This document shows, in pieces, positions 1 to 64,000 of a stretch of DNA of 64,000 nucleotides. The notes under the pieces are model-generated. The model was not told the DNA's origin. It did no database searches and saw only the letters and a list, made by a program, of their open reading frames with translations. How positions within the stretch are numbered: position 1 is the stretch's first letter; the number at the start of each line of letters is the position of its first letter. Source of the stretch: Sphingomonas bacterium (lineage in GTDB: Bacteria; Pseudomonadota; Alphaproteobacteria; Sphingomonadales; Sphingomonadaceae); contig NZ_JAQGKZ010000059.1 of the NCBI RefSeq assembly GCF_028289855.1, positions 27,839 through 91,838 of the forward strand, in the 5' to 3' direction. The position numbers and the translations under genes are program-made.

Positions 1-404
1 AGTGGCTGGCGATGCCGCGCGCGCATGACAACGTGACGTGTCTGATCCTCGCGCACGAGGACACGACGCCGCGGCTGGTCGGCGCGGTCGGGATCCATCC
101 CAACGAGCACGGGCCGGGGCACGAAATCGGCTATTGGCTGACCCCCAATGCCTGGGGCCGTGGCTATGCCACCGAGGCAGGGCAGGCGATGCTCGGCATC
201 GCACGTTACGCGATGGGCCTGCGGCGGCTGGTGTCGGGGCATTTCCTCGACAACCCGGCGTCGGGCAACGTGTTGCGCAAGCTCGGCTTTCGGCAGACCG
301 GCACCGAAAAGCGGCTGTGCCTGGCGCGCGGGATCGAGGTCGATTGCGCGACGCTCGAGCTCGATTTCGAGCCCGAAGAACCGCGAATGTGCATCGCGGC
401 GTAA
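1..404 (+). CDS. GNAT family N-acetyltransferase (RimJ/RimL-like), 5' truncated
   Basis: The reading frame is open to the window edge (codons W-L-A precede the first ATG at base 12), so the true start lies outside. The visible part has the acetyl-CoA binding half of a GNAT fold: 'GYWLTPNAWGRGYATEA' (motif A with the R/Q-x-x-G-x-G/A type loop) followed by 'NPASGNVLRKLGF', the helix-turn typical of RimJ/RimL-like enzymes that acetylate N-terminal or small-molecule amines. The substrate cannot be told from sequence. It ends 76 bases before a TetR-type gene on the same strand. Confidence 0.85.
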   Translation, partial: WLAMPRAHDNVTCLILAHEDTTPRLVGAVGIHPNEHGPGHEIGYWLTPNAWGRGYATEAGQAMLGIARYAMGLRRLVSGHFLDNPASGNVLRKLGFRQTGTEKRLCLARGIEVDCATLELDFEPEEPRMCIAA

Positions 405-480
405 TCTTGCCGTCGCCGCCCGATAGCACGCGGGCGGCGGCGGATTGATTTCGCGCGATAAACCGCCGACAGACTCCAGC

Positions 481-1083
481 ATGTCCGTCACTCCCCTCCC
501 CGTTCGCCGCCGCCTCTCCCCGGAGGAGTCGCGCGACGCGGCGCTCGATGCCGCGCGCGCGCTGCTGGTCGAGTTCGGCCCCCAAGCGGTGACGCTGAAG
601 GCGGTCGCGGCGCGGATCGGGCGGACGCACGCCAACCTGCTCCACCATTTCGGCTCGGCCGCGGGGCTGCAGCAAGCGCTGATCGGGCGGATGGCGGCGT
701 TCATCACCACGACGATCAAGGAAACCGTGATCCGCCAGCGCGCCGGCGATCAGAACCCGCGCGAAGTCGTCGACCTGGCGTTCGACGCGTTCGACACCGG
801 CGGCGCGGGGGCGCTGGCGAGCTGGATGATCCTGTCGGGCAACGAGGATGCGCTCGACCCGATTCTCAAGGCGATCCACGACCTGGTCGAAGAATTGAGC
901 GAGGATCATTCGAAGGACGAACTGCCGATCGAGGACGAAACGCTCCAGCTCGTCATCATGGCGCTCGGCGATGCGCTGTTCGGTGCGCCGCTGACGCGCG
1001 TGCTGGGACTGCCGCGCGAGCGGGCGCGGGAGCTCGCGTTGCAGTCGTTGATCGCGGGCGGCGCGGGGCGGCAGCAAAAGTGA
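481..1083 (+). CDS. TetR-type transcriptional regulator
   Basis: A protein of 200 residues with an N-terminal DNA-binding domain ('VTLKAVAARIGRTHANLLHHFGSAAGLQQALIGRM', about residues 30-65) of the TetR kind: a three-helix HTH with the H/Y-H/Y-F-G/K pattern. A helical C-terminal ligand/dimerisation domain of unknown specificity follows. The ORF track begins at a TTG 36 bases upstream; I prefer the ATG ('MSVTPLP') because the first 12 residues look like non-coding extension. No palindromic operator is obvious in its short upstream gap, so targets are unknown. Confidence 0.75.
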   Translation: MSVTPLPVRRRLSPEESRDAALDAARALLVEFGPQAVTLKAVAARIGRTHANLLHHFGSAAGLQQALIGRMAAFITTTIKETVIRQRAGDQNPREVVDLAFDAFDTGGAGALASWMILSGNEDALDPILKAIHDLVEELSEDHSKDELPIEDETLQLVIMALGDALFGAPLTRVLGLPRERARELALQSLIAGGAGRQQK

Positions 1084-1095
1084 TGATGCGGACCC

Positions 1096-1177
1096 GGCGT
1101 GGCAAAGCCACGCCGTCGGTCGGAGCGCTGCTCCGCCGGCCGGGCGGCCGCTGAGTCGCTTTAGCTGCGCTAAAGCG
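1096..1177. other. Three tandem perfect hairpins in the obgE leader
   Basis: The short gap before obgE holds three separate inverted repeats, each with a 3-nt loop: GGCGTGGC-AAA-GCCACGCC (1096-1114), CGGAGC-GCT-GCTCCG (1121-1135) and CGCTTTAGC-TGC-GCTAAAGCG (1157-1177). The third ends 14 bases before the obgE ATG. None is followed by a T-run, so they are not classical terminators. They could be RNA structures in the leader or a decayed repeat cluster. Confidence 0.7.
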
Positions 1178-1191
1178 CTACGCGGCTCGCC

Positions 1192-2235
1192 ATGCACTTC
1201 CTCGACCAAGCAAAAATCTACGCCTGTTCCGGCTCGGGCGGCCCCGGCGCCGTCAGTTTCCGGCGCGAAAAGTTCATTGAATATGGCGGTCCCGACGGCG
1301 GCAATGGCGGCAAGGGTGGCGACATCATCTTCGAGAGCGTCGCCGGGCTGAATACGCTGATCGACTTTCGCTATACCCAGCATTTCCGCGCGCCGCGCGG
1401 CAAGGGCGGGTCGGGCAGCAACCGCACCGGCGCGGGCGGCGACGATCTGGTCATCAAGGTACCGGTCGGCACCCAAGTCCTGTCCGAGGACAAGCAAGAC
1501 GTGCTGCTCGACTTCACCAAGCCCGGCGAGCGCGTCGTGTTCCTGCGGGGCGGCGACGGCGGGCGCGGCAATGCCAGCTACAAGACATCGACCAACCGCA
1601 CCCCGCGCCAGCACGGCACCGGCTGGCCCGAGCAGGAAGCGTGGCTGTGGCTGCGGCTCAAATTGCTCGCCGACGCGGGGCTTGTCGGGCTGCCCAATGC
1701 CGGCAAGTCGACCTTCATCAACCAGGTGACGAACGCGCAGGCCAAGGTCGGCGAATATGCCTTCACCACCACCCGCCCGCAATTGGGCGTGGTGCGCCAC
1801 CACCAGCGCGAGTTCGTCGTCGCCGACATCCCCGGCTTGATCAAGGGCGCCGCCGAGGGCGCGGGAATCGGCGACCGCTTCCTCGGGCATATCGAGCGCT
1901 GCCAGGTGCTGCTCCACCTGGTCGATGCGAACGACAAGTACGTCGCCGAAAGCTATCGCATCGTCCGCGACGAGTTGGAGAATTACGGCGCGGGCCTGAC
2001 CGACAAGAAGGTCGTCGTCGCGCTCAACAAGATCGACACGCTCGACGACGAACTGATCGCCGCACTGTCGGGCGAGCTGGAAGAAGCTAGCGGGGCGGAG
2101 GTCATCCCGATCTCAGGCGCAGCCGGGACCGGCGTGGACTGGGTGCTCGACAAACTACTCGACGCGATCGGCGACCACGCCAAGGTCAGCGCCGACGACC
2201 AAGGCGAGGACGCGATCGAATGGTCGCCGATCTAA
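1192..2235 (+). CDS. obgE: GTPase ObgE/CgtA
   Basis: Essential Obg-family GTPase that binds the 50S ribosomal subunit and links ribosome maturation to growth. The N-terminal OBG fold (about residues 1-158) has the expected glycine-rich strands ('GGPDGGNGGKGGD', 'GGDGGRGNASYKTSTN'). The G domain follows, with the P-loop 'GLPNAGKST', switch II 'DIPGLIKGAAEGAGIG', 'NKID' and a C-terminal 'SGAAGTG'. At 347 residues it has the usual alphaproteobacterial length with a short acidic tail. proB, often next to obgE in this class, lies two genes downstream. Confidence 0.97.
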   Translation: MHFLDQAKIYACSGSGGPGAVSFRREKFIEYGGPDGGNGGKGGDIIFESVAGLNTLIDFRYTQHFRAPRGKGGSGSNRTGAGGDDLVIKVPVGTQVLSEDKQDVLLDFTKPGERVVFLRGGDGGRGNASYKTSTNRTPRQHGTGWPEQEAWLWLRLKLLADAGLVGLPNAGKSTFINQVTNAQAKVGEYAFTTTRPQLGVVRHHQREFVVADIPGLIKGAAEGAGIGDRFLGHIERCQVLLHLVDANDKYVAESYRIVRDELENYGAGLTDKKVVVALNKIDTLDDELIAALSGELEEASGAEVIPISGAAGTGVDWVLDKLLDAIGDHAKVSADDQGEDAIEWSPI

Positions 2236-2278
2236 TCCGCGGCCGACCACAATAGTCAGGCTGGACGTCCGAACGCGA

Positions 2279-2893
2279 TTGATCGCCGTCGCGTTGTCGA
2301 GCCTCGCCGGGTTCGCCGACGCGCTCGGCTTCCTCGCTTCCGGCGGCTTCTTCGTCTCTTTCATGAGCGGCAACTCGACCCGGCTGGGAGTAGGGCTGGC
2401 TTTCGCGCCGAGGCTCGCGGCCATCGCGGCTTCGCTTATCCTCGCGTTCGTGCTCGGCGTGACGGTGGCAAGCTTGCTGCGGCGTGCGGTCCCGGCCCGG
2501 CGCGCGGCGGTCACCGTGTTGTTGGCGGCGGTCACGCTGACGTTGGCGGCGGTCGTCCATCGTATCGCCCCGCCGCTGGTCACGCTCGCCCTGATCGCGG
2601 CGGCGATGGGCGCGGAAAACGTCGCCTTTGCCATCGGCGGCGATGTGATCGGCCTCACCTATATGACCGGCACGTTGGTCAAGATCGGGCAACGGATCGC
2701 GACCGCGCTTACAGGGGGCGACCCGTGGGGCTGGCTCCTTTACGCCTTGCTGTGGACCAGCTTGATCAGCGGCGGCGTGCTCGGCGCGCTTGCTTACCAG
2801 CTGCTCGCACTCGATGCGTTGTGGGTCGCGGCCGCGCTGACCGCGTCGCTGGCTCTCATACTCTGGCGCCTCTCGACGTCGAGCCAATGGTGA
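2279..2893 (+). CDS. DUF1275 (YoaK-type) integral membrane protein
   Basis: A six-helix membrane protein of about 204 residues. The N-terminal 'AGFADALGFLASGGFFVSFMSGNSTRLGVGLA' is the hallmark of DUF1275, whose first helix has a DA(L/V)x(F/Y)L pattern followed by (F/M)-x-SGN-(T/S)T. The function of the family is unknown. The start is uncertain: TTG at 2279 is the track start, and an in-frame CTG 18 bases upstream would add 'DVRTRL', which would fit the family's usual basic N-terminus. It sits between obgE and proB on the same strand. Confidence 0.8.
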   Translation: MIAVALSSLAGFADALGFLASGGFFVSFMSGNSTRLGVGLAFAPRLAAIAASLILAFVLGVTVASLLRRAVPARRAAVTVLLAAVTLTLAAVVHRIAPPLVTLALIAAAMGAENVAFAIGGDVIGLTYMTGTLVKIGQRIATALTGGDPWGWLLYALLWTSLISGGVLGALAYQLLALDALWVAAALTASLALILWRLSTSSQW

Positions 2894-2946
2894 ACGGGCA
2901 AAGCAATCCCATTGGTGGATGGCAGCACTCGCGCTAACGGTCCGCG

Positions 2947-4056
2947 GTGTCTTGTTTCTCGCCCGCCTCCTGTCCGCGCCTGATCGTCAAGGTCGGGTCG
3001 TCGCTGCTCGTCACGCCGGAGGGCGACGTGCGGCGCGCGTGGCTGGCGAGCCTTGCCGCCGACCTCGCTACGGCGGTCAACACCGGGCAACAAATCGCTA
3101 TCGTCTCGTCCGGCGCCATCGCGCTCGGCGCGCGGCGGTTGAAGCTGGCGAAGGGCGGGCGGGCCTCGCTCGAAGACGCGCAGGCTGCAGCCGCGACCGG
3201 GCAGATTGCGCTGAGTCAGGTCTGGGCCGAATGCCTCGCCGCAGAGGGGTTGACCGCGGCGCAGATGCTCGTGACGCTCGACGATCTCGAGGACCGGCGA
3301 CGCTATCTCAATGCAGCGGCGACGCTCAACCGGTTGCTGACGCTCCGCGTGGTGCCGGTGATCAACGAGAATGACAGCGTCGCGACCGAGGAAATCCGCT
3401 TTGGCGACAACGACCGGCTCGCCGCGCGCGTGGCGCAGGCGGCGGGCGCGCAAGGCGTATTGCTGCTGTCCGATGTCGATGGCTTGTACGACCGCGACCC
3501 GGCGCAGGACGGCGCCACGCTGATCGCGCACGTCGCTCGCATCGATGCCGCGATCGAGGCGATGGCAGGCGGATCGTCGTCGGGGATGGGGTCGGGTGGC
3601 ATGTCCTCCAAGGTGCAGGCGGCGCGGATCGCGACGCGCGCGGGGATCGCGCTCGCCATCGCCAACGGGCGGGTCGATCATCCGCTGGCGCGCTATGTCG
3701 AGAGCGGGCGCGGAACACTATTCACCGCCGAACGCACGGCGACGGCGCATAAGGCATGGCTCGGCGGGCGGCTGAGCGTGCGCGGGACGATCCATGTCGA
3801 TGCGGGCGCGGTGGCGGCGCTGGCGCAGGGCAAGAGCTTGCTGCCGGCCGGTGCGGTGCGGATCGAGGGACAGTTCGCGCGCGGCGACCGCGTCGCGATC
3901 GCGGGACCGGACGGCGTGTTTGCCAACGGCCTCGCCGAATATGACGCTGCGGATGCCGTGCGGTTGGCTGGCAAGCGCAGCGACGAAGCGGCGGCGATAT
4001 TAGGATATTCCCCTCGCGCGGCGCTGGTGCATCGCAACCATATGGTACTGGCATGA
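2947..4056 (+). CDS. proB: Glutamate 5-kinase
   Basis: Catalyses ATP-dependent phosphorylation of glutamate, the first step of proline synthesis. The N-terminal amino-acid kinase domain has 'LIVKVGSSLL', 'VSSGAIALGARRL', 'NENDSVATEEIRFGDND' and the nucleotide loop 'GGMSSKVQAARIATRAGI'. A C-terminal PUA domain follows ('GAVRIEGQFARGDRVAIAGPDG'). GTG start; 369 residues is normal for the two-domain form. The proA partner is not in the window. Its stop overlaps the start of the next gene by 4 bases. Confidence 0.97.
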   Translation: MSCFSPASCPRLIVKVGSSLLVTPEGDVRRAWLASLAADLATAVNTGQQIAIVSSGAIALGARRLKLAKGGRASLEDAQAAAATGQIALSQVWAECLAAEGLTAAQMLVTLDDLEDRRRYLNAAATLNRLLTLRVVPVINENDSVATEEIRFGDNDRLAARVAQAAGAQGVLLLSDVDGLYDRDPAQDGATLIAHVARIDAAIEAMAGGSSSGMGSGGMSSKVQAARIATRAGIALAIANGRVDHPLARYVESGRGTLFTAERTATAHKAWLGGRLSVRGTIHVDAGAVAALAQGKSLLPAGAVRIEGQFARGDRVAIAGPDGVFANGLAEYDAADAVRLAGKRSDEAAAILGYSPRAALVHRNHMVLA

Positions 4057-4961
4057 CCGTCATCGCGCTGACCGGCGGGACCGGGTTCGTCGGCAGCCAT
4101 GTGATCGACCAAGCGCTTACTGCCGGGCTCGACCTGCGCGCGCTTACCCGCCGCCCGCAGCCCGAGCGCGCGGGCGTGACGTGGATCGCGGGGGCGCTCG
4201 ACGATCCCGCCGGCCTCGCCAAGCTGGTTAAAGGTGCCGATGCGGTGTTGCACGTCGCGGGGGTGATCAACGCGCCCGACCGCGCCGGGTTCGCGGCGGG
4301 CAATATCGAGGGGACGCGCGCGATGATCGCCGCCGCCCAGCAAGCAGGCATCCGGCGCGTCGTCCAGGTATCGTCGCTCGCCGCGCGCGAGCCGGGCCTG
4401 TCGGACTACGGCTGGTCGAAGGCCGAGGCCGACAAGGTGCTGATGGCGAGCGACCTCGACTGGACGATCGTCCGCCCGCCGGCGATCTTCGGCCCGCGCG
4501 ACAACGAAATGCTCGAGCTATTCAAGCTCGCCAAGAAGCACGTCATTCCGCTGCCCCCTGTCGGCGGCCGTCTGTCGGTGATCGCGGTCGAGGAGCTGGT
4601 ACGGCTCTTGATCGCGTTACCCGCCAGCAACGCGCTGACTCGCCAGATCGTCGAGCCCGACGATGGCCGCCCCGACGGCTGGGACCATCGCGACCTGGCG
4701 CGCGCGATCGGCGTGGTGACCAACAGCAAGGTCTTTCCGTTCCCCCTGCCCCGCATCGTACTGAACGCGGTCGCGGCGGCCGACGGACTATTTCGCGGCA
4801 AAGGCGCGAAGCTCACCCCCGACCGAGTCCGCTATTTCTGCCACAAGGACTGGGTCTCGCACGCCGCACCGCCGCCCGAGGTGTGGATGCCGCAAACCGA
4901 CACCCGCGATGCGCTCGCCGCGACCGCTTCATGGTATCGCGCGAACGGCCTTCTGCGCTGA
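4053..4961 (+). CDS. Extended SDR / NAD(P)-dependent epimerase-dehydratase family protein
   Basis: A Rossmann-fold oxidoreductase of 302 residues. The dinucleotide loop 'GGTGFVGSH' starts at about residue 8, and the Tyr-x-x-x-Lys pair is in 'DYGWSKAEAD', preceded by the catalytic 'SSLAAREP'. It resembles atypical/extended SDRs annotated as nucleoside-diphosphate-sugar epimerases or complex I NDUFA9-like proteins, and I cannot say which. An ATGA overlap with proB suggests translational coupling, though no proline-related role is implied. Confidence 0.85.
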   Translation: MTVIALTGGTGFVGSHVIDQALTAGLDLRALTRRPQPERAGVTWIAGALDDPAGLAKLVKGADAVLHVAGVINAPDRAGFAAGNIEGTRAMIAAAQQAGIRRVVQVSSLAAREPGLSDYGWSKAEADKVLMASDLDWTIVRPPAIFGPRDNEMLELFKLAKKHVIPLPPVGGRLSVIAVEELVRLLIALPASNALTRQIVEPDDGRPDGWDHRDLARAIGVVTNSKVFPFPLPRIVLNAVAAADGLFRGKGAKLTPDRVRYFCHKDWVSHAAPPPEVWMPQTDTRDALAATASWYRANGLLR

Positions 4962-5492
4962 TCAGCGCGCCATTTCCCAGATCACCGCGCCAAGACTAGC
5001 GGCGAGCCCCGTCATCAGGGCGAGGTAGGCATAGCCGAGCAGCCGATACTTCCGGTCCGCGAGAATCCGGCCGTTCTGATAGAGATCGCGCACCATGATT
5101 TCGAGCGCGTCATTGTCGTCGCGCACCCGCTCGCGCAGCGCCTCGACATAATCGTCCTCGGACAGTCGCACGAACGACCCGAAGAACAGCAGGTTGACCG
5201 GCGCGTCGGGATCCGTCCGCTTCGTGCCGATCGACGGCATCACCACCGACACCGCGAGCAGCGCCGAAACGAAGGCGAAGCCGCCGAGGATCGCCAGCGG
5301 CAAGGGCGGGATGCCGCCCTTCGCCTGGCCGACGGCGAGCGTGAAGATCACGAACGTCGCGCCCATCAGGATCGACGCCTTCTGGTCGGCCATCTGGCTG
5401 AGGCTCAGGTGCATCGTCTGCGCGGTGCGCACGACGTGGACATAGTTGGGAACAAGCGGCGGGTGTTCGCCGGGTCGATCGTCGCTGGTCAT
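4962..5492 (-). CDS. DUF5706 / PycTM-like (Pycsar effector-type) membrane protein
   Basis: A membrane protein of 176 residues. The first helix carries the diagnostic 'ADQKASILMGATFVIFTLA' segment, a second helix follows ('LPLAILGGFAFVSALLAVSVV'), then a soluble region and a third helix at the C-terminus. The D-x-KA-s-x-x-x-x pattern is that of DUF5706, the transmembrane effector domain of Pycsar anti-phage systems. No uridylate/cytidylate cyclase (PycC) is nearby, so this copy looks solitary. I chose the ATG at 5492 because GGAGGGGG sits 5 bases upstream; the track's GTG two codons earlier would leave no spacing. It is divergent from acp-spt. Confidence 0.65.
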   Translation of the reverse strand: MTSDDRPGEHPPLVPNYVHVVRTAQTMHLSLSQMADQKASILMGATFVIFTLAVGQAKGGIPPLPLAILGGFAFVSALLAVSVVMPSIGTKRTDPDAPVNLLFFGSFVRLSEDDYVEALRERVRDDNDALEIMVRDLYQNGRILADRKYRLLGYAYLALMTGLAASLGAVIWEMAR

Positions 5493-5561
5493 GGACACCC
5501 CCTCCGCTTAGATCGATCGTCGAGCATCGCCTCGCGATCGGCACCTTTATGCCGCAATCGC

Positions 5562-5574
5562 TTGGCACTGCCAA
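5562..5574. promoter_or_regulatory. Palindrome TTGGCA-C-TGCCAA upstream of acp
   Basis: A perfect 13-base inverted repeat with a single central base lies 23 bases before the acp start, in the divergent gap shared with the DUF5706 gene. Its position suits an operator or part of a promoter for the sphingolipid operon, but no regulator can be named. Confidence 0.35.
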
Positions 5575-5597
5575 AGCGAGCAATTAGGACGACGCCC

Positions 5598-5840
5598 ATG
5601 ACCGACCGCGCCAACACGTTCGACATCGTCACCGGGCTGATTCAGCCGTTCAACAAGAAGCAGGCTGCGCTAAGCGATGCGACGACGTTTCAGCACGATC
5701 TTGAATGGGACAGCCTAACGGTGATGGATTTCGTCGCGGCGATCGAGGACGAGTTCGACATCATCATCACGATGAACATGCAGGCCGAGATCGAGACCGT
5801 CGGCCAATTGGTCGACGCGGTGCAGAAGCTGAAGGCGTAA
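5598..5840 (+). CDS. Acyl carrier protein dedicated to sphingolipid synthesis
   Basis: An 80-residue acidic carrier protein with the phosphopantetheine attachment site in 'LEWDSLTVMDF' (Ser39), followed by the helix-II/III pattern 'IEDEFDI...MNMQAEIETVGQLVDAV'. The true start is the internal ATG ('MTDRANTF'); the track ORF runs far upstream through non-coding DNA. It ends 3 bases before the serine palmitoyltransferase start. In sphingolipid-making alphaproteobacteria an ACP next to spt is thought to present the acyl chain to the enzyme, which I infer for this one. Confidence 0.9.
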   Translation: MTDRANTFDIVTGLIQPFNKKQAALSDATTFQHDLEWDSLTVMDFVAAIEDEFDIIITMNMQAEIETVGQLVDAVQKLKA

Positions 5841-5843
5841 CCG

Positions 5844-7106
5844 ATGACCGACGCCGGCCAGACCGCCCAGAAGCTGCCCGCCGATCCGCCCGCGGTCGCG
5901 CCCGAAACCGACCTGATGTCCAAGTTCGACGCGCTGATCGCCGAGCGCCAGGCACTGATTGACACCGGTGTGACCGATCCGTTCGCGATCGTGATGGAGC
6001 AGGTTAAGTCGCCCACCGAAGCGGTGATTGCGGGGCGCGACACGATCCTGCTCGGCACGTACAATTACATGGGCATGACCTTCGACCCCGACGTGATCCA
6101 GGCGGGCAAGGATGCGCTCGACCAGTTCGGGTCGGGCACCAACGGCAGCCGGATGCTCAACGGCACGTTCCGCGACCATATGGAGGTCGAGGATGCCTTG
6201 CGCGATTTCTACGGCGTGTCGGGCGCGATTGTGTTTTCGACCGGCTATATGGCCAATCTCGGAATGATCTCGACGCTCGCCGGCAAGGGCGAATATGTCA
6301 TCCTCGACGCCGACAGCCACGCCTCGATCTACGACGGCTGCAAGCAAGGCTATGCGGAGATCGTCCGTTTTCGCCATAACGACGTCGAGGATCTCGATAA
6401 ACGGCTCGGACGGCTGCCCAAGGAGCCGGGCAAGCTGGTCGTGCTCGAAGGTGTCTATTCGATGCTCGGCGACATCGCGCCGCTCAAGGAAATGGTCGCG
6501 GTCGCCAAGAAGCACAATTGCATGGTGCTGAGCGACGAAGCGCATTCGATGGGCTTTTTCGGCCCCAACGGGCGCGGCGTGTATGAGGAGCAGGGCTGCG
6601 AGGGCGATGTCGATTTCATCGTCGGCACCTTCTCCAAATCGGTCGGCACGGTCGGCGGGTTCTGCGTGTCGAACCACCCGAAGTTCGAAGCGATCCGCCT
6701 CGCCTGCCGCCCGTACATCTTCACCGCCAGCCTGCCGCCCTCGGTCGTCGCCACCGCCGCGACGTCGATCCGCAAGCTCAAGCACGCGCACAACAAGCGC
6801 CAGCATCTGTGGGAGAATGCCCGCAAGCTCCACGGCGGGCTCAAGGCGATGGGGTTCGAGCTCGGCACCGAAAAGCCCGACAGCGCGATCATCGCGGTGA
6901 TCCTCGACGATCAGGAACAAGCCGTGGCGATGTGGCAGGCGCTGCTCGACGGCGGGTTGTACGTAAATATGGCGCGCCCCCCGGCGACCCCTGCGGGAAC
7001 CTACCTCCTACGCTGCTCGCTCTGCGCCGAGCACACCGCCGAGCAAATCGACGCCGTCCTGAAGATATTTCAAGCGGCAGGACGAATCGTAAACGCGATC
7101 AGTTGA
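5844..7106 (+). CDS. spt: Serine palmitoyltransferase
   Basis: PLP-dependent alpha-oxoamine synthase that condenses L-serine with an acyl thioester to give 3-ketodihydrosphingosine, the committed step of sphingolipid synthesis. At 420 residues it matches the soluble homodimeric enzyme of Sphingomonas. Key residues fall at the numbers known for that enzyme: His159 (stacks on PLP, 'DADSHASIYDG'), Asp231 and His234 ('SDEAHSMGFFG') and the Schiff-base Lys265 ('GTFSKSVGTVGG'). The C-terminal 'MARPPATPAGTYLLRCSLCAEHT' is also characteristic. It is co-transcribed with acp. Confidence 0.97.
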   Translation: MTDAGQTAQKLPADPPAVAPETDLMSKFDALIAERQALIDTGVTDPFAIVMEQVKSPTEAVIAGRDTILLGTYNYMGMTFDPDVIQAGKDALDQFGSGTNGSRMLNGTFRDHMEVEDALRDFYGVSGAIVFSTGYMANLGMISTLAGKGEYVILDADSHASIYDGCKQGYAEIVRFRHNDVEDLDKRLGRLPKEPGKLVVLEGVYSMLGDIAPLKEMVAVAKKHNCMVLSDEAHSMGFFGPNGRGVYEEQGCEGDVDFIVGTFSKSVGTVGGFCVSNHPKFEAIRLACRPYIFTASLPPSVVATAATSIRKLKHAHNKRQHLWENARKLHGGLKAMGFELGTEKPDSAIIAVILDDQEQAVAMWQALLDGGLYVNMARPPATPAGTYLLRCSLCAEHTAEQIDAVLKIFQAAGRIVNAIS

Positions 7107-7108
7107 GG

Positions 7109-7123
7109 GAACCCGCGGGGTTC
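7109..7123. other. Inverted repeat GAACCC-GCG-GGGTTC after spt
   Basis: A 6-bp perfect stem with a 3-base loop starts two bases after the spt stop and ends 32 bases before the kinase start. There is no T-run, so it could be a weak attenuator or mRNA-stabilising hairpin for acp-spt. Confidence 0.3.
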
Positions 7124-7155
7124 ACACGATTCGCCTGATTCGCTACAATCGCTTT

Positions 7156-9108
7156 ATGGGCGGGAACGATGCCGAACGACGGCTCGTCGACAGGGCGCGC
7201 GATATCTGGCGGGGGGTAACCCTGGCGGTGATGGCGGTGCTCGGCGCCGGTATCCTGATCGCCCTGGTCATCCTGCAGTCGAACGCCAACACGCAGCGCG
7301 ACCACGCACTGCAGTTGCAGAGCCACAGTTACGACGTGATGATCCTGACCCGCACGCTGTCCGGAACGATCGCGCGCGCCGAGGCGGCACTGGGCCGGTA
7401 CGTGATCAGCGGCGACGAAAAAATCGGGCGCGATTATGCGGATCAATGGGATCAGGCGCGGGCGCAGATCGACCGGCTCGATACGGTTACCGCCGATAAC
7501 CCGTATCAACAGCGGTCGATCGACCGGCTCCGCGCGGCGTTTCAGCGCCGCGGTGCCGAATTGTCGGTGACTGCGCTCAGCACCGCGTACGACAAGAACA
7601 GCCAAGCCTATTCGCGGTATTACGAAGCCGGGAAGTCATCGTCGTTGCGTGAAATCGACGGCGAATTGGAAAAGATAACCGCCGCCGAGCACGACTTGCT
7701 CGACAAGCGCACCACGGCGGCGATGGCATCGGTCGCGCGGTCGAGCGAAATCGCGCGCATCCTGACCATCTTTGGCGTGCTGATCGTGCTCGGCGCGGTG
7801 GTGCTGGGGGCGCTGACGATCGGGGCGATGCAGGAGCGCGCCGCCGCGCGCGCCGATGCCGATAGCGAGCGCGAGCGATCGGCGCTGCTCGAGGAAGCGG
7901 TCAGCGAAGCCACTGCGGCGCTCAGCCAGCAGGAAGCCAAGCTCCGTCAGGTCCAGAAGATGGAGGCGGTCGGTCAGCTCACCGGTGGGATTGCACACGA
8001 TTTCAACAATATGCTGGCGGTGGTTCTGGGCGGGCTCGAGCTTGCGCGGCGGGCGCTCGACACCGACCCGACAAGCGCAGCCCGTCACCTCGACAACGCC
8101 ACCGACGGTGCCAATCGCGCCGCCGCGCTGACTCGGCGGCTGCTCGCCTTCTCGCGCGAAGAGGCGCTCAACCCGGAGGCGATCCGCCCGATTGATGTGA
8201 TCGCCGGCATGACCGACTTGCTCGACCGCACGCTGGGGGACCAGATCACCGTCGAGCGCGGCGACGACGGCGCCGGCTGGGCAATCTGGGCCGACCGGCA
8301 CGAGCTCGAAAACATGTTGCTCAATCTGGCGGTCAACGCGCGCGACGCGATGGACGGTCGCGGCCGGTTGAGTATCCGGACCGGCGCCGTCACGCTTGGC
8401 GCCGGGCAGATCGGGCATTGCCTGGGCGGCGATCATGTCGCCGTCGCGGTCCGCGACACCGGGTGCGGCATGGCGCCCGACACGCTCGAGCGGGTGTTCG
8501 AGCCGTTCTTCACGACCAAGCCGGTCGGCAAGGGCACCGGGCTCGGCCTCAGCCAGATCTTCGCGTTCGCGCGCCAGTCGGGCGGCGAGATCACGATCGA
8601 CTCGACGCCCGGCGAGGGCACGGTGGTCACGCTCTATCTGCCGCGCCACACCGGCGTAGCCGATACGGCCACCACGCCCGTGCCGGCGGCGCTTGCGCGT
8701 GACGTGCCGACGATCACCGGGCTCGGCATCCTGGTCGTCGAGGACGATCCACGCGTGCTGACCGCGACGGTGGGCGCGCTGGAGGAACTCGGCCATCGCG
8801 TCGTCCCCTGCCCCGATCCGCTCGACGCGCAGCGGATGGTCGACGACCTTGGGCCGTTCGACCTGATCGTGTCCGACGTGCTGATGCCTGGGCAGACCGG
8901 CCCGGAAATGGTCGCCGAACTGCTGACCCACCGTCCCGACCTCGCGATCCTGTTCGTGACGGGCTATGCCGGCGATGGGTCGGCGGCGGATTTCTGCGGG
9001 CGGCCGGTACTGCGCAAGCCTTTCACGATCACCGGGCTCGAACATGCCATCGCCGACGCGATGGCCTTCGAGCGTCCCGTAGCCACAGACCAGATCGCCG
9101 CGGAATAA
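7156..9108 (+). CDS. Hybrid sensor histidine kinase with CHASE3-like sensor and receiver domain
   Basis: A 650-residue membrane-bound signalling protein. TM1 is at about residues 20-42. A periplasmic helical domain resembling CHASE3 follows (about 45-190, 'RTLSGTIARAEAALGRYVISGDE'), then TM2 (about 201-224) and a coiled coil. HisKA has the H-box 'GQLTGGIAHDFNNML' (His281). The ATPase domain is intact: N-box 'NLAVNARDAM', 'DTGCGMA', 'FEPFFTTKPVGKGTGLGLS'. The C-terminal receiver ('LVVEDDPR', Asp in 'IVSDVLMPG', Lys in 'VLRKPF') probably takes or drains phosphate. No cognate regulator is adjacent. The hairpin and 49-base gap after spt suggest separate expression. Confidence 0.92.
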   Translation: MGGNDAERRLVDRARDIWRGVTLAVMAVLGAGILIALVILQSNANTQRDHALQLQSHSYDVMILTRTLSGTIARAEAALGRYVISGDEKIGRDYADQWDQARAQIDRLDTVTADNPYQQRSIDRLRAAFQRRGAELSVTALSTAYDKNSQAYSRYYEAGKSSSLREIDGELEKITAAEHDLLDKRTTAAMASVARSSEIARILTIFGVLIVLGAVVLGALTIGAMQERAAARADADSERERSALLEEAVSEATAALSQQEAKLRQVQKMEAVGQLTGGIAHDFNNMLAVVLGGLELARRALDTDPTSAARHLDNATDGANRAAALTRRLLAFSREEALNPEAIRPIDVIAGMTDLLDRTLGDQITVERGDDGAGWAIWADRHELENMLLNLAVNARDAMDGRGRLSIRTGAVTLGAGQIGHCLGGDHVAVAVRDTGCGMAPDTLERVFEPFFTTKPVGKGTGLGLSQIFAFARQSGGEITIDSTPGEGTVVTLYLPRHTGVADTATTPVPAALARDVPTITGLGILVVEDDPRVLTATVGALEELGHRVVPCPDPLDAQRMVDDLGPFDLIVSDVLMPGQTGPEMVAELLTHRPDLAILFVTGYAGDGSAADFCGRPVLRKPFTITGLEHAIADAMAFERPVATDQIAAE

Positions 9109-9207
9109 GACAGTTTTTCAGGCTGACGCGGGGCCATTGCCTGCCTATAGCCGTTCGACACGCACGCCACGCTGCGCCCGGCCGAAGGACCGACGTCCCC
9201 GATCCCC

Positions 9208-10464
9208 ATGAAGTCCATCGACCGCTACATGGCCCGATTGATCGCGGTGCCGCTGTTTTCGACCTTGGTCATCGCGGCGATGCTGCTGGTGCTCGATCGT
9301 ATGCTGCGGCTGTTCGATTTCGTCGCGACCGAGGGCGGACCGGTCAGCGTGGTGTGGGAAATGCTCGCCAATTTGCTGCCCGAATATTTCGGACTGGGCA
9401 TCCCGATCGGCCTGCTGCTCGGCTGCCTGCTCGCCTTCCGCCGGCTCGCGACGTCGTCGGAACTCGACGTGCTGCGCGCGGTTGGGGTGAGCAGCAACCG
9501 ATTGCTGCTGGTGCCGTACATTTTCACCGTCGTGCTGGCGGTCATCAATCTGGGCATCGTCGGCTACGTCCAGCCCAAGGCGCGCTTCGCGTACGAGCGG
9601 CTGCGCTATGAACTGCGCACCGGGGCACTGGGCGCGTCGATCAAGGTCGGCGAGTTCACGACCTTTCCGACCCAGAACGGCATTCCCGGCCCGACCGTCC
9701 GCATCGAGCAAAGCAAGGAAGAGGGGCGCGAACTGTCGGGTATCTTCCTCCAGCAGACCGACAAGAAGGGCAACACGCTCGCGGCGACCGCCGAAAAGGG
9801 CAGATTTTTCGGCACCGCCAACCCCGACGAGATCATCTTTCAGCTGACCAAGGGAACGCTCGTACGCACCGAGGTCGGCGTTCCGACCCCGCGTGTGCTG
9901 CGGTTCGATTTGTGGAACATCCCGATCCCGCTGCCCAAGACCGATCCGTTCCGCGGGCGCGGCGGGCGCAACCTCGAACGCACGCTGCCCGAACTTGCGG
10001 CGTTGGGCCGCGCCACAACAACCGACGAGGAATTGCGCGACACCAGCCGCGCAGCGTTCCACTTCCGGCTGACCGAAGTCGCGGCGATGTTCCTGTTGCC
10101 GATGCTCGCCATGGCGCTCGGCGTGCCACCCAAAAGATCGACCTCGGCGCTCGGGGTTTTCCTCGGAATCGTGATCATCGTTACCTATTTCAAGGTCAAC
10201 GAATACGGCCAGTCGGTCGGCGGGCTCGGCAAGATCGACCCGTTCCTGGCCTTGTGGGTGCCGTTCGGGATCTTCGCGGCGTTGGTGCTGTGGATGTATT
10301 ACACGATCGCCTATGTCCCCGGCGGCCAGCCGATCGGCGCGCTCGAACGCGTGTTTGCCCAAATCTCGAAGGCGGTCCGCCGCTGGCTGCCGGGGCGGCG
10401 GGTCGGCGGTCAGGCGGACGACGATGACGACGCCGCGCTGCCGGCGGCGGGGGCGCCTGCATGA
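9208..10464 (+). CDS. lptF: LPS export ABC transporter permease LptF (YjgP/YjgQ family)
   Basis: Inner-membrane subunit of the LptB2FG transporter, which extracts LPS and feeds it to the LptC-A-D bridge. The YjgP/YjgQ architecture is complete: three N-terminal helices with 'LRAVGVSSNRLLL' (the coupling-helix region contacting LptB), a periplasmic beta-jellyroll, and three C-terminal helices ('EVAAMFLLPMLAMALGV'). At 418 residues it has a disordered acidic tail. The stop overlaps lptG's start by 4 bases. F and G are assigned from order and similarity. Sphingomonads with little LPS may export another lipid or polysaccharide this way, which is inference. Confidence 0.92.
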   Translation: MKSIDRYMARLIAVPLFSTLVIAAMLLVLDRMLRLFDFVATEGGPVSVVWEMLANLLPEYFGLGIPIGLLLGCLLAFRRLATSSELDVLRAVGVSSNRLLLVPYIFTVVLAVINLGIVGYVQPKARFAYERLRYELRTGALGASIKVGEFTTFPTQNGIPGPTVRIEQSKEEGRELSGIFLQQTDKKGNTLAATAEKGRFFGTANPDEIIFQLTKGTLVRTEVGVPTPRVLRFDLWNIPIPLPKTDPFRGRGGRNLERTLPELAALGRATTTDEELRDTSRAAFHFRLTEVAAMFLLPMLAMALGVPPKRSTSALGVFLGIVIIVTYFKVNEYGQSVGGLGKIDPFLALWVPFGIFAALVLWMYYTIAYVPGGQPIGALERVFAQISKAVRRWLPGRRVGGQADDDDDAALPAAGAPA

Positions 10465-11561
10465 TCTCGATGCAATTCTTTCCGTCACGCACGGTGTCGC
10501 TGTACATGGCGAAGACCTTTATCGTGCGCGCATTCGCAGTCCTCGCGGCGTTGGTCCTGGTGCTTCAGTTCCTCGATGCGCTGAGCGAGTCGGGCTATAT
10601 CCTCGCGCATCCCGGAAACACTCAGGCCGATGTGTGGCGCTATATCAGCCTACGCACGCCGCAGATCATCGCGCGGTTCCTGCCCTATTCGGTACTGCTC
10701 GGCGCGATCATCACTTATTCGACGCTCAACCAGAATAGCGAGGTCATCGCGCTCAAGGCGTCGGGGCTGTCGGCGCACCAGATCCTGGCGCCGATGATCG
10801 TCGCGGCGCTGGGCATCGCGGTGCTCAGCTTCGCGTTCAACGACCGCATCGTCAGCCGCGCGACGGCAACGCTCGATGCCTGGAAGAAGGTCGAATATGC
10901 CCAAGTCCCGATCGACCATGGCGACCGCACCAATGTGTGGACCAAGGCGGGCGAAGACCTGATCCACGTCAGATACGTCAAGTTACAGGGCGACGGCGCG
11001 GTCCTGACCGGGATCACCTTTTACGACCGCGATGCCGGCGGGCGGCTGATTTCGACGGTCACCGCGGATCACGGGCGCCAGCAAGGCAAAAGCTGGCGCA
11101 TCTGGCCGGCGCGCAAGTTCGACGTCGCCAGCGGGCAGTTGAGCAACATCGGCGCGGTAACGGTCGCCGACGGCGTCCGCCCCAGTCAATTCACGCTGGC
11201 GAGTATCGATGCCGAAGGCCAATCGTTCCTCGAACTGCGCGACACGGTCGACGCGTTGCGCGCGGCGGGGCGCCCGACCAAAGCGTATGAGGGCGAGATG
11301 TGGCACAAATTGTCCGGCCCGTTGGCTGCAGTGCTGATGCCGTTGCTCGGCGCGGTCGCGGCGTTCGGGATCGCGCGGTCGGGCAAATTGTTCATTCGCG
11401 CGGTGATCGGCATGGCGCTGGGCTTCACCTATTTCGTGATCGACAATTTCGCGCTGGCGATGGGCAATCTGGGCGCCTACCCGCCGTACCTTGCGGCTTG
11501 GGCACCGTTCCTGCTGTTCCTGATGATCGGCGAGGCGGTACTGATCCGCACCGAGGAATGA
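10461..11561 (+). CDS. lptG: LPS export ABC transporter permease LptG (YjgP/YjgQ family)
   Basis: Second half of the LptFG permease pair, with the same layout: 'MAKTFIVRAFAVLAALVLVLQFLD' helix, 'NSEVIALKASGLSAHQILAP' coupling region, periplasmic jellyroll, and C-terminal helices starting 'GEMWHKLSGPLAAVLMPLLGA'. 366 residues is the usual LptG length. It is translationally coupled to lptF. lptB is outside the window. It ends directly against the convergent desaturase gene with no spacer and no visible terminator. Confidence 0.92.
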   Translation: MISMQFFPSRTVSLYMAKTFIVRAFAVLAALVLVLQFLDALSESGYILAHPGNTQADVWRYISLRTPQIIARFLPYSVLLGAIITYSTLNQNSEVIALKASGLSAHQILAPMIVAALGIAVLSFAFNDRIVSRATATLDAWKKVEYAQVPIDHGDRTNVWTKAGEDLIHVRYVKLQGDGAVLTGITFYDRDAGGRLISTVTADHGRQQGKSWRIWPARKFDVASGQLSNIGAVTVADGVRPSQFTLASIDAEGQSFLELRDTVDALRAAGRPTKAYEGEMWHKLSGPLAAVLMPLLGAVAAFGIARSGKLFIRAVIGMALGFTYFVIDNFALAMGNLGAYPPYLAAWAPFLLFLMIGEAVLIRTEE

Positions 11562-12677
11562 TCAGCGCCGTCTGATGGTGCTTTTCGCCAACCGGGCGGC
11601 CAAGAACGGCAGCCCGCTGTAGCTGCCCTTGTGATACACCGACTCCACGTCGAGCGCGGCGGTGATGCGGCGGTGCGCGGTGCCGAGCGCGTGATACGGC
11701 AGCCCGGGCAGCAAATGGTGCAGCGCGTGATAGCGCAACCCCACCGGCGCCCATAGCATCGGCAGCAATGCCGGCGGCGGCACGTTGACCGAATCGAGAT
11801 ATTGCGCGGTGACGGTCATCGCCTCGCCCTCATTCTCCCACAGATGCGCGACGAGCGTGCGCACCTGATTGGTGACGGCCAGGCCCGAGGTGACGGCAAG
11901 GAAGATCAGGAACGCCTTGAGCGGGATGACGCCGGTCGCGGTCAGCGCGATCGACGCGATCGCATAGACACTCGCCCCGGCCTCGAGCCGATGCCAGAGG
12001 GCGCGCGCCTCACCTTCGGGCGGCCGGCGGCGGAACGACGGGTTGATCTGCAGCCCCGAAAACCGCGCCACCACGGTACGGCGCAGCGCCGGGATGACCG
12101 CCGATAGCGGGGTCAGCACGGCGTAGCGGAACAGGAGCGCGACCGGTGCCAAGGCCGAGATCAGGATGAACGCCGGCAGCGTCCACCATTTCATCAGCGC
12201 GAGCGGCAGATATTCGGGATCCTCCGACGTGCCGTAGCGCGTGCGCGCGTGGTGAAGGTTGTGCACGCCTTCATACATGAAGCTGGGCGTCAGCAGCGGG
12301 ATCCCGACGAGCAGGTTCCAGCCGAGCCGGAACCTCGGCACCGCGCTGTGCTTGATGTGCGTGAGTTCGTGGATGAAGCTTTCGGCGCGGTACAGCGCCA
12401 GCGCCGCGACCACCCCGGCGGCGATGCTCCAGCCGAGCGACGGCGCGACGATCGCCGCGATCAACGCGGCATAACCGATCGCGGCCGATGCCAGCATGTC
12501 CGACCAGTAGATCGCCGGCCGCGCGGCGTTGAGGTCGCGCGTAAGGTCGGCGGCGGCCTTCAGCATCATCTTGTCGTCGTCGATCCGCGCCCGCGCGGCG
12601 GCGCGCGCGGCCAAAGCGGCGGCTGCACCGGAATCCCGACGGTCAAGGGTCGCGACTGTATCCATGGGTAGGGCCAT
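11562..12677 (-). CDS. Membrane fatty acid desaturase family protein
   Basis: An integral-membrane di-iron desaturase with the three histidine boxes in order: 'HELTHIKH' (HxxxxHxxH variant), 'HNLHHART' (HxxHH) and 'HALHHLLPGLPYH' (HxxHH). Hydrophobic helical pairs separate them. It probably introduces a double bond or hydroxyl group into a membrane acyl chain; the position and carrier cannot be told. The start is ambiguous between 'MALPMDT' (chosen), the 'MDT' four codons later and an upstream ATG in the track; none has a clear ribosome binding site. Confidence 0.88.
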   Translation of the reverse strand: MALPMDTVATLDRRDSGAAAALAARAAARARIDDDKMMLKAAADLTRDLNAARPAIYWSDMLASAAIGYAALIAAIVAPSLGWSIAAGVVAALALYRAESFIHELTHIKHSAVPRFRLGWNLLVGIPLLTPSFMYEGVHNLHHARTRYGTSEDPEYLPLALMKWWTLPAFILISALAPVALLFRYAVLTPLSAVIPALRRTVVARFSGLQINPSFRRRPPEGEARALWHRLEAGASVYAIASIALTATGVIPLKAFLIFLAVTSGLAVTNQVRTLVAHLWENEGEAMTVTAQYLDSVNVPPPALLPMLWAPVGLRYHALHHLLPGLPYHALGTAHRRITAALDVESVYHKGSYSGLPFLAARLAKSTIRRR

Positions 12678-12767
12678 TGGCCGAATATAGTGGCGAGACG
12701 GTGGCAAACCAACGGGTTGCATCAGGACCGCCGGTGTTAGGACAATACGCGCTTATAGCCCCTAGGT

Positions 12768-12871
12768 CGTCATGCTGAACTTGGTTTAGCATCCATGCGC
12801 CGCACACGCCCTCAAGTCGTTCGTTTGTCACAGGCGGGTCGCATGGATCCTGAAACAAGTTCAGGATGACG
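12768..12871. repeat. Palindromic intergenic repeat, family A ('MLNLFQ' type), copy 1
   Basis: Ends are imperfect inverted repeats: CGTCATGCTGAACTTGG...GCATCCATG and CGCATGGATCCTGAAACAAGTTCAGGATGACG. Read through, the arms give the pseudo-peptide 'ILNLFQDP', often mis-annotated in sphingomonads. A second copy with the same arms but an unrelated middle is at 27945-28035. This copy fills the divergent gap between the desaturase and the GNAT-like gene. It is a REP/MITE-like element with no coding capacity. Confidence 0.85.
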
Positions 12872-12939
12872 GACAGAAGGATTGTCCGCAGCCGCGGCAT
12901 TGCCTAGGCGCGTTGTCACAACAGCGCCGAGAAACAGCG

Positions 12940-14094
12940 ATGCCCTCCCCCGTCACCATCCGCCCGATCGACAGTAAGGCCGATCGCAAGAAGTTCGTCG
13001 ATCTGCCCTTCCGCCTCTACAGGGACGATCCCAATTGGGTGCCGCCACTCAAGGGCGAGGCGCTCGGCCTGATCACCCCCGAAAAGAACGGCTGGTACAG
13101 CCACGCCAAGGTGCAGCTGTTCCTCGCCGAACAAGATGGCCGCGTCGTCGGGCGGATTTCGGCGCATATCGACACGCTGGCGCTGACCATGCCCGCCGAC
13201 AAGGGGTTCGGACCCGGCGTCGGGCAATGGGGCCTGATGGACGCCGAGCGCGAAGATGTCTTCACCGCCCTCCTCGCCGCCGCCGAGCATTGGTTGCGCG
13301 AGCAAGGCATGACGCGCGCACTCGGGCCGATCTCGCAATCGATCTGGGAAGAGCCGGGGCTGTTGATCGAGGGCTTCGACCATCCGCCAACGATCATGAT
13401 GGGTCACGCCAAGCCCGAATATCAGGGCTGGATCGAGGGCGCGGGCTATCGCCCGGTCAAGCAACTCCAGACCTACGACCTCGACGTGACGAAGGAATTC
13501 CCACCGATCGTCCAGCGCATTATCCAGTCGGGTGAGCGCAATCCGCGCATCCGCATCCGCGAGGTCGACAAGTCGAAGTTCGAGGAAGAGGCCGCGATCA
13601 TCCTCGCGATCCTCAACGACGCCTGGGCCGACAATTGGGGGTTTGTCCCCCTCACCCCGCCCGAGATCGCCGACGTCGGCGTCAAGCTGAAGCCGATCGT
13701 GTTCAACGACCTGATCCGCATCGCCGAGTTCGACGGCAAGCCGGTGGCGTTCATGATCACCCTTCCCGACCTCAACGAAGCGATCAAGCCGCTCAACGGC
13801 AGCCTGCTGCCGTTCGGCTGGGCCAAACTGTTGCTATGGCTGCGCCGCCCGCAGGTGAAGACGATGCGCGTGCCGTTGATGGGCGTGGTCAAGGAATTGC
13901 AAGCGTCGCGCCTCGCCGGGCAGCTCGCCTTCATGATGATCGAATATATCCGCCGCGCCGCGATCACGCGCTACGGCGCGAAGCGCGGCGAGATCGGCTG
14001 GGTGCTCGACGACAATCAGGGCATGAACGCGATTGCGGATGCGATCGAGAGCAAGGTCAACAAGGTCTATATGATCTACGGAAAGGCGTTGTAG
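12940..14094 (+). CDS. GNAT-like N-acetyltransferase (YghO type)
   Basis: A 384-residue soluble protein conserved as an uncharacterised acetyltransferase-like family (E. coli YghO resembles it). It starts 'VTIRPIDSKADRKKFVDLPFRLYRDDPNWVPPL', continues with 'GRISAHIDTLA', and has a C-terminal GNAT-like region 'ELQASRLAGQLAFMMIEYIRRAA...EIGWVLDDNQGM'. The substrate is unknown. The internal ATG is preferred to the TTG 9 codons earlier. It converges on the outer-membrane protein gene after a 4-base gap. Confidence 0.8.
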   Translation: MPSPVTIRPIDSKADRKKFVDLPFRLYRDDPNWVPPLKGEALGLITPEKNGWYSHAKVQLFLAEQDGRVVGRISAHIDTLALTMPADKGFGPGVGQWGLMDAEREDVFTALLAAAEHWLREQGMTRALGPISQSIWEEPGLLIEGFDHPPTIMMGHAKPEYQGWIEGAGYRPVKQLQTYDLDVTKEFPPIVQRIIQSGERNPRIRIREVDKSKFEEEAAIILAILNDAWADNWGFVPLTPPEIADVGVKLKPIVFNDLIRIAEFDGKPVAFMITLPDLNEAIKPLNGSLLPFGWAKLLLWLRRPQVKTMRVPLMGVVKELQASRLAGQLAFMMIEYIRRAAITRYGAKRGEIGWVLDDNQGMNAIADAIESKVNKVYMIYGKAL

Positions 14095-14098
14095 CGCG

Positions 14099-14890
14099 TC
14101 AGAACCGTCGCGAGATGCCGGCGTACAGCTCGACGTCGGGCGCATCGTGATTGAGGCCGGCGACGCCACCGACATCGAACTGCATATTGTCGCGCGCCAT
14201 ATACGCCAGCGACAGCGATCCCAGCGCCTGAGTCGTCTTGCCCGACGGATCGTCGTCGCGGATCGCCTGTCCCTCCAGTTCGACCGTCAGCTTGTCGGTC
14301 GCGGCATAGGCCAGCCCGACCACGCCGCTCGCCGCGAAGTGCCGGCCACGCCCATCCTGATCGACCGCGGCGTCGATTTCGGGGACGAACTGAACATTGA
14401 CCTTTTTCGACAAGTCGTACGTCAACGGTACCACAACGCCAACGCCCCAATCGTCCGCGCCGACCGGCGTCCGTCCAACCGGCAAGGTCACGAACGGCTG
14501 CACCGCGACCGCGAACCCGCTGCCGTCGGGATTGGCGAGATTGGCCTTGAGGCCCAGCGTCACGTCGCCGACGCGCGTCGCGCGGCTGACCAGGCCGCCC
14601 GATCGATCGCGGACATAGCCGATCGGCGTCCAGCCAATCTGCGCCTCGATAGTGTCGCTGAGCCCGATCCGCACCAGCGTGTCGCCGATCAGCACGGTGT
14701 CGGTGCGGTCGCCGCCTTGTTTGTCGAGCGTCCAGTCGGCGAGTGCGGTTTCGACCGACACGTGGCGCGCATCGATCGTGCAGGCGGGCGTGCCGAGGCC
14801 GGGGCGCGCGGGGCAATAATCGCGCTCCTTGTCTTGGGCGTGCGCTGCCGGGATGACGAAGAGGGCGGCAGCTAGAAGTCGATATCGCAT
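14099..14890 (-). CDS. Outer-membrane beta-barrel protein (transporter/MetA-pathway-like family)
   Basis: 263 residues with a clear signal peptide ('MRYRLLAAALFVIPAAHA|QD'). The body consists of alternating amphipathic strands ('TRVGDVTLGLKANL', 'GFAVAVQPFVTLPVG', 'DWGVGVVVPLTYDLSKKVNVQFVPEID') and ends in aromatic 'YAGISRRF', the C-terminal Phe signature recognised by BamA. It resembles the 'transporter' family related to phenol-degradation MetA proteins, whose substrate role is not established. The real start is the ATG before the signal peptide, 66 codons into the track ORF. Confidence 0.8.
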   Translation of the reverse strand: MRYRLLAAALFVIPAAHAQDKERDYCPARPGLGTPACTIDARHVSVETALADWTLDKQGGDRTDTVLIGDTLVRIGLSDTIEAQIGWTPIGYVRDRSGGLVSRATRVGDVTLGLKANLANPDGSGFAVAVQPFVTLPVGRTPVGADDWGVGVVVPLTYDLSKKVNVQFVPEIDAAVDQDGRGRHFAASGVVGLAYAATDKLTVELEGQAIRDDDPSGKTTQALGSLSLAYMARDNMQFDVGGVAGLNHDAPDVELYAGISRRF

Positions 14891-14936
14891 CGCACCCGAA
14901 CCCGCATGCGATCGATCGGTTCCGCTCACGTAACGG

Positions 14937-15707
14937 TCACCGCAACTGCACCCAGGTCGGCGCGTGATCGCTGGCCTTTTCACGGCCGCGATACTCCTTG
15001 TCGACCCCGGCGTCGCGCAGCCGGTCGGCGGCGATCGGCGAGAGCAACAAATGGTCGATGCGGAACCCTGCATCGCGCTGCAACGCACCGGCCTGATAAT
15101 CCCAGAAGGTCCAAACCCTGCCCCCCGGGAAGCGCGTGCGCAGCGCGTCGGTCCACCCCTGCGCTAGCAAGGTGCGATACGCCGCGCGGCTTTCGGGCTG
15201 CATCAGCGCGTCGTCCTGCATCGCGCGGACCGAGAAGGTGTCGTCGTCATTGGCGATCACGTTGTAATCGCCCGCCAGCACCACCGGCAGCTCCTCCGCC
15301 AGCAGATCGCGCGCGCGGTCGGCGAGGCGCTCCATCCATTTGAGCTTGTAGTCGAATTTCGGCCCTGGCTGCGGATTGCCGTTGGGCAGATAGAGCGACG
15401 CGACGACCAACCCGTCGACCTCGCATTCCAGGTAGCGGCTATGTTCGTCCTCCGGATCGCCCACCAATCCGCGCTGGCGCTCGACCGGATCCTTGCCCTT
15501 GGCAAGCACCGCGACGCCGTTCCAGCTCTTCTGCCCGTGCCACACCGCACCGTACCCGGCGGCGCGGATCGCATCGATCGGGAAGCCGTCGTCCTGCGAC
15601 TTGAGCTCCTGAAGGCAAACGATGTCGGGCTGTTGCTCGGTCAAATACTCGACCAGCCGGTCGATCCGCGCCTTGATGCCGTTGACGTTGTAGGTGACGA
15701 TTTTCAT
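14937..15707 (-). CDS. xth: Exodeoxyribonuclease III
   Basis: AP endonuclease and 3'-5' exonuclease of base-excision repair. The EEP fold motifs are all present: 'YNVNGIKAR', 'LQELKSQDD' (metal-binding Glu), 'GDYNVIANDDD' (Asp/Asn), 'RIDHLLLS' and the catalytic 'SDHAPTWVQL'. 256 residues is typical. The true start is 'MKIVTYNV'; the 19 upstream residues in the track come from a palindromic repeat ('ALRQAQGERL'). It lies between the barrel gene and that repeat on the same strand. Confidence 0.95.
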   Translation of the reverse strand: MKIVTYNVNGIKARIDRLVEYLTEQQPDIVCLQELKSQDDGFPIDAIRAAGYGAVWHGQKSWNGVAVLAKGKDPVERQRGLVGDPEDEHSRYLECEVDGLVVASLYLPNGNPQPGPKFDYKLKWMERLADRARDLLAEELPVVLAGDYNVIANDDDTFSVRAMQDDALMQPESRAAYRTLLAQGWTDALRTRFPGGRVWTFWDYQAGALQRDAGFRIDHLLLSPIAADRLRDAGVDKEYRGREKASDHAPTWVQLR

Positions 15708-15728
15708 CAGTTCAGGAACCCCATCCAA

Positions 15729-15795
15729 CCGTTCGCCCTGAGCTTGTCGAAGGGCGTGTTGCACGCACGTGGTTCGACAAGCTCAGCACGAACGG
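15729..15795. repeat. Palindromic intergenic repeat, family B ('LSLSKG' type), copy 1
   Basis: Near-perfect inverted repeat: CCGTTCG..CTGAGCTTGTCGAA at the left end and TTCGACAAGCTCAG..CGAACGG at the right, with a short variable middle. It gives pseudo-peptides such as 'ALSLSKG' and 'LRQAQGER'. It lies between erpA and xth, in the leader of xth. A second copy is at 29103-29168. Confidence 0.88.
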
Positions 15796-15814
15796 ACCCC
15801 TTGGGAGCATGTCG

Positions 15815-16153
15815 TCAGACCGAGAAGCTGGTGCCGCAACCGCAGCCCGAAGCGGCGTTGGGGTTCTCGACCTTGAAATGCGCGCCGCCGAGATTATCGA
15901 CGAAATCGACCGCGCAACCGCGCACCAGGTCGAGGCTCATGTCATCGACCAGCAATTTCACGCCATCGACCTCGGCGATCGTATCGCCCTGCTCGGGCGC
16001 GTCGGCCAAGCCGAACTTATACTGGAACCCGGAGCAACCGCCGCCTTCGACCGACAGCCGCAGGATGGCGGGCTTGCTTTGCTTCGCCGCGATCGCCGCG
16101 ACACGCGCAGCGGCAGCCTGTGTCAGCGTGATATCGGGCGCAAGCGTTGCCAT
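15815..16153 (-). CDS. erpA: Iron-sulfur cluster insertion protein ErpA (A-type carrier)
   Basis: A 112-residue HesB/IscA-type carrier that delivers Fe-S clusters to apo-proteins. The three ligand cysteines are visible: Cys in 'GGGCSGFQY' and the C-terminal 'SGCGCGTSFSV'. The motif 'FVDNLGGAHFKVENPNA' is typical of ErpA. The start at 'MATLAPDITLT' is chosen over the upstream track start, which adds a non-homologous leader. It is followed by repeat B and then xth. Confidence 0.92.
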   Translation of the reverse strand: MATLAPDITLTQAAAARVAAIAAKQSKPAILRLSVEGGGCSGFQYKFGLADAPEQGDTIAEVDGVKLLVDDMSLDLVRGCAVDFVDNLGGAHFKVENPNAASGCGCGTSFSV

Positions 16154-16194
16154 GGAGCGGAGATAGGCGCTGCCCGGCGCCTCGGCAACCAACG

Positions 16195-16224
16195 AAAAGG
16201 CCGCGCCGGTTGCCCGGCGCGGCC
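16195..16224 (-). terminator. Rho-independent terminator after the M23 peptidase gene
   Basis: Read on the minus strand: GGCCGCGCCGG, 4-base loop, CCGGCGCGGCC (11-bp perfect stem), then TTTT. It begins 24 bases after the M23 stop codon and separates that gene from erpA. Confidence 0.8.
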
Positions 16225-16248
16225 CATCCTCTCCTTATTATTCTTCGT

Positions 16249-17433
16249 TCAGTCGGTCGAATCGGCCGCCGGCGCGGTCGTCATCGGCACCGCGTTCAGC
16301 GTCGGGCTGCGCAGCGCGGTCGAATAATCCGCGGTGGTCAGGAACGGCATCGGGTTGACCGCGCGCCCATCGATACGGACTTCGTAATGGAGGTGCGGCC
16401 CGGTCGAACGGCCGGTCGAGCCCGACAGCGCGATCAGCTGGCCGCGCTTCACGCGCTGCCCCGCGACGACCAGGATTTTCGACAAATGGCCGAAGCGAGT
16501 CTGGATGCCGCGGCCATGATCGATCTCGACCATGTTGCCGTACCCGCCCGAACGCTCCGCCTTATCGACCACGCCGTCGGCGGTGGCATAGACCGCGGTG
16601 CCGGTCGCACAGGGAATATCGACCCCCGGGTGGAACGCCGCGGTGCCGCGGAACGGATCGCTGCGAATGCCGAAATTGCTGGTGAATTTCATGTCCGCGA
16701 CAGGCTGAACCGAGGGGATCGAGATCAGCCCGTCTTCGAGCGTATCGAGCTTCTTCCAGGTCTGGAACAGCGCGCGGAACTGGGCGTCGGCGGCGATGTC
16801 GGCGGCGGCTTCCGAACTATCGGCTGCGATGTAGGGACCGCCCATCGCGGGCATTTTCGGCTGAAAGCGGGTCGGGTCGATCCCGAACGAGCGCGCGCGG
16901 CCGACCGCCGCAATGTAGCGCTTCTCGGTCGCGATCCGCGCCTTGATCGCCAGCGTCACCTGCCCGCGCTCGACGCGCGCGAGGGGCTCAACCACGTCGG
17001 CGGCAACTGCGGCAGCCTTGGCATCGATCGGCTCATAAGCGACCGGCTTGACGTCGCCCGAGCCGTTCAGCGCGGCCGCAAGCATCGCCTGGCGCGCTTC
17101 GACCCGCTGCGCGCGGACGTCGGCGACATATTTGATCTGCTGGATCTTGGCCTGCATGTCGGCGACCTGCGCCTCCATCTTGGCGACCTTGGCTTCGGGC
17201 GACAGCGGCTTTTCGGTCAGGCCGGTCAGCGCGATCGCGCTGACCCCGGCTTGCGCGACGCCATAAGCAGAGAAAACGAGCGTGACGGCACCGGCAGCGG
17301 CGAGAGCGGCCTGGGTACGGCCGGCGAGCGAGAAGCGGCGGAGGTCACGGCCATCGTGAAAGATGAAATCGCGTGTCTTGAAATATTGGCCAAAGCGCGT
17401 CAGCGCGCCCCGAAAACCCGTAAAATTTATCAT
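16249..17433 (-). CDS. M23 family metallopeptidase (LytM-domain, membrane-anchored)
   Basis: A 394-residue envelope protein. A cytoplasmic N-terminus is followed by one membrane segment ('ALAAAGAVTLVFSAYGVAQAG', about residues 42-62), a coiled coil ('SPEAKVAKMEAQVADMQAKIQQIKYVADVRAQRVEARQ') and a C-terminal LytM domain. Zinc ligands are intact ('FHPGVDIPC', HxxxD; 'GPHLHYEVR', HxH), so it should be an active peptidoglycan endopeptidase rather than an EnvC-like activator. The ATG start is unambiguous, and a strong terminator ends the transcript. Confidence 0.92.
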   Translation of the reverse strand: MINFTGFRGALTRFGQYFKTRDFIFHDGRDLRRFSLAGRTQAALAAAGAVTLVFSAYGVAQAGVSAIALTGLTEKPLSPEAKVAKMEAQVADMQAKIQQIKYVADVRAQRVEARQAMLAAALNGSGDVKPVAYEPIDAKAAAVAADVVEPLARVERGQVTLAIKARIATEKRYIAAVGRARSFGIDPTRFQPKMPAMGGPYIAADSSEAAADIAADAQFRALFQTWKKLDTLEDGLISIPSVQPVADMKFTSNFGIRSDPFRGTAAFHPGVDIPCATGTAVYATADGVVDKAERSGGYGNMVEIDHGRGIQTRFGHLSKILVVAGQRVKRGQLIALSGSTGRSTGPHLHYEVRIDGRAVNPMPFLTTADYSTALRSPTLNAVPMTTAPAADSTD

Positions 17434-17680
17434 GTGTCCCCGGCGACCCTGGCGACGGTCACCGCGTTTCGCGACGACCTTGATTGCTCGAACTACCGGA
17501 TCCAGCCCCTCCGCATCCGGTCTATGGGAACCTTCACTGCCCGGCTGTCGTTTTCATGCAATAGCCTCGCGGCGAATCGGGGGCAGACCGGCACGTCCGC
17601 GCGGCGAGTCGTTGAACTGCGTGTTAATTATGCGCCGCCGCCGATACGCGCGGTGAGCGATTCGGCCTGATTTCAGCGAG
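17434..17680. other. Intergenic region upstream of the M23 gene
   Basis: 247 bases with no credible gene. It should contain the M23 promoter on the minus strand. On the plus strand it contains a perfect GGAAC-N17-CGTT sequence (annotated separately). Short plus-strand ORFs here are arginine-rich shadows. Confidence 0.6.
17527..17552 (+). promoter_or_regulatory. Candidate sigma-EcfG promoter GGAAC-N17-CGTT
   Basis: It matches the general-stress sigma consensus exactly on the plus strand. It points towards the 3' end of the minus-strand bcp gene, so a product would be non-coding or antisense to bcp. About one such 9-base match is expected by chance in 64 kb, and I see no terminator-like RNA fold downstream. 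Confidence 0.3.
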
Positions 17681-18142
17681 TCAGCTCAGTTCCTTTACCG
17701 CCGCCAGAACCTGTTCGACATGACCCGGTACCTTTACCTTGCGCCACGTCCTGACCAGCTTGCCCGATGCGTCGAACAGCCAGGTCGAGCGGTCGATCCC
17801 CATATAGTCGCGGCCATAGAGAACCTTGGGCACCCAGGCACCGAACGCCTCGATCACCTCTTGCTCATCACTCGCCAGCGGCACTGTCAAATCGTATTTG
17901 GCGGTGAACTTGGCGTGCTTGGCGGCTGTATCCTTCGACACGCCGAGCACCGCCACCCCAGCCTTCGCGAAGTCAGGCAGCGCCGCGCTGAACTCCTGCG
18001 CTTCCTTGGTGCAACCGCCGGTGTCGTCCTTGGGATAGAAATAGAGCACGAAAGGCTTGCCAACGAAGCTTCGAAGCCGGATCGGGCCATCGGCGCCGGT
18101 CAGTTCGAGATCGGGCAGGTCCGCCCCCTCTTCAACGCTCAT
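17681..18142 (-). CDS. bcp: Thioredoxin-dependent thiol peroxidase (BCP/PrxQ-type peroxiredoxin)
   Basis: Reduces hydroperoxides through a peroxidatic cysteine. 153 residues with 'FVLYFYPKDDTGGCTKEAQEF'. The usual motif is DDTPGCT; here Pro is replaced by Gly. The resolving Cys five residues on, found in E. coli Bcp, is replaced by Gln, suggesting 1-Cys-type chemistry. 'LLFDASGKLVRTWRKVKVPGH' supports the BCP subfamily. The start 'MSVEEGADLPDLEL' overlaps the end of glnE by 11 bases, so the two are probably co-transcribed. Confidence 0.92.
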   Translation of the reverse strand: MSVEEGADLPDLELTGADGPIRLRSFVGKPFVLYFYPKDDTGGCTKEAQEFSAALPDFAKAGVAVLGVSKDTAAKHAKFTAKYDLTVPLASDEQEVIEAFGAWVPKVLYGRDYMGIDRSTWLFDASGKLVRTWRKVKVPGHVEQVLAAVKELS

Positions 18143-20810
18143 CCCGTCCTCCGCTGACGCTCGCCCAGAAACGCGAAACCTCCTGCCGCGTCGCGTCGAA
18201 CCGCGCAACCAGCGCACTCCAGCTCTCGGCACCGAGCACGCGCACAATCAGTGCCTGCGTCGCGATTGACGGCGGCTCGCTGTCGGGCGCGACGAGGCGC
18301 AGCAGCACCAGCATCCGCGTGAGCAGCCGATACGCCTCGCCGATCGCCGCCGGCACGATAGCGTGTTCCGCCAACGTGGCGATCGCGGGATCGAGATCGG
18401 GATCGAACCCCGTGCGGTGCGTCAGTTGCGCGACGTGGACGGCGAATTCGAGGTCGACCAGCGCGCCGGGCAGCAACTTGGCGTCGAGCGGCCCCCCGGG
18501 TGGCTTATGCCGCGCCATTTCGGCGCGCATCCCGGCTGCGTCGGTGACGATCTTGGCCGCGTCGCGCGGCGTCGCCAGGACCTCATCGATCACCGCCGTC
18601 ACCGCCGCGCGCGCTGAGTCCGACCCGAAGATCGCCCGTGCGCGAGTCAGCGCCATATGCTCCCACGTCCACGCATCCTCGCGCTGATACCGCGCGAACC
18701 CGTCGAGCGAGACGACTAACGGCCCTTGCGCGCCCGACGGCCGCAACCGCGTGTCGATGTCGTAGAGCGGGCCGGCGGCGGTCGGCACCGACAAAGCGGC
18801 GCTGAGCCGCTGTGCGAGGCGGTTGTAGTAATGCACCGCGCCGAGCGGCTTCGGGCCATCCGATTCACCCGCGAAATCGCCGGTGAACAGATAGATCAGG
18901 TCGAGGTCGGAAGCATGCGTCATCGCCCCGCCACCGAGCCGCCCCAGCGCGAGGATCAGCAATTCGCTGTCGGGCACATGCCCGTGCGTCTTGGCGAAAT
19001 CGGCGACGGTGGCGGCGGCGAGCACGTCGACGGCGGAGACCGCGACGCGGGCGTAACCGTGCGCCACGTCGAGCGGATCGCTGGTCCCGGCGACGAGTTG
19101 CGCCCCCAGTGCGAAGCGCTTTTCACCGACGACGCGGCGAACATGTTCGAGCGCACCCTGGTAGTCGTCGCCCTCCTCGGCGCCTGACATTTCTTTGATC
19201 AACGCCTGCAGGTCGCCCACCGGCGCGAGTGCGGTCGCGTCGATCAGCCCGTCGAGCAGAGCCGGGCGCCGTCCCAATGCTTCGGCCAGCAGCGGCGCGT
19301 GACTGAGGATCGTCGCCATCAACTGCGCGAGTTGCGGGCGCGCTTCGAGCAAACGGAAGAAATTGATCGCGCTGGGTAGCCGCGAGAGCATCGCGTCGAT
19401 CTGGATCAGCGCCGCCCGCGGATCGGGCGCTTGGCCCAACGCCGTCATCAACCCGGGGAGGACCGCTTCGAGCGCCTGCCGCGCGGCCGCGCTGCGCAGC
19501 GCCGGATACGACCCGCCGCGCCAACGCTCTACCAGTTGCGCGGCGGTCGCGGCGTCCGCGAAGCCGATGCTTTCGAGTTGCGCCGGTAACGTTTCGCCGT
19601 CGCTCGATAAGGCGGCGGTATCGGGCGGGTCGAGCGAATCGTAGATCGCGCCCACCGCCAAAACATGCGGCTTGAGCATCGCGATCAGCGATGCGCCGCT
19701 GCCGAACGCCGCAAGCTGCCCCACATTGTCGAGTGCATCCTGCCCGCGCGGCAGCGCGTGGGTCTGGCGGTCGTCTACCATTTGCAGCCGATGCTCGGTG
19801 GTGCGGAACGCGACGTACGCGGCCTTCAGCGTTGCCGCCTCGTCCGCGCCGATCCGCCCCGCCGCCGCCAGCCCGTCCAGCGCGTCGATCGTTGCCGGCG
19901 CCCGCAATCCCGCGTCGCGCCCGCCGTGGATCAGCTGATGGATCTGCGCGAAGAATTCGATTTCGCGGATTCCGCCGCGCCCGCGCTTGAGATCGTAGCC
20001 GGGGCCGAACGCCTGACCTTGCGAATGGTGATCGCGGATGCGTCGGGTGATCTCGCGGATATCGCCGACAGCGCCGAAATCGACCCCGCGGCGCCACACG
20101 AACGGGCGGATCGCGTCGAGGAAGCGCCGACCCAACGCAAGATCCCCGGCAACGGCACGCGCCCGAATGAACGCGGCGCGCTCCCACGGCAAAGCCGCCG
20201 ATTCGTAATAGGAAATCGCGCCGTCGACCGGCAGCGCGATCGGTGTGGCCTCGGGCGAAGGACGCAGCCGCAGATCGACGCGTAGCACATACCCCTCACC
20301 GTCACGCGCCTGAAGCAATTCGACTACGCGGCGTCCGATACGGATCGCGGCTTCTTGCGGTTCTTCGCGCGGACGGTGCGGCAACGTCGCGGGATCGAAC
20401 AACAGGATCGGGTCGATGTCGGACGAATAATTGAGCTCGCAACTCCCCTGCTTGCCGAGCGCGATGGCGGCGAAGCCGATCGGCTCGGCGTCGGGCGTGC
20501 GTTCGTGGATCGCGGCGCGGATCGCCGCGTCGAGCGCACGATCGGCGAACGCGGTCAGCCGCTGCGTCACGCCGGCAAGATCGAGCGCGCCGGCGAGGTC
20601 GGCGATCGCGACGATCAACGCCTCGCGCCGCCGGGCGCGGCGCAATGCGACGCCGATCGGCAGGTCGGGATCGAACGGCAGCGGATCGGGCACGATACCG
20701 ACGGCCAATTCCGCCGCTAGATCAGGCTGTTGCTCCAGCGCAACACGCAGGAACGGCGCATGCGCGGCGGCGCGTGCGAGAGCGTCGGCAAAGTCGGGCG
20801 GCGTGATCAC
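18132..20810 (-). CDS. glnE: Bifunctional glutamine synthetase adenylyltransferase/adenylyl-removing enzyme
   Basis: Controls glutamine synthetase by AMP addition and removal in response to PII and glutamine. Two nucleotidyltransferase domains are visible: the N-terminal (deadenylylating) 'ALGKQGSCELNYSSDIDPILLF' and the C-terminal (adenylylating) 'ALGRLGGGAMTHASDLDLIYLF', where 'GGAM' replaces the usual GGxEM. A four-helix regulatory region separates them. At 892 residues it is on the short side. It is read divergently from nepR2 across about 120 bases. Confidence 0.95.
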   Translation of the reverse strand: MITPPDFADALARAAAHAPFLRVALEQQPDLAAELAVGIVPDPLPFDPDLPIGVALRRARRREALIVAIADLAGALDLAGVTQRLTAFADRALDAAIRAAIHERTPDAEPIGFAAIALGKQGSCELNYSSDIDPILLFDPATLPHRPREEPQEAAIRIGRRVVELLQARDGEGYVLRVDLRLRPSPEATPIALPVDGAISYYESAALPWERAAFIRARAVAGDLALGRRFLDAIRPFVWRRGVDFGAVGDIREITRRIRDHHSQGQAFGPGYDLKRGRGGIREIEFFAQIHQLIHGGRDAGLRAPATIDALDGLAAAGRIGADEAATLKAAYVAFRTTEHRLQMVDDRQTHALPRGQDALDNVGQLAAFGSGASLIAMLKPHVLAVGAIYDSLDPPDTAALSSDGETLPAQLESIGFADAATAAQLVERWRGGSYPALRSAAARQALEAVLPGLMTALGQAPDPRAALIQIDAMLSRLPSAINFFRLLEARPQLAQLMATILSHAPLLAEALGRRPALLDGLIDATALAPVGDLQALIKEMSGAEEGDDYQGALEHVRRVVGEKRFALGAQLVAGTSDPLDVAHGYARVAVSAVDVLAAATVADFAKTHGHVPDSELLILALGRLGGGAMTHASDLDLIYLFTGDFAGESDGPKPLGAVHYYNRLAQRLSAALSVPTAAGPLYDIDTRLRPSGAQGPLVVSLDGFARYQREDAWTWEHMALTRARAIFGSDSARAAVTAVIDEVLATPRDAAKIVTDAAGMRAEMARHKPPGGPLDAKLLPGALVDLEFAVHVAQLTHRTGFDPDLDPAIATLAEHAIVPAAIGEAYRLLTRMLVLLRLVAPDSEPPSIATQALIVRVLGAESWSALVARFDATRQEVSRFWASVSGGRDER

Positions 20811-20933
20811 AGCCTTGCCCTAGCCCAAGCGGCGAAGCGCGAGAATTGCCGAGATCGTTACGGACTGATTCAAATTAATGTGCAGCGCAGCAACAAATCG
20901 GCAACAAATTGTCGCATCGCACGTTTTTCCCGA

Positions 20934-21104
20934 ATGAGCCCGCCGCCTTCCCAGAGTGCCGCTACCCCCGATAGCTTACGCCAGACGGTTCGCATGCCGC
21001 GCGAAAGCGACGGCGTGGGAAGTGCGCTACGCCAGATTTTCGCCGGCGTTCCGGCGCTGCCGTCCGAATGGCGCGCTTTATTGGGCCGGCTCGACAACGG
21101 CTAA
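20934..21104 (+). CDS. Second NepR-like anti-sigma factor (NepR2)
   Basis: A 56-residue ORF too short for most gene callers. Its C-terminal half, 'VGSALRQIFAGVPALPSEWRALLGRLD', aligns with NepR encoded 2 kb away ('MGTALRTVYHTAVSEPVPNEMLDLLRKLD'): shared G-x-ALR, x-P-x-E and LLxxLD with a two-residue deletion. The N-terminus is Pro/Ser-rich and unstructured, as in NepR. NepR proteins sequester EcfG until phosphorylated PhyR displaces it. The stop overlaps the convergent ecfG stop by 4 bases (CTAA). The context, next to the sigma gene, strongly supports a role in the same circuit. It could be a diverged paralogue with altered affinity. Confidence 0.7.
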   Translation: MSPPPSQSAATPDSLRQTVRMPRESDGVGSALRQIFAGVPALPSEWRALLGRLDNG

Positions 21105-21769
21105 TCCTCGTCGTCGGGATCGTCCGGGCGCGGGTTATGCTCGCCGCTAAGCTCGTCGACCTCATCCATGATCGTGTCGAGCGCGGTACGTCCCTGATTG
21201 TCGGGCGCGTGGCGGCGTGAGGCGAGGTCGTTGCCGCTCAGGATCGATTCGAGCGCGACGCGCCCGCGCGCCACCCGGCTCTTGATCGTTCCGACCGCGA
21301 CGTTGCAGATCTCGGCCGCTTCCTCGTAAGCGAAGCCGCCCGCGCCCACCAAAATCAGTGCCTCGCGCTGCGGTTGGGGCAGGTGCAGCAACGCGCGCTG
21401 CATATCGCCGAGCTCGACATGCTTGTCCTGACTCGCGGGTGCCGCGAGCACGCGGTCGGCGACCAGGTCGTCCCATTCGCCCTTGAACCGCGCGCGGCGC
21501 ATCTGGCTGAGATAAAGATTGCGCAAGATGATGAAGGTCCACGCGCGCATATTGGTGCCGGCCTGAAACCGCTGGCGCGCGGCCCACGCCTTCATCAGGG
21601 TTTCCTGGACCAGATCGTCGGCAAGATCGCGGCTGCCCGACAGCGAGCGGCCGAACGCGCGAAGGTGCGGGATAACCTGCGCCAACTGGTCCTTGAACTC
21701 GGGATCCGACAGCGCGACGTGCTCGATCGCCTCCCCCTCATCCATCGCATCGGTGTCGGTCGTGGTCAT
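21101..21769 (-). CDS. ecfG: General stress response ECF sigma factor EcfG
   Basis: An ECF sigma factor of 222 residues. Region 2 is 'HLRAFGRSLSGSRDLADDLVQETLMKAW...TNMRAWTFIILRNLYLSQMRR'; region 4 is 'LPQPQREALILVGAGGFAYEEAAEICNVAVGTIKSRVARGR'. These closely match the alphaproteobacterial EcfG (ECF15) group, which directs transcription from GGAAC-N16/17-CGTT promoters. About 40 extra acidic residues at the C-terminus ('HNPRPDDPDDED') go beyond the sigma domains. A GGAG ribosome binding site lies 6 bases before the ATG. It lies downstream of phyR and the small membrane gene. Confidence 0.93.
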   Translation of the reverse strand: MTTTDTDAMDEGEAIEHVALSDPEFKDQLAQVIPHLRAFGRSLSGSRDLADDLVQETLMKAWAARQRFQAGTNMRAWTFIILRNLYLSQMRRARFKGEWDDLVADRVLAAPASQDKHVELGDMQRALLHLPQPQREALILVGAGGFAYEEAAEICNVAVGTIKSRVARGRVALESILSGNDLASRRHAPDNQGRTALDTIMDEVDELSGEHNPRPDDPDDED

Positions 21770-21851
21770 GGAACTCCGTCGAGCGGGCGCGGATGTACGC
21801 CGTAAGCAGATAGATAGGGTGGAATCGGCGCCAGCGCCAATTACGGCAGGC

Positions 21852-22016
21852 TCATTTGTTGAACAGCACCGGGCCCCAGACGATCAGCGAGAGGATCCCG
21901 ATCGCCAGCACGATCGAAATGCCGAGGACGTAGCGCATGTGCCCGGATGTTTCACCGGCGCGTGCCTCATCGCCGCTTTCGCGGACCGGCGCGTCTGGAG
22001 ATTCTGGATCAGTCAT
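21852..22016 (-). CDS. Small single-pass membrane protein in the GSR locus
   Basis: 54 residues: a soluble acidic N-terminus ('MTDPESPDAPVRESGDEARAGE') and one helix ('YVLGISIVLAIGILSLIVWGPVLF'). It lies between phyR and ecfG on their strand (gaps of 65 and 82 bases). The start follows a GGGGG tract; the track's earlier start is unlikely. I do not recognise the family. Its position suggests expression with the sigma factor, and it may be an envelope-stress accessory, but no function can be read from sequence. Confidence 0.65.
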   Translation of the reverse strand: MTDPESPDAPVRESGDEARAGETSGHMRYVLGISIVLAIGILSLIVWGPVLFNK

Positions 22017-22024
22017 ATCCCCCG

Positions 22025-22049
22025 AACGCACCAATTCCGTTTTGGCTCC
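22025..22049 (-). promoter_or_regulatory. Possible sigma-EcfG promoter, one mismatch (GGAGC-N16-CGTT)
   Basis: On the minus strand, one base from consensus in the -35 element with correct spacing, directly before the small membrane protein and ecfG. The -10 element is so close to the ATG that a leaderless or very short leader would result, which lowers confidence. If real, it would give EcfG autoregulation. Confidence 0.3.
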
Positions 22050-22081
22050 GTAACCGATGGAACTTCGCTGAAGCCGTGCCC

Positions 22082-22888
22082 TCAAGCAGGAATCGTGCTC
22101 TCGTCGAAGAACAGCGCCTGACTGATCGCTGCCTTCACCGTCGATCGCTGAAACGGCTTGGTGATCAGGAAGGTCGGCTCGGGCCGCTCTCCGGTCAGCA
22201 AACGCTCCGGGAAAGCGGTGATGAAGATCACCGGTACCTGGAATTCGGCGAGGATGTCCTTGACCGCGTCGACCCCCGAACTGTCGTCGGCAAGCTGAAT
22301 GTCGGCAAGCACCAGCCCGGGCCGGTCGGCCATCGCCGAGGCGACCGCTTCGTCGCGAGTTACCGCCACGCCGGTCACGTCATGACCAAGGTCGCGGACG
22401 ATCGTTTCGATATCCATCGCGATGATCGGCTCGTCTTCGATGATCAGGACGCGCGAACGCGTCTGCTTTTCGATCTCGGCGAGCGCGTCGGCGACAAGGC
22501 TTTCGACCTCGTCGCCATCGGCATCGATCAGATAACCGGCATCCTCGGGCGTGAAGCCCTCCATCGCGGTCAGCAGCAGCGCCTGGCGCGACAAAGGAGT
22601 CATCTTCGCGAGCCGCGCGCGTGCGACCGCTTCCTGACCCCCAGTGTCCGACCCGTCATCGCTCAGCGCGACCTCGTCGTCGCGATTGGTGGTGCGCCAG
22701 ATAACCTGGAACGTGCGGTACAATCCCAGGCGCGGATCGACATCGCGCGGAAATTCCTCGGGCGCGGCGACGATCGCCTCGAGCGCGGCGCGGACGTAGC
22801 GGTCGCCATGGTCCTGGCTCCCGGTTAGCGCGCGGCCATAGCGGCGCAGGAACGGCAGGTGCGGTGCGAGTTGCTGACCGAGCGACAT
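22082..22888 (-). CDS. phyR: General stress response regulator PhyR
   Basis: A 268-residue partner-switch regulator. The N-terminal sigma-like domain (about 1-140: 'LGQQLAPHLPFLRRYGRALTGSQDHGDRYV', 'MTPLSRQALLLTAMEGFTPEDAGYLI') mimics EcfG and captures NepR. The C-terminal receiver has acidic residues in 'LIIEDEP', phospho-acceptor Asp196 ('LVLADIQLADDSSG') and Lys244 in 'PTFLITKPF'. Phosphorylation exposes the sigma-like domain, NepR is pulled off EcfG and the stress regulon is switched on. The start is the ATG at 'MSLGQQL'. It is divergent from nepR. Confidence 0.96.
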   Translation of the reverse strand: MSLGQQLAPHLPFLRRYGRALTGSQDHGDRYVRAALEAIVAAPEEFPRDVDPRLGLYRTFQVIWRTTNRDDEVALSDDGSDTGGQEAVARARLAKMTPLSRQALLLTAMEGFTPEDAGYLIDADGDEVESLVADALAEIEKQTRSRVLIIEDEPIIAMDIETIVRDLGHDVTGVAVTRDEAVASAMADRPGLVLADIQLADDSSGVDAVKDILAEFQVPVIFITAFPERLLTGERPEPTFLITKPFQRSTVKAAISQALFFDESTIPA

Positions 22889-22973
22889 AATGAAACTATT
22901 CTCCCCAAAAGGCGCCGGCTCTTGTGCGAGGCGGGACCGCTTTACGCAACACGACATTTTTCTATTCGCTGGT

Positions 22974-22998
22974 GGAACAATCGAGAGCGTTTTTGGTT
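22974..22998 (+). promoter_or_regulatory. Probable sigma-EcfG promoter of nepR (GGAAC-N16-GGTT)
   Basis: An exact -35 GGAAC and correct 16-base spacer, with one mismatch in the -10 element (GGTT for CGTT). It lies in the phyR-nepR divergent region about 100 bases before nepR. nepR is commonly autoregulated by EcfG, so the position supports the call. Confidence 0.5.
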
Positions 22999-23096
22999 TC
23001 ACGGGGTGCTGACGCAATTCGTGCGTCGTGTTCGGCTCCGCTTGCGAACCCTTTTCGGTTCCGGCATGGCCGGTTCAGTTTTCGAGGGGGATTGCG

Positions 23097-23264
23097 TTGC
23101 CAGAGCGGCGGTCATCAAAGCGGGGAGGTCCCGGCGACGGTGATGGAAACGGCAAAAAGCTAAAAGACGAAGCGATGGGGACCGCACTACGCACGGTATA
23201 TCATACCGCCGTCAGCGAACCCGTGCCCAACGAAATGCTCGATCTGCTCCGCAAGCTGGATTAG
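23097..23264 (+). CDS. nepR: Anti-sigma factor NepR
   Basis: A 55-residue anti-sigma factor that binds EcfG, or phosphorylated PhyR. The conserved core is 'MGTALRTVYHTAVSEPVPNEMLDLLRKLD' after a charged flexible N-terminus ('PERRSSKRGGPGDGDGNGKK'). I place the start at a TTG because GAGGGGG lies 6 bases upstream and the length then fits the family; the track start lies further upstream in non-homologous sequence. The stop is 3 bases before the phyP start, implying coupled translation of the two negative regulators. Confidence 0.93.
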   Translation: MPERRSSKRGGPGDGDGNGKKLKDEAMGTALRTVYHTAVSEPVPNEMLDLLRKLD

Positions 23265-23267
23265 CCC

Positions 23268-24848
23268 GTGGCTGGGCTTATGGCTGGTGGGCGCCCGGGC
23301 ACATTAAGCGCTCGCCTCGGACGGCTGCCGACCGGACCCAAGATTTTCCTCATTCTGTCGGCGGCGCTGCTGCCGTTCGCGATCATAGCGATTCTGGCGA
23401 CGCTGGCCACCACGCGGCAAGCGGGCCAGGAAGCGCGATCGCAATTGCGCGTCGCGGCGCAGGAAAGTTCACGCAACCTGGCGATCGAACTGGTCGGCGA
23501 CATGACCGCGCTGACCACCGCGATGAACGCGCTCGCCGCCGATCATGCCGACGCGCCGAGTTGCGCACGCGCCCGCGGCGTTTTCGCGCAACAGATTGCA
23601 GCGGGCGCCAGTTTCACCATCAGCGACCGGACCGGTCGATTGCTGTGCGGCACCGCGCCCCCGTTCTCCGTCCCCAACGCCATTGCCGGCGGTCAGCCGT
23701 CGGCGCGCGTGGTGCCGGGCAAAGGCATCGTTCTGGCGATCACCGCCGCCGGCGGGGGTTTGCGCGGAAGCGCGTTCTTCCCGGCAAAATTTCTCAGCGG
23801 CGTCGCCAGGCCGAGCGCGTTCGGGGTCGATTATGCCGAGGTCATCCGCGATCCGGACGGCCAGGAACTCAACCTGCGCACACTCGACCAGGATCGCCCG
23901 CTCGATCGGCATGACTCGGTCAGCGTGCCGCTCAACATTGGTAATTTGACGGCGGTTCTGAATATCAGCAGCAACCCGATCACCTGGCCCATCTTCACCG
24001 CCTTGCTCCTGCCGATCCTGATGTGGCTGGCCGCCGCCAGCCTGGCCTGGCTCGTCGTCGACCGCTTGCTGATCCAGCCGCTGCGCACGCTGCGCGCGCG
24101 GGTGGCGGCCTACCGCCCGGGCGAGGAAATCGCCTCATCCGATGTCCGGTCCTTGCCCGCGCAGGAAATTCGCGAGCTCGGCGAAACCTTTCGCTCATTG
24201 AGCCGCACGCTGATCCTCCACGAGGCCGGCCTCGCCGAGGGGCTGGTGCGCCAGACCAAGCTGACGCGCGAGGTTCACCACCGCGTCAAGAACAACCTCC
24301 AGGTCATTTCCAGCCTGATCAACCTGCACTCGCGCGGGGCGAAGGCGGAAGAAGCGGCGCGCGCGTATTCGTCGATCCAGCGGCGAGTCGATGCGCTGTC
24401 GGTGGTCCACCGCCACCATTTCGCGGAGATGGAGGATCATCGCGGGTTGTCGCTGCGCGCGGTGATCGGCGAACTGGCGTCGAACATCCGCGCGACCAGC
24501 CCGGAAGGGTCGAAGCTGGGCATCCTGCTCGAAGTCGAGCCCTATCTGGTCACCCAGGACAATGCGATCGCGATCGCGTTTCTGCTGACCGAGATCATCG
24601 AGCTGGCGATCGCTATCAATCCCTGCGCGCAACTTCGGCTGTCGGTCCGCGCAGGCGACACGCCGGACAAGGCGATCCTGCGTGCCAGTTCGCCCGGGCT
24701 GATCGAGGGCGACGGGCTGAAAGCGGCGCTCGACCAGCGCTACGCCCGGGTGATGGAAGGGCTGTCACGCCAATTGCGCGCGCCGCTGCACCACGATCCG
24801 CTCGCCGGCGCGTATGAAATTGCGATTGCGATTACCGGAAAAGACTGA
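23268..24848 (+). CDS. phyP: PhyP-like HisKA_2 membrane protein with degenerate ATPase domain
   Basis: 526 residues: TM1 about 26-48, an extracytoplasmic sensor (about 50-240), TM2 about 241-268, a HAMP-like linker ('LLIQPLRTLRARVAAYRPGEE') and a HisKA_2 dimerisation domain with the phospho-site in 'REVHHRVKNNLQVISSLI' (His337/338). The ATPase region is degenerate: the N-box is replaced by 'LLTEIIELAIAINP' with no Asn, and no DxGxG or G2 glycine loop is visible. That fits PhyP of Sphingomonas, a negative regulator acting as a PhyR phosphatase rather than a kinase. GTG start; ATG at 23280 is an alternative. Confidence 0.85.
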   Translation: MAGLMAGGRPGTLSARLGRLPTGPKIFLILSAALLPFAIIAILATLATTRQAGQEARSQLRVAAQESSRNLAIELVGDMTALTTAMNALAADHADAPSCARARGVFAQQIAAGASFTISDRTGRLLCGTAPPFSVPNAIAGGQPSARVVPGKGIVLAITAAGGGLRGSAFFPAKFLSGVARPSAFGVDYAEVIRDPDGQELNLRTLDQDRPLDRHDSVSVPLNIGNLTAVLNISSNPITWPIFTALLLPILMWLAAASLAWLVVDRLLIQPLRTLRARVAAYRPGEEIASSDVRSLPAQEIRELGETFRSLSRTLILHEAGLAEGLVRQTKLTREVHHRVKNNLQVISSLINLHSRGAKAEEAARAYSSIQRRVDALSVVHRHHFAEMEDHRGLSLRAVIGELASNIRATSPEGSKLGILLEVEPYLVTQDNAIAIAFLLTEIIELAIAINPCAQLRLSVRAGDTPDKAILRASSPGLIEGDGLKAALDQRYARVMEGLSRQLRAPLHHDPLAGAYEIAIAITGKD

Positions 24849-24884
24849 AATCCCACCCAAAATTCTTGCCCGAAAAAAATTGTA

Positions 24885-24900
24885 AAAAAATGCATTTTTT
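24885..24900. promoter_or_regulatory. AAAAAATGCATTTTTT perfect palindrome before the sRNA promoter
   Basis: A 16-base perfect palindrome of A and T tracts ending 3 bases before the GGAAC -35 element. It stands out in this high-GC DNA. It could be an UP element for the promoter, a nucleoid-protein site or part of a terminator for phyP. Confidence 0.45.
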
Positions 24901-24903
24901 CTG

Positions 24904-24928
24904 GGAACCGCATCGCGAAAGGGGCGTT
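24904..24928 (+). promoter_or_regulatory. Sigma-EcfG promoter GGAAC-N16-CGTT
   Basis: A perfect match in both elements and spacing, inside the GSR locus, with an A/T tract directly upstream and a structured, terminator-ended RNA directly downstream. Convergent tatC ends at 25067, so there is no protein gene for it to drive. Confidence 0.8.
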
Positions 24929-24934
24929 TTCATT

Positions 24935-25034
24935 CTCGGATAGCGAATTTATGCCCCCCCGCTCTCGCTATCCAAGACATAGGCCCGGCAGCGCACCCCT
25001 CCCCCCCGGTAGCGCTTCCGGGCCTAAATCTTTT
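24935..25034 (+). ncRNA. Putative stress-induced small RNA with two C-rich loop hairpins
   Basis: About 100 nt from the expected start 7 bases past the -10 element. Hairpin 1: GGATAGCGA / TCGCTATCC (9 bp) with an 18-nt loop containing CCCCCCC. Hairpin 2: AGGCCCGG / CCGGGCCT plus AGCGC / GCGCT across one mismatch, with a 17-nt loop containing CCCCTCCCCCCC. It is followed by AAATCTTTT, so hairpin 2 doubles as a rho-independent terminator. C-rich loops that pair with Shine-Dalgarno sequences are a known design in alphaproteobacterial sRNAs; Caulobacter GsrN is a stress-sigma-controlled example. No ORF is present. Ends are predicted, not measured. Confidence 0.7.
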
Positions 25035-25066
25035 CCGGCCTCTTCAGATGCTCGACGGTCGAGCGA

Positions 25067-25840
25067 TCAGGCGGCGGTTTCGCTCGCCTCGGTCCGCGCG
25101 CGCCGGCGATGCGTCAGCCAGATCGCGACCAGCGTCAAATAATAGAGCACCACCAGCGGCGACGCGAGCATGATCATCGATCCAGCATCGGGCGGCGCGA
25201 GGAACAGCGCAATCGCGAAGCAGCCGAGGATGGCATAGCGCTGCGCCTTGACCAGTTGCTTCAGCGTGACGATCCCGGCGCGTTCGAGCAGCATCAACAG
25301 CACCGGCAACAGGAACGCGATGCCGAACCCCATCAGGAACTGCATGACGAACGACAGATAATTATCGACCGACGGCAGCGCCTCGCGATCGACCCCGCCG
25401 ACATTGCCCTGATAACCGAGCAGGAAATGGAGCGCGCCGGGGATCGCGACGAAATAGGCCAGGCACGCGCCCGCCCCGAACAGCAGCGGCGTCGCCAGCA
25501 GAAACGGCAGCAGCGCGCGCTTTTCCTTGCGATACAGGCCAGGTGCGACGAACTGCCACAACTGGTTGGCGATCACTGGGAACGACAGCATTATCGCGGC
25601 GAAGAATGCAACCTTGAGCTGGACGAAGAATGCTTCGAACAATTGCGTATAGATCAGCTTCGATTGCCCCGCCTTGAGCAGCGGGCGCACCAGGATGCCG
25701 AAAATCCATTCGGAGAAATAAAAGCTGAGCGCGAACATCGCCGCCAGCGCCAACAGGCTGAACAGCAAGCGGCGGCGCAACTCGATCAGATGATCGAGCA
25801 GCGGCGCGCGGCTCGCGTCGATGGTGTCCTCGTCGCTCAC
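25067..25840 (-). CDS. tatC: Sec-independent protein translocase subunit TatC
   Basis: Six-helix core of the twin-arginine translocase that binds RR signal peptides. It has the N-terminal 'PLLDHLIELRRRLL' motif, 'FFVQLKVAFFAA', 'YFVAIPGALHFLLGY', and conserved 'QFLMGFGIAFLLPV' and 'TLKQLVKAQRYA'. 257 residues is standard. The start overlaps tatB's stop by 4 bases. It is the last gene of a long minus-strand operon from argS and converges on the stress sRNA. Confidence 0.97.
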   Translation of the reverse strand: MSDEDTIDASRAPLLDHLIELRRRLLFSLLALAAMFALSFYFSEWIFGILVRPLLKAGQSKLIYTQLFEAFFVQLKVAFFAAIMLSFPVIANQLWQFVAPGLYRKEKRALLPFLLATPLLFGAGACLAYFVAIPGALHFLLGYQGNVGGVDREALPSVDNYLSFVMQFLMGFGIAFLLPVLLMLLERAGIVTLKQLVKAQRYAILGCFAIALFLAPPDAGSMIMLASPLVVLYYLTLVAIWLTHRRRARTEASETAA

Positions 25841-26271
25841 GGCTTGGCGCGCTTGGCGGCGGGTTTCTTCGCCGCAGGTCTTGTCGCCGCTGCCTTGGCT
25901 CGGGGTTTTGGCTTGGGCTTGGGTGCGATTGCGACTTTCGGCTGTTCGACCATCACCGCCGACGAGTCACCGGCCAGCTCGGCGGGATCATCCTGCGGTA
26001 CTGGCGCCATCAGTGCGGCCTGATCGGCGGTCGGGGGAAAGTCACGCATGATGCGCTCATTCTCCGCCTTCCACTTCTTTTCCATTTCCTGGAATTCGGA
26101 TTCGCGGATCATGTCGTCGAACCCCGAGCGGAATTGCCGCGCCATACCGCGCGCACGGCCGATCCACTGCCCGGCCAAGCGCATCGCCTTGGGCAAGTCT
26201 TTGGGCGGGATGACAAGCAATGCCACCACGCCCAGCACCAGCAACTCGGTCGGGGCTACGTCTAGGATCAC
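25837..26271 (-). CDS. tatB: Sec-independent protein translocase subunit TatB
   Basis: Single N-terminal helix with the TatB signature ('APTELLVLGVVALLVIPPKDLPKAMRLAGQWIGRARGMARQF', including the Glu in the helix start and the P-K-DLP hinge), an amphipathic helix, then a long Lys/Pro/Ala-rich disordered tail ('KPKPKPRAKAAATRPAAKKPAAKRAKP'). 144 residues. It pairs with TatC as the signal-peptide receptor. It lies 24 bases after tatA. Confidence 0.95.
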   Translation of the reverse strand: MILDVAPTELLVLGVVALLVIPPKDLPKAMRLAGQWIGRARGMARQFRSGFDDMIRESEFQEMEKKWKAENERIMRDFPPTADQAALMAPVPQDDPAELAGDSSAVMVEQPKVAIAPKPKPKPRAKAAATRPAAKKPAAKRAKP

Positions 26272-26295
26272 CGCCGGATTCCTCTCCGGCAGGAA

Positions 26296-26526
26296 TTAAA
26301 GGTCGGCGTCGCGCACGCGCTCACGCTCGGCGTCGACGACCGGGTCGGCGCGCTTGGCTTCGAGTCGGCTCGGCGGAACCGCATCGTCATCCTCGGCCAT
26401 GCCCTTCTTGAACTGCTTGATGCCCTTGGCGACGTCGCCCATCATGTTCGAGAATCGCCCGCCGCCCAAGATCAGGATCGCGACCACCCCGAAAATCAGC
26501 CAATGCACCAGGCTGAAGCTACCCAT
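26296..26526 (-). CDS. tatA: Sec-independent protein translocase subunit TatA
   Basis: A 76-residue pore-forming subunit: helix 'SLVHWLIFGVVAILILGGGRF', the FG-type hinge and amphipathic helix 'MMGDVAKGIKQFKKGMAEDD', acidic tail. I use the ATG one codon after the track's GTG because GGGAG lies 8 bases before it. It is the first of the tatABC block and follows scpB by 30 bases. Confidence 0.95.
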   Translation of the reverse strand: MGSFSLVHWLIFGVVAILILGGGRFSNMMGDVAKGIKQFKKGMAEDDDAVPPSRLEAKRADPVVDAERERVRDADL

Positions 26527-26556
26527 CACTCAATCTCCCAAAGGCGTAACGCCTAT

Positions 26557-27159
26557 CTAGTCCTCTTCGGACGCATTTGCCATCTCTTCATCGGCGCCCT
26601 CGCCGATCGCCATCTCCGCCATCGCCAGATCGATCGGGTCGAGCAGCCCGGCAGCGCGCAGATCGTCGATTCCGGGCAAGTCGCGACGGCTCGCGAGCCC
26701 GAAATGCGTGAGGAAATCGGGCGTCGTCGCATAGGTCAACGGGCGGCCCGGGGTTTCCCTCCGCCCGGCGGGGCGTGCCCAGCCCGCCTCCATCAGCACG
26801 TCGAGCGTGCCCTTCGAAATCTGCACGCCGCGAATCGCCTCGATCTCGGCGCGGGTGACGGGCTCGTGATAGGCGATGATCGCCAGCGTCTCGATCGCCG
26901 CGCGCGAGAGTTTTCGCGCTTCTTCGCGCTCGCGCCGGAGCAAGTGCGCCATGTCGCCCGCGGTCTGGAAATGCCAGCGGCCGCCACGCTCGACCAGCTC
27001 GATCCCGCGGCCGGCGTACAATTCGGCGAGCGTATCGAGGGCGCCGCGAACGTCCGCCGCCTCGCCGACATAGGAGCGGATCGCGTCGATGCTCAGCGGC
27101 TCGTCGGCGGCGAACAGCACCGCCTCGACCGCGCGCGTCAGGTCGTCCGGTTCGATCAT
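26557..27159 (-). CDS. scpB: Segregation and condensation protein B
   Basis: Kleisin-associated winged-helix protein that works with ScpA and SMC in chromosome condensation. Two winged helices are visible ('EAVLFAADEPLSIDAIRSYVG' and 'ARKLSRAAIETLAIIAYHEPVTRAEIEAIRGVQISKGTLDVLMEAGWARPAGRRETPGRPLTYATT'). 200 residues with an acidic C-terminus. The start overlaps scpA's stop by 4 bases. Confidence 0.96.
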   Translation of the reverse strand: MIEPDDLTRAVEAVLFAADEPLSIDAIRSYVGEAADVRGALDTLAELYAGRGIELVERGGRWHFQTAGDMAHLLRREREEARKLSRAAIETLAIIAYHEPVTRAEIEAIRGVQISKGTLDVLMEAGWARPAGRRETPGRPLTYATTPDFLTHFGLASRRDLPGIDDLRAAGLLDPIDLAMAEMAIGEGADEEMANASEED

Positions 27160-27899
27160 GCCCCCACCTTTTCAACGCCCTTCAGGTAGAGCGGCGCGAA
27201 CGGCGATTGCTGGCGCAGCTCGGCCTTGCCCATCCGCGCGAGCTCGAGCGCCGCGACGAAGCTGGAGGCGAGCGCCGATTTGCGGAACGGTCCGTCGAGC
27301 GTGTCGGGCAGGAAGCTTTCGATCGTCGCCCAATCGACCTGCAACCCGAGCAGTCGCGACACGCGTTCCAGCGCGGCGTCGAGCGTCATCACCGCGCGTT
27401 CGTGGACGACGTGGAAGACCGGCCGGTTGCGCGCGGTGACCTGGCCATAAGCGGCGATCAAATCGTAGATTTCGGCCTGCCACTGCGCCTTGCGCACCGT
27501 CCGCAGCCCCTCGGGCGCGGCACGGCGGAACACGTCGCGGCCGAGCCGGTCGCGCGCGAGAAGCCTTGCACCGGCATCACGCATCGCGTTGAGCCGTTCG
27601 AGCCGCATCTGCAGCCGCAGCGCGAGATCCTCGGGGCTCGGCTCGACCTCTGGGTCGCGCGGCAACAGCAGCGCCGATTTGAGATAGGCCAGCCACGCCG
27701 CCATCACGAGATAGTCGGCTGCGACCTCGAGCTTCAACGCGCGCGCCTGTTCGACATAGACGAGATATTGCTCGACCAGCGCGAGGATCGAAATCTGCTT
27801 GAGATCGACCTTCTGCGCCCGCGCCAACGCCAGCAACAGGTCGAGCGGGCCTTCCCAGCCCTCCAGGTCGAGGGTCAGCGTGTCGGGATCGGAATCCAT
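27156..27899 (-). CDS. scpA: Segregation and condensation protein A (kleisin)
   Basis: Bridges SMC heads and recruits ScpB. 'LDLEGWEGPLDLLLALARAQKVDLKQISILALVEQYL' is the N-terminal kleisin helix pair. The C-terminal winged helix is 'SSFVAALELARMGKAELRQQSPFAPLYLKG'. I start at 'MDSDPDTLTL', 247 residues. The track's ATG 17 codons upstream lies inside the arm of a palindromic repeat and its extra residues do not look conserved, but it cannot be excluded. Confidence 0.93.
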   Translation of the reverse strand: MDSDPDTLTLDLEGWEGPLDLLLALARAQKVDLKQISILALVEQYLVYVEQARALKLEVAADYLVMAAWLAYLKSALLLPRDPEVEPSPEDLALRLQMRLERLNAMRDAGARLLARDRLGRDVFRRAAPEGLRTVRKAQWQAEIYDLIAAYGQVTARNRPVFHVVHERAVMTLDAALERVSRLLGLQVDWATIESFLPDTLDGPFRKSALASSFVAALELARMGKAELRQQSPFAPLYLKGVEKVGA

Positions 27900-27944
27900 C
27901 GCGCGATCTAAGCGGATGGCGACAGGCTTGTCACTTCTCTCTTC

Positions 27945-28035
27945 CGTCATGCTGAACTTGTTTCAGCATCCAACGCGCCACAATCGACAGATGAATTTGC
28001 TGCGCGGTGGACCCTGAAACAAGTTCAGGGTGACG
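27945..28035. repeat. Palindromic intergenic repeat, family A ('MLNLFQ' type), copy 2
   Basis: Arms CGTCATGCTGAACTTGTTTCAGCATCCA and TGGACCCTGAAACAAGTTCAGGGTGACG; the middle does not match copy 1 at 12768-12871. It lies between nagZ and scpA inside the minus-strand operon, so its RNA would fold into large hairpins within the transcript. Confidence 0.88.
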
Positions 28036-28057
28036 GCGAATGGGAGACGAGCGCGCT

Positions 28058-29065
28058 CTACGCCAACGCCAGCAATGCATCCCGCTTGGCGATCAACTCG
28101 CCGAAGTCGCCCTCGGGCTCGACCCCGGCGATCGTCGCCATCGCGCGATCCAGCCGCTCGACCGACTTGGCGGGCATGTCGCCCAGCAACCCGGCGATCT
28201 CCGCCATTTCGTCCATCCGCCCCCAGCAATCGAGCACGAGATCGCATCCCGCCGCGATCGCTCCCGCCGCTTTTTCGCCCGCAGTGCCCGACAAGGCCTT
28301 CATGTCGATATCGTCGGTCATCAGCAGCCCGTCGAAACCGATCTTTCCGCGGATCACTTGCTCGATGACGATTGGTGATAGCGTCGCGGGACGCTCCTTG
28401 TCCCAGGCCTCGAACACGATGTGACTCGTCATCCCCATCGGTGCGTCGGACAGGCTGCGGAACGGCTCGATATCGATCGCGAGCTCGGCGTCCGAGGCGG
28501 TGACGGTCGGCAAATGATGATGCGTATCGACGATCGCGCGGCCGTGCCCCGGCATATGCTTGACCACGCCGACGACGCCCCCGGAGCGCAAGCCGTCGAG
28601 GATCGCGCGGCCCATCGCGGCGACCCGCATCGGTTCGTGCCCCAGCGCACGGATGCTGATGGCTTGGGTCGTGTCGGGCTGGACGACATCCAGCAACGGC
28701 CAGCAATCGACGTTGATCCCGACCTCGGACAGCATCAGCGCGGTCGCGTGCGCATGCGCGCGCGCCGCCTCGATCGCCGAAATCGGTGCGATCTCATACA
28801 GCGCGTCGAACGCGGGGCCGGCGGGGAAATCGGGCCATTCGGGCGGCCCCATCCGCTGCACCTTGCCGCCTTCCTGATCGATCAGGATAGGCACGTCGTC
28901 GCGCCCCGACAGGTCGCGCAGCGAGTCGGTCAGCGCGCGGATTTGCGCACGATCCTGCACGTTGCGCTTGAACAGGATGTACCCGCACGGATCGGCGTCG
29001 CGATACAGCGCGCGTTCGTCGTCGGTGAGGGCAAGGCCGGACAGGCCGTAAATGACGGGCTTCAT
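28058..29065 (-). CDS. nagZ: Beta-N-acetylhexosaminidase NagZ (GH3)
   Basis: Cytoplasmic glycosidase that removes GlcNAc from anhydro-muropeptides during cell-wall recycling. GH3 motifs: 'LIDQEGGKVQRMG', the signature 'VKHMPGHGRAIVDTHHHLP' containing the catalytic His loop specific to NagZ, and the nucleophile Asp in 'LLMTDDIDMKAL'. 335 residues, single domain. It lies between two palindromic repeats in the argS-tatC operon, following the SPOR gene. Confidence 0.95.
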   Translation of the reverse strand: MKPVIYGLSGLALTDDERALYRDADPCGYILFKRNVQDRAQIRALTDSLRDLSGRDDVPILIDQEGGKVQRMGPPEWPDFPAGPAFDALYEIAPISAIEAARAHAHATALMLSEVGINVDCWPLLDVVQPDTTQAISIRALGHEPMRVAAMGRAILDGLRSGGVVGVVKHMPGHGRAIVDTHHHLPTVTASDAELAIDIEPFRSLSDAPMGMTSHIVFEAWDKERPATLSPIVIEQVIRGKIGFDGLLMTDDIDMKALSGTAGEKAAGAIAAGCDLVLDCWGRMDEMAEIAGLLGDMPAKSVERLDRAMATIAGVEPEGDFGELIAKRDALLALA

Positions 29066-29102
29066 AGGACGCTTCTATGTGCCCGCGTCCGAACAAAAAA
29101 CC

Positions 29103-29168
29103 CCGTTCGTGCTGAGCTTGTCGAAGCACGTGCGCTGTCACGACCTTCGACAAGCTCAGCGCGAACGG
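29103..29168. repeat. Palindromic intergenic repeat, family B ('LSLSKG' type), copy 2
   Basis: CCGTTCG.GCTGAGCTTGTCGAAG at the left and CCTTCGACAAGCTCAGC.CGAACGG at the right, matching the element at 15729-15795. It lies between the SPOR gene and nagZ in the same operon. Confidence 0.88.
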
Positions 29169-29189
29169 TGCGTTTGGCGATCCGTCAAC

Positions 29190-29918
29190 TCAGCTCGTGA
29201 CGATGCACGCCTCGCCGGCGACCTTGAGCTTGCCGCACAGATCCTGCGCCGCGCCCGCGCTGCCGGCGTTAACCTTAAGCCGGTAGAAAGTGCGCCCGTT
29301 GACCTCGGCCTTCTCGATCGATTTGCCGAGCCCCGCCAAATAGCCGAACCGCTTCGACGCCTGTGCCCATGCGGTGTTGGCACCCGCTTCGGTCGGGAAC
29401 GAGCCGAGCTGGACCAGCGCGCCGCCACCGCCGCCGCCCGCGACCGTTACGGGCCGGCCGGGGGGAGGCGCTACCAGCTTGCCACCGGGACCGGCGACGC
29501 TGGCGGTGGCAACCGACGACCCGGGGCCGCCCTTCGCATCGGGGGCTGCCTTCGTTCCGACGATCGGCGCTTCGGGCAGGTTCGACACGGCGATCGATCC
29601 ATTGCCACCGGCAGCACCACCGCTGGCGGCAACTGCGGCATCACCTTCGCCGGCGACCTTCATCCCGCCGGGATCGTCGGGCTTGACCTTGTAGTCGCCG
29701 TCCTGCGCCGCGATCAGGTCGCCATTACCGGCGGGCGGCGTGCGGTGCTTCAGCCAATAGATACCGCCGAGCACGACCGCGAGCATGACCAGCCCGACCA
29801 ATACCATGCCGACCACGCGGCCGAGCGGCGCGCCCTCATCCTCGTCCGCCGCTGTCTCCAGCCAAGGCAACCGGCTTTCGTCGGTGACCGTCGGCTCGCT
29901 CCATTGTTCGCCGGGCAT
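29190..29918 (-). CDS. SPOR domain membrane protein
   Basis: 242 residues: acidic cytoplasmic N-terminus, one TM ('VGMVLVGLVMLAVVLGGIYWL'), a Gly/Ala/Pro-rich periplasmic linker, and a C-terminal SPOR domain ('GGALVQLGSFPTEAGANTAWAQASKRFGYLAGLGKSIEKAEVNGRTFYRLKV'). SPOR domains bind glycan strands stripped of peptides at division sites, so a septal role like FtsN or DedD is likely; this could be the FtsN equivalent. The ATG shares one base with the argS stop (TGATG). Confidence 0.88.
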   Translation of the reverse strand: MPGEQWSEPTVTDESRLPWLETAADEDEGAPLGRVVGMVLVGLVMLAVVLGGIYWLKHRTPPAGNGDLIAAQDGDYKVKPDDPGGMKVAGEGDAAVAASGGAAGGNGSIAVSNLPEAPIVGTKAAPDAKGGPGSSVATASVAGPGGKLVAPPPGRPVTVAGGGGGGALVQLGSFPTEAGANTAWAQASKRFGYLAGLGKSIEKAEVNGRTFYRLKVNAGSAGAAQDLCGKLKVAGEACIVTS

Positions 29919-31645
29919 CAATTCATCTCCTCGACCGCCTCCACCCCCATGATGGCGAGGCCATTTCGGACAATCTGCCCGATCGCGTCGCCGAGGAAAA
30001 GGCGTGCGCAGGTAAGTTCGTGGTTATCGGGCAACAGGAAGCGCCGCTCCGGCCGGTCATTGCCGACATTCCACGATGCATGAAATTCCGCCGACAAGTC
30101 ATAGAGATAAAAGGCGATACGGTGTGGCTCGCGCGCCGCCGCAGCGGTCTCTACGACGCGCGGAAACTGCGCGGCCAGCTTCACCAGCTTCAAGTCTTCC
30201 GTATCAAGCCGGGACAGATCGACGCCATTGCACACCACGCCGGCCTCCGCCGCGCGCCGTTTCAACGACGCGACTCGGGCATGGGCGTACTGGACGTAGA
30301 AGACCGGATTGTCCTTCGATGCCTCGACCACTTTGGCGAAATCGAAGTCCATCTGGGCGTCGGCCTTGCGCGTCAGCATGGTGAACCGCACGACATCCTT
30401 GCCGACTTCGCGCACGACGTCAGCAAGTGTGACGAAGTTACCTGAACGCTTGGACATTTTGACCGGCTCACCGCCGCGCAGCAGTCGCACCATCTGGACC
30501 AGCTTGACGTCGAACCGCGTCTTGCCGCCGGTCAGCGCCTGCACCGCGGCGACGATCCGCTTGACCGTCCCGGCGTGATCGGCGCCCCAGATGTCGATCA
30601 GCGCGTCGGCGGTCTGTGCCTTCTGCCAATGGTAGGCGAGGTCGGCACCGAAATAGGTCCAGCTGCCGTCGGACTTGCGGATCGGCCGGTCCTGATCGTC
30701 GCCAAATTGCGAAGAGCGGAACAGTGGCAGCTCGACCGGCTCCCAATCCTCGGGCGTCTCGCCCTTGGGCGCTTCGAGCACGCCGTCATAGATCAGCCCG
30801 CGCGCGCGCAATTCCTTCTCAGCCGCCTCGGGCTTCTTCGCCGCCTGAAGCTCGGCTTCGGACGAGAACAGGTCGTGATGGATGCCGAGCAGCGCCAGGT
30901 CGGCCTTGATCAGCACCAGCATCGCCGCGACCGCCGCCTTGCGGAACGGGACGAGCCAGTCCGCCTCTGGCGCGGACACATATTTGTCACCGAATTCCTG
31001 CGCGAGCGCTTGCCCGACCGGGATCAGATAATCGCCGGGATACAGCCCCTCGGGGATATCGCCGATATCCTCGCCCAGCGCTTCGCGGTACCGCAGCTGC
31101 GCCGACCGCGCGAGCGTATCGACCTGCCCGCCGGCGTCGTTGACGTAATACTCCCGGATAACCTTGGACCCGCCCCATTCGAGCAATGACGCCAAGGCGT
31201 CGCCGACCACCGCGCCGCGGCAATGCCCCATGTGCATCGGCCCGGTCGGGTTGGCGGAGACGTACTCGATATTGACCGTCTGCCCTTGCCCGCGCGTCGA
31301 GCGGCCGTAGTCGGCCCCGCCATCGTTGATCGCGGCGAGCTCGTTGCGCCAGGTGTCGTCGGTCAGCGTCAGGTTGATGAACCCCGGTCCCGCGACCGCG
31401 ACGGAGCTCACTTCGTCGAGTTTGCCCAGTTCGGCGGCGATCTTCTCGGCCAGCGCGCGCGGATTGGTGTTCGCGGGCTTTGCCAGCACCATCGCTGCAT
31501 TGGTCGCGAGATCGCCATGGCTGGGGTCGCGCGGCGGCTCTACCGTCACCGCACCGCGCGCCAAGCCGCCCGGCAAATCGCCGTTCGCGGTCAGGGCGTC
31601 GAGTGCCGCGTCGATATGCGCGGCAAAGCGGTGGTAGAGGGTCAT
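29918..31645 (-). CDS. argS: Arginine-tRNA ligase
   Basis: Class I aminoacyl-tRNA synthetase. It has the N-terminal Add-1 domain for the tRNA D-loop, HIGH equivalent 'SANPTGPMHMGHCRGAVVGD', 'VKMSKRSGNFVTL' as KMSKS equivalent, and a C-terminal DALR anticodon-binding domain ('CARLFLGDAIGQIVRNGLAIMGVEAVEEM'). 575 residues. It heads the operon that runs through SPOR, nagZ, scpAB and tatABC. The gap of about 70 bases upstream should carry the operon promoter. Confidence 0.97.
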   Translation of the reverse strand: MTLYHRFAAHIDAALDALTANGDLPGGLARGAVTVEPPRDPSHGDLATNAAMVLAKPANTNPRALAEKIAAELGKLDEVSSVAVAGPGFINLTLTDDTWRNELAAINDGGADYGRSTRGQGQTVNIEYVSANPTGPMHMGHCRGAVVGDALASLLEWGGSKVIREYYVNDAGGQVDTLARSAQLRYREALGEDIGDIPEGLYPGDYLIPVGQALAQEFGDKYVSAPEADWLVPFRKAAVAAMLVLIKADLALLGIHHDLFSSEAELQAAKKPEAAEKELRARGLIYDGVLEAPKGETPEDWEPVELPLFRSSQFGDDQDRPIRKSDGSWTYFGADLAYHWQKAQTADALIDIWGADHAGTVKRIVAAVQALTGGKTRFDVKLVQMVRLLRGGEPVKMSKRSGNFVTLADVVREVGKDVVRFTMLTRKADAQMDFDFAKVVEASKDNPVFYVQYAHARVASLKRRAAEAGVVCNGVDLSRLDTEDLKLVKLAAQFPRVVETAAAAREPHRIAFYLYDLSAEFHASWNVGNDRPERRFLLPDNHELTCARLFLGDAIGQIVRNGLAIMGVEAVEEMN

Positions 31646-31717
31646 TCAAGCGTCCAGCGATGCGAGGAAGCGGCGCCTGTAGCCCAATGGCGACGCAGCT
31701 TCAAACCCTCGCCGGAG

Positions 31718-32863
31718 CTAGACGAGCCCGCTGACCGGCGCAGAACCCTTGGTATCCGGGAACAACGTCGCCATCACCCGCCTTGGCTCGACGTTGTAAT
31801 GCCCTGCCACCGCGCCCGCGACGAACTGGTCTAGGCCCAGCGTCGGTTTCAAATCGCGGCCCTCGTACAGCGCCGCCTGCCCCAGCCCCGGCCAGTCGGC
31901 CATCACCCTGCCGCCCTTGACCCCGCCGCCGACCAGCATCGCGGCGGAGCCGGTACCGTGATCGCTGCCGCCGGTGCCGTTGACCGCGACGGTGCGGCCG
32001 AATTCGGTCGCGACCAGCACCATCGTGTCGCTCCACGCCGGGCCCATACCCGTCTTGAGCGCGGCAATCATGGCGTCGAGACCCTTCAACTGGTTCGCCA
32101 GCCGCGCGCGTTGCGCGGCATGCGTGTCCCACCCGCCGGTCTCGATCATCGCGATCCGCGCGCCGTTGGCGGGGGCCAGCAATTTGGCCGCGAGCGCGCC
32201 GGTCGCGGCGGCGTTGGCGGTGGTGGCGCCAGCCATGTCGCTGGTCAGCGTCCGCGTGTTCATCGCGTCGGTCCACAGCCCGTGGAGCTGGCCGTCGCCC
32301 TGATAGAGCGCCGCCACGCGCTGGAGCAGATCGTCGGACGCTTGTGGCAAGGCCGATGGCGCGTAGCTGGTGACGTCGTGCGGCCCGCGCAGTGCCAAGG
32401 GCACCGTCGCCGACACCGCGATCGCCTTGGCCTCGCCCGACGGGATCAGCCCGAGCATGCGGTTGAGCCAGCCGTCTTTGACCTGGTAGGCACCGAGGCC
32501 ACCGCTTTCGAGCACGTTCTGCCCGTCGAAATGCGATCGGTCGCGGTACGGCGACGCGATGGCGTGCGCGAACAGCGCTTCCTTGGTGTCGTACATGCCC
32601 GCCAGCGAGGTCATCGCCGGGTGCAGCGCGAACATGCTGTCGAGCTTCTTCCCGGTCGCGAAATCGGCCGCGAGTTGCCCGCGCGCGCCGGCAAAGGCGG
32701 GATCGCCGACCGCGCCGACCGTGCCGAGCCCGTCGGCCGCGCCGCGCTGAATGATGAACACGAAGCGGCGGTCGGTGTCGGCCTTGGCGAAGGCCATGCG
32801 CGGCGCGAGGCTCAGCGCCGCGGCGCCGGCGCCGTAGGCGAGGAAATGACGGCGGTCGATCAT
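31718..32863 (-). CDS. DUF1501 domain-containing Tat-exported protein
   Basis: 381 residues beginning with a twin-arginine signal ('MIDRRHFLAYGAGAAALSLAPRMAFA'). The body has 'FIIQRGAADGLGTVGAVGDP', 'IETGGWDTHAAQ', 'VLVATEFGRTVAVNGTGGSDHGTGSAAMLVGGGVKGGRV', the DUF1501 signature, related to sulfatase/alkaline-phosphatase folds with a probable metal site. Biochemical function is unknown. It lies 3 bases after a DUF1800 gene, a pairing very common in bacteria. Confidence 0.9.
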   Translation of the reverse strand: MIDRRHFLAYGAGAAALSLAPRMAFAKADTDRRFVFIIQRGAADGLGTVGAVGDPAFAGARGQLAADFATGKKLDSMFALHPAMTSLAGMYDTKEALFAHAIASPYRDRSHFDGQNVLESGGLGAYQVKDGWLNRMLGLIPSGEAKAIAVSATVPLALRGPHDVTSYAPSALPQASDDLLQRVAALYQGDGQLHGLWTDAMNTRTLTSDMAGATTANAAATGALAAKLLAPANGARIAMIETGGWDTHAAQRARLANQLKGLDAMIAALKTGMGPAWSDTMVLVATEFGRTVAVNGTGGSDHGTGSAAMLVGGGVKGGRVMADWPGLGQAALYEGRDLKPTLGLDQFVAGAVAGHYNVEPRRVMATLFPDTKGSAPVSGLV

Positions 32864-32866
32864 GAC

Positions 32867-34399
32867 TTACCTCCTCAACATTTCGGGCGACACGAGCAGC
32901 AGCGCGAGCCCCTGACCGGGGCTTTCGGCACGCGCCAGCGCCTGTTCGGTGGCCGGCGTCAGCGCGCCCGGGAACAATTTGGGCGCGAGTGCCCGCGCAT
33001 CGACCGCGGCGCCCGCGCGGGTCGCGAAGCGCTCGGCCGCTTCGACCCGGCGAACCAGCGCGTCGGGGCCGGCCCAGCTCGCGGCGATATCATCATATCC
33101 AGCGGGCGACCCCGGTCGCCATGTCGGCTGGCCAAGCTGGTTGAGCAGCCCCACCGCGGCAAGCGGCAGCATCTGCTTCATCCCCAACGCACGCCCGGTC
33201 GATACCGTCCATTCCCACGGCGACTTGAACTTGACCGGCCCGGCGACCCAGCATTCGGGACTGTCGATCAGCGTCTTGTAGAGCGACGGCAAATCGCCGC
33301 CGGTCTTGAGAAACGACGCCTTGAGCCGCGCGACCAACGCCGGCGGCGGGGTGTCGCCGGCGAAGTGGCGTGCGAGCTTGGTCGAAACGTGTTCGGCGGT
33401 GGCGGGGCTTGTCGCAAGCATATCGAGCACCGCCTGCGCCTGCTTCTCGCCGTCCTGGCCATACTTCCGTCCGACGATCGTGCGCTCGCCCGGCTCGTGG
33501 ATCCGCTCGGCGAAGACGAACTCCCCGGGTGGGCCATCTGTGCCGGTCAACCGTGCGCCCGGCCCGCGCCCGATACCGCTCACCGTCCAGCCGGTGAGCG
33601 CGCGGGCGAATTCGGTGACGTCGGCCTGTGTGTAACCCGTGCGCACCCCGAGTGTGTGCAACTCCATGATCTCGCGCGCGAGATTCTCGTTCAGTCCCAG
33701 TTTGTTGCCGCCGGGACGCGGCCGGTTGGCCGCGAATTGGCCCGCCATGCTGTTGGGTCCGACCGACACCGCCTGATCGAGATAGAGCAGCATCGCCGGA
33801 TGCCGCTCGACCGCGTTCAGCATGCCACCGAACGTGCCCATCAAATTCGGGCGGATCGCTTCGAATTCCAGCAGCCCGGACAGGCCGATAACTTCCAGCT
33901 TGTCGGCCGACACCGCAAAATGGTTGGCCCAGAAATGCGTCAGCCGCTCGGCAAATGGCGTCGGGCTGGTGAGAGCGGCGGTGATCCGCCCGCCAACCGC
34001 CGCCGCATAATCGTCGCGCACCTGCCCGCCGACGAAGCGCCGTGCCGCCATGGCTGGGTCGGTGGCCGCTGGATCGGGTTTCGCGCCCGGCTCGGGCGTG
34101 CCGGGCGCCATTTGCGGCGCCATCGCGCCGGCCATGCCCGGCTGGGGCGGCATCGGCGCGACGGCCGCCGCCAATTGCTTCCGGCCGAGGCCTTGCTGGC
34201 GCAACTGGCGCTGCTGTTCGATATAGTCGGCGAGTTCGCCCGCGACCTTGGTCCGCGTCGGCACCGCGGCGAACGCGGCAGGTTTGGGTTCGAAAGCGTC
34301 GAGCTGACGCTTCAGCCAGCCCTTCGGGTCACTCGGGATGCTCTCGTCGGGACGGGCGCCGAGCCCGAAGCGATTGAGCGCGATACTGGCATCGGCCAT
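32867..34399 (-). CDS. DUF1800 domain-containing protein
   Basis: 510 residues from 'MADASIALNRFGLGARPDE'; the track's extra four codons are less likely. Family motifs: 'RLTHFWANHFAVSADK', 'NENLAREIMELHTLGVRTGYTQADVTEFARALTGW' and a C-terminal 'KFKSPWEWTVSTGRALGM'. No catalytic assignment exists for the family. A low-complexity Pro/Met/Gly insert at about 110-140 interrupts the N-terminal part. No signal peptide is evident, unlike its DUF1501 partner, with which it forms a two-gene unit. Confidence 0.9.
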   Translation of the reverse strand: MADASIALNRFGLGARPDESIPSDPKGWLKRQLDAFEPKPAAFAAVPTRTKVAGELADYIEQQRQLRQQGLGRKQLAAAVAPMPPQPGMAGAMAPQMAPGTPEPGAKPDPAATDPAMAARRFVGGQVRDDYAAAVGGRITAALTSPTPFAERLTHFWANHFAVSADKLEVIGLSGLLEFEAIRPNLMGTFGGMLNAVERHPAMLLYLDQAVSVGPNSMAGQFAANRPRPGGNKLGLNENLAREIMELHTLGVRTGYTQADVTEFARALTGWTVSGIGRGPGARLTGTDGPPGEFVFAERIHEPGERTIVGRKYGQDGEKQAQAVLDMLATSPATAEHVSTKLARHFAGDTPPPALVARLKASFLKTGGDLPSLYKTLIDSPECWVAGPVKFKSPWEWTVSTGRALGMKQMLPLAAVGLLNQLGQPTWRPGSPAGYDDIAASWAGPDALVRRVEAAERFATRAGAAVDARALAPKLFPGALTPATEQALARAESPGQGLALLLVSPEMLRR

Positions 34400-34471
34400 G
34401 CGCGTCTCCATGCAATGCGACGGAGGCTAATACGCCTTTGTCGCACAATTATCCCAACAACGCGCGGGCAC

Positions 34472-35638
34472 TCAGAACCCTTCGGGCAAGTCGATCGGTC
34501 CGACGATCTCGCGATAGCGCGCGATGGCGTAGCGGTCGGTCATCCCGGCGATGAAATCGGCGACATGGCGGCTGAGCCATGGCTCCTCGGGCGGCAGCCG
34601 CGCGGGCCATTCGCCCGCCATCAGCGAGGGGGTTGCATGGTACGCCGCGAACAGCCCGGCGACCACCACGCGCGCCTTGTCCGCCGCCGCGACTTGCAAC
34701 GGATGATGATAGAGGTTGGCGTACATGAAGCGCTTCAGCCCGCGCTCGTTGTCGCGCATCGCGTCCGAAAAGCCGACCAGCGCCCGCCCCACATCGCGCG
34801 CGTCGTCGGGCGACTTGATCCCCGATTCCGCGATCGCCACGCGGCTGGTTTCGATCAGGTCGTTAACCATCCCGCCAATCTGCCCGCGGATCAACTCGCC
34901 GGTCAGCCGCGGCGGCGTGACCTCGGGAAAACGCACGCGGCACTGATCCCACCGCGCGGCGATCATCGGCACAGTGAGCAACTGATCGAGGCTGAGCAAC
35001 CCGGCGCGCAAGCCGTCGTCGATATCATGATTGTCGTAAGCGATATCGTCGGCGATCGCCGCGACTTGCGCCTCCAGCCCGGCGAACGTCTCCAGCTCGA
35101 GCGGAAATTCGTTATCCGCCTTCGCCAGCGCCCATTGCGGCGCAGTTACCGGACCGTTGTGCTTGGCCAGCCCCTCCAGCGTTTCCCACGTCAAATTGAG
35201 CCCGGGAAAGCGCGGATAAGGGCTGTCGATCTCGGTCAGAGCGCGCAGCGTGTTGCCGTTATGGTCGAACCCGCCCTGCTTGCTCAGCGCCGCCTTCAGC
35301 GCATCCTCGCCAGCGTGCCCAAACGGCGGGTGCCCGATGTCGTGCGCCAGGCACAATGCCTCGGTCAGGTCCTCGTTGAGCCCCAACGCGCGGGCGATCG
35401 TGCGGCCGATCTGCGCGACTTCGATGCTGTGCGTCAGCCGGACGCGGAAATGGTCGCCGTCGGGGGCGAGGAATACCTGGGTTTTATGGCGCAGCCGCCG
35501 GAAACTGATCGAATGGACGATGCGGTCGCGGTCGCGCTGGAACGCGTCGCGGGGGCCGCGCGCGGTGGTCTCATCCTCGGGATAGAGCCGCCCACGGCTG
35601 AGCCACGGGTCGGAGGCGTAGGGGGCGAGGTCGGGCAT
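34472..35638 (-). CDS. dgt: Deoxyguanosinetriphosphate triphosphohydrolase-like protein
   Basis: HD-domain dNTPase releasing tripolyphosphate from dNTPs. Metal ligands: 'RVRLTHSIEVAQ' (H), 'LAHDIGHPPFGHAGED' (HD) and 'ADDIAYDNHDID' (D). 388 residues from 'MPDLAPYASDPWLSRG', the usual short (SAMHD1-like, type 2) alphaproteobacterial form. The track start 28 codons upstream runs into intergenic repeat DNA. Confidence 0.93.
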   Translation of the reverse strand: MPDLAPYASDPWLSRGRLYPEDETTARGPRDAFQRDRDRIVHSISFRRLRHKTQVFLAPDGDHFRVRLTHSIEVAQIGRTIARALGLNEDLTEALCLAHDIGHPPFGHAGEDALKAALSKQGGFDHNGNTLRALTEIDSPYPRFPGLNLTWETLEGLAKHNGPVTAPQWALAKADNEFPLELETFAGLEAQVAAIADDIAYDNHDIDDGLRAGLLSLDQLLTVPMIAARWDQCRVRFPEVTPPRLTGELIRGQIGGMVNDLIETSRVAIAESGIKSPDDARDVGRALVGFSDAMRDNERGLKRFMYANLYHHPLQVAAADKARVVVAGLFAAYHATPSLMAGEWPARLPPEEPWLSRHVADFIAGMTDRYAIARYREIVGPIDLPEGF

Positions 35639-35689
35639 GCGGGGCGATGTAGCGTGGCATTGCGCGAAATCTAACCGATACTTGCTTGG

Positions 35690-35760
35690 CGCCTCCCGGC
35701 GAAGGCCGGGGTCCAGTCGCAAGCGGCCCGAAACTGGGCCCCGGCTTTCGCCGGGAGGCG
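35690..35760. repeat. Palindromic intergenic repeat, family C (CCCGGCGAAGGCCGGG type)
   Basis: Arms CGCCTCCCGGCGAAGGCCGGGGTCCAGT and ACTGGGCCCCGGCTTTCGCCGGGAGGCG, each also containing its own small palindrome. It lies 4 bases beyond the stop of the TPR/SPOR gene, so on that transcript it forms a long 3' hairpin that may act as terminator or stabiliser. Single copy in this window. Confidence 0.85.
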
Positions 35761-35764
35761 TGAT

Positions 35765-37798
35765 TTATTTCGCGCCGCCCAACCGGTCGATCTTCTGCCC
35801 CTTGGCGCTGGTGAAGACAAAGCCCGACAGCCCGGCCTTGCTCATGCGATTGACGAAGTCTTGGGCCTCATCGACCGATTTGAACGGCCCGGTGAGTACG
35901 CGATTGGTGGCGCGGAGCGGGGTCGACCAGCCCTGGCGGCCGCGGAACAGATCGGGCGCCTTGGTCTTGAGCCCGGCCCAGGCCTTTTCGAGGCTCGCTT
36001 CGTTGGCGCCACCCGCCACCTGCACCCACACACGCGCCGGTTCGCCCTTGGTAACGGCGTCCGCCTTGTCCTTGGCGTCGGCCTTTGCCTCGGCGGCCTT
36101 GCAGCGCGCCGAGGTCGTCGACTTGCCCTTGGCGCTCGCAGCCTTGGCAGTCGCAACCTTGCCCTTCACGGGCTTGGGCGGAAGCGGACAGCCGTTCTTG
36201 TCGAGCAGCGGAACGTCGTCCTTGGGCGGCTTGGCGGTCCGGCTCTTCGTATCGCTGGCGTCGGCGGTTTCGTCCTTGGTCCGGTTCTTGGCGCTATCTT
36301 TCGCTTTCCCCTTCCCCGTCGTCGGCGGGGGTGCAGCCGCGACCTCGTCCTTCACTAGTTTGCCGCGCGTCCGTGTCGTGCCTGGCTTGGGTTTTGGCTC
36401 ATCGACCGGCTTCTCGACCGCCGCCACCGCAACGGGCGCGGCGGCCGGACGGCGCGGCGGCGGCGGTGCGGACAATGGCAGGCGTTTATCAAGCCCGGCG
36501 ACGATCCGCGCGAGGACGGTATCCTCGCTGACCCGCGCGGTCGCGGTCGGCTCGGGCACGCCCGCTTCGGAGGCGCTTGGCTGGTCGGCGACGCCGGGGG
36601 TGGGTTCGGCAGGCGGCGCCGGCGTGGCGGTCTCCGCAACTGTGATCGGCGGCGTCGGCACAGGGTTCCGTAGCGGGGTCGCAACAGTAGCTGCCACGCT
36701 TACCGGCGGTGGTACGGGCGTTGGCGTAGGCGCGGGCCGTTCGTAGATCGTCACCGGCGCGGGCGCTATCGCCGGGTTCGACGGCACTGCAGCAACGCGG
36801 ACCGGCGGCGGGACCGGGGCGGGCACCGGCGCCGGCATCACGCGGGGCGGCACATAGGTCGGCGGCGCGAGCACGACTTCGACCGGCGCGGCGGCGACCG
36901 GCGGGACGGCGGGGGCGAGGTCGTCCTTCTTGCGCTTCTTGCGTTTGCGCCTGTCGTCGATCGCGGGAAGCACGACCGCCGTCGCAGCCACTTCTACCTT
37001 GGGCGCATAGGGATCGGGCCCGAGCCGCGGCAACGGCGGGACCATTTGCGCGTCGGCGATGCGTTCGGGGGTCGATCGCATCTCGCCGAAATTGACCGCG
37101 AACGCGCGATCGACCGCGGACAGTTGCGGCAAGCGGCGAAAAAACGGCGTCAGCCCAGCACCGAGCCCCGGCGACATCATCGTCGCGGCGATCTTTTCGG
37201 CGCCGTCGGTATCGCCGCTCATCGCCAGCACGAACGCACGGTCGCGCCACGCCGCGCGGTCGCTCTTGCGCAGCAACGGATCGAGCAGCTTGAGCGCCGC
37301 CTCCTTCTGCCCGACGATGCCGAGCGACAATGCGTAGCGCCGAGTCACCTCGTCGTCGGCGCCGTCCGACAATGCGAGGCGATAGTCGCGTTGCGCGCGA
37401 TCCGGTTGGCCGATCAGATCGTACGCGAGCCCGCGATCCCCGGCGAACTTGCGCGGGTCGAGCCCGCGGCGCTCCGCCTCCTGGAAGCGCAGCAATGCCA
37501 TGCCGGGGCGTTCCGCGCGCACCATCAGGCTGCCCCACCCCGCCTTGATCCGCGGGTTGTTGGGATCGAGCTTTTCGGCGCGCGTGAAGAACCCCGCCGA
37601 CGCGGTCGCATCGCCCATCCGCAGCGTCAGTTCGCCGGCGGTGATCAACGCCTCGATATCGACCGGGTTGGCGGCGAGGATCCGCATGTCGGCGGCGAGC
37701 GCGTCGGCGTCGCGATTCTCGATCGCGGTCTGGGCGTGCGCCCCACCCGCCACCGCGAATCCGAGCGCGGCAACAGTCAGGGTCCGGCGCAACATCAT
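35765..37798 (-). CDS. Exported TPR and SPOR domain protein
   Basis: 677 residues. Signal peptide 'MMLRRTLTVAALGFAVAGGAHA|QT'; TPR-like helical repeats to about residue 250 ('EALITAGELTLRMGDATASAGFFTRAEKLDPNNPRIKAGWG'); a very long Pro/Ala/Lys disordered segment; and a C-terminal SPOR-type domain ('RVWVQVAGGANEASLEKAWAGLK...TGPFKSVDEAQDFVNRMSKAGLSGFVF'). Its place just downstream of ftsZ and the SPOR domain suggest a division-site peptidoglycan role. It is separated from ftsZ by a probable terminator. Confidence 0.85.
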   Translation of the reverse strand: MMLRRTLTVAALGFAVAGGAHAQTAIENRDADALAADMRILAANPVDIEALITAGELTLRMGDATASAGFFTRAEKLDPNNPRIKAGWGSLMVRAERPGMALLRFQEAERRGLDPRKFAGDRGLAYDLIGQPDRAQRDYRLALSDGADDEVTRRYALSLGIVGQKEAALKLLDPLLRKSDRAAWRDRAFVLAMSGDTDGAEKIAATMMSPGLGAGLTPFFRRLPQLSAVDRAFAVNFGEMRSTPERIADAQMVPPLPRLGPDPYAPKVEVAATAVVLPAIDDRRKRKKRKKDDLAPAVPPVAAAPVEVVLAPPTYVPPRVMPAPVPAPVPPPVRVAAVPSNPAIAPAPVTIYERPAPTPTPVPPPVSVAATVATPLRNPVPTPPITVAETATPAPPAEPTPGVADQPSASEAGVPEPTATARVSEDTVLARIVAGLDKRLPLSAPPPPRRPAAAPVAVAAVEKPVDEPKPKPGTTRTRGKLVKDEVAAAPPPTTGKGKAKDSAKNRTKDETADASDTKSRTAKPPKDDVPLLDKNGCPLPPKPVKGKVATAKAASAKGKSTTSARCKAAEAKADAKDKADAVTKGEPARVWVQVAGGANEASLEKAWAGLKTKAPDLFRGRQGWSTPLRATNRVLTGPFKSVDEAQDFVNRMSKAGLSGFVFTSAKGQKIDRLGGAK

Positions 37799-37865
37799 GT
37801 TGGCCTGCAGCCTAAACCGATTGGCGGCTGAACGGGAAATGATTGCCGGGACCACAAACGGCGAA

Positions 37866-37901
37866 ACGGGGCGCGGCGGCGACGAATGCCCCCGCCCCCG
37901 T
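37866..37901 (-). terminator. Probable terminator hairpin downstream of ftsZ
   Basis: On the minus strand ACGGGG-(G)-GCGG pairs with CCGC-(G)-CCCCGT (10 bp with small bulges), followed by TTTCG. It begins 13 bases after the ftsZ stop. The weak T-run and bulges limit confidence. Confidence 0.4.
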
Positions 37902-37914
37902 CTCTAAATGGGAA

Positions 37915-39411
<1,497 letters not shown>

Positions 39412-39529
39412 GATCACTGTCTCCGTCATGTTCCCGCAAAAATTACCGGGGAACACCCTATGCCCACTACACCTTGCACCAACACCCCATCACTATCCAC
39501 TACAATTAGGGGTTGGTTGACTTATTTTG
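39412..39529 (-). promoter_or_regulatory. ftsA-ftsZ intergenic region, likely ftsZ promoter
   Basis: This is the largest gap in the otherwise nearly gapless dcw cluster and is unusually A/T-rich towards ftsA ('TTATTAACAAAATAAG' on the minus strand). That suits a dedicated ftsZ promoter. I find a TTAA half-site but no full TTAA-N7-TTAA CtrA box. Confidence 0.45.
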
Positions 39530-40792
39530 TTAATAATTCGCCCGCGCCGTTCGGATCAAGCGGCGCACCATCGAGAATGGCGACGGTCGGTGCACGACCT
39601 GATGGTCGCCCGCCGATAAAGCCCGCAAATCGATCGGGTCGGTCGCGGCGTGATGGACCAACCCCGACAGCGTTGCGAACGCCGGCCCGGAATGCGCGTC
39701 GGGCAGCCCGGTCAGCCCGCGCGGGCGGCCGATCCGGACCGAACGACCGAGCGCCGACTGCGCGTAATCCGCGATCCCCTTCAGCTCTGCCCCCCCGCCG
39801 GTCAGCACCACCTGGCGACCGACATTGCCGTCGAACTTCATCGCGGTCAGCGCCTTGCCGATCTCTCCCATCAGCAGTTCGAGCCGCTGGCGGATCACCG
39901 CGATCAGCTGCGCCTTGGTGATGCGCGCGCCCTCGCCCGCGCCGTCCTCGCTCAGCGGGGTGATCTCGATCACTTCGTGATTGTCGCGCGGCGTCGCGTT
40001 GGCGCAGCCATGGAAGCATTTCATCCGCTCGGCCTGGCTGCGGCTGGCGCCGAAGGTCGAGGCGATATCGTCGGTGATATCCGCCGCGCCCATCTGGATC
40101 GTGGTCAGCCCGACCAGCATCCCGCCCGCAAACAGCGAGACGTTGGTGATCCCGGCGCCCATTTCGACCAACGCCGTGCCCAGTTCACGCTCCTCGGCGC
40201 TGAGGCAAGCGAGCCCCGTCGCGACCGGCGCGGCGATGATCGCCTTCACCTCAAGGTGCGATTTCGCAACGCACAGCCCGATATTGCGCACCGGCGACCC
40301 GTCGGCGGCGACGACGTGGATGTGGACGCCAAGCCGGTCGGCGTGGAGCCCGAGCGGGTTCTTCACCCCGGTGATACCGTCGAGCGTGTAGAGCGCGGGC
40401 TGCGCATGGAGCACCATGCGGCCCGCCGGGTCGATCGATTCACGCCCGGCCCGCAACAGCGCGTCGATGTCCGATTGCTCGATCCGGTGGCCGCCCATCT
40501 CGAACTCGATCGAAGCGACGTCGCTGACCAGCCCGCCCGCCGAAAACCCGACCCAGACATTCTCGATATTGGTCTGCGCGATCCGCTCGGCCTGCTCGAC
40601 CGCTTCGCGCACCGCGACTTCGGTCGCGCCCATGTCGGCGATGCAGCCGCGCTTGATCCCGCGGCTTTCGCGCTGGCCGGTGCCGAGCACGATCAGCTCG
40701 CCGCCGTCGCCCTTTTGCGCGATCATCGCCGATACCTTCGACGACCCGATATCGAGCGCCGTGATCAGTCCTTCGGGTCCAGCCTTGGCCAT
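39530..40792 (-). CDS. ftsA: Cell division protein FtsA
   Basis: Actin-like membrane tether for FtsZ. ATPase motifs are 'ITALDIGSSKVSAMI' (phosphate 1), 'TALVEMGAGITNVSLF' and 'VVLTGGGAELKGI' (adenosine). The 1C domain insertion lies at about 85-165. The C-terminal amphipathic membrane-targeting helix is 'PFSMVRRLIRTARANY'. 420 residues. It follows ftsQ after 11 bases. Confidence 0.96.
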   Translation of the reverse strand: MAKAGPEGLITALDIGSSKVSAMIAQKGDGGELIVLGTGQRESRGIKRGCIADMGATEVAVREAVEQAERIAQTNIENVWVGFSAGGLVSDVASIEFEMGGHRIEQSDIDALLRAGRESIDPAGRMVLHAQPALYTLDGITGVKNPLGLHADRLGVHIHVVAADGSPVRNIGLCVAKSHLEVKAIIAAPVATGLACLSAEERELGTALVEMGAGITNVSLFAGGMLVGLTTIQMGAADITDDIASTFGASRSQAERMKCFHGCANATPRDNHEVIEITPLSEDGAGEGARITKAQLIAVIRQRLELLMGEIGKALTAMKFDGNVGRQVVLTGGGAELKGIADYAQSALGRSVRIGRPRGLTGLPDAHSGPAFATLSGLVHHAATDPIDLRALSAGDHQVVHRPSPFSMVRRLIRTARANY

Positions 40793-40803
40793 CGTTACTC
40801 CCC

Positions 40804-41727
40804 TTACACGTTGTCGCGCGACACCGCGCGGTCCGATTTGGTCGTTTCAGGTTTTGCCGTCGCGCTCGGTTTGGGCGCCGGCGCGCGCATCCCCGGATCG
40901 GGCTTGCGCACCACCATCCGGGTCGGGTCGCGCAGGTCGAACTTGATATAGCCGTTGCCGAGCAATTTGTCGGTCCCGTCCTTCTCGGCAAACAATTTGA
41001 GCGCCTTGGCCGCTTCGTCGTCGCCCTCGGGCAGCGACAGGATTTCGCCGCTGTCGAACAATAGGTCCCAGCGCCGGTTGCCGACCCAGGTCGCGGCGCG
41101 CACCTTGGGCTTGAGCGCGGGCGCGGCCACCATCAATGTTTGATACGCCGGCTCCTGGCGGTCGGCGCCGGGGCCGATCACCAGCGGCAGATCGGGCATC
41201 GCGTCGGCGGAGACCGGCTCGAGATAGACGCCATCACGGTCGATCAGGCTGAGCACGCCGTGATCCTGCCACACCGCGGCAGGCGTGCGCTCGACGATGC
41301 GGATCAACAGCGTGTCGGGCAGCCGGCGTGAGACGTGCGCGTCCTGCACCCAGCCATATTGCAGCAAGCGGTCGCGGACGAGGTTGAGGTCGACCAGCGG
41401 CATCGCGCGCGATTTCTGATCGAGCGCGACAGCATATACTGTGGTGACATCCATCCTTTTGACGCCGCGCACCTCGATCTGGTCGACGCGGAAACCGGCC
41501 TTGCCGACCTGCTCGGCGATCGCGGTGCCGACCCGCGCGTTGATGCCCGTCAAATTACCGGCAACGTACACCCCGCCAAGCACCACGATTACGATCGTCC
41601 AAGTCGCGATCCGCCGCAGCGCGACGTGGCTCAAGGGAATCCGCGCGAGAATGCGATCGACGATCGACGTCTTCTTCTTACGGGTCGGGCGCCCCTTGGG
41701 CCGGGCGCGAGTGGGCTGGCGGCTCAT
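40804..41727 (-). CDS. ftsQ: Cell division protein FtsQ
   Basis: Bitopic divisome scaffold. A basic N-terminus ('RQPTRARPKGRPTRKKK') and one TM ('ATWTIVIVVLGGVYVAG') are followed by a POTRA domain ('FRVDQIEVRGVKRMDVTTVYAVA') and the FtsQ beta domain ('RRLPDTLLIRIVERTPAAVWQDHGVLSLIDRDG'). 307 residues with a charged C-terminal tail. The start is set by the ATGA overlap with ddl; the track's 447-residue version includes a ddl shadow. Confidence 0.93.
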   Translation of the reverse strand: MSRQPTRARPKGRPTRKKKTSIVDRILARIPLSHVALRRIATWTIVIVVLGGVYVAGNLTGINARVGTAIAEQVGKAGFRVDQIEVRGVKRMDVTTVYAVALDQKSRAMPLVDLNLVRDRLLQYGWVQDAHVSRRLPDTLLIRIVERTPAAVWQDHGVLSLIDRDGVYLEPVSADAMPDLPLVIGPGADRQEPAYQTLMVAAPALKPKVRAATWVGNRRWDLLFDSGEILSLPEGDDEAAKALKLFAEKDGTDKLLGNGYIKFDLRDPTRMVVRKPDPGMRAPAPKPSATAKPETTKSDRAVSRDNV

Positions 41728-42641
41728 GCGAGCGCCTCGTCGACGATCATCTGGACGAGTTCGGGGTACGAGATGCCGCAATGCCGCGCTTGTTCGGGAA
41801 CGAGGCTGAGCGGGGTCATGCCTGGCTGGGTGTTCACTTCGAGCAGGAACAACCCGTCCTCGCCGCGCTCGTCGTCCCAGCGGAAGTCGGAGCGCGATGC
41901 GCCCTTGCAGCCGAGCAGCCGGTGCGCCTCCAGCGCGATGCGCTTGCACGCAGCCGCGATGTGGTCGGGGATTTGCGCCGGAAAAACGTGCTCGGTCATC
42001 CCGTCGGTATATTTGGCGTCGTAATCGTACCAGCCCGATTTGGGCTTGAGCTCGGTTACGCCAAGCGCTTTGCCGCCGAGAATGGCGGTGGTCAGCTCGC
42101 GGCCACGCACATAGGGTTCGGCGAGCAATTCCTCGAATTCCTGCCACGGCCCCGCGACGTCGCGGCCGATCGGCTGGCCGTAATTGCCCTCATCGGTGAC
42201 GATCGCGACACCGACCGACGAGCCTTCGTTGACGGGCTTGAGCACGTACGGCCGCTTGAGCGGATCGCCCTCGAACACCTCGACCGACTTGACGATGCGC
42301 CCGCCGGGCATCGGAATACCGTGCGGGACGAGCGCCTGCTTGGTCAGCACCTTGTCGATCGCGATCACCGAGGTGACCATGCCCGAGTGGGTATATTTCA
42401 GCCCCATCAGGTCGAGCATGCCCTGCACCGTACCGTCCTCACCGGGGGTGCCGTGAAGCGCGTTGAACACGACATCGGGCTTGGCCTCGGCGAGCTTGGC
42501 GGCGACATCGCGGTCCATGTCGATCGCGGTGACGCGGTGCCCGAGCGACTCGAGTGCTTCGGCGATGCCCTTGCCCGACATCAGCGAAACCTCGCGCTCG
42601 GCCGACCAGCCGCCCATCAGGACTGCGACGTGAAGGCTCAT
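41724..42641 (-). CDS. ddl: D-alanine-D-alanine ligase
   Basis: ATP-grasp ligase that makes the D-Ala-D-Ala dipeptide for MurF. 'VAVLMGGWSAEREVSLMSG', 'ALHGTPGEDGTVQGMLDLMGLKYTHSG', 'VLKPVNEGSSVGV', and 'LLEVNTQPGMTPLSLVPEQA' with the Mg-binding Asn. 305 residues (DdlB type). ATGA overlaps at both ends join it to murB and ftsQ. Confidence 0.96.
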   Translation of the reverse strand: MSLHVAVLMGGWSAEREVSLMSGKGIAEALESLGHRVTAIDMDRDVAAKLAEAKPDVVFNALHGTPGEDGTVQGMLDLMGLKYTHSGMVTSVIAIDKVLTKQALVPHGIPMPGGRIVKSVEVFEGDPLKRPYVLKPVNEGSSVGVAIVTDEGNYGQPIGRDVAGPWQEFEELLAEPYVRGRELTTAILGGKALGVTELKPKSGWYDYDAKYTDGMTEHVFPAQIPDHIAAACKRIALEAHRLLGCKGASRSDFRWDDERGEDGLFLLEVNTQPGMTPLSLVPEQARHCGISYPELVQMIVDEALA

Positions 42642-43537
42642 GCGACTTGCCCCACGCGCTGGATTTCCCACTCAAGCGTCACGCCGCTGTTCGCCTTCAC
42701 CTTCTCACGCACTTCCTCACCCAAGCCTTCGATATCCGCGCTCGTCGCGTCACCGAGATTGAGAAGGAAATTGCAATGTTTCTCCGATACTTGCGCATCG
42801 CCGCGACGCAACCCCCGGCAACCCGCCTCGTCGACCAATTGCCAGGCTTTGTGGCCCTCGGGGTTCTTGAAGGTCGAACCACCAGTCTTTGAGCGCAACG
42901 GCTGCGAGGCTTCGCGCGCGGCGGCGATGCGGTCCATTTCGGCCTGGACTGTCGCCGACTCCGCCGGGTGGCCCCGGAACGTCGCCGAAACGACGATCGC
43001 GCCCTCGGGCAGTTCGCTGTGACGATACGTGTACCCAAGATCGCCGAGCGCCAGCGTCCGCCGCTCGCCCGATCGCAGCACGACCTCCGCCTCGACCAGC
43101 ACGTCCTTGACCTCGCGGCCGTAGGCGCCGCCATTCATCCGCACGAACCCGCCGACCGTGCCAGGGATCGAGCGCAGGAATTCGAGACCGCTGATACCGG
43201 CATCGCGCGCGTTGGAGGTGACTAGGATGCCGGGCGCGCCGCCGCCGCACTTGAGCGTGGTGTCGTCGAGCCGCTCGACCTTGGCGAATGCCTTGCCGAG
43301 TCGAACCACCACGCCAGGCACGCCGCCGTCGCGCACGATCAGGTTCGAGCCGAGGCCCAACCCCATTACCGGCACCGACGGGTCAAGCGCGTAGAGGAAG
43401 GTTTCGAGATCGGCGACATCCGCCGGCTCGAACAGCCATTCGGCGGCGCCGCCGCTCTTGAACCACACGAGCGGCGCCAGCGGCGCGCCGTGCGTCAGGC
43501 GTCCGCGCACCGGGGGCATGGCGTAGCAGACGCTCAC
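42638..43537 (-). CDS. murB: UDP-N-acetylenolpyruvoylglucosamine reductase
   Basis: FAD enzyme that reduces the enolpyruvyl ether to lactyl, giving UDP-MurNAc. FAD-binding '[24 protein letters not shown]' and '[19 protein letters not shown]'. The catalytic Ser is in '[14 protein letters not shown]' and the C-terminal region is '[20 protein letters not shown]' (type I). 299 residues from a GTG that overlaps the murC stop (GTGA); the upstream residues in the track are a murC shadow. Confidence 0.95.
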
Positions 43538-44952
43538 CGCGCCGCCTCGATCCCGGCGGCCAATCCCGCCGCCCACTTCGTAATGTCACCCGCGCCAAGG
43601 CACACAACCATATCGCCCGGCTGGACGACGCCCGCCAATTCCTTGGCCAGCTCCTCAGCCGATCCGATCGTCGCCGCCGAGCGATGCCCGCGGCGCTTCA
43701 GTCCATCGACCAACGCCTGCGCGTCGACGCCCTCGATCGGCTGCTCGCCCGCGGCATAGACCGGCGTCACGTACACCATGTCGGCGTCGTTGAACGCTTG
43801 CTGGAACTCCTCCATCAGATTGCCGAGCCGCGTGAAGCGGTGCGGCTGGACCACAGCGATAACGCGGTTGGCCACACCCTCGCGCGCGGCGGACAGCACC
43901 GCGCGGATTTCGACCGGATGGTGGCCGTAATCGTCGATGATCGCGGCGCTGCCCTGCTTGCCGAACGACACCTCGCCGACTTTGGTAAAGCGCCGTTTGA
44001 CCCCGGAGAATTTGGCGAAGCCCTTCTCGATCGTCTTGTCGGGCACCCCCATTTCGAGCGCGACGCCGATCGCGGCGAGCGCGTTCTGGACGTTGTGGCG
44101 GCCGGGCATCGGCAACTCGATATGCTCGATCGAGCGGACCGAGCCGTCGCGCTGGCGGATGATCGCCTCGAAGCGGTTGCCGCCGGGAATCGGGGTGACG
44201 TTGACCCCGCGAATGTCGGCCTGGGTCGAAAAGCCGTACGTCACGATCCGCCGGTCGCGGACGCGCGGGAGGACCGCCTGCACCTCGGGATGGTCGAGGC
44301 ACAGCAGCGCCGCGCCATAGAACGGTACGTTCTCGATGAACTGAACGAACGCGTCCTTGATCGCGTCGAAGCTGCCGTAATGGTCGAGATGTTCCGGATC
44401 GATGTTGGTGACGACAGCGATCGTGCCGTCCAATCGCAGAAAGCTGCCGTCGCTTTCGTCGGCCTCGACCACCATCCATTCGCTGTCGCCGAGCCGGGCG
44501 TTCGAGCCATAGCTGTTGATGATCCCGCCGTTGATGACGGTCGGGTCGATCCCGCCCGCGTCGAGCAGCGCGGCGATCATGCTGGTCGTCGTGGTCTTGC
44601 CGTGCGTCCCCGCCACCGCGACGGTCGATTTGAGCCGCATCAGTTCGGCGAGCATTTCGGCGCGGCGAACGACCGGGATGCGCCGTTCGAGCGCGGCCTC
44701 GACCTCGGGATTGGCCCGCTTGATCGCGGTGCTGGTCACGACAACCGCGGCGTCGCCGAGATTGTCCGCGGCGTGGCCGATCTTCACGTCGATGCCCATG
44801 TCGCGCAGCGATTGGATGACATAGCTCTCGGCGACGTCCGACCCCTGCACCTTGTAGCCGAGGTTGTGCATCACCTCGGCAATGCCGGACATGCCGATCC
44901 CGCCGATGCCGACGAAGTGGATCGCGCCGATGTCTGTTTTGAGGCCAGTCAT
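43534..44952 (-). CDS. murC: UDP-N-acetylmuramate-L-alanine ligase
   Basis: First Mur ligase, adding L-Ala to UDP-MurNAc. '[23 protein letters not shown]' (UDP-binding), P-loop '[13 protein letters not shown]', '[12 protein letters not shown]', '[11 protein letters not shown]', and '[12 protein letters not shown]' (specific to MurC/Mpl). 472 residues from 'MTGLKTDIG', coupled to murG by ATGA. Confidence 0.96.
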
Positions 44953-46109
44953 GCGAACGCCGCCTCTCCGCTTGGGAGTTCGGGTTGCGCCGCACCCACC
45001 GGCATGTCGCCCGCCGGATTGCTGATGTTCTCGACCAGGTCGGCCAGGTCGCGCGCAGCATCGGGGTGCCCGCACGATCGCGCGCGGGCGGCGGCGTTCT
45101 GCAGCGCTTCGGGATCGAGCCCGAGCTTCTGCATCTGCTTGGCAAGCTCGACGGGCGTGAACTGGCTCTGCGCGATCACCCGCGCGCCGCCCGCCTCTGC
45201 GATTTCGCGGGCATTGTCGGTCTGGTGGTCGTCGGTCGCGCTCGGCAGGGGCACGAGGATCGCGGGACGCCCGGCGGCAGTCAACTCGGCGATCGTCGAG
45301 GCCCCGGCGCGCGCGATGACGAGGTGCGCCCAGGCGAGATGCTCTGGCAGATCGGGCAGATACGTCGCCAGATCGGCGGCGATCGACAGCTGGGCGTACT
45401 TGGCGCGCGCAGCGTCGATATCCTCGACCCGCGCCTGATGCGTTACTTGCAAGCGGCGGCGGAAATTGACCGGGAGCATCGCGAGCCCGTCGGGAACGAC
45501 CTGCGAGAGGACGCTCGCGCCCTGGCTGCCGCCCGTCACCAGCACGCGAAAGATGCTGTCCTCCTCGAGCATCGGATAGGGCCGGTCGCGCAGCGCAAGC
45601 ACTTCGTCGCGCACCGGATTGCCGGTTAGCATCACTTTGCCGCGATATTTCTCCGCCAGCCGCTCGACCTTGCCGTACGACGTGGCGATCGCATCGACCT
45701 TCCCCGCGACCAGCCGGTTGACGCGCCCGAGCACCGCATTCTGCTCGTGCACCGCGGTTGGGATCTTGCGGTTGAACGCCGCGAGCAGCGCCGGAAGCGC
45801 CGGATAGCCGCCGAACCCGATCACCGCCGCGGGCTTCAATTTCTCGTACAATTCGATCGCCTGACCACGCGCCGCGAGCATCGCCCGCCCCGCACGATAC
45901 CAGCCTATCGGCCCGCCCTGCATCCGCCCTGCGGGCAGCACATGCGTCTCGACCCCGTCGAACAGCCCGGGAAAGCGCACGCCGCGCTCGTCGCTGATCA
46001 GGTCGACGCGGTGCCCGCGCCGCTTCAGTTCCTCGGCCAAGGCGGCGGCCGGCACCATGTGCCCGCCGGTGCCGCCCGCGGCCAACACGAACTGCCGCAC
46101 TCTCGTCAT
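44949..46109 (-). CDS. murG: UDP-GlcNAc:lipid I GlcNAc-transferase
   Basis: GT-B enzyme on the inner leaflet that converts lipid I to lipid II. '[21 protein letters not shown]' (first G-loop), '[16 protein letters not shown]', '[11 protein letters not shown]', '[17 protein letters not shown]' and 'ITRAG'-type '[37 protein letters not shown]'. 386 residues. The 997-residue track ORF is a read-through of ftsW/murD shadow and is not real upstream of this start. Confidence 0.95.
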
Positions 46110-47326
46110 TCGCCGCTCCATTTCACGACATAGGGGGAGCGGCTCACAAACGGGTTCCGGCGCGTAAAGGCAAGCAGCAACCCCATCCCCGCCGACAGCG
46201 CGATCATCGACGACCCGCCGTACGAGATGAACGGCATCGTCATGCCCTTGGACGGGGCGAGCCCGGTGTTCACCGCCATGGAGATCAGCGCCTGTGCGCC
46301 GAACTGAATGGCGAGGCCGGCGGCAGCGAGGAGGCGGAAATCGTCCTGTTCGTCCAATAGCTTGACGAACACGCGCACGACGATCGCAAGGAAGATCAGC
46401 GCGACGATCCCGCACGCGATCAGCCCGAATTCCTCGCCGATCACCGAGAAGATGTAGTCGGTATGCGCCTCGGGCAGGCGGAACTTCATCTGTCCCCCGC
46501 CGGGACCGGTGCCGAGCCAGCCGCCCGCGGTCAGCGTCGCGCGCGCGGCATTGACCTGGAAATGCTCGGCCGGGTCGGACGATCCCGGGAACAGGAACGC
46601 GTCGATCCGGGTGCGCGCGGTGCCGTAAAAAACGTACGCCGCGACCACCCCTGCGAGTGCGACGCCTCCCAGCGTCAGGATCGCGCGGGTCGACACACCC
46701 GAGATCAGCAGCAGCGCGAGCCACACCACGCAGAACACGACGGTCTGGCCGAAATCGGGCTGGAGCATCAGCAATGTCGCGACGGTCGCGGTCAGCCCGC
46801 CGGTCAGCAGCGTGAGCATCCCTGCCGACAGCCCTTCCTTGCCCTTGAGCGACAACAGCCATGCGGTCGCGACGATGAAGCAGGGCTTGAGGAATTCGGA
46901 CGGCTGAAATTGCGAAATGCCGACGCCGAGCCAGCGCCGCGCGCCGTTCACCGTCACCCCGGCGATCGGCACCAGCATCAGGCAGACCAAAAATCCCGCA
47001 CAGCCGATCAAGGCCAGACGACGCGCGCGCTCGGCGGGCAGCATCGAGACGATCACCAGCACCGGCAACGACACGCACACCCACATCAATTGCCGCCAGA
47101 AATAGTAGAGCGGCGCCATATGATGCGTCGCATCCGAATAACGCTGCGCCGTCGCGGGCGACGCCGCCGCCACCGCGACCAGCCCGATCGCGATCAGGAA
47201 CAAGGTCAGGATCAGGATCAGCCAGTCGATGTCCCAGAACCATGCGCCCAGCGCCGAGCGGTCGGCGCGCCCGCCGCGCCGGGCGAAGCGAGTCATCAGG
47301 CCGTCCTTGACCGGCAGCGTGCTCAC
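46106..47326 (-). CDS. ftsW: Peptidoglycan polymerase FtsW (SEDS)
   Basis: Ten-helix SEDS glycosyltransferase that works with FtsI at the septum. '[26 protein letters not shown]', '[11 protein letters not shown]' containing the catalytic Asp region, '[20 protein letters not shown]' and '[22 protein letters not shown]'. 406 residues from a GTG within GTGA at the murD stop. Confidence 0.96.
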
Positions 47327-48621
47327 GACATCGCCTCGACCAGTCCGCGGAAGGTGTCGCCGCGGTCCTCGTAATCGCGGAACTGATCGAACGACGCGCA
47401 GGCGGGGGACAGCAGCACCGTATCACCCGGTTCGGCCGCGGCGCGCGCGAGATCGACCGCGTCGGGCAGCGTGCCGGCGTAGGTTGTCGGAATTGTGTCG
47501 GCGAGCAGGTCGCGGAACAGCATCCCCGCCTCGCCGATCGTGTACGCGGCGCGGACATGCCCGAACGCCGGGCGGCATGCGTCGAGATTGTCGGTCTTGG
47601 CCTGGCCACCGAGAATCCAGTGAATGCGGTCGAACGCGGCGAGCGCGGGGGCGGTCGAGTCCGGATTGGTCGCCTTGCTGTCGTTGACATAGGCGACGCC
47701 GTTGAAGACGCCGACCCGCTCCATCCGGTGCGGCAGGCCGGCGAAGCTTTCCAGCCCGGCGTCGATCGCCGCTTCCGGAATACTGAGCGCCTGGCACGCG
47801 GCGATCGCGGCGAGCGCGTTCTGCGCGTTGTGCGGGCCTTGCAGCGACGGCCAGCGCGACTGGTCCATGCACACGCCCGGTGCGATCTTGTGGAGATGTT
47901 CGGCACGTGCGGACAGGCCGCGCGCGATCTTCGCCGAAGCATCGTCCCCGATCCCGATCACCGCGTCGTGGCCGGGCGACTGCATCGCGAACAGGCGGGC
48001 CTTCGACGCGGCATAGCCCTCGAACCCATCGTAGCGGTCGAGATGGTCGGGGGTGATGTTGAGCAACACCGCGACGTCGCAATCGAGGCTGAAGGTCAGA
48101 TCGAGCTGGTAGCTCGACAGTTCGATCACATAGATTCCGCCTTCAGGCAGCGGCTCCTCGCCAAGAATCGGCAAGCCGATATTGCCGCCCAGCCGCGATG
48201 GGACGCCGGCGGTCTCGACGATGTGATGGATCAGCGCGGTAGTCGTCGACTTGCCATTGGTCCCCGTGATCCCGACGACGCGGTGGGGCGGCAGTTCGCT
48301 CCGCGCCTCCACGAACAATTCGATGTCGCCGATGATCGGCACGCCCGCCGCGCGTGCTCTCGCCGCGACCGGATGGCGGTTGAGCGGAACGCCGGGCGAC
48401 ACCACCACGCCTGCGAACCCCGTCAGATCCATCGTCGCGGTATCGGCCAGCGTCACCCCGTGCGGATGATATTCGATCACCGCCTTGCGTACGGTTTCGT
48501 CGGCGTCCCACGCGAACACCTCCGCACCGGCCGCGACCAGCGCCTCGACCGTTGCCGCGCCCGACCGCGCCAGCCCGAGCACCGCATAGCGTCTGTCGCG
48601 CCAGGCCGGGCTGGTGATCAC
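47323..48621 (-). CDS. murD: UDP-N-acetylmuramoyl-L-alanine-D-glutamate ligase
   Basis: Second Mur ligase. '[19 protein letters not shown]', P-loop '[16 protein letters not shown]', '[12 protein letters not shown]', '[24 protein letters not shown]', '[20 protein letters not shown]' and '[22 protein letters not shown]'. 432 residues. The start is the GTG overlapping the mraY stop; the 106 extra N-terminal residues of the track belong to the mraY shadow. Confidence 0.95.
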
Positions 48622-49697
48622 CGCAACTTCAGCGTCGATAGGCCGGCCAGCGCGAGCACTATCGCGACGATCCAGAAGCGGATCACCACTGTGGACTCGG
48701 CCCAGCCGAGCTGTTCGAAATGATGATGGATCGGCGCCATCTTGAACACGCGCTTGCCGGTGCGCTTGTACCAGAACACCTGGATGATGACGCTCATCGC
48801 CTCGACCACGAACAGCCCGCCGATTATGCCGAGCACCAGTTCGTGATGCGCCGTCACCGCGATCGTGCCGAGCGCGCCACCCAAAGCTAGGCTGCCGGTA
48901 TCGCCCATGAATACCGCCGCCGGGGGCGCGTTGAACCACAGGAACGCGAGCCCCGCCCCGATCATCGCACCGCAGAAGATCGCGAGGTCGCCGACACGCG
49001 GCACGTGCGGGATCCCCAAATAATCGGCGAATTTCACGTTGCCCGCGAGATACACGATGATCATCAGCGTCACGCTGGCGATGATCACCGGCATCGTCGC
49101 GAGCCCATCGAGCCCGTCGGTCAGGTTTACTGCATTGCCGAACCCGACGATCGTGAACGCCGCGAACGCGATGTAGAACCAGCCCAGATTTATCACGTGC
49201 CCGTTGTAGAAAGGCAGATAGAGCTGGGTGCCGTTGTCGGCGTTGGTATGGATGATGATCGCGCTGGCGATCCCGGCGATGATGAATTCACCGACCAGCC
49301 GAATGCGGCCCGAAACGCCCGCCGTGCTCGCTTTCCTGACCTTGTCGTAATCGTCGAGAAACCCGATCGTCCCGAACCCGAGCGTCACGAACAGGCACGC
49401 CCAGACATAAGGGTTGCTCAAATCCATCCACAGCAGGATCGACGCCGCCATACTGGTCAGGATCATCAACCCGCCCATCGTCGGCGTGCCGACCTTGGCG
49501 AGGTGAGTCTGCGGCCCGTCGGACCGGATCGGCTGACCCCTGCCCTGGCGAATGCGCAGCCAGCCGATGAATTTTGGCCCGATGATCATGCCGATGATCA
49601 ACGCCGTCGCCACCGCCGCGCCGGTGCGGAACGTCTGATAGCGGATCAGGTTGAGGGCGTGGGGGAAACCGAGCTGCGCGGCGATCCAGTAAAGCAT
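48618..49697 (-). CDS. mraY: Phospho-N-acetylmuramoyl-pentapeptide transferase
   Basis: Integral membrane enzyme that attaches phospho-MurNAc-pentapeptide to undecaprenyl phosphate (lipid I). '[12 protein letters not shown]', catalytic '[11 protein letters not shown]', '[14 protein letters not shown]', '[12 protein letters not shown]' and the His-rich '[15 protein letters not shown]'. 359 residues, ten TM segments. It shares one base with the murF stop (TAATG). Confidence 0.97.
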
Positions 49698-51067
49698 TAC
49701 GTTTTCCCACCGCAGAGCGCCGCGACCAATGCGGACAGCCCGACCCCGTTCGAACCCTTGATGAGAACCGCATCGCCCGCGCGAAGTTCCGCCACCAGGC
49801 GGTCGCGCGCGGCAGCGGCGTCGGGGGCATGGACGATTTCGACCTGCCCCTCAAGCGCTTCGGCGAGCGGCGCCATCGCTTCACCGACCAGGATGACCAG
49901 TTGGACGCCGGCGTCACGAACCGGACCGGCAAGGTCGGCGTGATAACCGTCCGATTTGTCGCCGAGTTCGCGCATTTCGCCGAGCACCGCGACCTTGCGG
50001 CCTTCTTCGGCGCCGAGCACCGCGAGCGTCGCGCGCATCGACGCGGGATTGGCGTTGTAGCTTTCGTCGATGACCAGCGCGGTACCGTCACCCACCGCCA
50101 CGGCGAACCGGTCACCGCGCCCCGCCAGCCCGCCGAGTTCCGCAAGCGCGAGCCCGGCCAGCGCAAGGTCGCCGCCGACCGCGTCGACCGCCGCCAGCAC
50201 CGCGAGCGAATTGCTCACCCAATGCTGACCGGGTTGCGAAATGGTATAGCTTAGCTCGCGGGTTCCGATCCGAGCGGTGACGAAAGTGCCGCCGTTGCCA
50301 GCACGGATCGCTTCCAGCGCAGCGACGTCGGCGCCTTCGTCGATGCCGAAGGTCACGATTGTGGCGGCATGAGGCTTGGCCGCTGCGATCAGCCGCTCGC
50401 GATGCGGGCTGTCATAGGGAACGATTGCTACACCCGCCGGCTCCAGCCCCTGGAAGATCTCGCCCTTGGCGTCGGCGATCGCGCTTTCGTCGGGGAAGAA
50501 CGCGGCGTGCGCGGGGGCGATCGCGGTGACGATCGCAACGTGCGGGCGAACGAGTGTCGTCAAATGCGCGAGTTCGCCGGGATGGTTCATTCCCATCTCG
50601 AACACGCCGAAATCGACGCCCGCCGGCATCCGCGCCAGGCTCAGCGGCACGCCGGTATGGTTGTTGTAGCTCTTGACCGAACGATGCGCCGACTTGTTCG
50701 GCGAACGGTCGAGCGCGGCGAACAGCGCCTCCTTGGTCCCGGTCTTCCCCGCCGACCCGGTGACGCCGATTATCTTGGCACTGGTGCGTGCGCGAGAGGC
50801 CTCGGCCAGCGCTTCCAGCCCCGCAAACGTGTCCGCCACGCGGACGTTGGGATGCGCGGTCTTCTTGCTGACCAGCGCGCCCGCCGCGCCGCGCTCGAAC
50901 GCCTGATCGAGAAACTTGTGGCCATCGGTGCTCTCGCCGGTCAGCGCGACGAACAGGTCGCCGGGCCCGACCTCGCGCGAATCGAACGTCACGCCCGAAA
51001 CGTCGAACGCCGCCGAAGCGGCGCCGCCGGTTGCGTCGGCGATGGCGGCGGAAGTCCATGATGTCAC
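49697..51067 (-). CDS. murF: UDP-MurNAc-tripeptide-D-alanyl-D-alanine ligase
   Basis: Adds D-Ala-D-Ala to the UDP-MurNAc-tripeptide. '[32 protein letters not shown]', P-loop '[16 protein letters not shown]', '[14 protein letters not shown]', '[14 protein letters not shown]', '[18 protein letters not shown]'. 456 residues, GTG start overlapping murE's stop. The P-loop has G in 'GKTGTKE' where many MurF have T or S. Confidence 0.95.
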
Positions 51068-52482
51068 GTCGCCGCGGCCTCGCGCGCAACGGTGACGTCG
51101 TCGAACGGCAGCACCAGGTCGCCGACGATCTGCCCTTGCTCGTGTCCCTTCCCCGCGATCAGCACGATGTCTTCGGGTCCGGCGATCGCCACCGCCTCGC
51201 CGATCGCACGGCGGCGGTCGCCGATTTCGGTCGCGCCGATCGCGCCTTTGAGCACCTCGGCGCGGATATCGGCGGGGTCTTCGCTCCGCGGATTGTCGTC
51301 GGTCACGATCACCATGTCGCCGTAGCGCGCGGCGATCTCTCCCATCAACTCGCGCTTGCCGTGATCGCGGTCGCCGCCCGCACCGAACACGACGATCAGC
51401 CGCCCTTCGGTGTGCGGTTTCAACGCCTCGATCGCCGCCTCCAGCGCGTCGGGGGTGTGCGCGTAATCGACATAGACCGGCGCGCCGGCGCGATTGATCA
51501 CCGCGCGCTCGAGCCGCCCGCGCACCGGCTGCAACCGCGCGAGGTTCTGGATCGTCTGCGCGACATCGCCGCCGGTTGCGATCACCAGCCCGGCGGCAGT
51601 CAGCGCGTTCGCCGCCTGGTACGCGCCAATCAGCGGCAGATTGACCTTATGCTCGCGCCCCTCGGCCTCGATCACCAGCCCCTGCCCGAGCAACGTCGGA
51701 TCGCGGCTGGCCAGCCGGAGCGTACCACCGCGTTCCCCAACCGTGATCAGCGACTGCCGCCGCGCATGCGCGAGATCGACCACCCGCGCGGCCTGCGGAT
51801 CGTCGGCCCACACCACCGCGGTGCCGTCATCGGCGAGCACCTCGGAGAACAGCCGCAGCTTGGCGGTCAAATAGTTCGCCATGTCGCCATGATAATCGAG
51901 GTGATCGCGGCTGAGGTTGGTAAACGCCGCCGCGATCACTTTCAGCCCCTCGGTGCGGTATTGCGACAGTCCGTGGCTCGACGCCTCGAACGCGACATGA
52001 GTCACGCCTTCGCGCGCCAGCCCGGCGACGTTCGACAGGAAGGTCACGACGTCGGGCGTGGTCAGCCCGGTCGAGACGCTGTCGTCCGACGTGGTAACGC
52101 CGAGCGTGCCGATCGACGCCGCATGAAACCCGGCCATCCGCCACAATTGCCGAGTCATCTCGACGGTCGAGGTCTTGCCGTTGGTGCCCGTCACCGCGAC
52201 CGCGGTCTCGGGGAACGGTGCGAAGAACGCGGCGGCAAGGTGCGCGAATTTCTGGCGCGGGTTGTCGTCGGCGATGTGCAGCGCGCCGTCGACGCTCACC
52301 CCCGGACGCGCGACGATGGCGATCGCGCCCGACGCGACCGCCGCCGAAATATAATCCTCGCCGTTTACCCTGGCGCCTTCGAACGCGCCGAAGACGGTAC
52401 CGGGCGCGACTTTCCTGTGGTCGATCGCGAAGCCGGTGACGCTGGCGTCGCCACCGCCCGCCACCAGCCCGCCGAGTTTCAT
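51064..52482 (-). CDS. murE: UDP-MurNAc-L-Ala-D-Glu:meso-diaminopimelate ligase
   Basis: Third Mur ligase. P-loop 'VTGTNGKTSTVEM', 'TTPDVVTFL', 'EASSHGLSQYR', 'FTNLSRDHLDYHGDMANY', 'VYVDYAHTPDALE'. The 'TDDNPRSEDP' motif carries the DNPR signature for meso-diaminopimelate, indicating a standard Gram-negative peptide stem. 472 residues from 'MKLGGLV'; the upstream track residues are ftsI shadow. Confidence 0.96.
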   Translation of the reverse strand: MKLGGLVAGGGDASVTGFAIDHRKVAPGTVFGAFEGARVNGEDYISAAVASGAIAIVARPGVSVDGALHIADDNPRQKFAHLAAAFFAPFPETAVAVTGTNGKTSTVEMTRQLWRMAGFHAASIGTLGVTTSDDSVSTGLTTPDVVTFLSNVAGLAREGVTHVAFEASSHGLSQYRTEGLKVIAAAFTNLSRDHLDYHGDMANYLTAKLRLFSEVLADDGTAVVWADDPQAARVVDLAHARRQSLITVGERGGTLRLASRDPTLLGQGLVIEAEGREHKVNLPLIGAYQAANALTAAGLVIATGGDVAQTIQNLARLQPVRGRLERAVINRAGAPVYVDYAHTPDALEAAIEALKPHTEGRLIVVFGAGGDRDHGKRELMGEIAARYGDMVIVTDDNPRSEDPADIRAEVLKGAIGATEIGDRRRAIGEAVAIAGPEDIVLIAGKGHEQGQIVGDLVLPFDDVTVAREAAAT

Positions 52483-54224
52483 TCGGGATCCGCCATCGAT
52501 TGCGGTTTGGCCCCGGGGGCACGCCACAACAACGGCAGCAGCTCGCTCACGTCGATGTCGCGCCGCGCGTCAGGCATTACGCCGAGCATCGGGCCGGCGC
52601 GCAGGATGAAGCGGCTGACCACGGGCGCAGCGGTGTAAGCGGCGGTGGTCTGGCCGAACGACTGGGCATTACCGACGGGCGAGTCGAGCATCACGATCAC
52701 CACATAGCGCGGCGCGTCCATCGGGAAAGCCGCCGCGAACGTCGAAACGTTGGCTTTTTTCGAATAACCGCCGCCGGTCGCGACCTCGGCGGTGCCGGTC
52801 TTGCCCCCGACGCGGAAGCCCGCGGCATCGGCATTCTTGCCGGTGCCCTGCGTCACCACCAGCCGGAGCAACTGGCGCATGCGGTCGCTGGTCGCCTGGC
52901 TGATCACGCGGCGGCCGGGGACGGCCTGGCCGGGCGCGACCTTCATCAGCGTCGCGGGGTGCCAGATGCCGCCGTTGACCAGCGCGGCATAGGCGGCGGC
53001 GAGGTGCAGCGGCGTCACCGCGATGCCGTGGCCGAAGCCTGCGGTCATCGTCGTGATGCGGCTGAATTTCTGCGGAAACAGCGTCCGGCCGCGCGCCGGA
53101 AGCTCGAACGGCATTGGCTGGTCGAACCCCATCAGCCGAAACATCCGCGCCAGCTTGTCGCCGCCCATCTCGTCGGCGATCCGCGCGGTCGCGATGTTCG
53201 ACGAATGGATCAGCGTCTCGGGGATATCGAGCCAGCGGTTCTGGCCGTCATGGTCGTGGATCGTGAACCCGTCGATCTTGAGCGGCGCGGTAGCGTCGAA
53301 GCGCCGCGCCATCGAGGTGACGGTACCGCTGTCGATCGCCGCGGCCATCGTGATCGGCTTGAAGGTCGAGCCGAGCTCGTACGCCGCCGTGGTCACGCGG
53401 TTGAAGAACGGCCCCGGAATCTCACGGCCGTCGGCGGTGCGCGCGGGGGCTGGCGCGGCACCCGGATTGTTGGGGTTGAAGGTAGGGAACGACGCCAGCG
53501 CCATGATCTCGCCGGTCTGGACGTCGAGCACCACGCCTGCGCCGCCCTTGGCGTTGAGCGCGACGACTTGCTGGCCGAGCTCGTTTTCGAGCGCCGATTG
53601 CGCGCGCAGGTCGATCGACAGCGCGATTGGCTGGCCGTTCCTGGCCGGGTCGGTCAGTTGCGCGTCGAGCGCGCGCTCCATCCCCGACGCGCCGCGCCCG
53701 GCCATGTCGAGAAAGCCGAGCACCGGCGCGGCAAGCTCCGATTGCGGATAGAGCCGCTGCGGCTCGCGCTCGAACACCAACGCCGGCTCGCCGATCGCGT
53801 TGACTTCGGTGACGAGCGAAGCCGAGGCATCGCGTTCGATATAGGCGAATTTGGTGCCCGATAGCTGCGCGTAGATCTTGGTCTGGTCGATCCCGAGGAT
53901 CCCGGCCAGCCGCTGTGCGATGTCGCGCTTGTCGCCGAGCAGTTCGTCGGGGTGCACCCCGATCGCCCAGGCGTCGATCGTGCGCGCGAGCGGCGCGCCG
54001 TTGCGGTCGACGATGTCGCCGCGCGCAACTCGCCCGGCCATCGTGCTGGCCGATGCCGGCCCCGCAAACACCGCGAAAAAAGCGAGCTTGCTCAGCACCA
54101 GGCACACCGCCCCGCCATAGAGCAGCATCATGATCATCAGCCGCTTTTGCGCGGTGGCGCGGTTGAGGCCGCGATCGTCTGCCTGACGGCGCGGCGACAA
54201 TGGCCGCGCGAGCATTGCGGTCAT
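52479..54224 (-). CDS. ftsI: Peptidoglycan D,D-transpeptidase FtsI (PBP3)
   Basis: Septal class B penicillin-binding protein. A cytoplasmic N-terminus and TM ('LMIMMLLYGGAVCLVLSKLAFFAVF') are followed by the pedestal domain ('RGDIVDRNGAPLARTID') and a transpeptidase with nucleophile Ser in 'ELGSTFKPIT', 'HSSNIATARIA' (SxN) and 'VGGKTGTAEVA' (KTG). 581 residues. It shares one base with ftsL's stop and overlaps murE by 4. Confidence 0.96.
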   Translation of the reverse strand: MTAMLARPLSPRRQADDRGLNRATAQKRLMIMMLLYGGAVCLVLSKLAFFAVFAGPASASTMAGRVARGDIVDRNGAPLARTIDAWAIGVHPDELLGDKRDIAQRLAGILGIDQTKIYAQLSGTKFAYIERDASASLVTEVNAIGEPALVFEREPQRLYPQSELAAPVLGFLDMAGRGASGMERALDAQLTDPARNGQPIALSIDLRAQSALENELGQQVVALNAKGGAGVVLDVQTGEIMALASFPTFNPNNPGAAPAPARTADGREIPGPFFNRVTTAAYELGSTFKPITMAAAIDSGTVTSMARRFDATAPLKIDGFTIHDHDGQNRWLDIPETLIHSSNIATARIADEMGGDKLARMFRLMGFDQPMPFELPARGRTLFPQKFSRITTMTAGFGHGIAVTPLHLAAAYAALVNGGIWHPATLMKVAPGQAVPGRRVISQATSDRMRQLLRLVVTQGTGKNADAAGFRVGGKTGTAEVATGGGYSKKANVSTFAAAFPMDAPRYVVIVMLDSPVGNAQSFGQTTAAYTAAPVVSRFILRAGPMLGVMPDARRDIDVSELLPLLWRAPGAKPQSMADPE

Positions 54225-54796
54225 TACCGGCCGCCCTCGCTGCCGACGCGGCGCATGAGGTCGCCGAGCGACGAGCCGCCCATGATCCGGCGATCGAGCA
54301 TGGCGATTTCGGCGCGCGGCTTCACGGTCGAGCGCGCGACCGCGGGCTGCGCCTTGGCGACAGTGGCGAGTACCGCCTTGGCGGGCTTGGCCTTGGCGAC
54401 GGGCATCGCATCGGCCGCGGACGCGGGCGTCGTCTCGATCGTGGCGCCGGGCAGCGGCGCACTCGGGATCACCGCGGCGGCGGTCTGGACCTGGCCGTCG
54501 CCGTCCATGCCGAGCGACGCGAGCTGGCCGTCGTCGCGGACATATTGCGCGGCGGTCGGCGCCGACAGTTTGAGCGTGTCGCCGTTCCAGCGCTGCAACT
54601 GCGCGAGGTTGGCGCGCGTGTCGAACTCGGTCTCGAGCGCGCGGATGTCGCGCTGCGTCGAGGCGATCGAGCGCTCGACATCGGCCAGCCGGTTACGCTC
54701 GGCGGCGACACGCGACGACATCAAATAGCAGCCGAGGATCACGCCCACGCAGAGCACGAACCAGCCGAACCAGCGAAACCGAGTGACCACCACCAT
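54224..54796 (-). CDS. ftsL: FtsL-like cell division protein with long C-terminal extension
   Basis: 190 residues. A short basic N-terminus and one TM ('WFGWFVLCVGVILGCYLM') are followed by a leucine-zipper-like coiled coil ('RVAAERNRLADVERSIASTQRDIRALETEFDTRANLAQLQRWN'), as in FtsL. About 100 further Ala/Pro/Lys-rich residues make it roughly twice the usual length. Position between rsmH and ftsI is decisive for the call. The ATG overlaps the rsmH stop (TGATG); a GTG one codon earlier would give GTGA. Confidence 0.85.
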   Translation of the reverse strand: MVVVTRFRWFGWFVLCVGVILGCYLMSSRVAAERNRLADVERSIASTQRDIRALETEFDTRANLAQLQRWNGDTLKLSAPTAAQYVRDDGQLASLGMDGDGQVQTAAAVIPSAPLPGATIETTPASAADAMPVAKAKPAKAVLATVAKAQPAVARSTVKPRAEIAMLDRRIMGGSSLGDLMRRVGSEGGR

Positions 54797-55755
54797 CACG
54801 CTTCTCCCGCCCAAGGGGCCGCCGACGTTCGGCGCGCCACCCGCAATGTTGCCGACCGCGCGCGAGGATTCGCCGCGATCTCGCCTTCGTCCGCGCGCAC
54901 CGCGCGTCCGACATTCTCGAAACTCGGATCCGCCGGGGCGGTGGCCGGCGGCAAATGCCGCGACCCCGCCGGCGTCGACCCGCTGCGTTCGCGGAAGAAG
55001 CGCTTGACCAAGCGATCCTCCAGCGAATGAAACGTCACCACCGCGAGCCGCCCGCCTGGTTTGAGCACGCGCTCCGCCGCAACAAGCCCGTCGGCCAGTT
55101 CGCCAAGCTCACGATTGATGTGAATCCGGATCGCCTGAAAAGTGCGCGTCGCCGGGTCTTTTTTATCGTGCGGCTTATAGCCTAGTGCCTTGCGCACCAC
55201 CGTGGCGAGTTCGGAAGTGTGCGTAAGGGGTCTTGCGGATACGATCGCGCGGGCCACCCGGCGGCTCCTGGGCTCGTCGCCATATTGATAAATGACGTCG
55301 GCGATCTCGCCTTCGTCGGCGGTGTTGAGGAAATCCGCCGCGCTCTCGCCCGACTGGCTCATCCGCATGTCGAGCGGGCCGTCGGCCTGGAACGAGAAAC
55401 CGCGGGTCGCCTGGTCGAGTTGCATCGACGACACGCCGATATCCATCACGACGCCGTCGACCGGGGTCAGGCCGCGCGCGTCGAGTTCGCTGTCGAGCGC
55501 CGAGAACGGCGCTTCGATCAACGTCAGCCGGCCGTCGGCGGCCGCAAGCATCGGCTGGCCGCCCTCGATCGCGCTAGGGTCGCGGTCGAAGGCGGCCACG
55601 GCGGCGCCACGCGAGAGAATTGCTCGCGTGTAGCCACCGGTGCCGAAAGTGGCATCGACGTGAAGCTCGCCCGGGGTGGGGAGGAGCGCGTCGATCACCG
55701 CATCCAAAAGCACAGGAGTATGGAGCACGGGCGTGTGGGGGGTGGCCGTGCTCAC
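54796..55755 (-). CDS. rsmH: 16S rRNA (cytosine1402-N4)-methyltransferase
   Basis: SAM-dependent methyltransferase acting on C1402 of 16S rRNA (formerly MraW). '[36 protein letters not shown]' (SAM motif I), '[34 protein letters not shown]', '[19 protein letters not shown]' and '[16 protein letters not shown]'. 319 residues from the GTG overlapping the mraZ stop. Confidence 0.96.
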
Positions 55756-56261
55756 AACAGGCCCTTTTCTTCGAGCGCGCCGCGGCACGCGTCCTTCATC
55801 ACTTCCGGCGCGCGAGGGTCGGCCAGCAGCGTTTCGGGGTCCCAGATTTCGAAATAGTGAATCGATCCGTAGAAGAAGGCGTGCTTGGTGATGTTGGCCT
55901 TGCGCTTGTGCCAGCCGACCAGCACGCAGCGGCCGGTCGAATCGAACCCGATCGTCTCGCCGCCGCCCGACAGGCGCCGCAGCAGGCTGTCGTCAGGATC
56001 GCCATTTTCGTCGAGCCGGTCGAGCGACGCCGCGGTAGCGCGCTCGATCTCTTCGCCGAATCGCGCCTGGTCGTAGCCGACGAGGCACTGATATTTGTGG
56101 TGGACGTTGATGCGGACGGAGGGGCCGCCCTTCAGCGTGTCGGGATCGCTATTGGCGATGATCGCGTCGCGGAACTTGGCAGGAATCGACACGCGGCTCT
56201 TGTCATCGACAAGCTGCAACTGCGTCCCCGTATAGATGCCGCGTCCCGCCACGATACCCAC
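55752..56261 (-). CDS. mraZ: Transcriptional regulator MraZ
   Basis: AbrB-like ring-forming DNA-binding protein that represses the dcw operon in E. coli. Two MraZ half-domains: '[25 protein letters not shown]' and '[35 protein letters not shown]', the latter with some drift from the usual GRIxLP pattern. 169 residues from a GTG; another GTG three codons later is equally possible. It is the first gene of the dcw cluster, with its likely operator about 110 bases upstream. Confidence 0.93.
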
Positions 56262-56590
56262 CCAACCCCAAAAACACGCACGTCTTTCCCGCCGCCGGAG
56301 CGGCCCTCGCCGCCGCCGCCGCGACTTGAATCAAACGGGTAAAGACGCCCCTCTTCTTGCCCTTGGCGTATCAAGGGACAGCATGGGACACAATGGTAAT
56401 CTTTGGGTTTTTATGGAGAAACTGGCTTAGCGATCAGCTAAGTCGTTTTAATCCTTGAACAAGATTCTTTAACCATATCCCCTTCCCGCGGTGCTGGAGG
56501 GCGCGTTTGGTAGCTGGAACGGGCGGAATCGGCGCGACTCGCGTCGGTGGTGGGGGGCTTTCCCATGGACCGCCCATGCGGCGATCACGA
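56262..56590. other. mraZ upstream intergenic region
   Basis: A 329-base gap with no credible gene. It holds the dcw promoter region: TGG-rich repeats near the mraZ start, the 10-bp-periodic MraZ-type boxes (56374-56418), a CTTAGC-GATCA-GCTAAG hairpin at 56425-56441 and A/T-rich DNA beyond it. I cannot place the -35/-10 elements with certainty. Confidence 0.7.
56374..56418 (+). promoter_or_regulatory. Probable MraZ operator: five TGGGN-like boxes at exact 10-bp spacing
   Basis: AGGGA (56374), TGGGA (56384), TGGTA (56394), TGGGT (56404) and TGGAG (56414), each followed by a 5-base spacer. E. coli MraZ binds TGGGN direct repeats with 5-base spacers. Here the boxes read on the strand opposite to mraZ, about 110-160 bases upstream of it. 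Two boxes (56384, 56404) match the core exactly. Confidence 0.65.
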
Positions 56591-56881
56591 TCACGGCTTG
56601 GCCGGAGTCGACGATGCTGCGGGTGCGACACCGAGTTCGGCAAGCGGTTCGCTGGTCGGCGTGGTCGCGGGGGCGGCTCCATTCGACATCGTCAGGTTCG
56701 CCGCGACATCGGCCTTGGGCGCACCGATCGCGGTGCCGGGCCGCTCCCGGCTGACGATCCCGAAGATCGTCGCGGCGAGCCCGATCAGCAGCAATACGGT
56801 GGCGAGGCCGATCACCCCCACCTTCACGCGCTGCATCGTCTGGATTGAATCGCGAACCACGGTTTTTATCATGTGTGGCAT
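56591..56881 (-). CDS. Small membrane-anchored hypothetical protein
   Basis: 96 residues: a short cytoplasmic start, one helix ('VGVIGLATVLLLIGLAATIFGIV', about 22-44) and a Pro/Ala/Thr-rich extracytoplasmic tail. I do not recognise a family. It lies downstream of cysK on the same strand, with the dcw promoter region beyond. The start could be the ATG three codons later ('MIKTVV'). Confidence 0.6.
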   Translation of the reverse strand: MPHMIKTVVRDSIQTMQRVKVGVIGLATVLLLIGLAATIFGIVSRERPGTAIGAPKADVAANLTMSNGAAPATTPTSEPLAELGVAPAASSTPAKP

Positions 56882-56937
56882 TTATGTAACGACTTGATCC
56901 AGGTTTGTCCAACTTGTCCAAAGCACGGGTCGCCGCA

Positions 56938-57912
56938 TCAGGCGGGAACTAATCCCTTTTCGACCAACCAGTCGTGGTTGTAGAGCGTTGAAAGATAGCG
57001 AAATCCGGTATCGCACAGGATCGTCACGACTCGGCTGCCCGGCCCCAGCTGCTTCGCCAGCAACACAGCGCCCGCGACGTTGATCCCCGACGACAGCCCT
57101 AGGCATAGCCCTTCTTCGTCGAGCAGCCGCCGCACCCATTGATAGCCTTCGGCGTCCGAGATGCGGAATTGCGTGTCGATCGGCGCGCCCTCCAGATTGG
57201 CCGTGATCCGCCCCTGCCCGATCCCTTCCGCCACCGACGATCCTTCGGACCGCAGCTCTCCGCACGCATAATGTTCGTACAGCGCTGCGCCGTGCGGGTC
57301 GCTGAGCGCGATGCGCACTTTCTCGTCCTTGGCCTTGAGTCCCAGCCCGACCCCGGCGAGCGTCCCGCCTGTCCCGACCGAGCAGGTGAAGCCGTCGATC
57401 CGCCCATCCATCTGGTCCCAGATTTCCTCGGCGGTGCCGACGATGTGTGCGCGGCGGTTGGCGACGTTGTCGAACTGGTTGGCCCAGATCGCGTTGGGGG
57501 TTTCTTCGGCGATGCGGCGCGACGTGTGCACGAAATGCGCGCAATTGGCATAGGGCGCGGCGGGCACCAGTACGAGCTCGGCACCGAGCGCGCGTAGCGT
57601 GTCCATCTTCTCGCGGCTTTGCGTCTCGGGCATGACGATGATCGTCTTGTAGCCCTTGGCGTTGCCGACCAGCGCGAGCCCGATCCCGGTATTCCCCGCG
57701 GTCCCTTCGACGATCGTCCCGCCCGGTTGGAGCAGCCCGCGCTCCTCGGCATCCTCGACGATATAAAGCGCAGCGCGATCCTTCACGCTAGCGCCGGGAT
57801 TGGCGAATTCACACTTGCCGAAAATCTCGGCGCCGGCCGCTTCGCTCGGTCCTTTCAGGCGGACGAGCGGGGTATTGCCGATGAGCGACAGCGTGTCGGG
57901 GGTGATGGGCAT
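56938..57912 (-). CDS. cysK: Cysteine synthase A (O-acetylserine sulfhydrylase)
   Basis: PLP enzyme making cysteine from O-acetylserine and sulfide. 'IGNTPLVRLKGPSEAAGAEIFGKCEFANPGASVKDRAAL' contains the Schiff-base Lys44; 'EGTAGNTGIGLAL' binds the substrate carboxylate, and 'CSVGTGGTLAGVGLGLK' is the phosphate-binding glycine loop. 324 residues. The 'ANPGASVKDR' and 'EGTAGNTGIGLA' forms are typical of the alphaproteobacterial cysteine synthase A branch. Confidence 0.95.
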   Translation of the reverse strand: MPITPDTLSLIGNTPLVRLKGPSEAAGAEIFGKCEFANPGASVKDRAALYIVEDAEERGLLQPGGTIVEGTAGNTGIGLALVGNAKGYKTIIVMPETQSREKMDTLRALGAELVLVPAAPYANCAHFVHTSRRIAEETPNAIWANQFDNVANRRAHIVGTAEEIWDQMDGRIDGFTCSVGTGGTLAGVGLGLKAKDEKVRIALSDPHGAALYEHYACGELRSEGSSVAEGIGQGRITANLEGAPIDTQFRISDAEGYQWVRRLLDEEGLCLGLSSGINVAGAVLLAKQLGPGSRVVTILCDTGFRYLSTLYNHDWLVEKGLVPA

Positions 57913-58035
57913 AGGCGTTAGATAGACCGGCGGGCAGTAGGAGCAAGCAACGGCTGCTGTGCCCGCCCCAATCTCTCATTGTGGGGGCTGCGCGCGGATT
58001 GGCCGACGATAAATGCGGGGCCGGGACAGCGTTGC

Positions 58036-58257
58036 TTACATGCTATCATTGGTCATCGCATCGAGCGATGAGGCAGCGTTGTCGACCGACACAGCGTCGC
58101 TGGTCGGCGTTGGCGTCGGGCTGGGAATGGTGGCAACGACATTGCCGACCGCAGTAGTCTTGATCGACCCGGCCGAATTCTCGCCGACCGGGTCCGAGGA
58201 AACGCTGCACGCCGCCAGCGCCATCAGACTCGCCCCCGCCAATATTGTCCGCCGCAT
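58036..58257 (-). CDS. Small putative lipoprotein
   Basis: 73 residues with a type II signal peptide ('MRRTILAGASLMALAAC', Cys17) and a low-complexity Ser/Thr/Pro tail. There is no recognisable domain. It is divergent from the DNA glycosylase gene across about 90 bases. Confidence 0.65.
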   Translation of the reverse strand: MRRTILAGASLMALAACSVSSDPVGENSAGSIKTTAVGNVVATIPSPTPTPTSDAVSVDNAASSLDAMTNDSM

Positions 58258-58349
58258 CGCACCCTCCCTGCCGCCAATCGGGTCACCATAGCGCGGCTTG
58301 CGCGCCGCTCAACAATTGCCTGCGCAAGGCATCCGGCTAAGCGGATAAC

Positions 58350-58856
58350 ATGACGCTCAAGCATTCCTTCCCGCCGGTGGTCGATGCGCGCACGCGGCTG
58401 TTGATCTGCGGCAGCCTGCCCGGCGATCGCAGCCTGGTGGCCGGGCGATACTATGCGCATCCGCAGAACCAGTTCTGGCGGCTGCTATCGCCGGTCACGG
58501 GGGTCGATCTGGCGGCGCTCGATTACGAGGCGCGGCTGGCGGCGTTACGCGAGGCGCGGATCGGGCTGTGGGACGTCATCGCCAGCGCTGCGCGCGCCGG
58601 CAGCAGCGACGCCGCGATCCGCGACCATGCGGCTAACGACCTCCCCGCCCTCGCCGCCACGCTGCCCGATCTGCGCGCGATCGCCTTCAATGGCGGCACC
58701 GCGGCGACAATCGGGATGCGCCAGTTGAAGACCGCAGGTGTGGACCTACCGCTGATCGCGCTACCGTCGAGCAGCCCGCTGCACACCGTCGGCATCGCCG
58801 CAAAACAGGCGGCCTGGACGGCGTGCCGCGAGTGGCTGAACGCCGGCCGCCGCTAG
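58350..58856 (+). CDS. DNA-deoxyinosine glycosylase (UDG family 6-like)
   Basis: 168 residues of the uracil-DNA-glycosylase fold. The N-terminal 'LLICGSLPGDRSLVAGRYYAHPQNQFWRLL' has the GSxPGxxS and YYAHPxNxFW motifs of hypoxanthine-DNA glycosylases (family 6), with the catalytic Asn in 'HPQNQFW'. The C-terminal 'ALPSSSPLHT' matches the P-S-T-S-x-A/H loop that inserts into DNA. It excises deaminated adenine. It converges on the SHOCT gene with a 4-base overlap. Confidence 0.85.
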   Translation: MTLKHSFPPVVDARTRLLICGSLPGDRSLVAGRYYAHPQNQFWRLLSPVTGVDLAALDYEARLAALREARIGLWDVIASAARAGSSDAAIRDHAANDLPALAATLPDLRAIAFNGGTAATIGMRQLKTAGVDLPLIALPSSSPLHTVGIAAKQAAWTACREWLNAGRR

Positions 58857-59581
58857 CAGGTCGTCTTTCGCCACGTGATCGTGTTCGGTGCGGCTCCCAT
58901 CGTGATGGTCCCCGCGCTTTCATCGCGCACGATCGGTCCCTCACGCAGGCCGGTCCCGGTGATGTTCATCGACAATGTGTAGCCATCACCAGGACCGGTC
59001 ACGAGCGACCAGGTGCCGCTACCGCTGGCGTTGTCGCCCAGACTGTGATCGGTGCCGAAGCGCATCCATTGCGCGCAACTGGGCGCCGCGACATTCTCCC
59101 ATTGGCCCATCAGCCATGAGTCGTCGGCAACCGCCGGCGCGACGGGCGCAGGGACGGCGTCGCTCGACGCCAGCGACGTGGCGCTGGTGACCGGCGCCGA
59201 CAGGTTCGAGAACATCGTTCCGCTGTTCGTGCTCGTCATGGTGGTGCGGGAGGACCGAAACACGCCCGCCGCCCATAGCGCCAGCAGGATGACGATCAGC
59301 CCGCCCACACCGATGATGACGAAGAGCGCCGTCTTGCTGCCCGGCGTGGGCGGTGCGTAGCCCGGCGGGCGCGGCTTGGTCCCCTGCTCGGTGGCGACCG
59401 GAGCAGCGACTACGGCAGGGGTCGGTGATGCCACGGGGTCGGGTGCTGGTTTGGGCGGGGCAGCGCCGCCCGTTGGCGGGTTAAGCAGCATCGCCTTCTG
59501 CTGGTCGAACTCCTCCTGCGTCAGCACGCCGCGGTCGCGCAAATCCGCCAGCCGCCCCAATTCCTCGGTAATGTCCGACAT
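58853..59581 (-). CDS. SHOCT domain membrane protein
   Basis: 242 residues from 'MSDITEELGRLADLRDRGVLTQEEFDQQKAMLL', a clear SHOCT helix pair (often used for oligomerisation or recruitment). A Pro-rich linker, one TM ('TALFVIIGVGGLIVILLALWAAGVF') and an extracytoplasmic domain with 'SWLMGQWENVAAPSCAQWMRFGTDHSL' (a lipocalin-like opening) complete it. A GAGGGG site supports the start, 26 codons into the track ORF. Function unknown. Confidence 0.75.
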   Translation of the reverse strand: MSDITEELGRLADLRDRGVLTQEEFDQQKAMLLNPPTGGAAPPKPAPDPVASPTPAVVAAPVATEQGTKPRPPGYAPPTPGSKTALFVIIGVGGLIVILLALWAAGVFRSSRTTMTSTNSGTMFSNLSAPVTSATSLASSDAVPAPVAPAVADDSWLMGQWENVAAPSCAQWMRFGTDHSLGDNASGSGTWSLVTGPGDGYTLSMNITGTGLREGPIVRDESAGTITMGAAPNTITWRKTTC

Positions 59582-59740
59582 CCCCCAAGCCCCCCTCGCG
59601 TTCCAACTTTTGTCCAGCCTAAGCACATAGCCGGGCGCGGCATTGTAGGAAACGGCCAAAGAACGCGTCGGTCGCGGCTATTATCACGGATAGGAGAAGC
59701 GAAGCCCCACAGTTCGATAAGACATGTCCCACAACCATTC

Positions 59741-59755
59741 GTTCTGCTAATGTTC
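59741..59755 (+). promoter_or_regulatory. LexA (SOS) box GTTC-N7-GTTC
   Basis: GTTC-TGCTAAT-GTTC matches the alphaproteobacterial LexA operator exactly and ends 4 bases before the Y-family polymerase ATG, so LexA would block its transcription directly. Confidence 0.8.
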
Positions 59756-59759
59756 CAAG

Positions 59760-61148
59760 ATGTACTTTCAGCGGTCCGAGTCGGTTGCCCTTGTGTCAAC
59801 GGTGCCCGCCCTCGCGCCGAAGTTAAAAGATGAGGCGATCCATCGCGAACTTACGCCCGACGTGACGCTGCCACCGCGCCCGCTGCGCTGGCTGTTTCTC
59901 GACCTCAATTCCTACTTCGCCAGCGTCGAGCAACAACTCGATCCGGCCCTGCGCGGCAAGCCGCTGATCGTCGCGCCGGTCGGGTCGGACACGACGGTCG
60001 CGATCGCCGCTTCGATCGAGGCGAAGAAATACGGCATTTTGACAGGCACGCCGGTTTGGGAGGCCAAGCGCCTGTGCCGCGAGTTGCTGATCGCGCCCGC
60101 GCGGCACGATCAATATGTCGTGTTCCACAACGCGATCGTCGAGGAAATCTGGCGGCACATTCCGGTCACCCATGTCTGCTCGATCGACGAGGTCGCTTGC
60201 CGGTTGCTCGACAACGAGAATTCGCCCGACCACGCGATCGCGCTCGCCCGCCGCATCAAGGCGGGGATTCTAGCCAATGTCGGCGAGTGCCTGACCTCGT
60301 CGGTCGGCATCGCCCCCAACCGGCTGCTCGCCAAATTGGCCTCGGACATGCAAAAGCCCGACGGGCTGGTGGTGCTGACCGCCGACGAGTTGCCTCACCG
60401 GCTTTACGACCTGAAATTGCGGGACATTTGCGGGATCGGCACCAACATGGAGCGCCGCCTCGCCCGCGACGGCGTGAACGACATTCGCGATCTTTGCGAG
60501 CGCCGTCCGCGCGACGCCGGCCATGCGTGGGGCGGCACCAACGGCGACCGGCTGTGGTACGCGCTCCACGGCGTCGACCTGCCCGACAAGCCCACCCAGA
60601 CGCGATCGATCGGACACAGCCACGTCCTGTCGCCCAACAAGCGCGGGATCGAGCCCGTCCGGCTGACCGCGCGCCGCCTCGCGCTCAAGGCGTCGAGCCG
60701 GTTGCGGCGCAAGGGATATGTTAGCCGCTTGCTCGTGCTCCACGTCCGATTCGAGGACGACAAGAGCGTGTGGCGGTGCAGCCGAAAGCTGGCGGCGACG
60801 CAGGACAGCTTTCAAGTGCTGGCGGCGCTCGACGCGCTTTTCCCCCGGCTGGCCGAAGAGGGGAAGCGCCGCCACGGCAGCTTGCGCGTACGGATGGTCG
60901 GCGTCACGCTCAACGAACTGGTGCCAGTCAATGGCGAGCAGGCGTCTTTGTTCGCGCATCTCGACCCCAACGACCCGCTGGCGCGCGAGACTCGCGGTCT
61001 CGCGCTCAGCAAGGCGATGGATCGCCTCAACGAAAAGTTCGGCCGCCATGCCGTGTCGCTCGGTCCGTTCCATGGCGGGCGAATCGACCGCGTCGGCACC
61101 AAGATCGCGTTCGGGCGCATCCCCGACCTCGACGAATTCCACGAATAA
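59760..61148 (+). CDS. Y-family (translesion) DNA polymerase, DinB/UmuC-like
   Basis: 462 residues. After a short N-terminal leader comes the UmuC-fold palm: 'WLFLDLNSYFASVEQQLDPALRGKPLIVAPV' with the first catalytic Asp, and 'VCSIDEVACRLL' with the second Asp-Glu pair, so it should be active, unlike ImuB. 'SVGIAPNRLLAKLASDMQKPDG' and the helix-hairpin-helix 'LKLRDICGIGTNMERRL' follow, then the little-finger domain. It is not obviously canonical DinB. The SOS box at its start indicates DNA-damage induction. The start codon is close to the operator, so the leader must be very short. Confidence 0.88.
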   Translation: MYFQRSESVALVSTVPALAPKLKDEAIHRELTPDVTLPPRPLRWLFLDLNSYFASVEQQLDPALRGKPLIVAPVGSDTTVAIAASIEAKKYGILTGTPVWEAKRLCRELLIAPARHDQYVVFHNAIVEEIWRHIPVTHVCSIDEVACRLLDNENSPDHAIALARRIKAGILANVGECLTSSVGIAPNRLLAKLASDMQKPDGLVVLTADELPHRLYDLKLRDICGIGTNMERRLARDGVNDIRDLCERRPRDAGHAWGGTNGDRLWYALHGVDLPDKPTQTRSIGHSHVLSPNKRGIEPVRLTARRLALKASSRLRRKGYVSRLLVLHVRFEDDKSVWRCSRKLAATQDSFQVLAALDALFPRLAEEGKRRHGSLRVRMVGVTLNELVPVNGEQASLFAHLDPNDPLARETRGLALSKAMDRLNEKFGRHAVSLGPFHGGRIDRVGTKIAFGRIPDLDEFHE

Positions 61149-61218
61149 GTGTCGCAAATTGTTGCAATGCGGAACAGCGCTTGACGGATCGCTTTCTCTC
61201 GGCAATCGCTGAAGCCCT

Positions 61219-61614
61219 ATGAAGACCCCCCTCCTCTCCGCAACCGCCGTCGCGCTCCTGGCGCTCACGGCTTGTCAGTCCAAAACCGAGACGACCACCG
61301 TCGCGAACTCGACCGCCGAGAACACGACCACCGTCGCCACGACAATCCCGATCGAACTGCCGCCGGCGATCAAGACCGAAGGCTCGTATCGCTGCCACGG
61401 CGACAACAGCCTGGTGAAGGTCACCTTCTTCGAAGCGAAGAAGGACGGCACGATGACCGCATCCGTCGCGTCGCCCTCCGATGCCTCGCCAGTGACGCTG
61501 AGCGGCGGCGCCGGCAAACCGATGACCGCCGATGGCGGCTGGGCGCTGTCGGGGACCGACAGCTCGTTCAAGCTGACTCAGCCGGGCAAGCCCGAGCAGA
61601 GCTGCAGCAAGTAA
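61219..61614 (+). CDS. Putative lipoprotein
   Basis: 131 residues with a type II signal peptide ('LLSATAVALLALTAC', Cys19), a Thr-rich spacer and a small beta-rich domain with two further Cys ('GSYRCHGDN' and 'EQSCSK') that may form a disulfide. Family not recognised. It is followed by a strong hairpin. Confidence 0.7.
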   Translation: MKTPLLSATAVALLALTACQSKTETTTVANSTAENTTTVATTIPIELPPAIKTEGSYRCHGDNSLVKVTFFEAKKDGTMTASVASPSDASPVTLSGGAGKPMTADGGWALSGTDSSFKLTQPGKPEQSCSK

Positions 61615-61626
61615 TTCCCACCTGGC

Positions 61627-61650
61627 ACGGCCCGCGGCGACGCGGGCCGT
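61627..61650 (+). terminator. Hairpin terminator after the lipoprotein gene
   Basis: ACGGCCCGCG-GCGA-CGCGGGCCGT, a perfect 10-bp stem with a 4-base loop 12 bases after the stop. It is followed only by TTGCAT-type sequence, so termination strength is uncertain. Confidence 0.5.
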
Positions 61651-61656
61651 TGCATA

Positions 61657-61672
61657 CCGGACCATGGTCCGG
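61657..61672. promoter_or_regulatory. CCGGACCATGGTCCGG perfect palindrome before parA
   Basis: A 16-base perfect palindrome ending 16 bases before the parA start codon. The placement suits a dimeric repressor site, perhaps the ParA-like protein's own or a partner's, or a leader hairpin. Confidence 0.4.
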
Positions 61673-61688
61673 CACCTTGGCCTGACCC

Positions 61689-62411
61689 ATGGCCACCATC
61701 GCAATCTACAGTTTGAAGGGCGGCGTCGGAAAGACGACGCTGGCGGTCAATCTGGCCTGGAGCGCCGCCGTGCAATCGGCGCGCCGCACCTTGCTCTGGG
61801 ATCTCGACCCGCAGGCCGCGAGCAGCTTCCTGCTGACCGACAAGAAATCGAAGGGCGACGCGCTCTGGATCTTCTCCAAAGACGTCGAGCCCGACAGACT
61901 GATCCGCAAGACCGCTACGCCGCGGCTCGACCTGATCGCCGCCGACGCATCGTTGCGCGACTTGGATCTGCTGTTTCACGAACTCGACAAGAAGAAGCGG
62001 CTGGCGAAGCTGCTCAAGGGATTGTCGAAGGACTATGACCGAATCCTGCTCGACTGCCCGCCGGGGCTGACCGAGACCAACAAGCAGGCGATGCGCGCCG
62101 CCGATCTGATCGTCGTGCCGGTGATCCCCTCCCCGCTGTCGCAACGCGCGTTCGAGGAATTGATCGGCTATCTCGGCACCACCAAGCGCGTGCTGCCGGT
62201 CCATGTCATGGTCGATCGCCGCCGCCGGCTCCATACCGACACCGTCGCGGCGCATCCCGGCTGGCCCGCGATCCCGATGGCCAGCGTGGTCGAGCAGATG
62301 AGCGTCCGCCGCGCGCCGGTTGGGCGGTTTGCCGCGCGTTCCCCCGCCGCCGATGCCTTCGCGCATTTGTGGCGAGCGGTCGAGCAATGGCTGGCGGTGC
62401 CCGTGCGGTGA
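61689..62411 (+). CDS. Orphan ParA family ATPase
   Basis: 240 residues with the deviant Walker A 'YSLKGGVGKTTLAVNLAWSAA' (signature Lys before GG), Walker A' 'LLWDLDPQAASS' and Walker B 'YDRILLDCPPGL'. No parB and no parS-like array are adjacent. It differs from chromosomal ParA in lacking an N-terminal HTH. Orphan ParAs position cellular cargo such as chemoreceptor clusters or polysaccharide machinery, and the cargo here is unknown. The stop overlaps aat's start (GTGA). Confidence 0.88.
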   Translation: MATIAIYSLKGGVGKTTLAVNLAWSAAVQSARRTLLWDLDPQAASSFLLTDKKSKGDALWIFSKDVEPDRLIRKTATPRLDLIAADASLRDLDLLFHELDKKKRLAKLLKGLSKDYDRILLDCPPGLTETNKQAMRAADLIVVPVIPSPLSQRAFEELIGYLGTTKRVLPVHVMVDRRRRLHTDTVAAHPGWPAIPMASVVEQMSVRRAPVGRFAARSPAADAFAHLWRAVEQWLAVPVR

Positions 62412-63151
62412 AGCACTTGCCCGAGCCTTCGTACGACGTGCTCGACCCCAATCTGGTGCTCGGCGCCTATGCCGTGGGTGTGTTCCCGATGGCCGACGCG
62501 CGCGACGCCGCCGGAATCTATTGGGTCGAGCCGCGCCAGCGCGCGGTGCTGCCGCTCGACGGGTTTCATCTGTCGCGCTCGCTGAAAAAGACAATCGCCG
62601 CCAACCGCTTCCGAGTCACCGCCGACGTCGCGTTCGAGGATGTCATCGCGCTCTGCGCCGAAAGCGCCGACGACCGGCCCGACACGTGGATCAACACCAC
62701 GATCGAGAGCGCGTTCACGACGCTCCATTTTCGCGGCTTCGCGCATTCGGTCGAATGCTGGGATGGCGATGAGTTGGTCGGCGGGCTCTACGGGCTGGCG
62801 TTAGGCAAGGCGTTTTTCGGCGAATCGATGGTCAGCCGCGCGACCGACGCTTCGACGGTCGCGCTCGCCTGGCTCGTCGCGCGGCTGCGGGTCGGCGGGT
62901 TCACCTTGCTCGACTGCCAGTTCCAAACCCCGCACCTCGCCTCGCTTGGCGCGATCGAGATCGGGCGCGGCGATTACGTCGCGTTGCTGGGCGCGGCGAT
63001 CGAGGGCTCGCTCGGCGGCGCATCGGCGGGCGCCGCGCCGGGCGATTTCGGCGCGCTCGACCGGCTGCCGCCGCTTTCGGACGGTGCCGTCACTGTGTCG
63101 GGGCCAGCGGCGGGGAAGGACATCGTGCAGCTCTTGACCCAGACGTCGTAG
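62408..63151 (+). CDS. aat: Leucyl/phenylalanyl-tRNA-protein transferase
   Basis: N-end rule enzyme that adds Leu or Phe to proteins with N-terminal Lys or Arg, marking them for ClpS/ClpAP. 'LVLGAYAVGVFPMADARDAAGIYWVEPRQRAVLPLDGFHLSRSLKKT', 'TWINTTIESAFTTLHFRGFAHSVECWDGDELVGGLYGLALGKAFFGESMVS' and 'LDCQFQTPHLASLGAIEIGRGDYVALL'. 247 residues from a GTG overlapping parA. About 45 residues beyond the usual end form a Gly/Ala-rich extension that lies antisense to the DUF2155 gene. Confidence 0.93.
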   Translation: MKHLPEPSYDVLDPNLVLGAYAVGVFPMADARDAAGIYWVEPRQRAVLPLDGFHLSRSLKKTIAANRFRVTADVAFEDVIALCAESADDRPDTWINTTIESAFTTLHFRGFAHSVECWDGDELVGGLYGLALGKAFFGESMVSRATDASTVALAWLVARLRVGGFTLLDCQFQTPHLASLGAIEIGRGDYVALLGAAIEGSLGGASAGAAPGDFGALDRLPPLSDGAVTVSGPAAGKDIVQLLTQTS

Positions 63152-63639
63152 ATCGGGTCGATTACGACGTTGAGCGACGGTCGCTCCTTGTACAGCCAGC
63201 CCGAATGGACTCGCTTCCACGTCCCGTCGGGCTGACCGATATCGAGCTGGACGAACGCGCCGGTATAATGCTCCTGCTCCCACGGCGCGGTCTCTTCGCA
63301 GGCGCGCAACCGCACGACGACATTGCCGATCCGCATCGCCTGGCCGGGCTTGAGCGTCACGTCGCGCGCCTGGCCGTTGCGCTTGTTGAGCAACCCAAGC
63401 ACCGCGACGCGGTCCTTCATGGGCGTCGTGCCGGCTTCCGGATTGGTCGGGTCGCCCGACACGTCGACCGTCTCGACGCTGCCCGCGACCTGTGCCTCGT
63501 CGAGCGTCGTCGCGGGCGCGGTCGCAGCCGCCGTGGGCGCGGCGGTGTGCTGACCCTGATACCAGTTATAGCCGGCCCAGCCTGCCGCGCCGGCACCGGC
63601 CATCGCGGCCACGATGCCGACGACGCGGCGCCGGTTCAT
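62974..63639 (-). CDS. DUF2155 domain-containing protein
   Basis: 221 residues from 'MNRRRVVGIVAAMAGAGAAGWAGYNW', a signal anchor, then a linker and the DUF2155 core: 'DRVAVLGLLNKRNGQARDVTLKPGQAMRIGNVVVRLRACEETAPWEQEHYTGAFVQLDI' and 'HSGWLYKERPSLNVVIDPIYDVWVKSC'. It is a conserved alphaproteobacterial periplasmic family of unknown function. The last 40 residues are low-complexity Ser/Ala/Pro and overlap aat on the other strand. The ATGA overlap with the NDUFA12 gene matches a pairing often seen in this class. Confidence 0.85.
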   Translation of the reverse strand: MNRRRVVGIVAAMAGAGAAGWAGYNWYQGQHTAAPTAAATAPATTLDEAQVAGSVETVDVSGDPTNPEAGTTPMKDRVAVLGLLNKRNGQARDVTLKPGQAMRIGNVVVRLRACEETAPWEQEHYTGAFVQLDIGQPDGTWKRVHSGWLYKERPSLNVVIDPIYDVWVKSCTMSFPAAGPDTVTAPSESGGSRSSAPKSPGAAPADAPPSEPSIAAPSNAT

Positions 63640-64000
63640 GCGTCGGGGGTCCAGGCTTCGTAGTCGCCGGTCGCCGGCGCGCGCTTGCCGCCCTTCTCCA
63701 GCGCGCCGGGCGGCCGATAGGCGAGCGCGGTGCCGGTCATGTTGGGCACTGCCGGCTTCTCCCACCGACGCTGCGGCGGCAACGCGCGGTCGGGCACGTC
63801 GTCGATCTGGTGGTGCAGCCAGCTGAACCAGTCGGGCGGCACTCGGCTGGCGTCGTTGGCGCCGGCATAGATCACCCAGCGCCGCGGGTTGCCCGCAGTA
63901 TCCTTGCCGCCGGTGTAATAGACGTTGCCGAGCTCGTCCTCGCCGACGCGTTCCTTGCCGATCAGCCCGAACGCCGTGCCCAGGCTTGCGCCGTTCCACC
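63636..64000 (-). CDS. NADH:ubiquinone oxidoreductase accessory subunit NDUFA12 family, 5' truncated
   Basis: The frame stays open to the window edge. Upstream of the track's first ATG the translation reads 'GTAFGLIGKERVGEDELGNVYYTGGKD', the NDUFA12/B17.2 signature, followed by 'RRWVIYAGANDASRVPPDWFSWLHHQIDDVPD' and 'PNMTGTALAYRPPGAL'. This is an accessory subunit of alphaproteobacterial complex I, shared with mitochondria. Only the N-terminal tip is missing. Confidence 0.93.
   Translation of the reverse strand, partial: WNGASLGTAFGLIGKERVGEDELGNVYYTGGKDTAGNPRRWVIYAGANDASRVPPDWFSWLHHQIDDVPDRALPPQRRWEKPAVPNMTGTALAYRPPGALEKGGKRAPATGDYEAWTPDA

Follow-up and report, generated by a model that had tools for sequence, protein, structure and literature searches.

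What does the short reading frame that ends against ecfG in this Sphingomonas locus encode, to what is its product related, and how would that product act on the sigma switch? The window, i.e., the whole stretch of 64,000 nucleotides that was analyzed, contains a general-stress-response locus in which the original prediction read an ORF of 56 codons as an overlooked gene of a second NepR-like anti-sigma protein. This ORF is called nepR2 below. The locus contains the following features.

18132–20810, minus strand: glnE (PF03710), the divergent neighbor that marks the nepR2 slot
20901–20925, plus strand: putative EcfG-type promoter of nepR2, GCAAC-N16-CGTT (-35 box at 20901–20905, -10 box at 20922–20925)
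20934–21104, plus strand: nepR2, encoding a 56-aa NepR-like protein (from translation and alignment)
nepR2, P22 and D26: N-terminal conserved motif PRxxD-[VI]G
nepR2, residues about 27–36: helix 1, with L32, R33 and F36
nepR2, residues about 44–55: helix 2
21101–21769, minus strand: ecfG, general-stress-response sigma factor (Pfam Sigma70_r2/r4_2)
21852–22016, minus strand: small membrane-protein gene in the place of gene #1446 of Sphingomonas melonis Fr1, kept in the same place in relatives
22082–22888, minus strand: phyR, anti-anti-sigma response regulator (PhyR_sigma2, PhyR_sigma-like and Response_reg; NF006623 above the cut-off)
22974–22998: EcfG-type site of nepR, GGAAC-N16-GGTT
23097–23264, plus strand: nepR, canonical anti-sigma factor (PF18557 at 34.2 bits, cut-off 25.7), with a probable TTG start
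23268–24848, plus strand: phyT/phyP-like HisKA_2/HWE histidine kinase gene (PF07568 and PF07536; synteny with Fr1-like genomes)

The gene and its conservation

Translation of the plus strand bore out the ORF at 20934–21104, which consists of 56 codons followed by TAA and encodes MSPPPSQSAATPDSLRQTVRMPRESDGVGSALRQIFAGVPALPSEWRALLGRLDNG. The predicted overlap with ecfG was also found: the ecfG stop (21101–21103, minus strand) and the nepR2 stop (21102–21104) share 4 bases in convergent orientation. The genome search showed that no other close copy of ecfG exists in the genome (the next best match has 36% identity, E=2e-12), that phyR at 22082–22888 is the sole full-length copy, and that nepR at 23097–23264 is the sole PF18557 match. 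The nepR gene probably starts at the TTG at 23097, because GGGGG lies upstream and the resulting length agrees with the numbering of the Fr1 NepR within one residue. A gene caller that accepts only ATG would therefore truncate or miss nepR.

Using related genomes, we determined whether nepR2 keeps its place beside ecfG. A divergent glnE was present in 55/55 nepR2 loci, and a convergent ecfG in 53/53 loci whose fetched stretch reaches ecfG; these 55 loci are the best-scoring matches and lean to clear cases, and synteny was no selection criterion. The order glnE (leftward), nepR2 (rightward), ecfG and phyR (both leftward), nepR and phyT (both rightward) is kept across Sphingomonas and other Sphingomonadaceae genera, the latter represented by loci L130, L131, L132, L133, L135 and L136. 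The query with a single NepR2 protein retrieved 8 named Sphingomonas-type loci. The genus profile gave matches in 246/250 at E≤0.01; since canonical NepR is caught by it too, this figure was not used to count NepR2, and synteny was scored on the fetched loci instead. In one other genus (L127, L128, L129 and L139), nepR2 is divergent from glnE, its linker is longer and more NepR-like, and no ecfG match was found within the fetched stretch.

Purifying selection on the reading frame was confirmed as well. The dN/dS of close nepR2 pairs is about 0–0.3. Between the window gene and its three nearest relatives it is 0.24–0.39 at a dS of about 1–1.4, and NepR2 is looser in the window's own lineage than elsewhere. 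Distant pairs are saturated, and their dN/dS is little informative. Thus, the gene is real: 55 distinct orthologues keep its place, frame and sequence, and close pairs are under purifying selection. Both checks had been proposed with the original prediction, and both turned out in favor of the gene. The opposite reading, a chance frame in GC-rich DNA, would fit the shortness of the ORF and the failure of Pfam and NCBIfam to match its product. We reject it as having next to no probability: the ORF, its motif, its slot and the site upstream are kept across the 55 orthologues, dN/dS is low, the orthologue profile retrieves NepR from the PDB, and the orthologue in Fr1 has been characterized.

The original prediction also drew attention to RNA antisense to ecfG. 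If transcription rather than the protein mattered, RNA antisense to the 3' end of ecfG would lower EcfG. The two genes are indeed convergent wherever the locus includes ecfG (53 loci), and their stops overlap by 4 bases in the window. Among the loci compared, however, only the window genome and its two closest relatives have this overlap, so it does not hold as a conserved feature; in most relatives 3 to about 180 bases separate the stops, and in three loci about 1 kb lies between them. The reading frame is under purifying selection, plasmid-borne NepR2 of Fr1 is active, and single residue changes lower its activity (PMC6599016). Antisense transcription as the main function is very improbable, and we rejected it.

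Homology to canonical NepR

The claim that NepR2 is a NepR paralogue with a homologous C-terminal half was confirmed in several ways. BLASTP, run as a single comparison, aligned the window NepR2 with the NepR of the same locus at E=1e-4 (10/33 positions identical, 20/33 similar) and left a gap of 2 residues in the NepR2 linker. The same two-residue gap appeared when 18 NepR2 orthologues were aligned with 15 NepRs by hhalign (96.6% probability, E=6e-10), so the linker deletion described at first was seen by both methods. We compared the profile of the 18 NepR2 orthologues with 177,635 PDB sequences. The top two matches were 2lfw_B (E=0.0017) and 3t0y_B (E=0.37). Chain B of 2LFW and chain B of 3T0Y are solved NepR chains, and 2LFW is the NepR of Fr1. 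The shared elements ALR, P-x-E and LLxxLD are present in the window protein as first noted, and P22, D26, A31, L32, P43 and L50 are invariant in the alignment of the 18 orthologues.

The family models gave a different result. Neither Pfam, including PF18557, nor NCBIfam matched the window protein even at E≤10, and PF18557 gave weak matches to only 7/18 NepR2 orthologues (best E=0.0012). Thus, in the case tested, the standard family models miss NepR2. The window protein fails the PF18557 cut-off, yet the homologous two-helix core is present according to hhalign, the PDB matches and the predicted helices. The AlphaFold model of the window NepR2 places helices at residues 27–36 and 44–55 with a mean pLDDT of 70, and these predicted helices would fit a two-helix NepR core; the pTM of 0.31 is low, so that their mutual placement is not trustworthy.

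Canonical NepR (PF18557; 2LFW chain B and 3T0Y chain B) and NepR2 have in common the core G.ALR..[YF]...P.[DE]m..LL..L and a place in the general-stress-response locus. Unlike canonical NepR, the NepR2 proteins form a separate clade, carry an additional PRxxD motif before helix 1, have a shorter linker, and match PF18557 below the cut-off or not at all. They also lack E41 and K53, two residues that vary little or not at all among the 15 NepRs compared. That sigma binding was lost with these two residues is a guess. In a tree of 46 sequences, NepR and NepR2 lie on opposite sides of one branch with support of 100/99; the tree is built on 60 columns only, and most of its other forks are poorly resolved. 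Both proteins are present in several genera, and the duplication that separated them is therefore older than several Sphingomonadaceae genera.

EcfG-type sites and a probable small RNA

Upstream of nepR2, GCAAC-N16-CGTT ends 8 nt before the ATG. With [CG]GTT allowed, 41/55 orthologues carry the motif 8–9 nt ahead of the start, against none in 200 rounds of dinucleotide shuffling, and a relaxed motif with slack at each box was found 4–14 nt before the start in 55/55; the start codons had been chosen without reference to the promoter motif. Ten NepR2 genes of other genera have the relaxed site with an ATG 8–13 nt after it, and in L127 ATGs follow the relaxed site at 2, 8 and 14 nt. Genome-wide, the strict motif is not over-represented, with 61 matches against 106 for the reversed control. 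We therefore rejected the rarity of the motif as proof of a promoter, and the promoter claim rests on the conserved position and not on the match.

A -10 box lies at a usual distance from the transcription start. Because the distance from promoter to start codon is fixed, the transcript would begin at or very near the nepR2 ATG, and the mRNA would have no leader or almost none. Among the EcfG promoters of one sphingomonad, the -35 boxes reported most often are GGAAC and GCAAC (PMC7083833).

A similar site was noticed at the small membrane-protein gene. Here GGAGC-N16-CGTT at 22049–22025 stops 8 nt short of the ATG, which matches the near-leaderless spacing of nepR2. Gene #1446 is among the most strongly EcfG-dependent genes of Fr1.

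Downstream of the kinase gene, at 24904–25034 on the plus strand, an EcfG-type site (GGAAC-N16-CGTT, 24904–24928) precedes a predicted RNA of about 100 nt. It has two hairpins with C-rich loops (GCCCCCCCGC; ACCCCUCCCCCCC) and folds far better than its shuffles (z=-6.57). In eight further Sphingomonadaceae loci, the RNA is conserved together with its EcfG-type site downstream of a phyT-like gene, and its stems covary, with 12 cells changed on both sides (0/500 shuffles were as high). No Rfam family reached the threshold for this RNA. In Caulobacter and Rhizobiaceae, the EcfG-dependent RNA GsrN, which has a C-rich 5' loop, is encoded near these genes or co-regulated with them, and no gsrN gene was seen in Erythrobacter litoralis (PMC5869019). 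Among the papers searched, none described a GsrN-like RNA of sphingomonads. The features of the RNA at 24904–25034 suggest a small RNA of the GsrN type that belongs to the general stress response, and it may be more novel in this region than nepR2.

The Fr1 counterpart and the probable action of NepR2

Gottschlich et al. (2019) described gene #1448, which adjoins ecfG in S. melonis Fr1, has a NepR-like C-terminus and was named NepR2 (PMC6599016). Fr1 NepR2 belongs to the EcfG regulon, although its induction by stress was just under the authors' cut-off (PMC6599016). An EcfG-dependent reporter was more active in the deletion mutant and less active on over-expression, which also led to less salt resistance, and NepR2 co-precipitated with PhyR (PMC6599016). 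The activity was lowered by L31A and F35A, but not by M46A and R32A (PMC6599016).

The genus search yielded two genomes (G130 and G179) that are identical to the Fr1 NepR core of 2LFW over 34 residues. In NepR2 of G179, L31, R32, F35 and M46 fall at the numbers published for Fr1 NepR2 (PMC6599016). The window equivalents are L32, R33 and F36, with W46 at the place of the methionine; thus, the residues equivalent to L31 and F35, which are needed for activity, are present. In the tree, the window NepR2 falls on the side of the NepR2 proteins of Fr1-like genomes, and canonical NepR lies on the other (support 100/99). Both genes lie next to ecfG in the general-stress-response locus, both proteins have a C-terminal NepR-like half, and nepR, phyR, phyT and #1446 are found at the same locus in both; the likeness in an EcfG-type promoter was read from the closest available genome. 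The window protein differs by a numbering one higher, W for M46 and the 4-base ecfG overlap, and it is known from sequence alone, whereas the Fr1 protein has been studied experimentally. By its sequence and place, the window protein is the counterpart (orthologue) of Fr1 NepR2. The gene is thus not new, having been published in 2019 (PMC6599016), and it was overlooked only in the sense that Pfam and NCBIfam miss its product.

The gene, its homology, orthology and conservation, and a promoter-like site at a fixed place were established here; that NepR2 of the window acts as in Fr1, and does so by competition with NepR for PhyR rather than by weak binding of EcfG, is what we infer. It is likely that the window NepR2, like its Fr1 orthologue, is induced by EcfG and restrains the general stress response by negative feedback via PhyR. 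Stress would activate PhyR, which would draw NepR off EcfG. Freed EcfG would then transcribe nepR2 from GCAAC-N16-CGTT just upstream of the ATG, and NepR2 would occupy PhyR through a two-helix element like that of NepR. NepR released in this way could recapture EcfG, and the response would be limited or shut off. This model is the one proposed for META2p0735 of M. extorquens (PMC4814048) and for Fr1 NepR2.

The word anti-sigma may be the wrong label for such a protein. When Fr1 NepR2 and EcfG were co-expressed, both were unstable, unlike NepR and EcfG (data not shown by the authors; PMC6599016). The authors take this as a hint, albeit an indirect one, that NepR2 and EcfG form no complex (PMC6599016). 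The NepR-like part of the original description stands, and the anti-sigma part is put in doubt. NepR2 could still be a second true anti-sigma factor and a second inducible brake, binding both EcfG and PhyR, as RsiA2 of S. meliloti does. It has the helix 1/helix 2 core in common with NepR, its gene usually stays beside ecfG, and in S. meliloti RsiA1 and RsiA2 each bind the sigma factor and both PhyRs (PMC4814048). However, the instability in Fr1, the absence of E41 and K53 together with the shorter linker, and the four loci of another genus in which glnE-nepR2 is retained and the fetched stretch shows no ecfG match make this unlikely. Of the two readings put forward at first, that of a PhyR-insensitive brake is the less likely; it is contradicted by the co-precipitation of Fr1 NepR2 with PhyR (PMC6599016).

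A wider version of the preferred PhyR-directed reading is possible, and we put it forward more tentatively. In it, NepR2 would be a paralogue of ancient origin, common throughout Sphingomonas and also present in further Sphingomonadaceae genera, which no longer binds the sigma factor and instead serves solely to antagonize PhyR ('anti-anti-anti-sigma'). Its EcfG-driven mRNA would be leaderless or nearly so, with fixed promoter-to-start spacing. If so, NepR2 would appear without a conventional Shine–Dalgarno leader as soon as EcfG is freed.

The observation on NepR2 in a single strain, Fr1, is thus widened to what may be a lineage-wide pattern, a built-in off-switch induced by the sigma factor itself. 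Newly added are the well-separated NepR and NepR2 clades with a duplication that predates several Sphingomonadaceae genera, the failure of the family models on the window protein, and the putative EcfG-type promoter at fixed spacing. For annotation, NepR2 can be recognized by PRxxD-[IV]G-x-ALR, a short linker and no E41/K53, plus the promoter signature. Two separable paralogues also provide a means to ask which NepR features bind the sigma factor, PhyR, or both.

Among other NepR-type systems, MexAM1_META2p0735 of M. extorquens is likened to NepR2 by its features, not by orthology. It is a NepR homologue with an EcfG-type promoter, its over-expression lowers the response, and it is the proposed competitor of NepR for PhyR (PMC4814048). 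It binds PhyR and is controlled by EcfG, and no binding to any EcfG was detected (PMC4814048). It differs from Sphingomonas NepR2 in belonging to another order, and its genome encodes six EcfGs and several NepR paralogues, of which it is one. RsiA2 of S. meliloti is likewise a second NepR-type protein and a negative regulator, but its sigma factor, which it binds in vitro, does not control it (PMC4814048). 'NepR2' of Sphingopyxis granuli TFA has in common with the window protein the name and a sphingomonad host (PMC7083833). The TFA gene lies just upstream of ecfG1 in one operon and in the same direction, with a 4 bp overlap (PMC7083833); by its position it would be a cognate NepR, and the common name is misleading. 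The name NepR2 thus covers two different things, the gene of the TFA ecfG1 operon and the ecfG-adjacent gene of Fr1, to which that of the window corresponds.

Follow-up and report, generated by a model that had tools for sequence, protein, structure and literature searches.

The sequence directly downstream of phyP harbours, as judged by the pattern of its conservation, a real and conserved sRNA family of sphingomonads. This sRNA is very probably transcribed by the stress sigma factor EcfG and, by analogy, probably constitutes the sphingomonad counterpart to GsrN of Caulobacter, encoded beside the genes that govern the general stress response (GSR) and blocking or tuning mRNAs by means of two C-rich loops. 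Sphingomonads are one of the main models in which this response is studied. If the assignment is correct, GsrN-like regulation would extend to an order in which none had been recognised.

Genomic position, promoter and fold

In the window, by which we mean the whole 64-kb stretch of DNA analysed, the RNA is situated on the forward strand between phyP (phyT; 23268–24848, forward strand), assigned by Pfam as an HWE/HisKA_2 kinase-like GSR regulator, and the convergent tatC (25067–25840, reverse strand; Pfam). As Pfam also confirms ecfG, phyR and nepR within the same locus, the placement directly behind phyP and inside the GSR locus given in the initial annotation holds. Both phyP upstream on the same strand and convergent tatC downstream recur in 62 of 88 loci each, and at least one of these two neighbours is present in 77 of them. 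Between ecfG and phyR we observe, in addition, a small open reading frame of 77 codons (21852–22085, reverse strand) whose translation contains one hydrophobic, membrane-like stretch.

The predicted promoter matches the EcfG-type motif exactly (24904–24928, forward strand), with GGAAC at 24904–24908, a spacer of 16 nucleotides and CGTT at 24925–24928. GGAAC-N16-CGTT occurs once in the window, while 0.48 exact matches are expected by chance; the initial annotation, which had reckoned with about one, was right in considering the motif alone to be weak evidence. Throughout the genome from which the window is taken the exact motif is not enriched, as 18 sites are found compared to 49 for the reversed control. 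Hence, the motif as such proves nothing, and the evidence for the promoter consists in its conservation. GGAAC-N16/17-NGTT is present in 81 of 84 distinct homologues, where it ends 8 to 12 nucleotides ahead of the first stem, the distance amounting to exactly 9 nucleotides in 65 of these 81. The mean pairwise identity of the spacer is 0.29, which corresponds to chance level, compared to 0.75 for the stem. Since the boxes are kept while the spacer between them drifts, selection acts on the two boxes of the promoter as well as on the interval separating them. This motif has also been derived from EcfG-dependent genes of Sphingomonas melonis Fr1 (PMC6599016) and S. granuli TFA (PMC7083833).

The predicted transcript comprises about 99 nucleotides (24936–25034, forward strand), its start being deduced from the promoter spacing and the edge of conservation, its end from a T-tract. 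The block conserved in blastn alignments begins sharply at about position 24936, i.e. at the expected transcript start. Hairpin 1 (24938–24973) consists of a stem of 9 bp, in which GGATAGCGA (24938–24946) pairs with TCGCTATCC (24965–24973), and of the loop ATTTATGCCCCCCCGCTC with seven consecutive C at 24954–24960. Hairpin 2 (approximately 24980–25026), which would also serve as the stem of an intrinsic terminator, is made up of stems of 9 and 5 bp and of the loop ACCCCTCCCCCCC (24995–25007), which exposes the C-run CCCCTCCCCCCC; it is followed by the T-tract TCTTTT (25029–25034), and a T-rich tail is found in most homologues. The calculated minimum free energy amounts to -48.1 kcal/mol (z = -7.2) and none of 200 shuffled sequences is equally stable. 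The two stems with C-rich loops ahead of TCTTTT, as described initially, are confirmed. A simple terminator scan did not pick up hairpin 2 because its loop exceeds the limit of 8 set in that scan.

Conservation and covariation

Of 401 Sphingomonadaceae genomes sampled, 124 give matches by blastn. With a covariance model derived from 30 loci, the RNA is detected in 163 of these 401 genomes and in 43 of 96 genera, the number of genomes being a lower bound because few candidates are scored in each genome. Hairpin 1 occurs in identical form in named records which include Sphingomonas, Sphingosinicella, Stakelama, Hephaestia and Sphingomicrobium.

Across the 84 distinct homologues 96.1% of the stem cells of the alignment hold standard pairs, compared to 32–41% if the pairing partners are slid against each other. 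Two-sided changes are seen in each of the 24 main-stem pairs, nine of which belong to helix 1 and 15 to the main helix in hairpin 2, and the number of two-sided cells amounts to 305 compared to 66 in shuffles; these pair counts are flattered, as the alignment of the 84 homologues was fitted to the covariance model. In an unfitted MAFFT alignment of 30 loci, two-sided changes are already found in 13 pairs. In the distant homologues L093 and L097 most of stem 1 is replaced, yet the pairing is intact. While the letters of the stems change, the C-runs are nearly invariant. A run of at least six C is present in loop 1 of 83 of the 84 homologues, with exactly seven C in 62 of them, and the conservation of this loop extends past the C-run (UUUUGCCCCCCCGCUC). 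Loop 2 is likewise rich in C in 83 of the 84 homologues, of which 44 have CCUCC in this loop. The initial annotation had named uncompensated losses of promoter, stems or C-loops at homologous loci as evidence against an sRNA; the search for such losses yielded retention of the promoter in 81 of 84 homologues, compensation in all 24 pairs, and a run of at least six C in loop 1 and a C-rich loop 2 in 83 of 84 each.

In the genome from which the window originates the RNA is single-copy, a search for a second copy having returned none. Second or third copies away from the phyP–tatC position are seen in genomes G343 (L091 and L092), G219 (L093), G227 (L094) and G013 (L096 and L097). Among these displaced copies the EcfG-type promoter is kept in L093, L094, L096 and L097, while L091 carries the variant GCAAC and L092 has none.

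The pattern of conservation bears on two readings which do without an sRNA and which we reject on its account. The position between the convergent phyP and tatC genes and the T-tract that ends hairpin 2 would be in line with a mere terminator of the nepR–phyP operon preceded by a chance promoter. For a terminator, however, hairpin 1 and a promoter at fixed distance are superfluous, yet both have been kept over 84 species. Furthermore, copies located elsewhere possess both hairpins together with the promoter (L093, L094 and L097, also L095, L098 and L099), which fits a free-standing RNA gene rather than a leader or a mere terminator; we consider the terminator reading very improbable. Still more remote is a gene for a small protein. 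The initial description of these about 100 nucleotides as devoid of open reading frames needs to be amended, as a frame of 63 codons (24951–25142), beginning with ATGCCCCCC, overlaps them, but this frame is not conserved. Most homologues have TTTTGCCCC at this place and hence no ATG, the variable length of the C-run breaks the frame, and the changes observed track stem pairing.

Proposed function and candidate targets

We consider it likely that the RNA is a free-standing, trans-acting sRNA of the general stress response which acts via its C-rich loops on mRNAs. Capture of NepR by PhyR would free EcfG, which would then transcribe the sRNA from the separate promoter that follows phyP and stop at hairpin 2. 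The two hairpins would present two single-stranded C-runs able to pair with G-runs of mRNA leaders, for the most part where ribosomes bind, and thereby alter translation or stability. Two near-equivalent loops may allow several targets per RNA or provide redundancy. Base pairing with G-rich leaders and repression by the C-loops in the manner of anti-Shine-Dalgarno sequences are both suggested by analogy with studied sRNAs. Pairing over a Shine-Dalgarno site would repress the mRNA, and repression at G-rich Shine-Dalgarno sites seems the likelier default, while some leaders may be activated as is katG by GsrN. The loops alone do not give the sign of regulation, since GsrN activates katG, its best-known target. 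It is plausible that through the sRNA EcfG also represses mRNAs, given that in a ΔecfG mutant of S. melonis 33 genes are up without known direct cause (PMC6599016). A conserved EcfG-driven sRNA would, if true, supply a direct post-transcriptional arm of the stress response.

Two other modes of action have to be weighed against predominant repression. A GsrN-like activator, the C-loop of which opens or stabilises the leaders of protective genes of the katG type with repression playing a minor part, has the nearest functional precedent on its side, since GsrN activates katG via a G-tract in its leader (PMC5869019). Yet, the CCUCC of loop 2, found in 44 of 84 homologues, forms the core of the anti-Shine-Dalgarno sequence that the ribosome itself carries, and the G-run of nepR described below is located at the ribosome-binding site, both of which fit repression better; we regard activation as the principal mode as possible, but rather less likely. 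That the RNA does not pair with mRNAs at all but serves as a decoy titrating either the 30S subunit or a protein that binds RNA appears improbable to us, even though two similar hairpins with near-invariant loops resemble protein-binding decoys and loop 1 is kept beyond its C-run. Those RNAs with a comparable architecture that have been studied, GsrN and B11/6C, use C-loop pairing with G-tracts, and we know of no alphaproteobacterial protein with such a specificity.

With respect to targets of the trans-acting sRNA, within 2.4 Mb of the close relative G207, taken in stretches, 13 leaders contain a G-run of at least seven nucleotides compared to 14 with a C-run in the control, hence no genome-wide target signal. 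Candidates from this relative, named from their sequence as a metallo-hydrolase, TonB-dependent receptors and a CpaC-like secretin, are unsupported. The gene of the CpaC-like pilus secretin (L289:16380–18116, reverse strand) features a run of seven G about 10 nucleotides ahead of its start and may be a possible target.

A further candidate target site is located within the GSR locus itself. The nepR–phyP operon is preceded by an EcfG-type promoter, GGAAC-N16-GGTT (22974–22998, forward strand), at a distance of 123 nucleotides from the start of nepR, the product of which is recognised as NepR by Pfam. The putative ribosome-binding site of nepR (23083–23099, forward strand, including the TTG start codon at 23097–23099) comprises a G-run (GAGGGGGA). 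In 71 of 85 sphingomonads nepR appears to start with TTG or GTG, mostly behind a G-run ribosome-binding site, and in most of these 85 species such a G-run appears to take the place of the canonical GGAGG. A run of at least five G within 22 nucleotides of the nepR start is present in 50 of 85 species, compared to 8.0% of the G207 genes under the same rule and to 3 of 64 for phyR, 1 of 65 for phyP and 0 of 66 for tatC in loci of the same kind. The calculated energy of pairing with loop 2 places the nepR leaders at the 11th percentile in the median, with 48% of them in the best decile (17% for shuffled leaders). All of these nepR statistics have to be read in view of the relatedness of the species, of the choice of one gene out of five after inspection, and of a start rule which favours G-runs.

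From these observations nepR emerges as the best lead, rather than a finding, with regard to targets of the sRNA. We put forward tentatively, and with clear doubt, a feedback loop in which the sRNA made by EcfG covers the G-run ribosome-binding site of nepR and thereby lowers the synthesis of the anti-sigma factor, perhaps also that of PhyP/PhyT. This reading is prompted by the G-run sites and TTG or GTG starts in most of the 85 nepR genes and by data from Caulobacter, where nepR mRNA is enriched together with GsrN and contains the predicted site GGGGGGCG (PMC5869019). Despite this co-purification, the authors observed no effect of GsrN on sigma-T/NepR in Caulobacter (PMC5869019). If true, feedback via nepR would render the stress response sharper or longer-lasting.

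Comparison with known sRNAs

A comparison with Rfam, at both gathering and relaxed thresholds, yielded sub-threshold look-alikes only, no family reaching its threshold. We found no description of this RNA in the openly accessible literature, subscription papers and preprints lying outside that search, and the main texts of the transcriptome papers on S. melonis (PMC6599016) and S. granuli (PMC7083833) mention no sRNA. Searches of class-wide samples with models of this RNA outside the family, in which few candidates were scored per genome, gave weak matches and no convincing relative. The best match, L243 (G525:C15:30657–30755; E = 4.5e-5), while the others mostly correspond to the terminator hairpin, comprises two hairpins with C-rich loops and a terminator but no EcfG promoter and is possibly an unrelated C-loop sRNA.

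The architecture resembles that of 6C RNA/B11 of Actinobacteria (RF01066), which likewise consists of two hairpins, each with about six or more C in its loop (PMC10470900). B11/6C represses eccB4, the leader of which holds a six-G tract, and either C-loop suffices (PMC10470900). The 6C family, however, belongs to another phylum and has a promoter different from that of the sphingomonad RNA; its model finds no match in the window and the best homologue attains 35.1 bits compared to a cut-off of 47. Convergent architecture likely explains the resemblance. Within the Alphaproteobacteria, ar14 and other sRNAs of Rhizobiales (RF02344, PMC3927594) share anti-Shine-Dalgarno loops and variable stems with the RNA described here, and those with CCUCCUCCC loops have been interpreted as anti-Shine-Dalgarno RNAs (PMC3927594). 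In contrast to their three or four CCUCCUCCC loops, the sphingomonad RNA has two loops with longer C-runs, and the ar14 model scores 19 bits in the window and at best 31.5 among 14 homologous loci, compared to a cut-off of 58.8. The enterobacterial sigma-E sRNAs MicA and RybB (PMC8103513) are similar in concept only, as the repressing arm of an otherwise activating sigma factor; they show no relation in sequence or structure, and their targets are mostly outer-membrane proteins.

The closest likeness is to GsrN of Caulobacter crescentus, and we describe the sphingomonad RNA as GsrN-like in function, claiming neither homology to GsrN nor membership in 6C. BLASTn homologues of GsrN are confined to Caulobacteraceae, and the outgroup Erythrobacter litoralis is without an apparent gsrN-like gene (PMC5869019). 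The C-rich 5' loop of GsrN pairs with the katG leader, which raises KatG, and 31 of its co-purifying partners hold G-rich sites (PMC5869019). Just as this loop is directed against G-tracts of mRNAs, hairpin 1 of the sphingomonad RNA exposes a run of at least six C in 83 of 84 homologues. GsrN is driven directly by an EcfG-type stress sigma factor, as is predicted here, and gsrN resides by ecfG, nepR and phyR in most Caulobacteraceae (PMC5869019), the sphingomonad RNA being found at the stress locus as well. It differs from GsrN, however, in possessing two C-rich hairpins, the second of which is the terminator, and in its placement between phyP and tatC.
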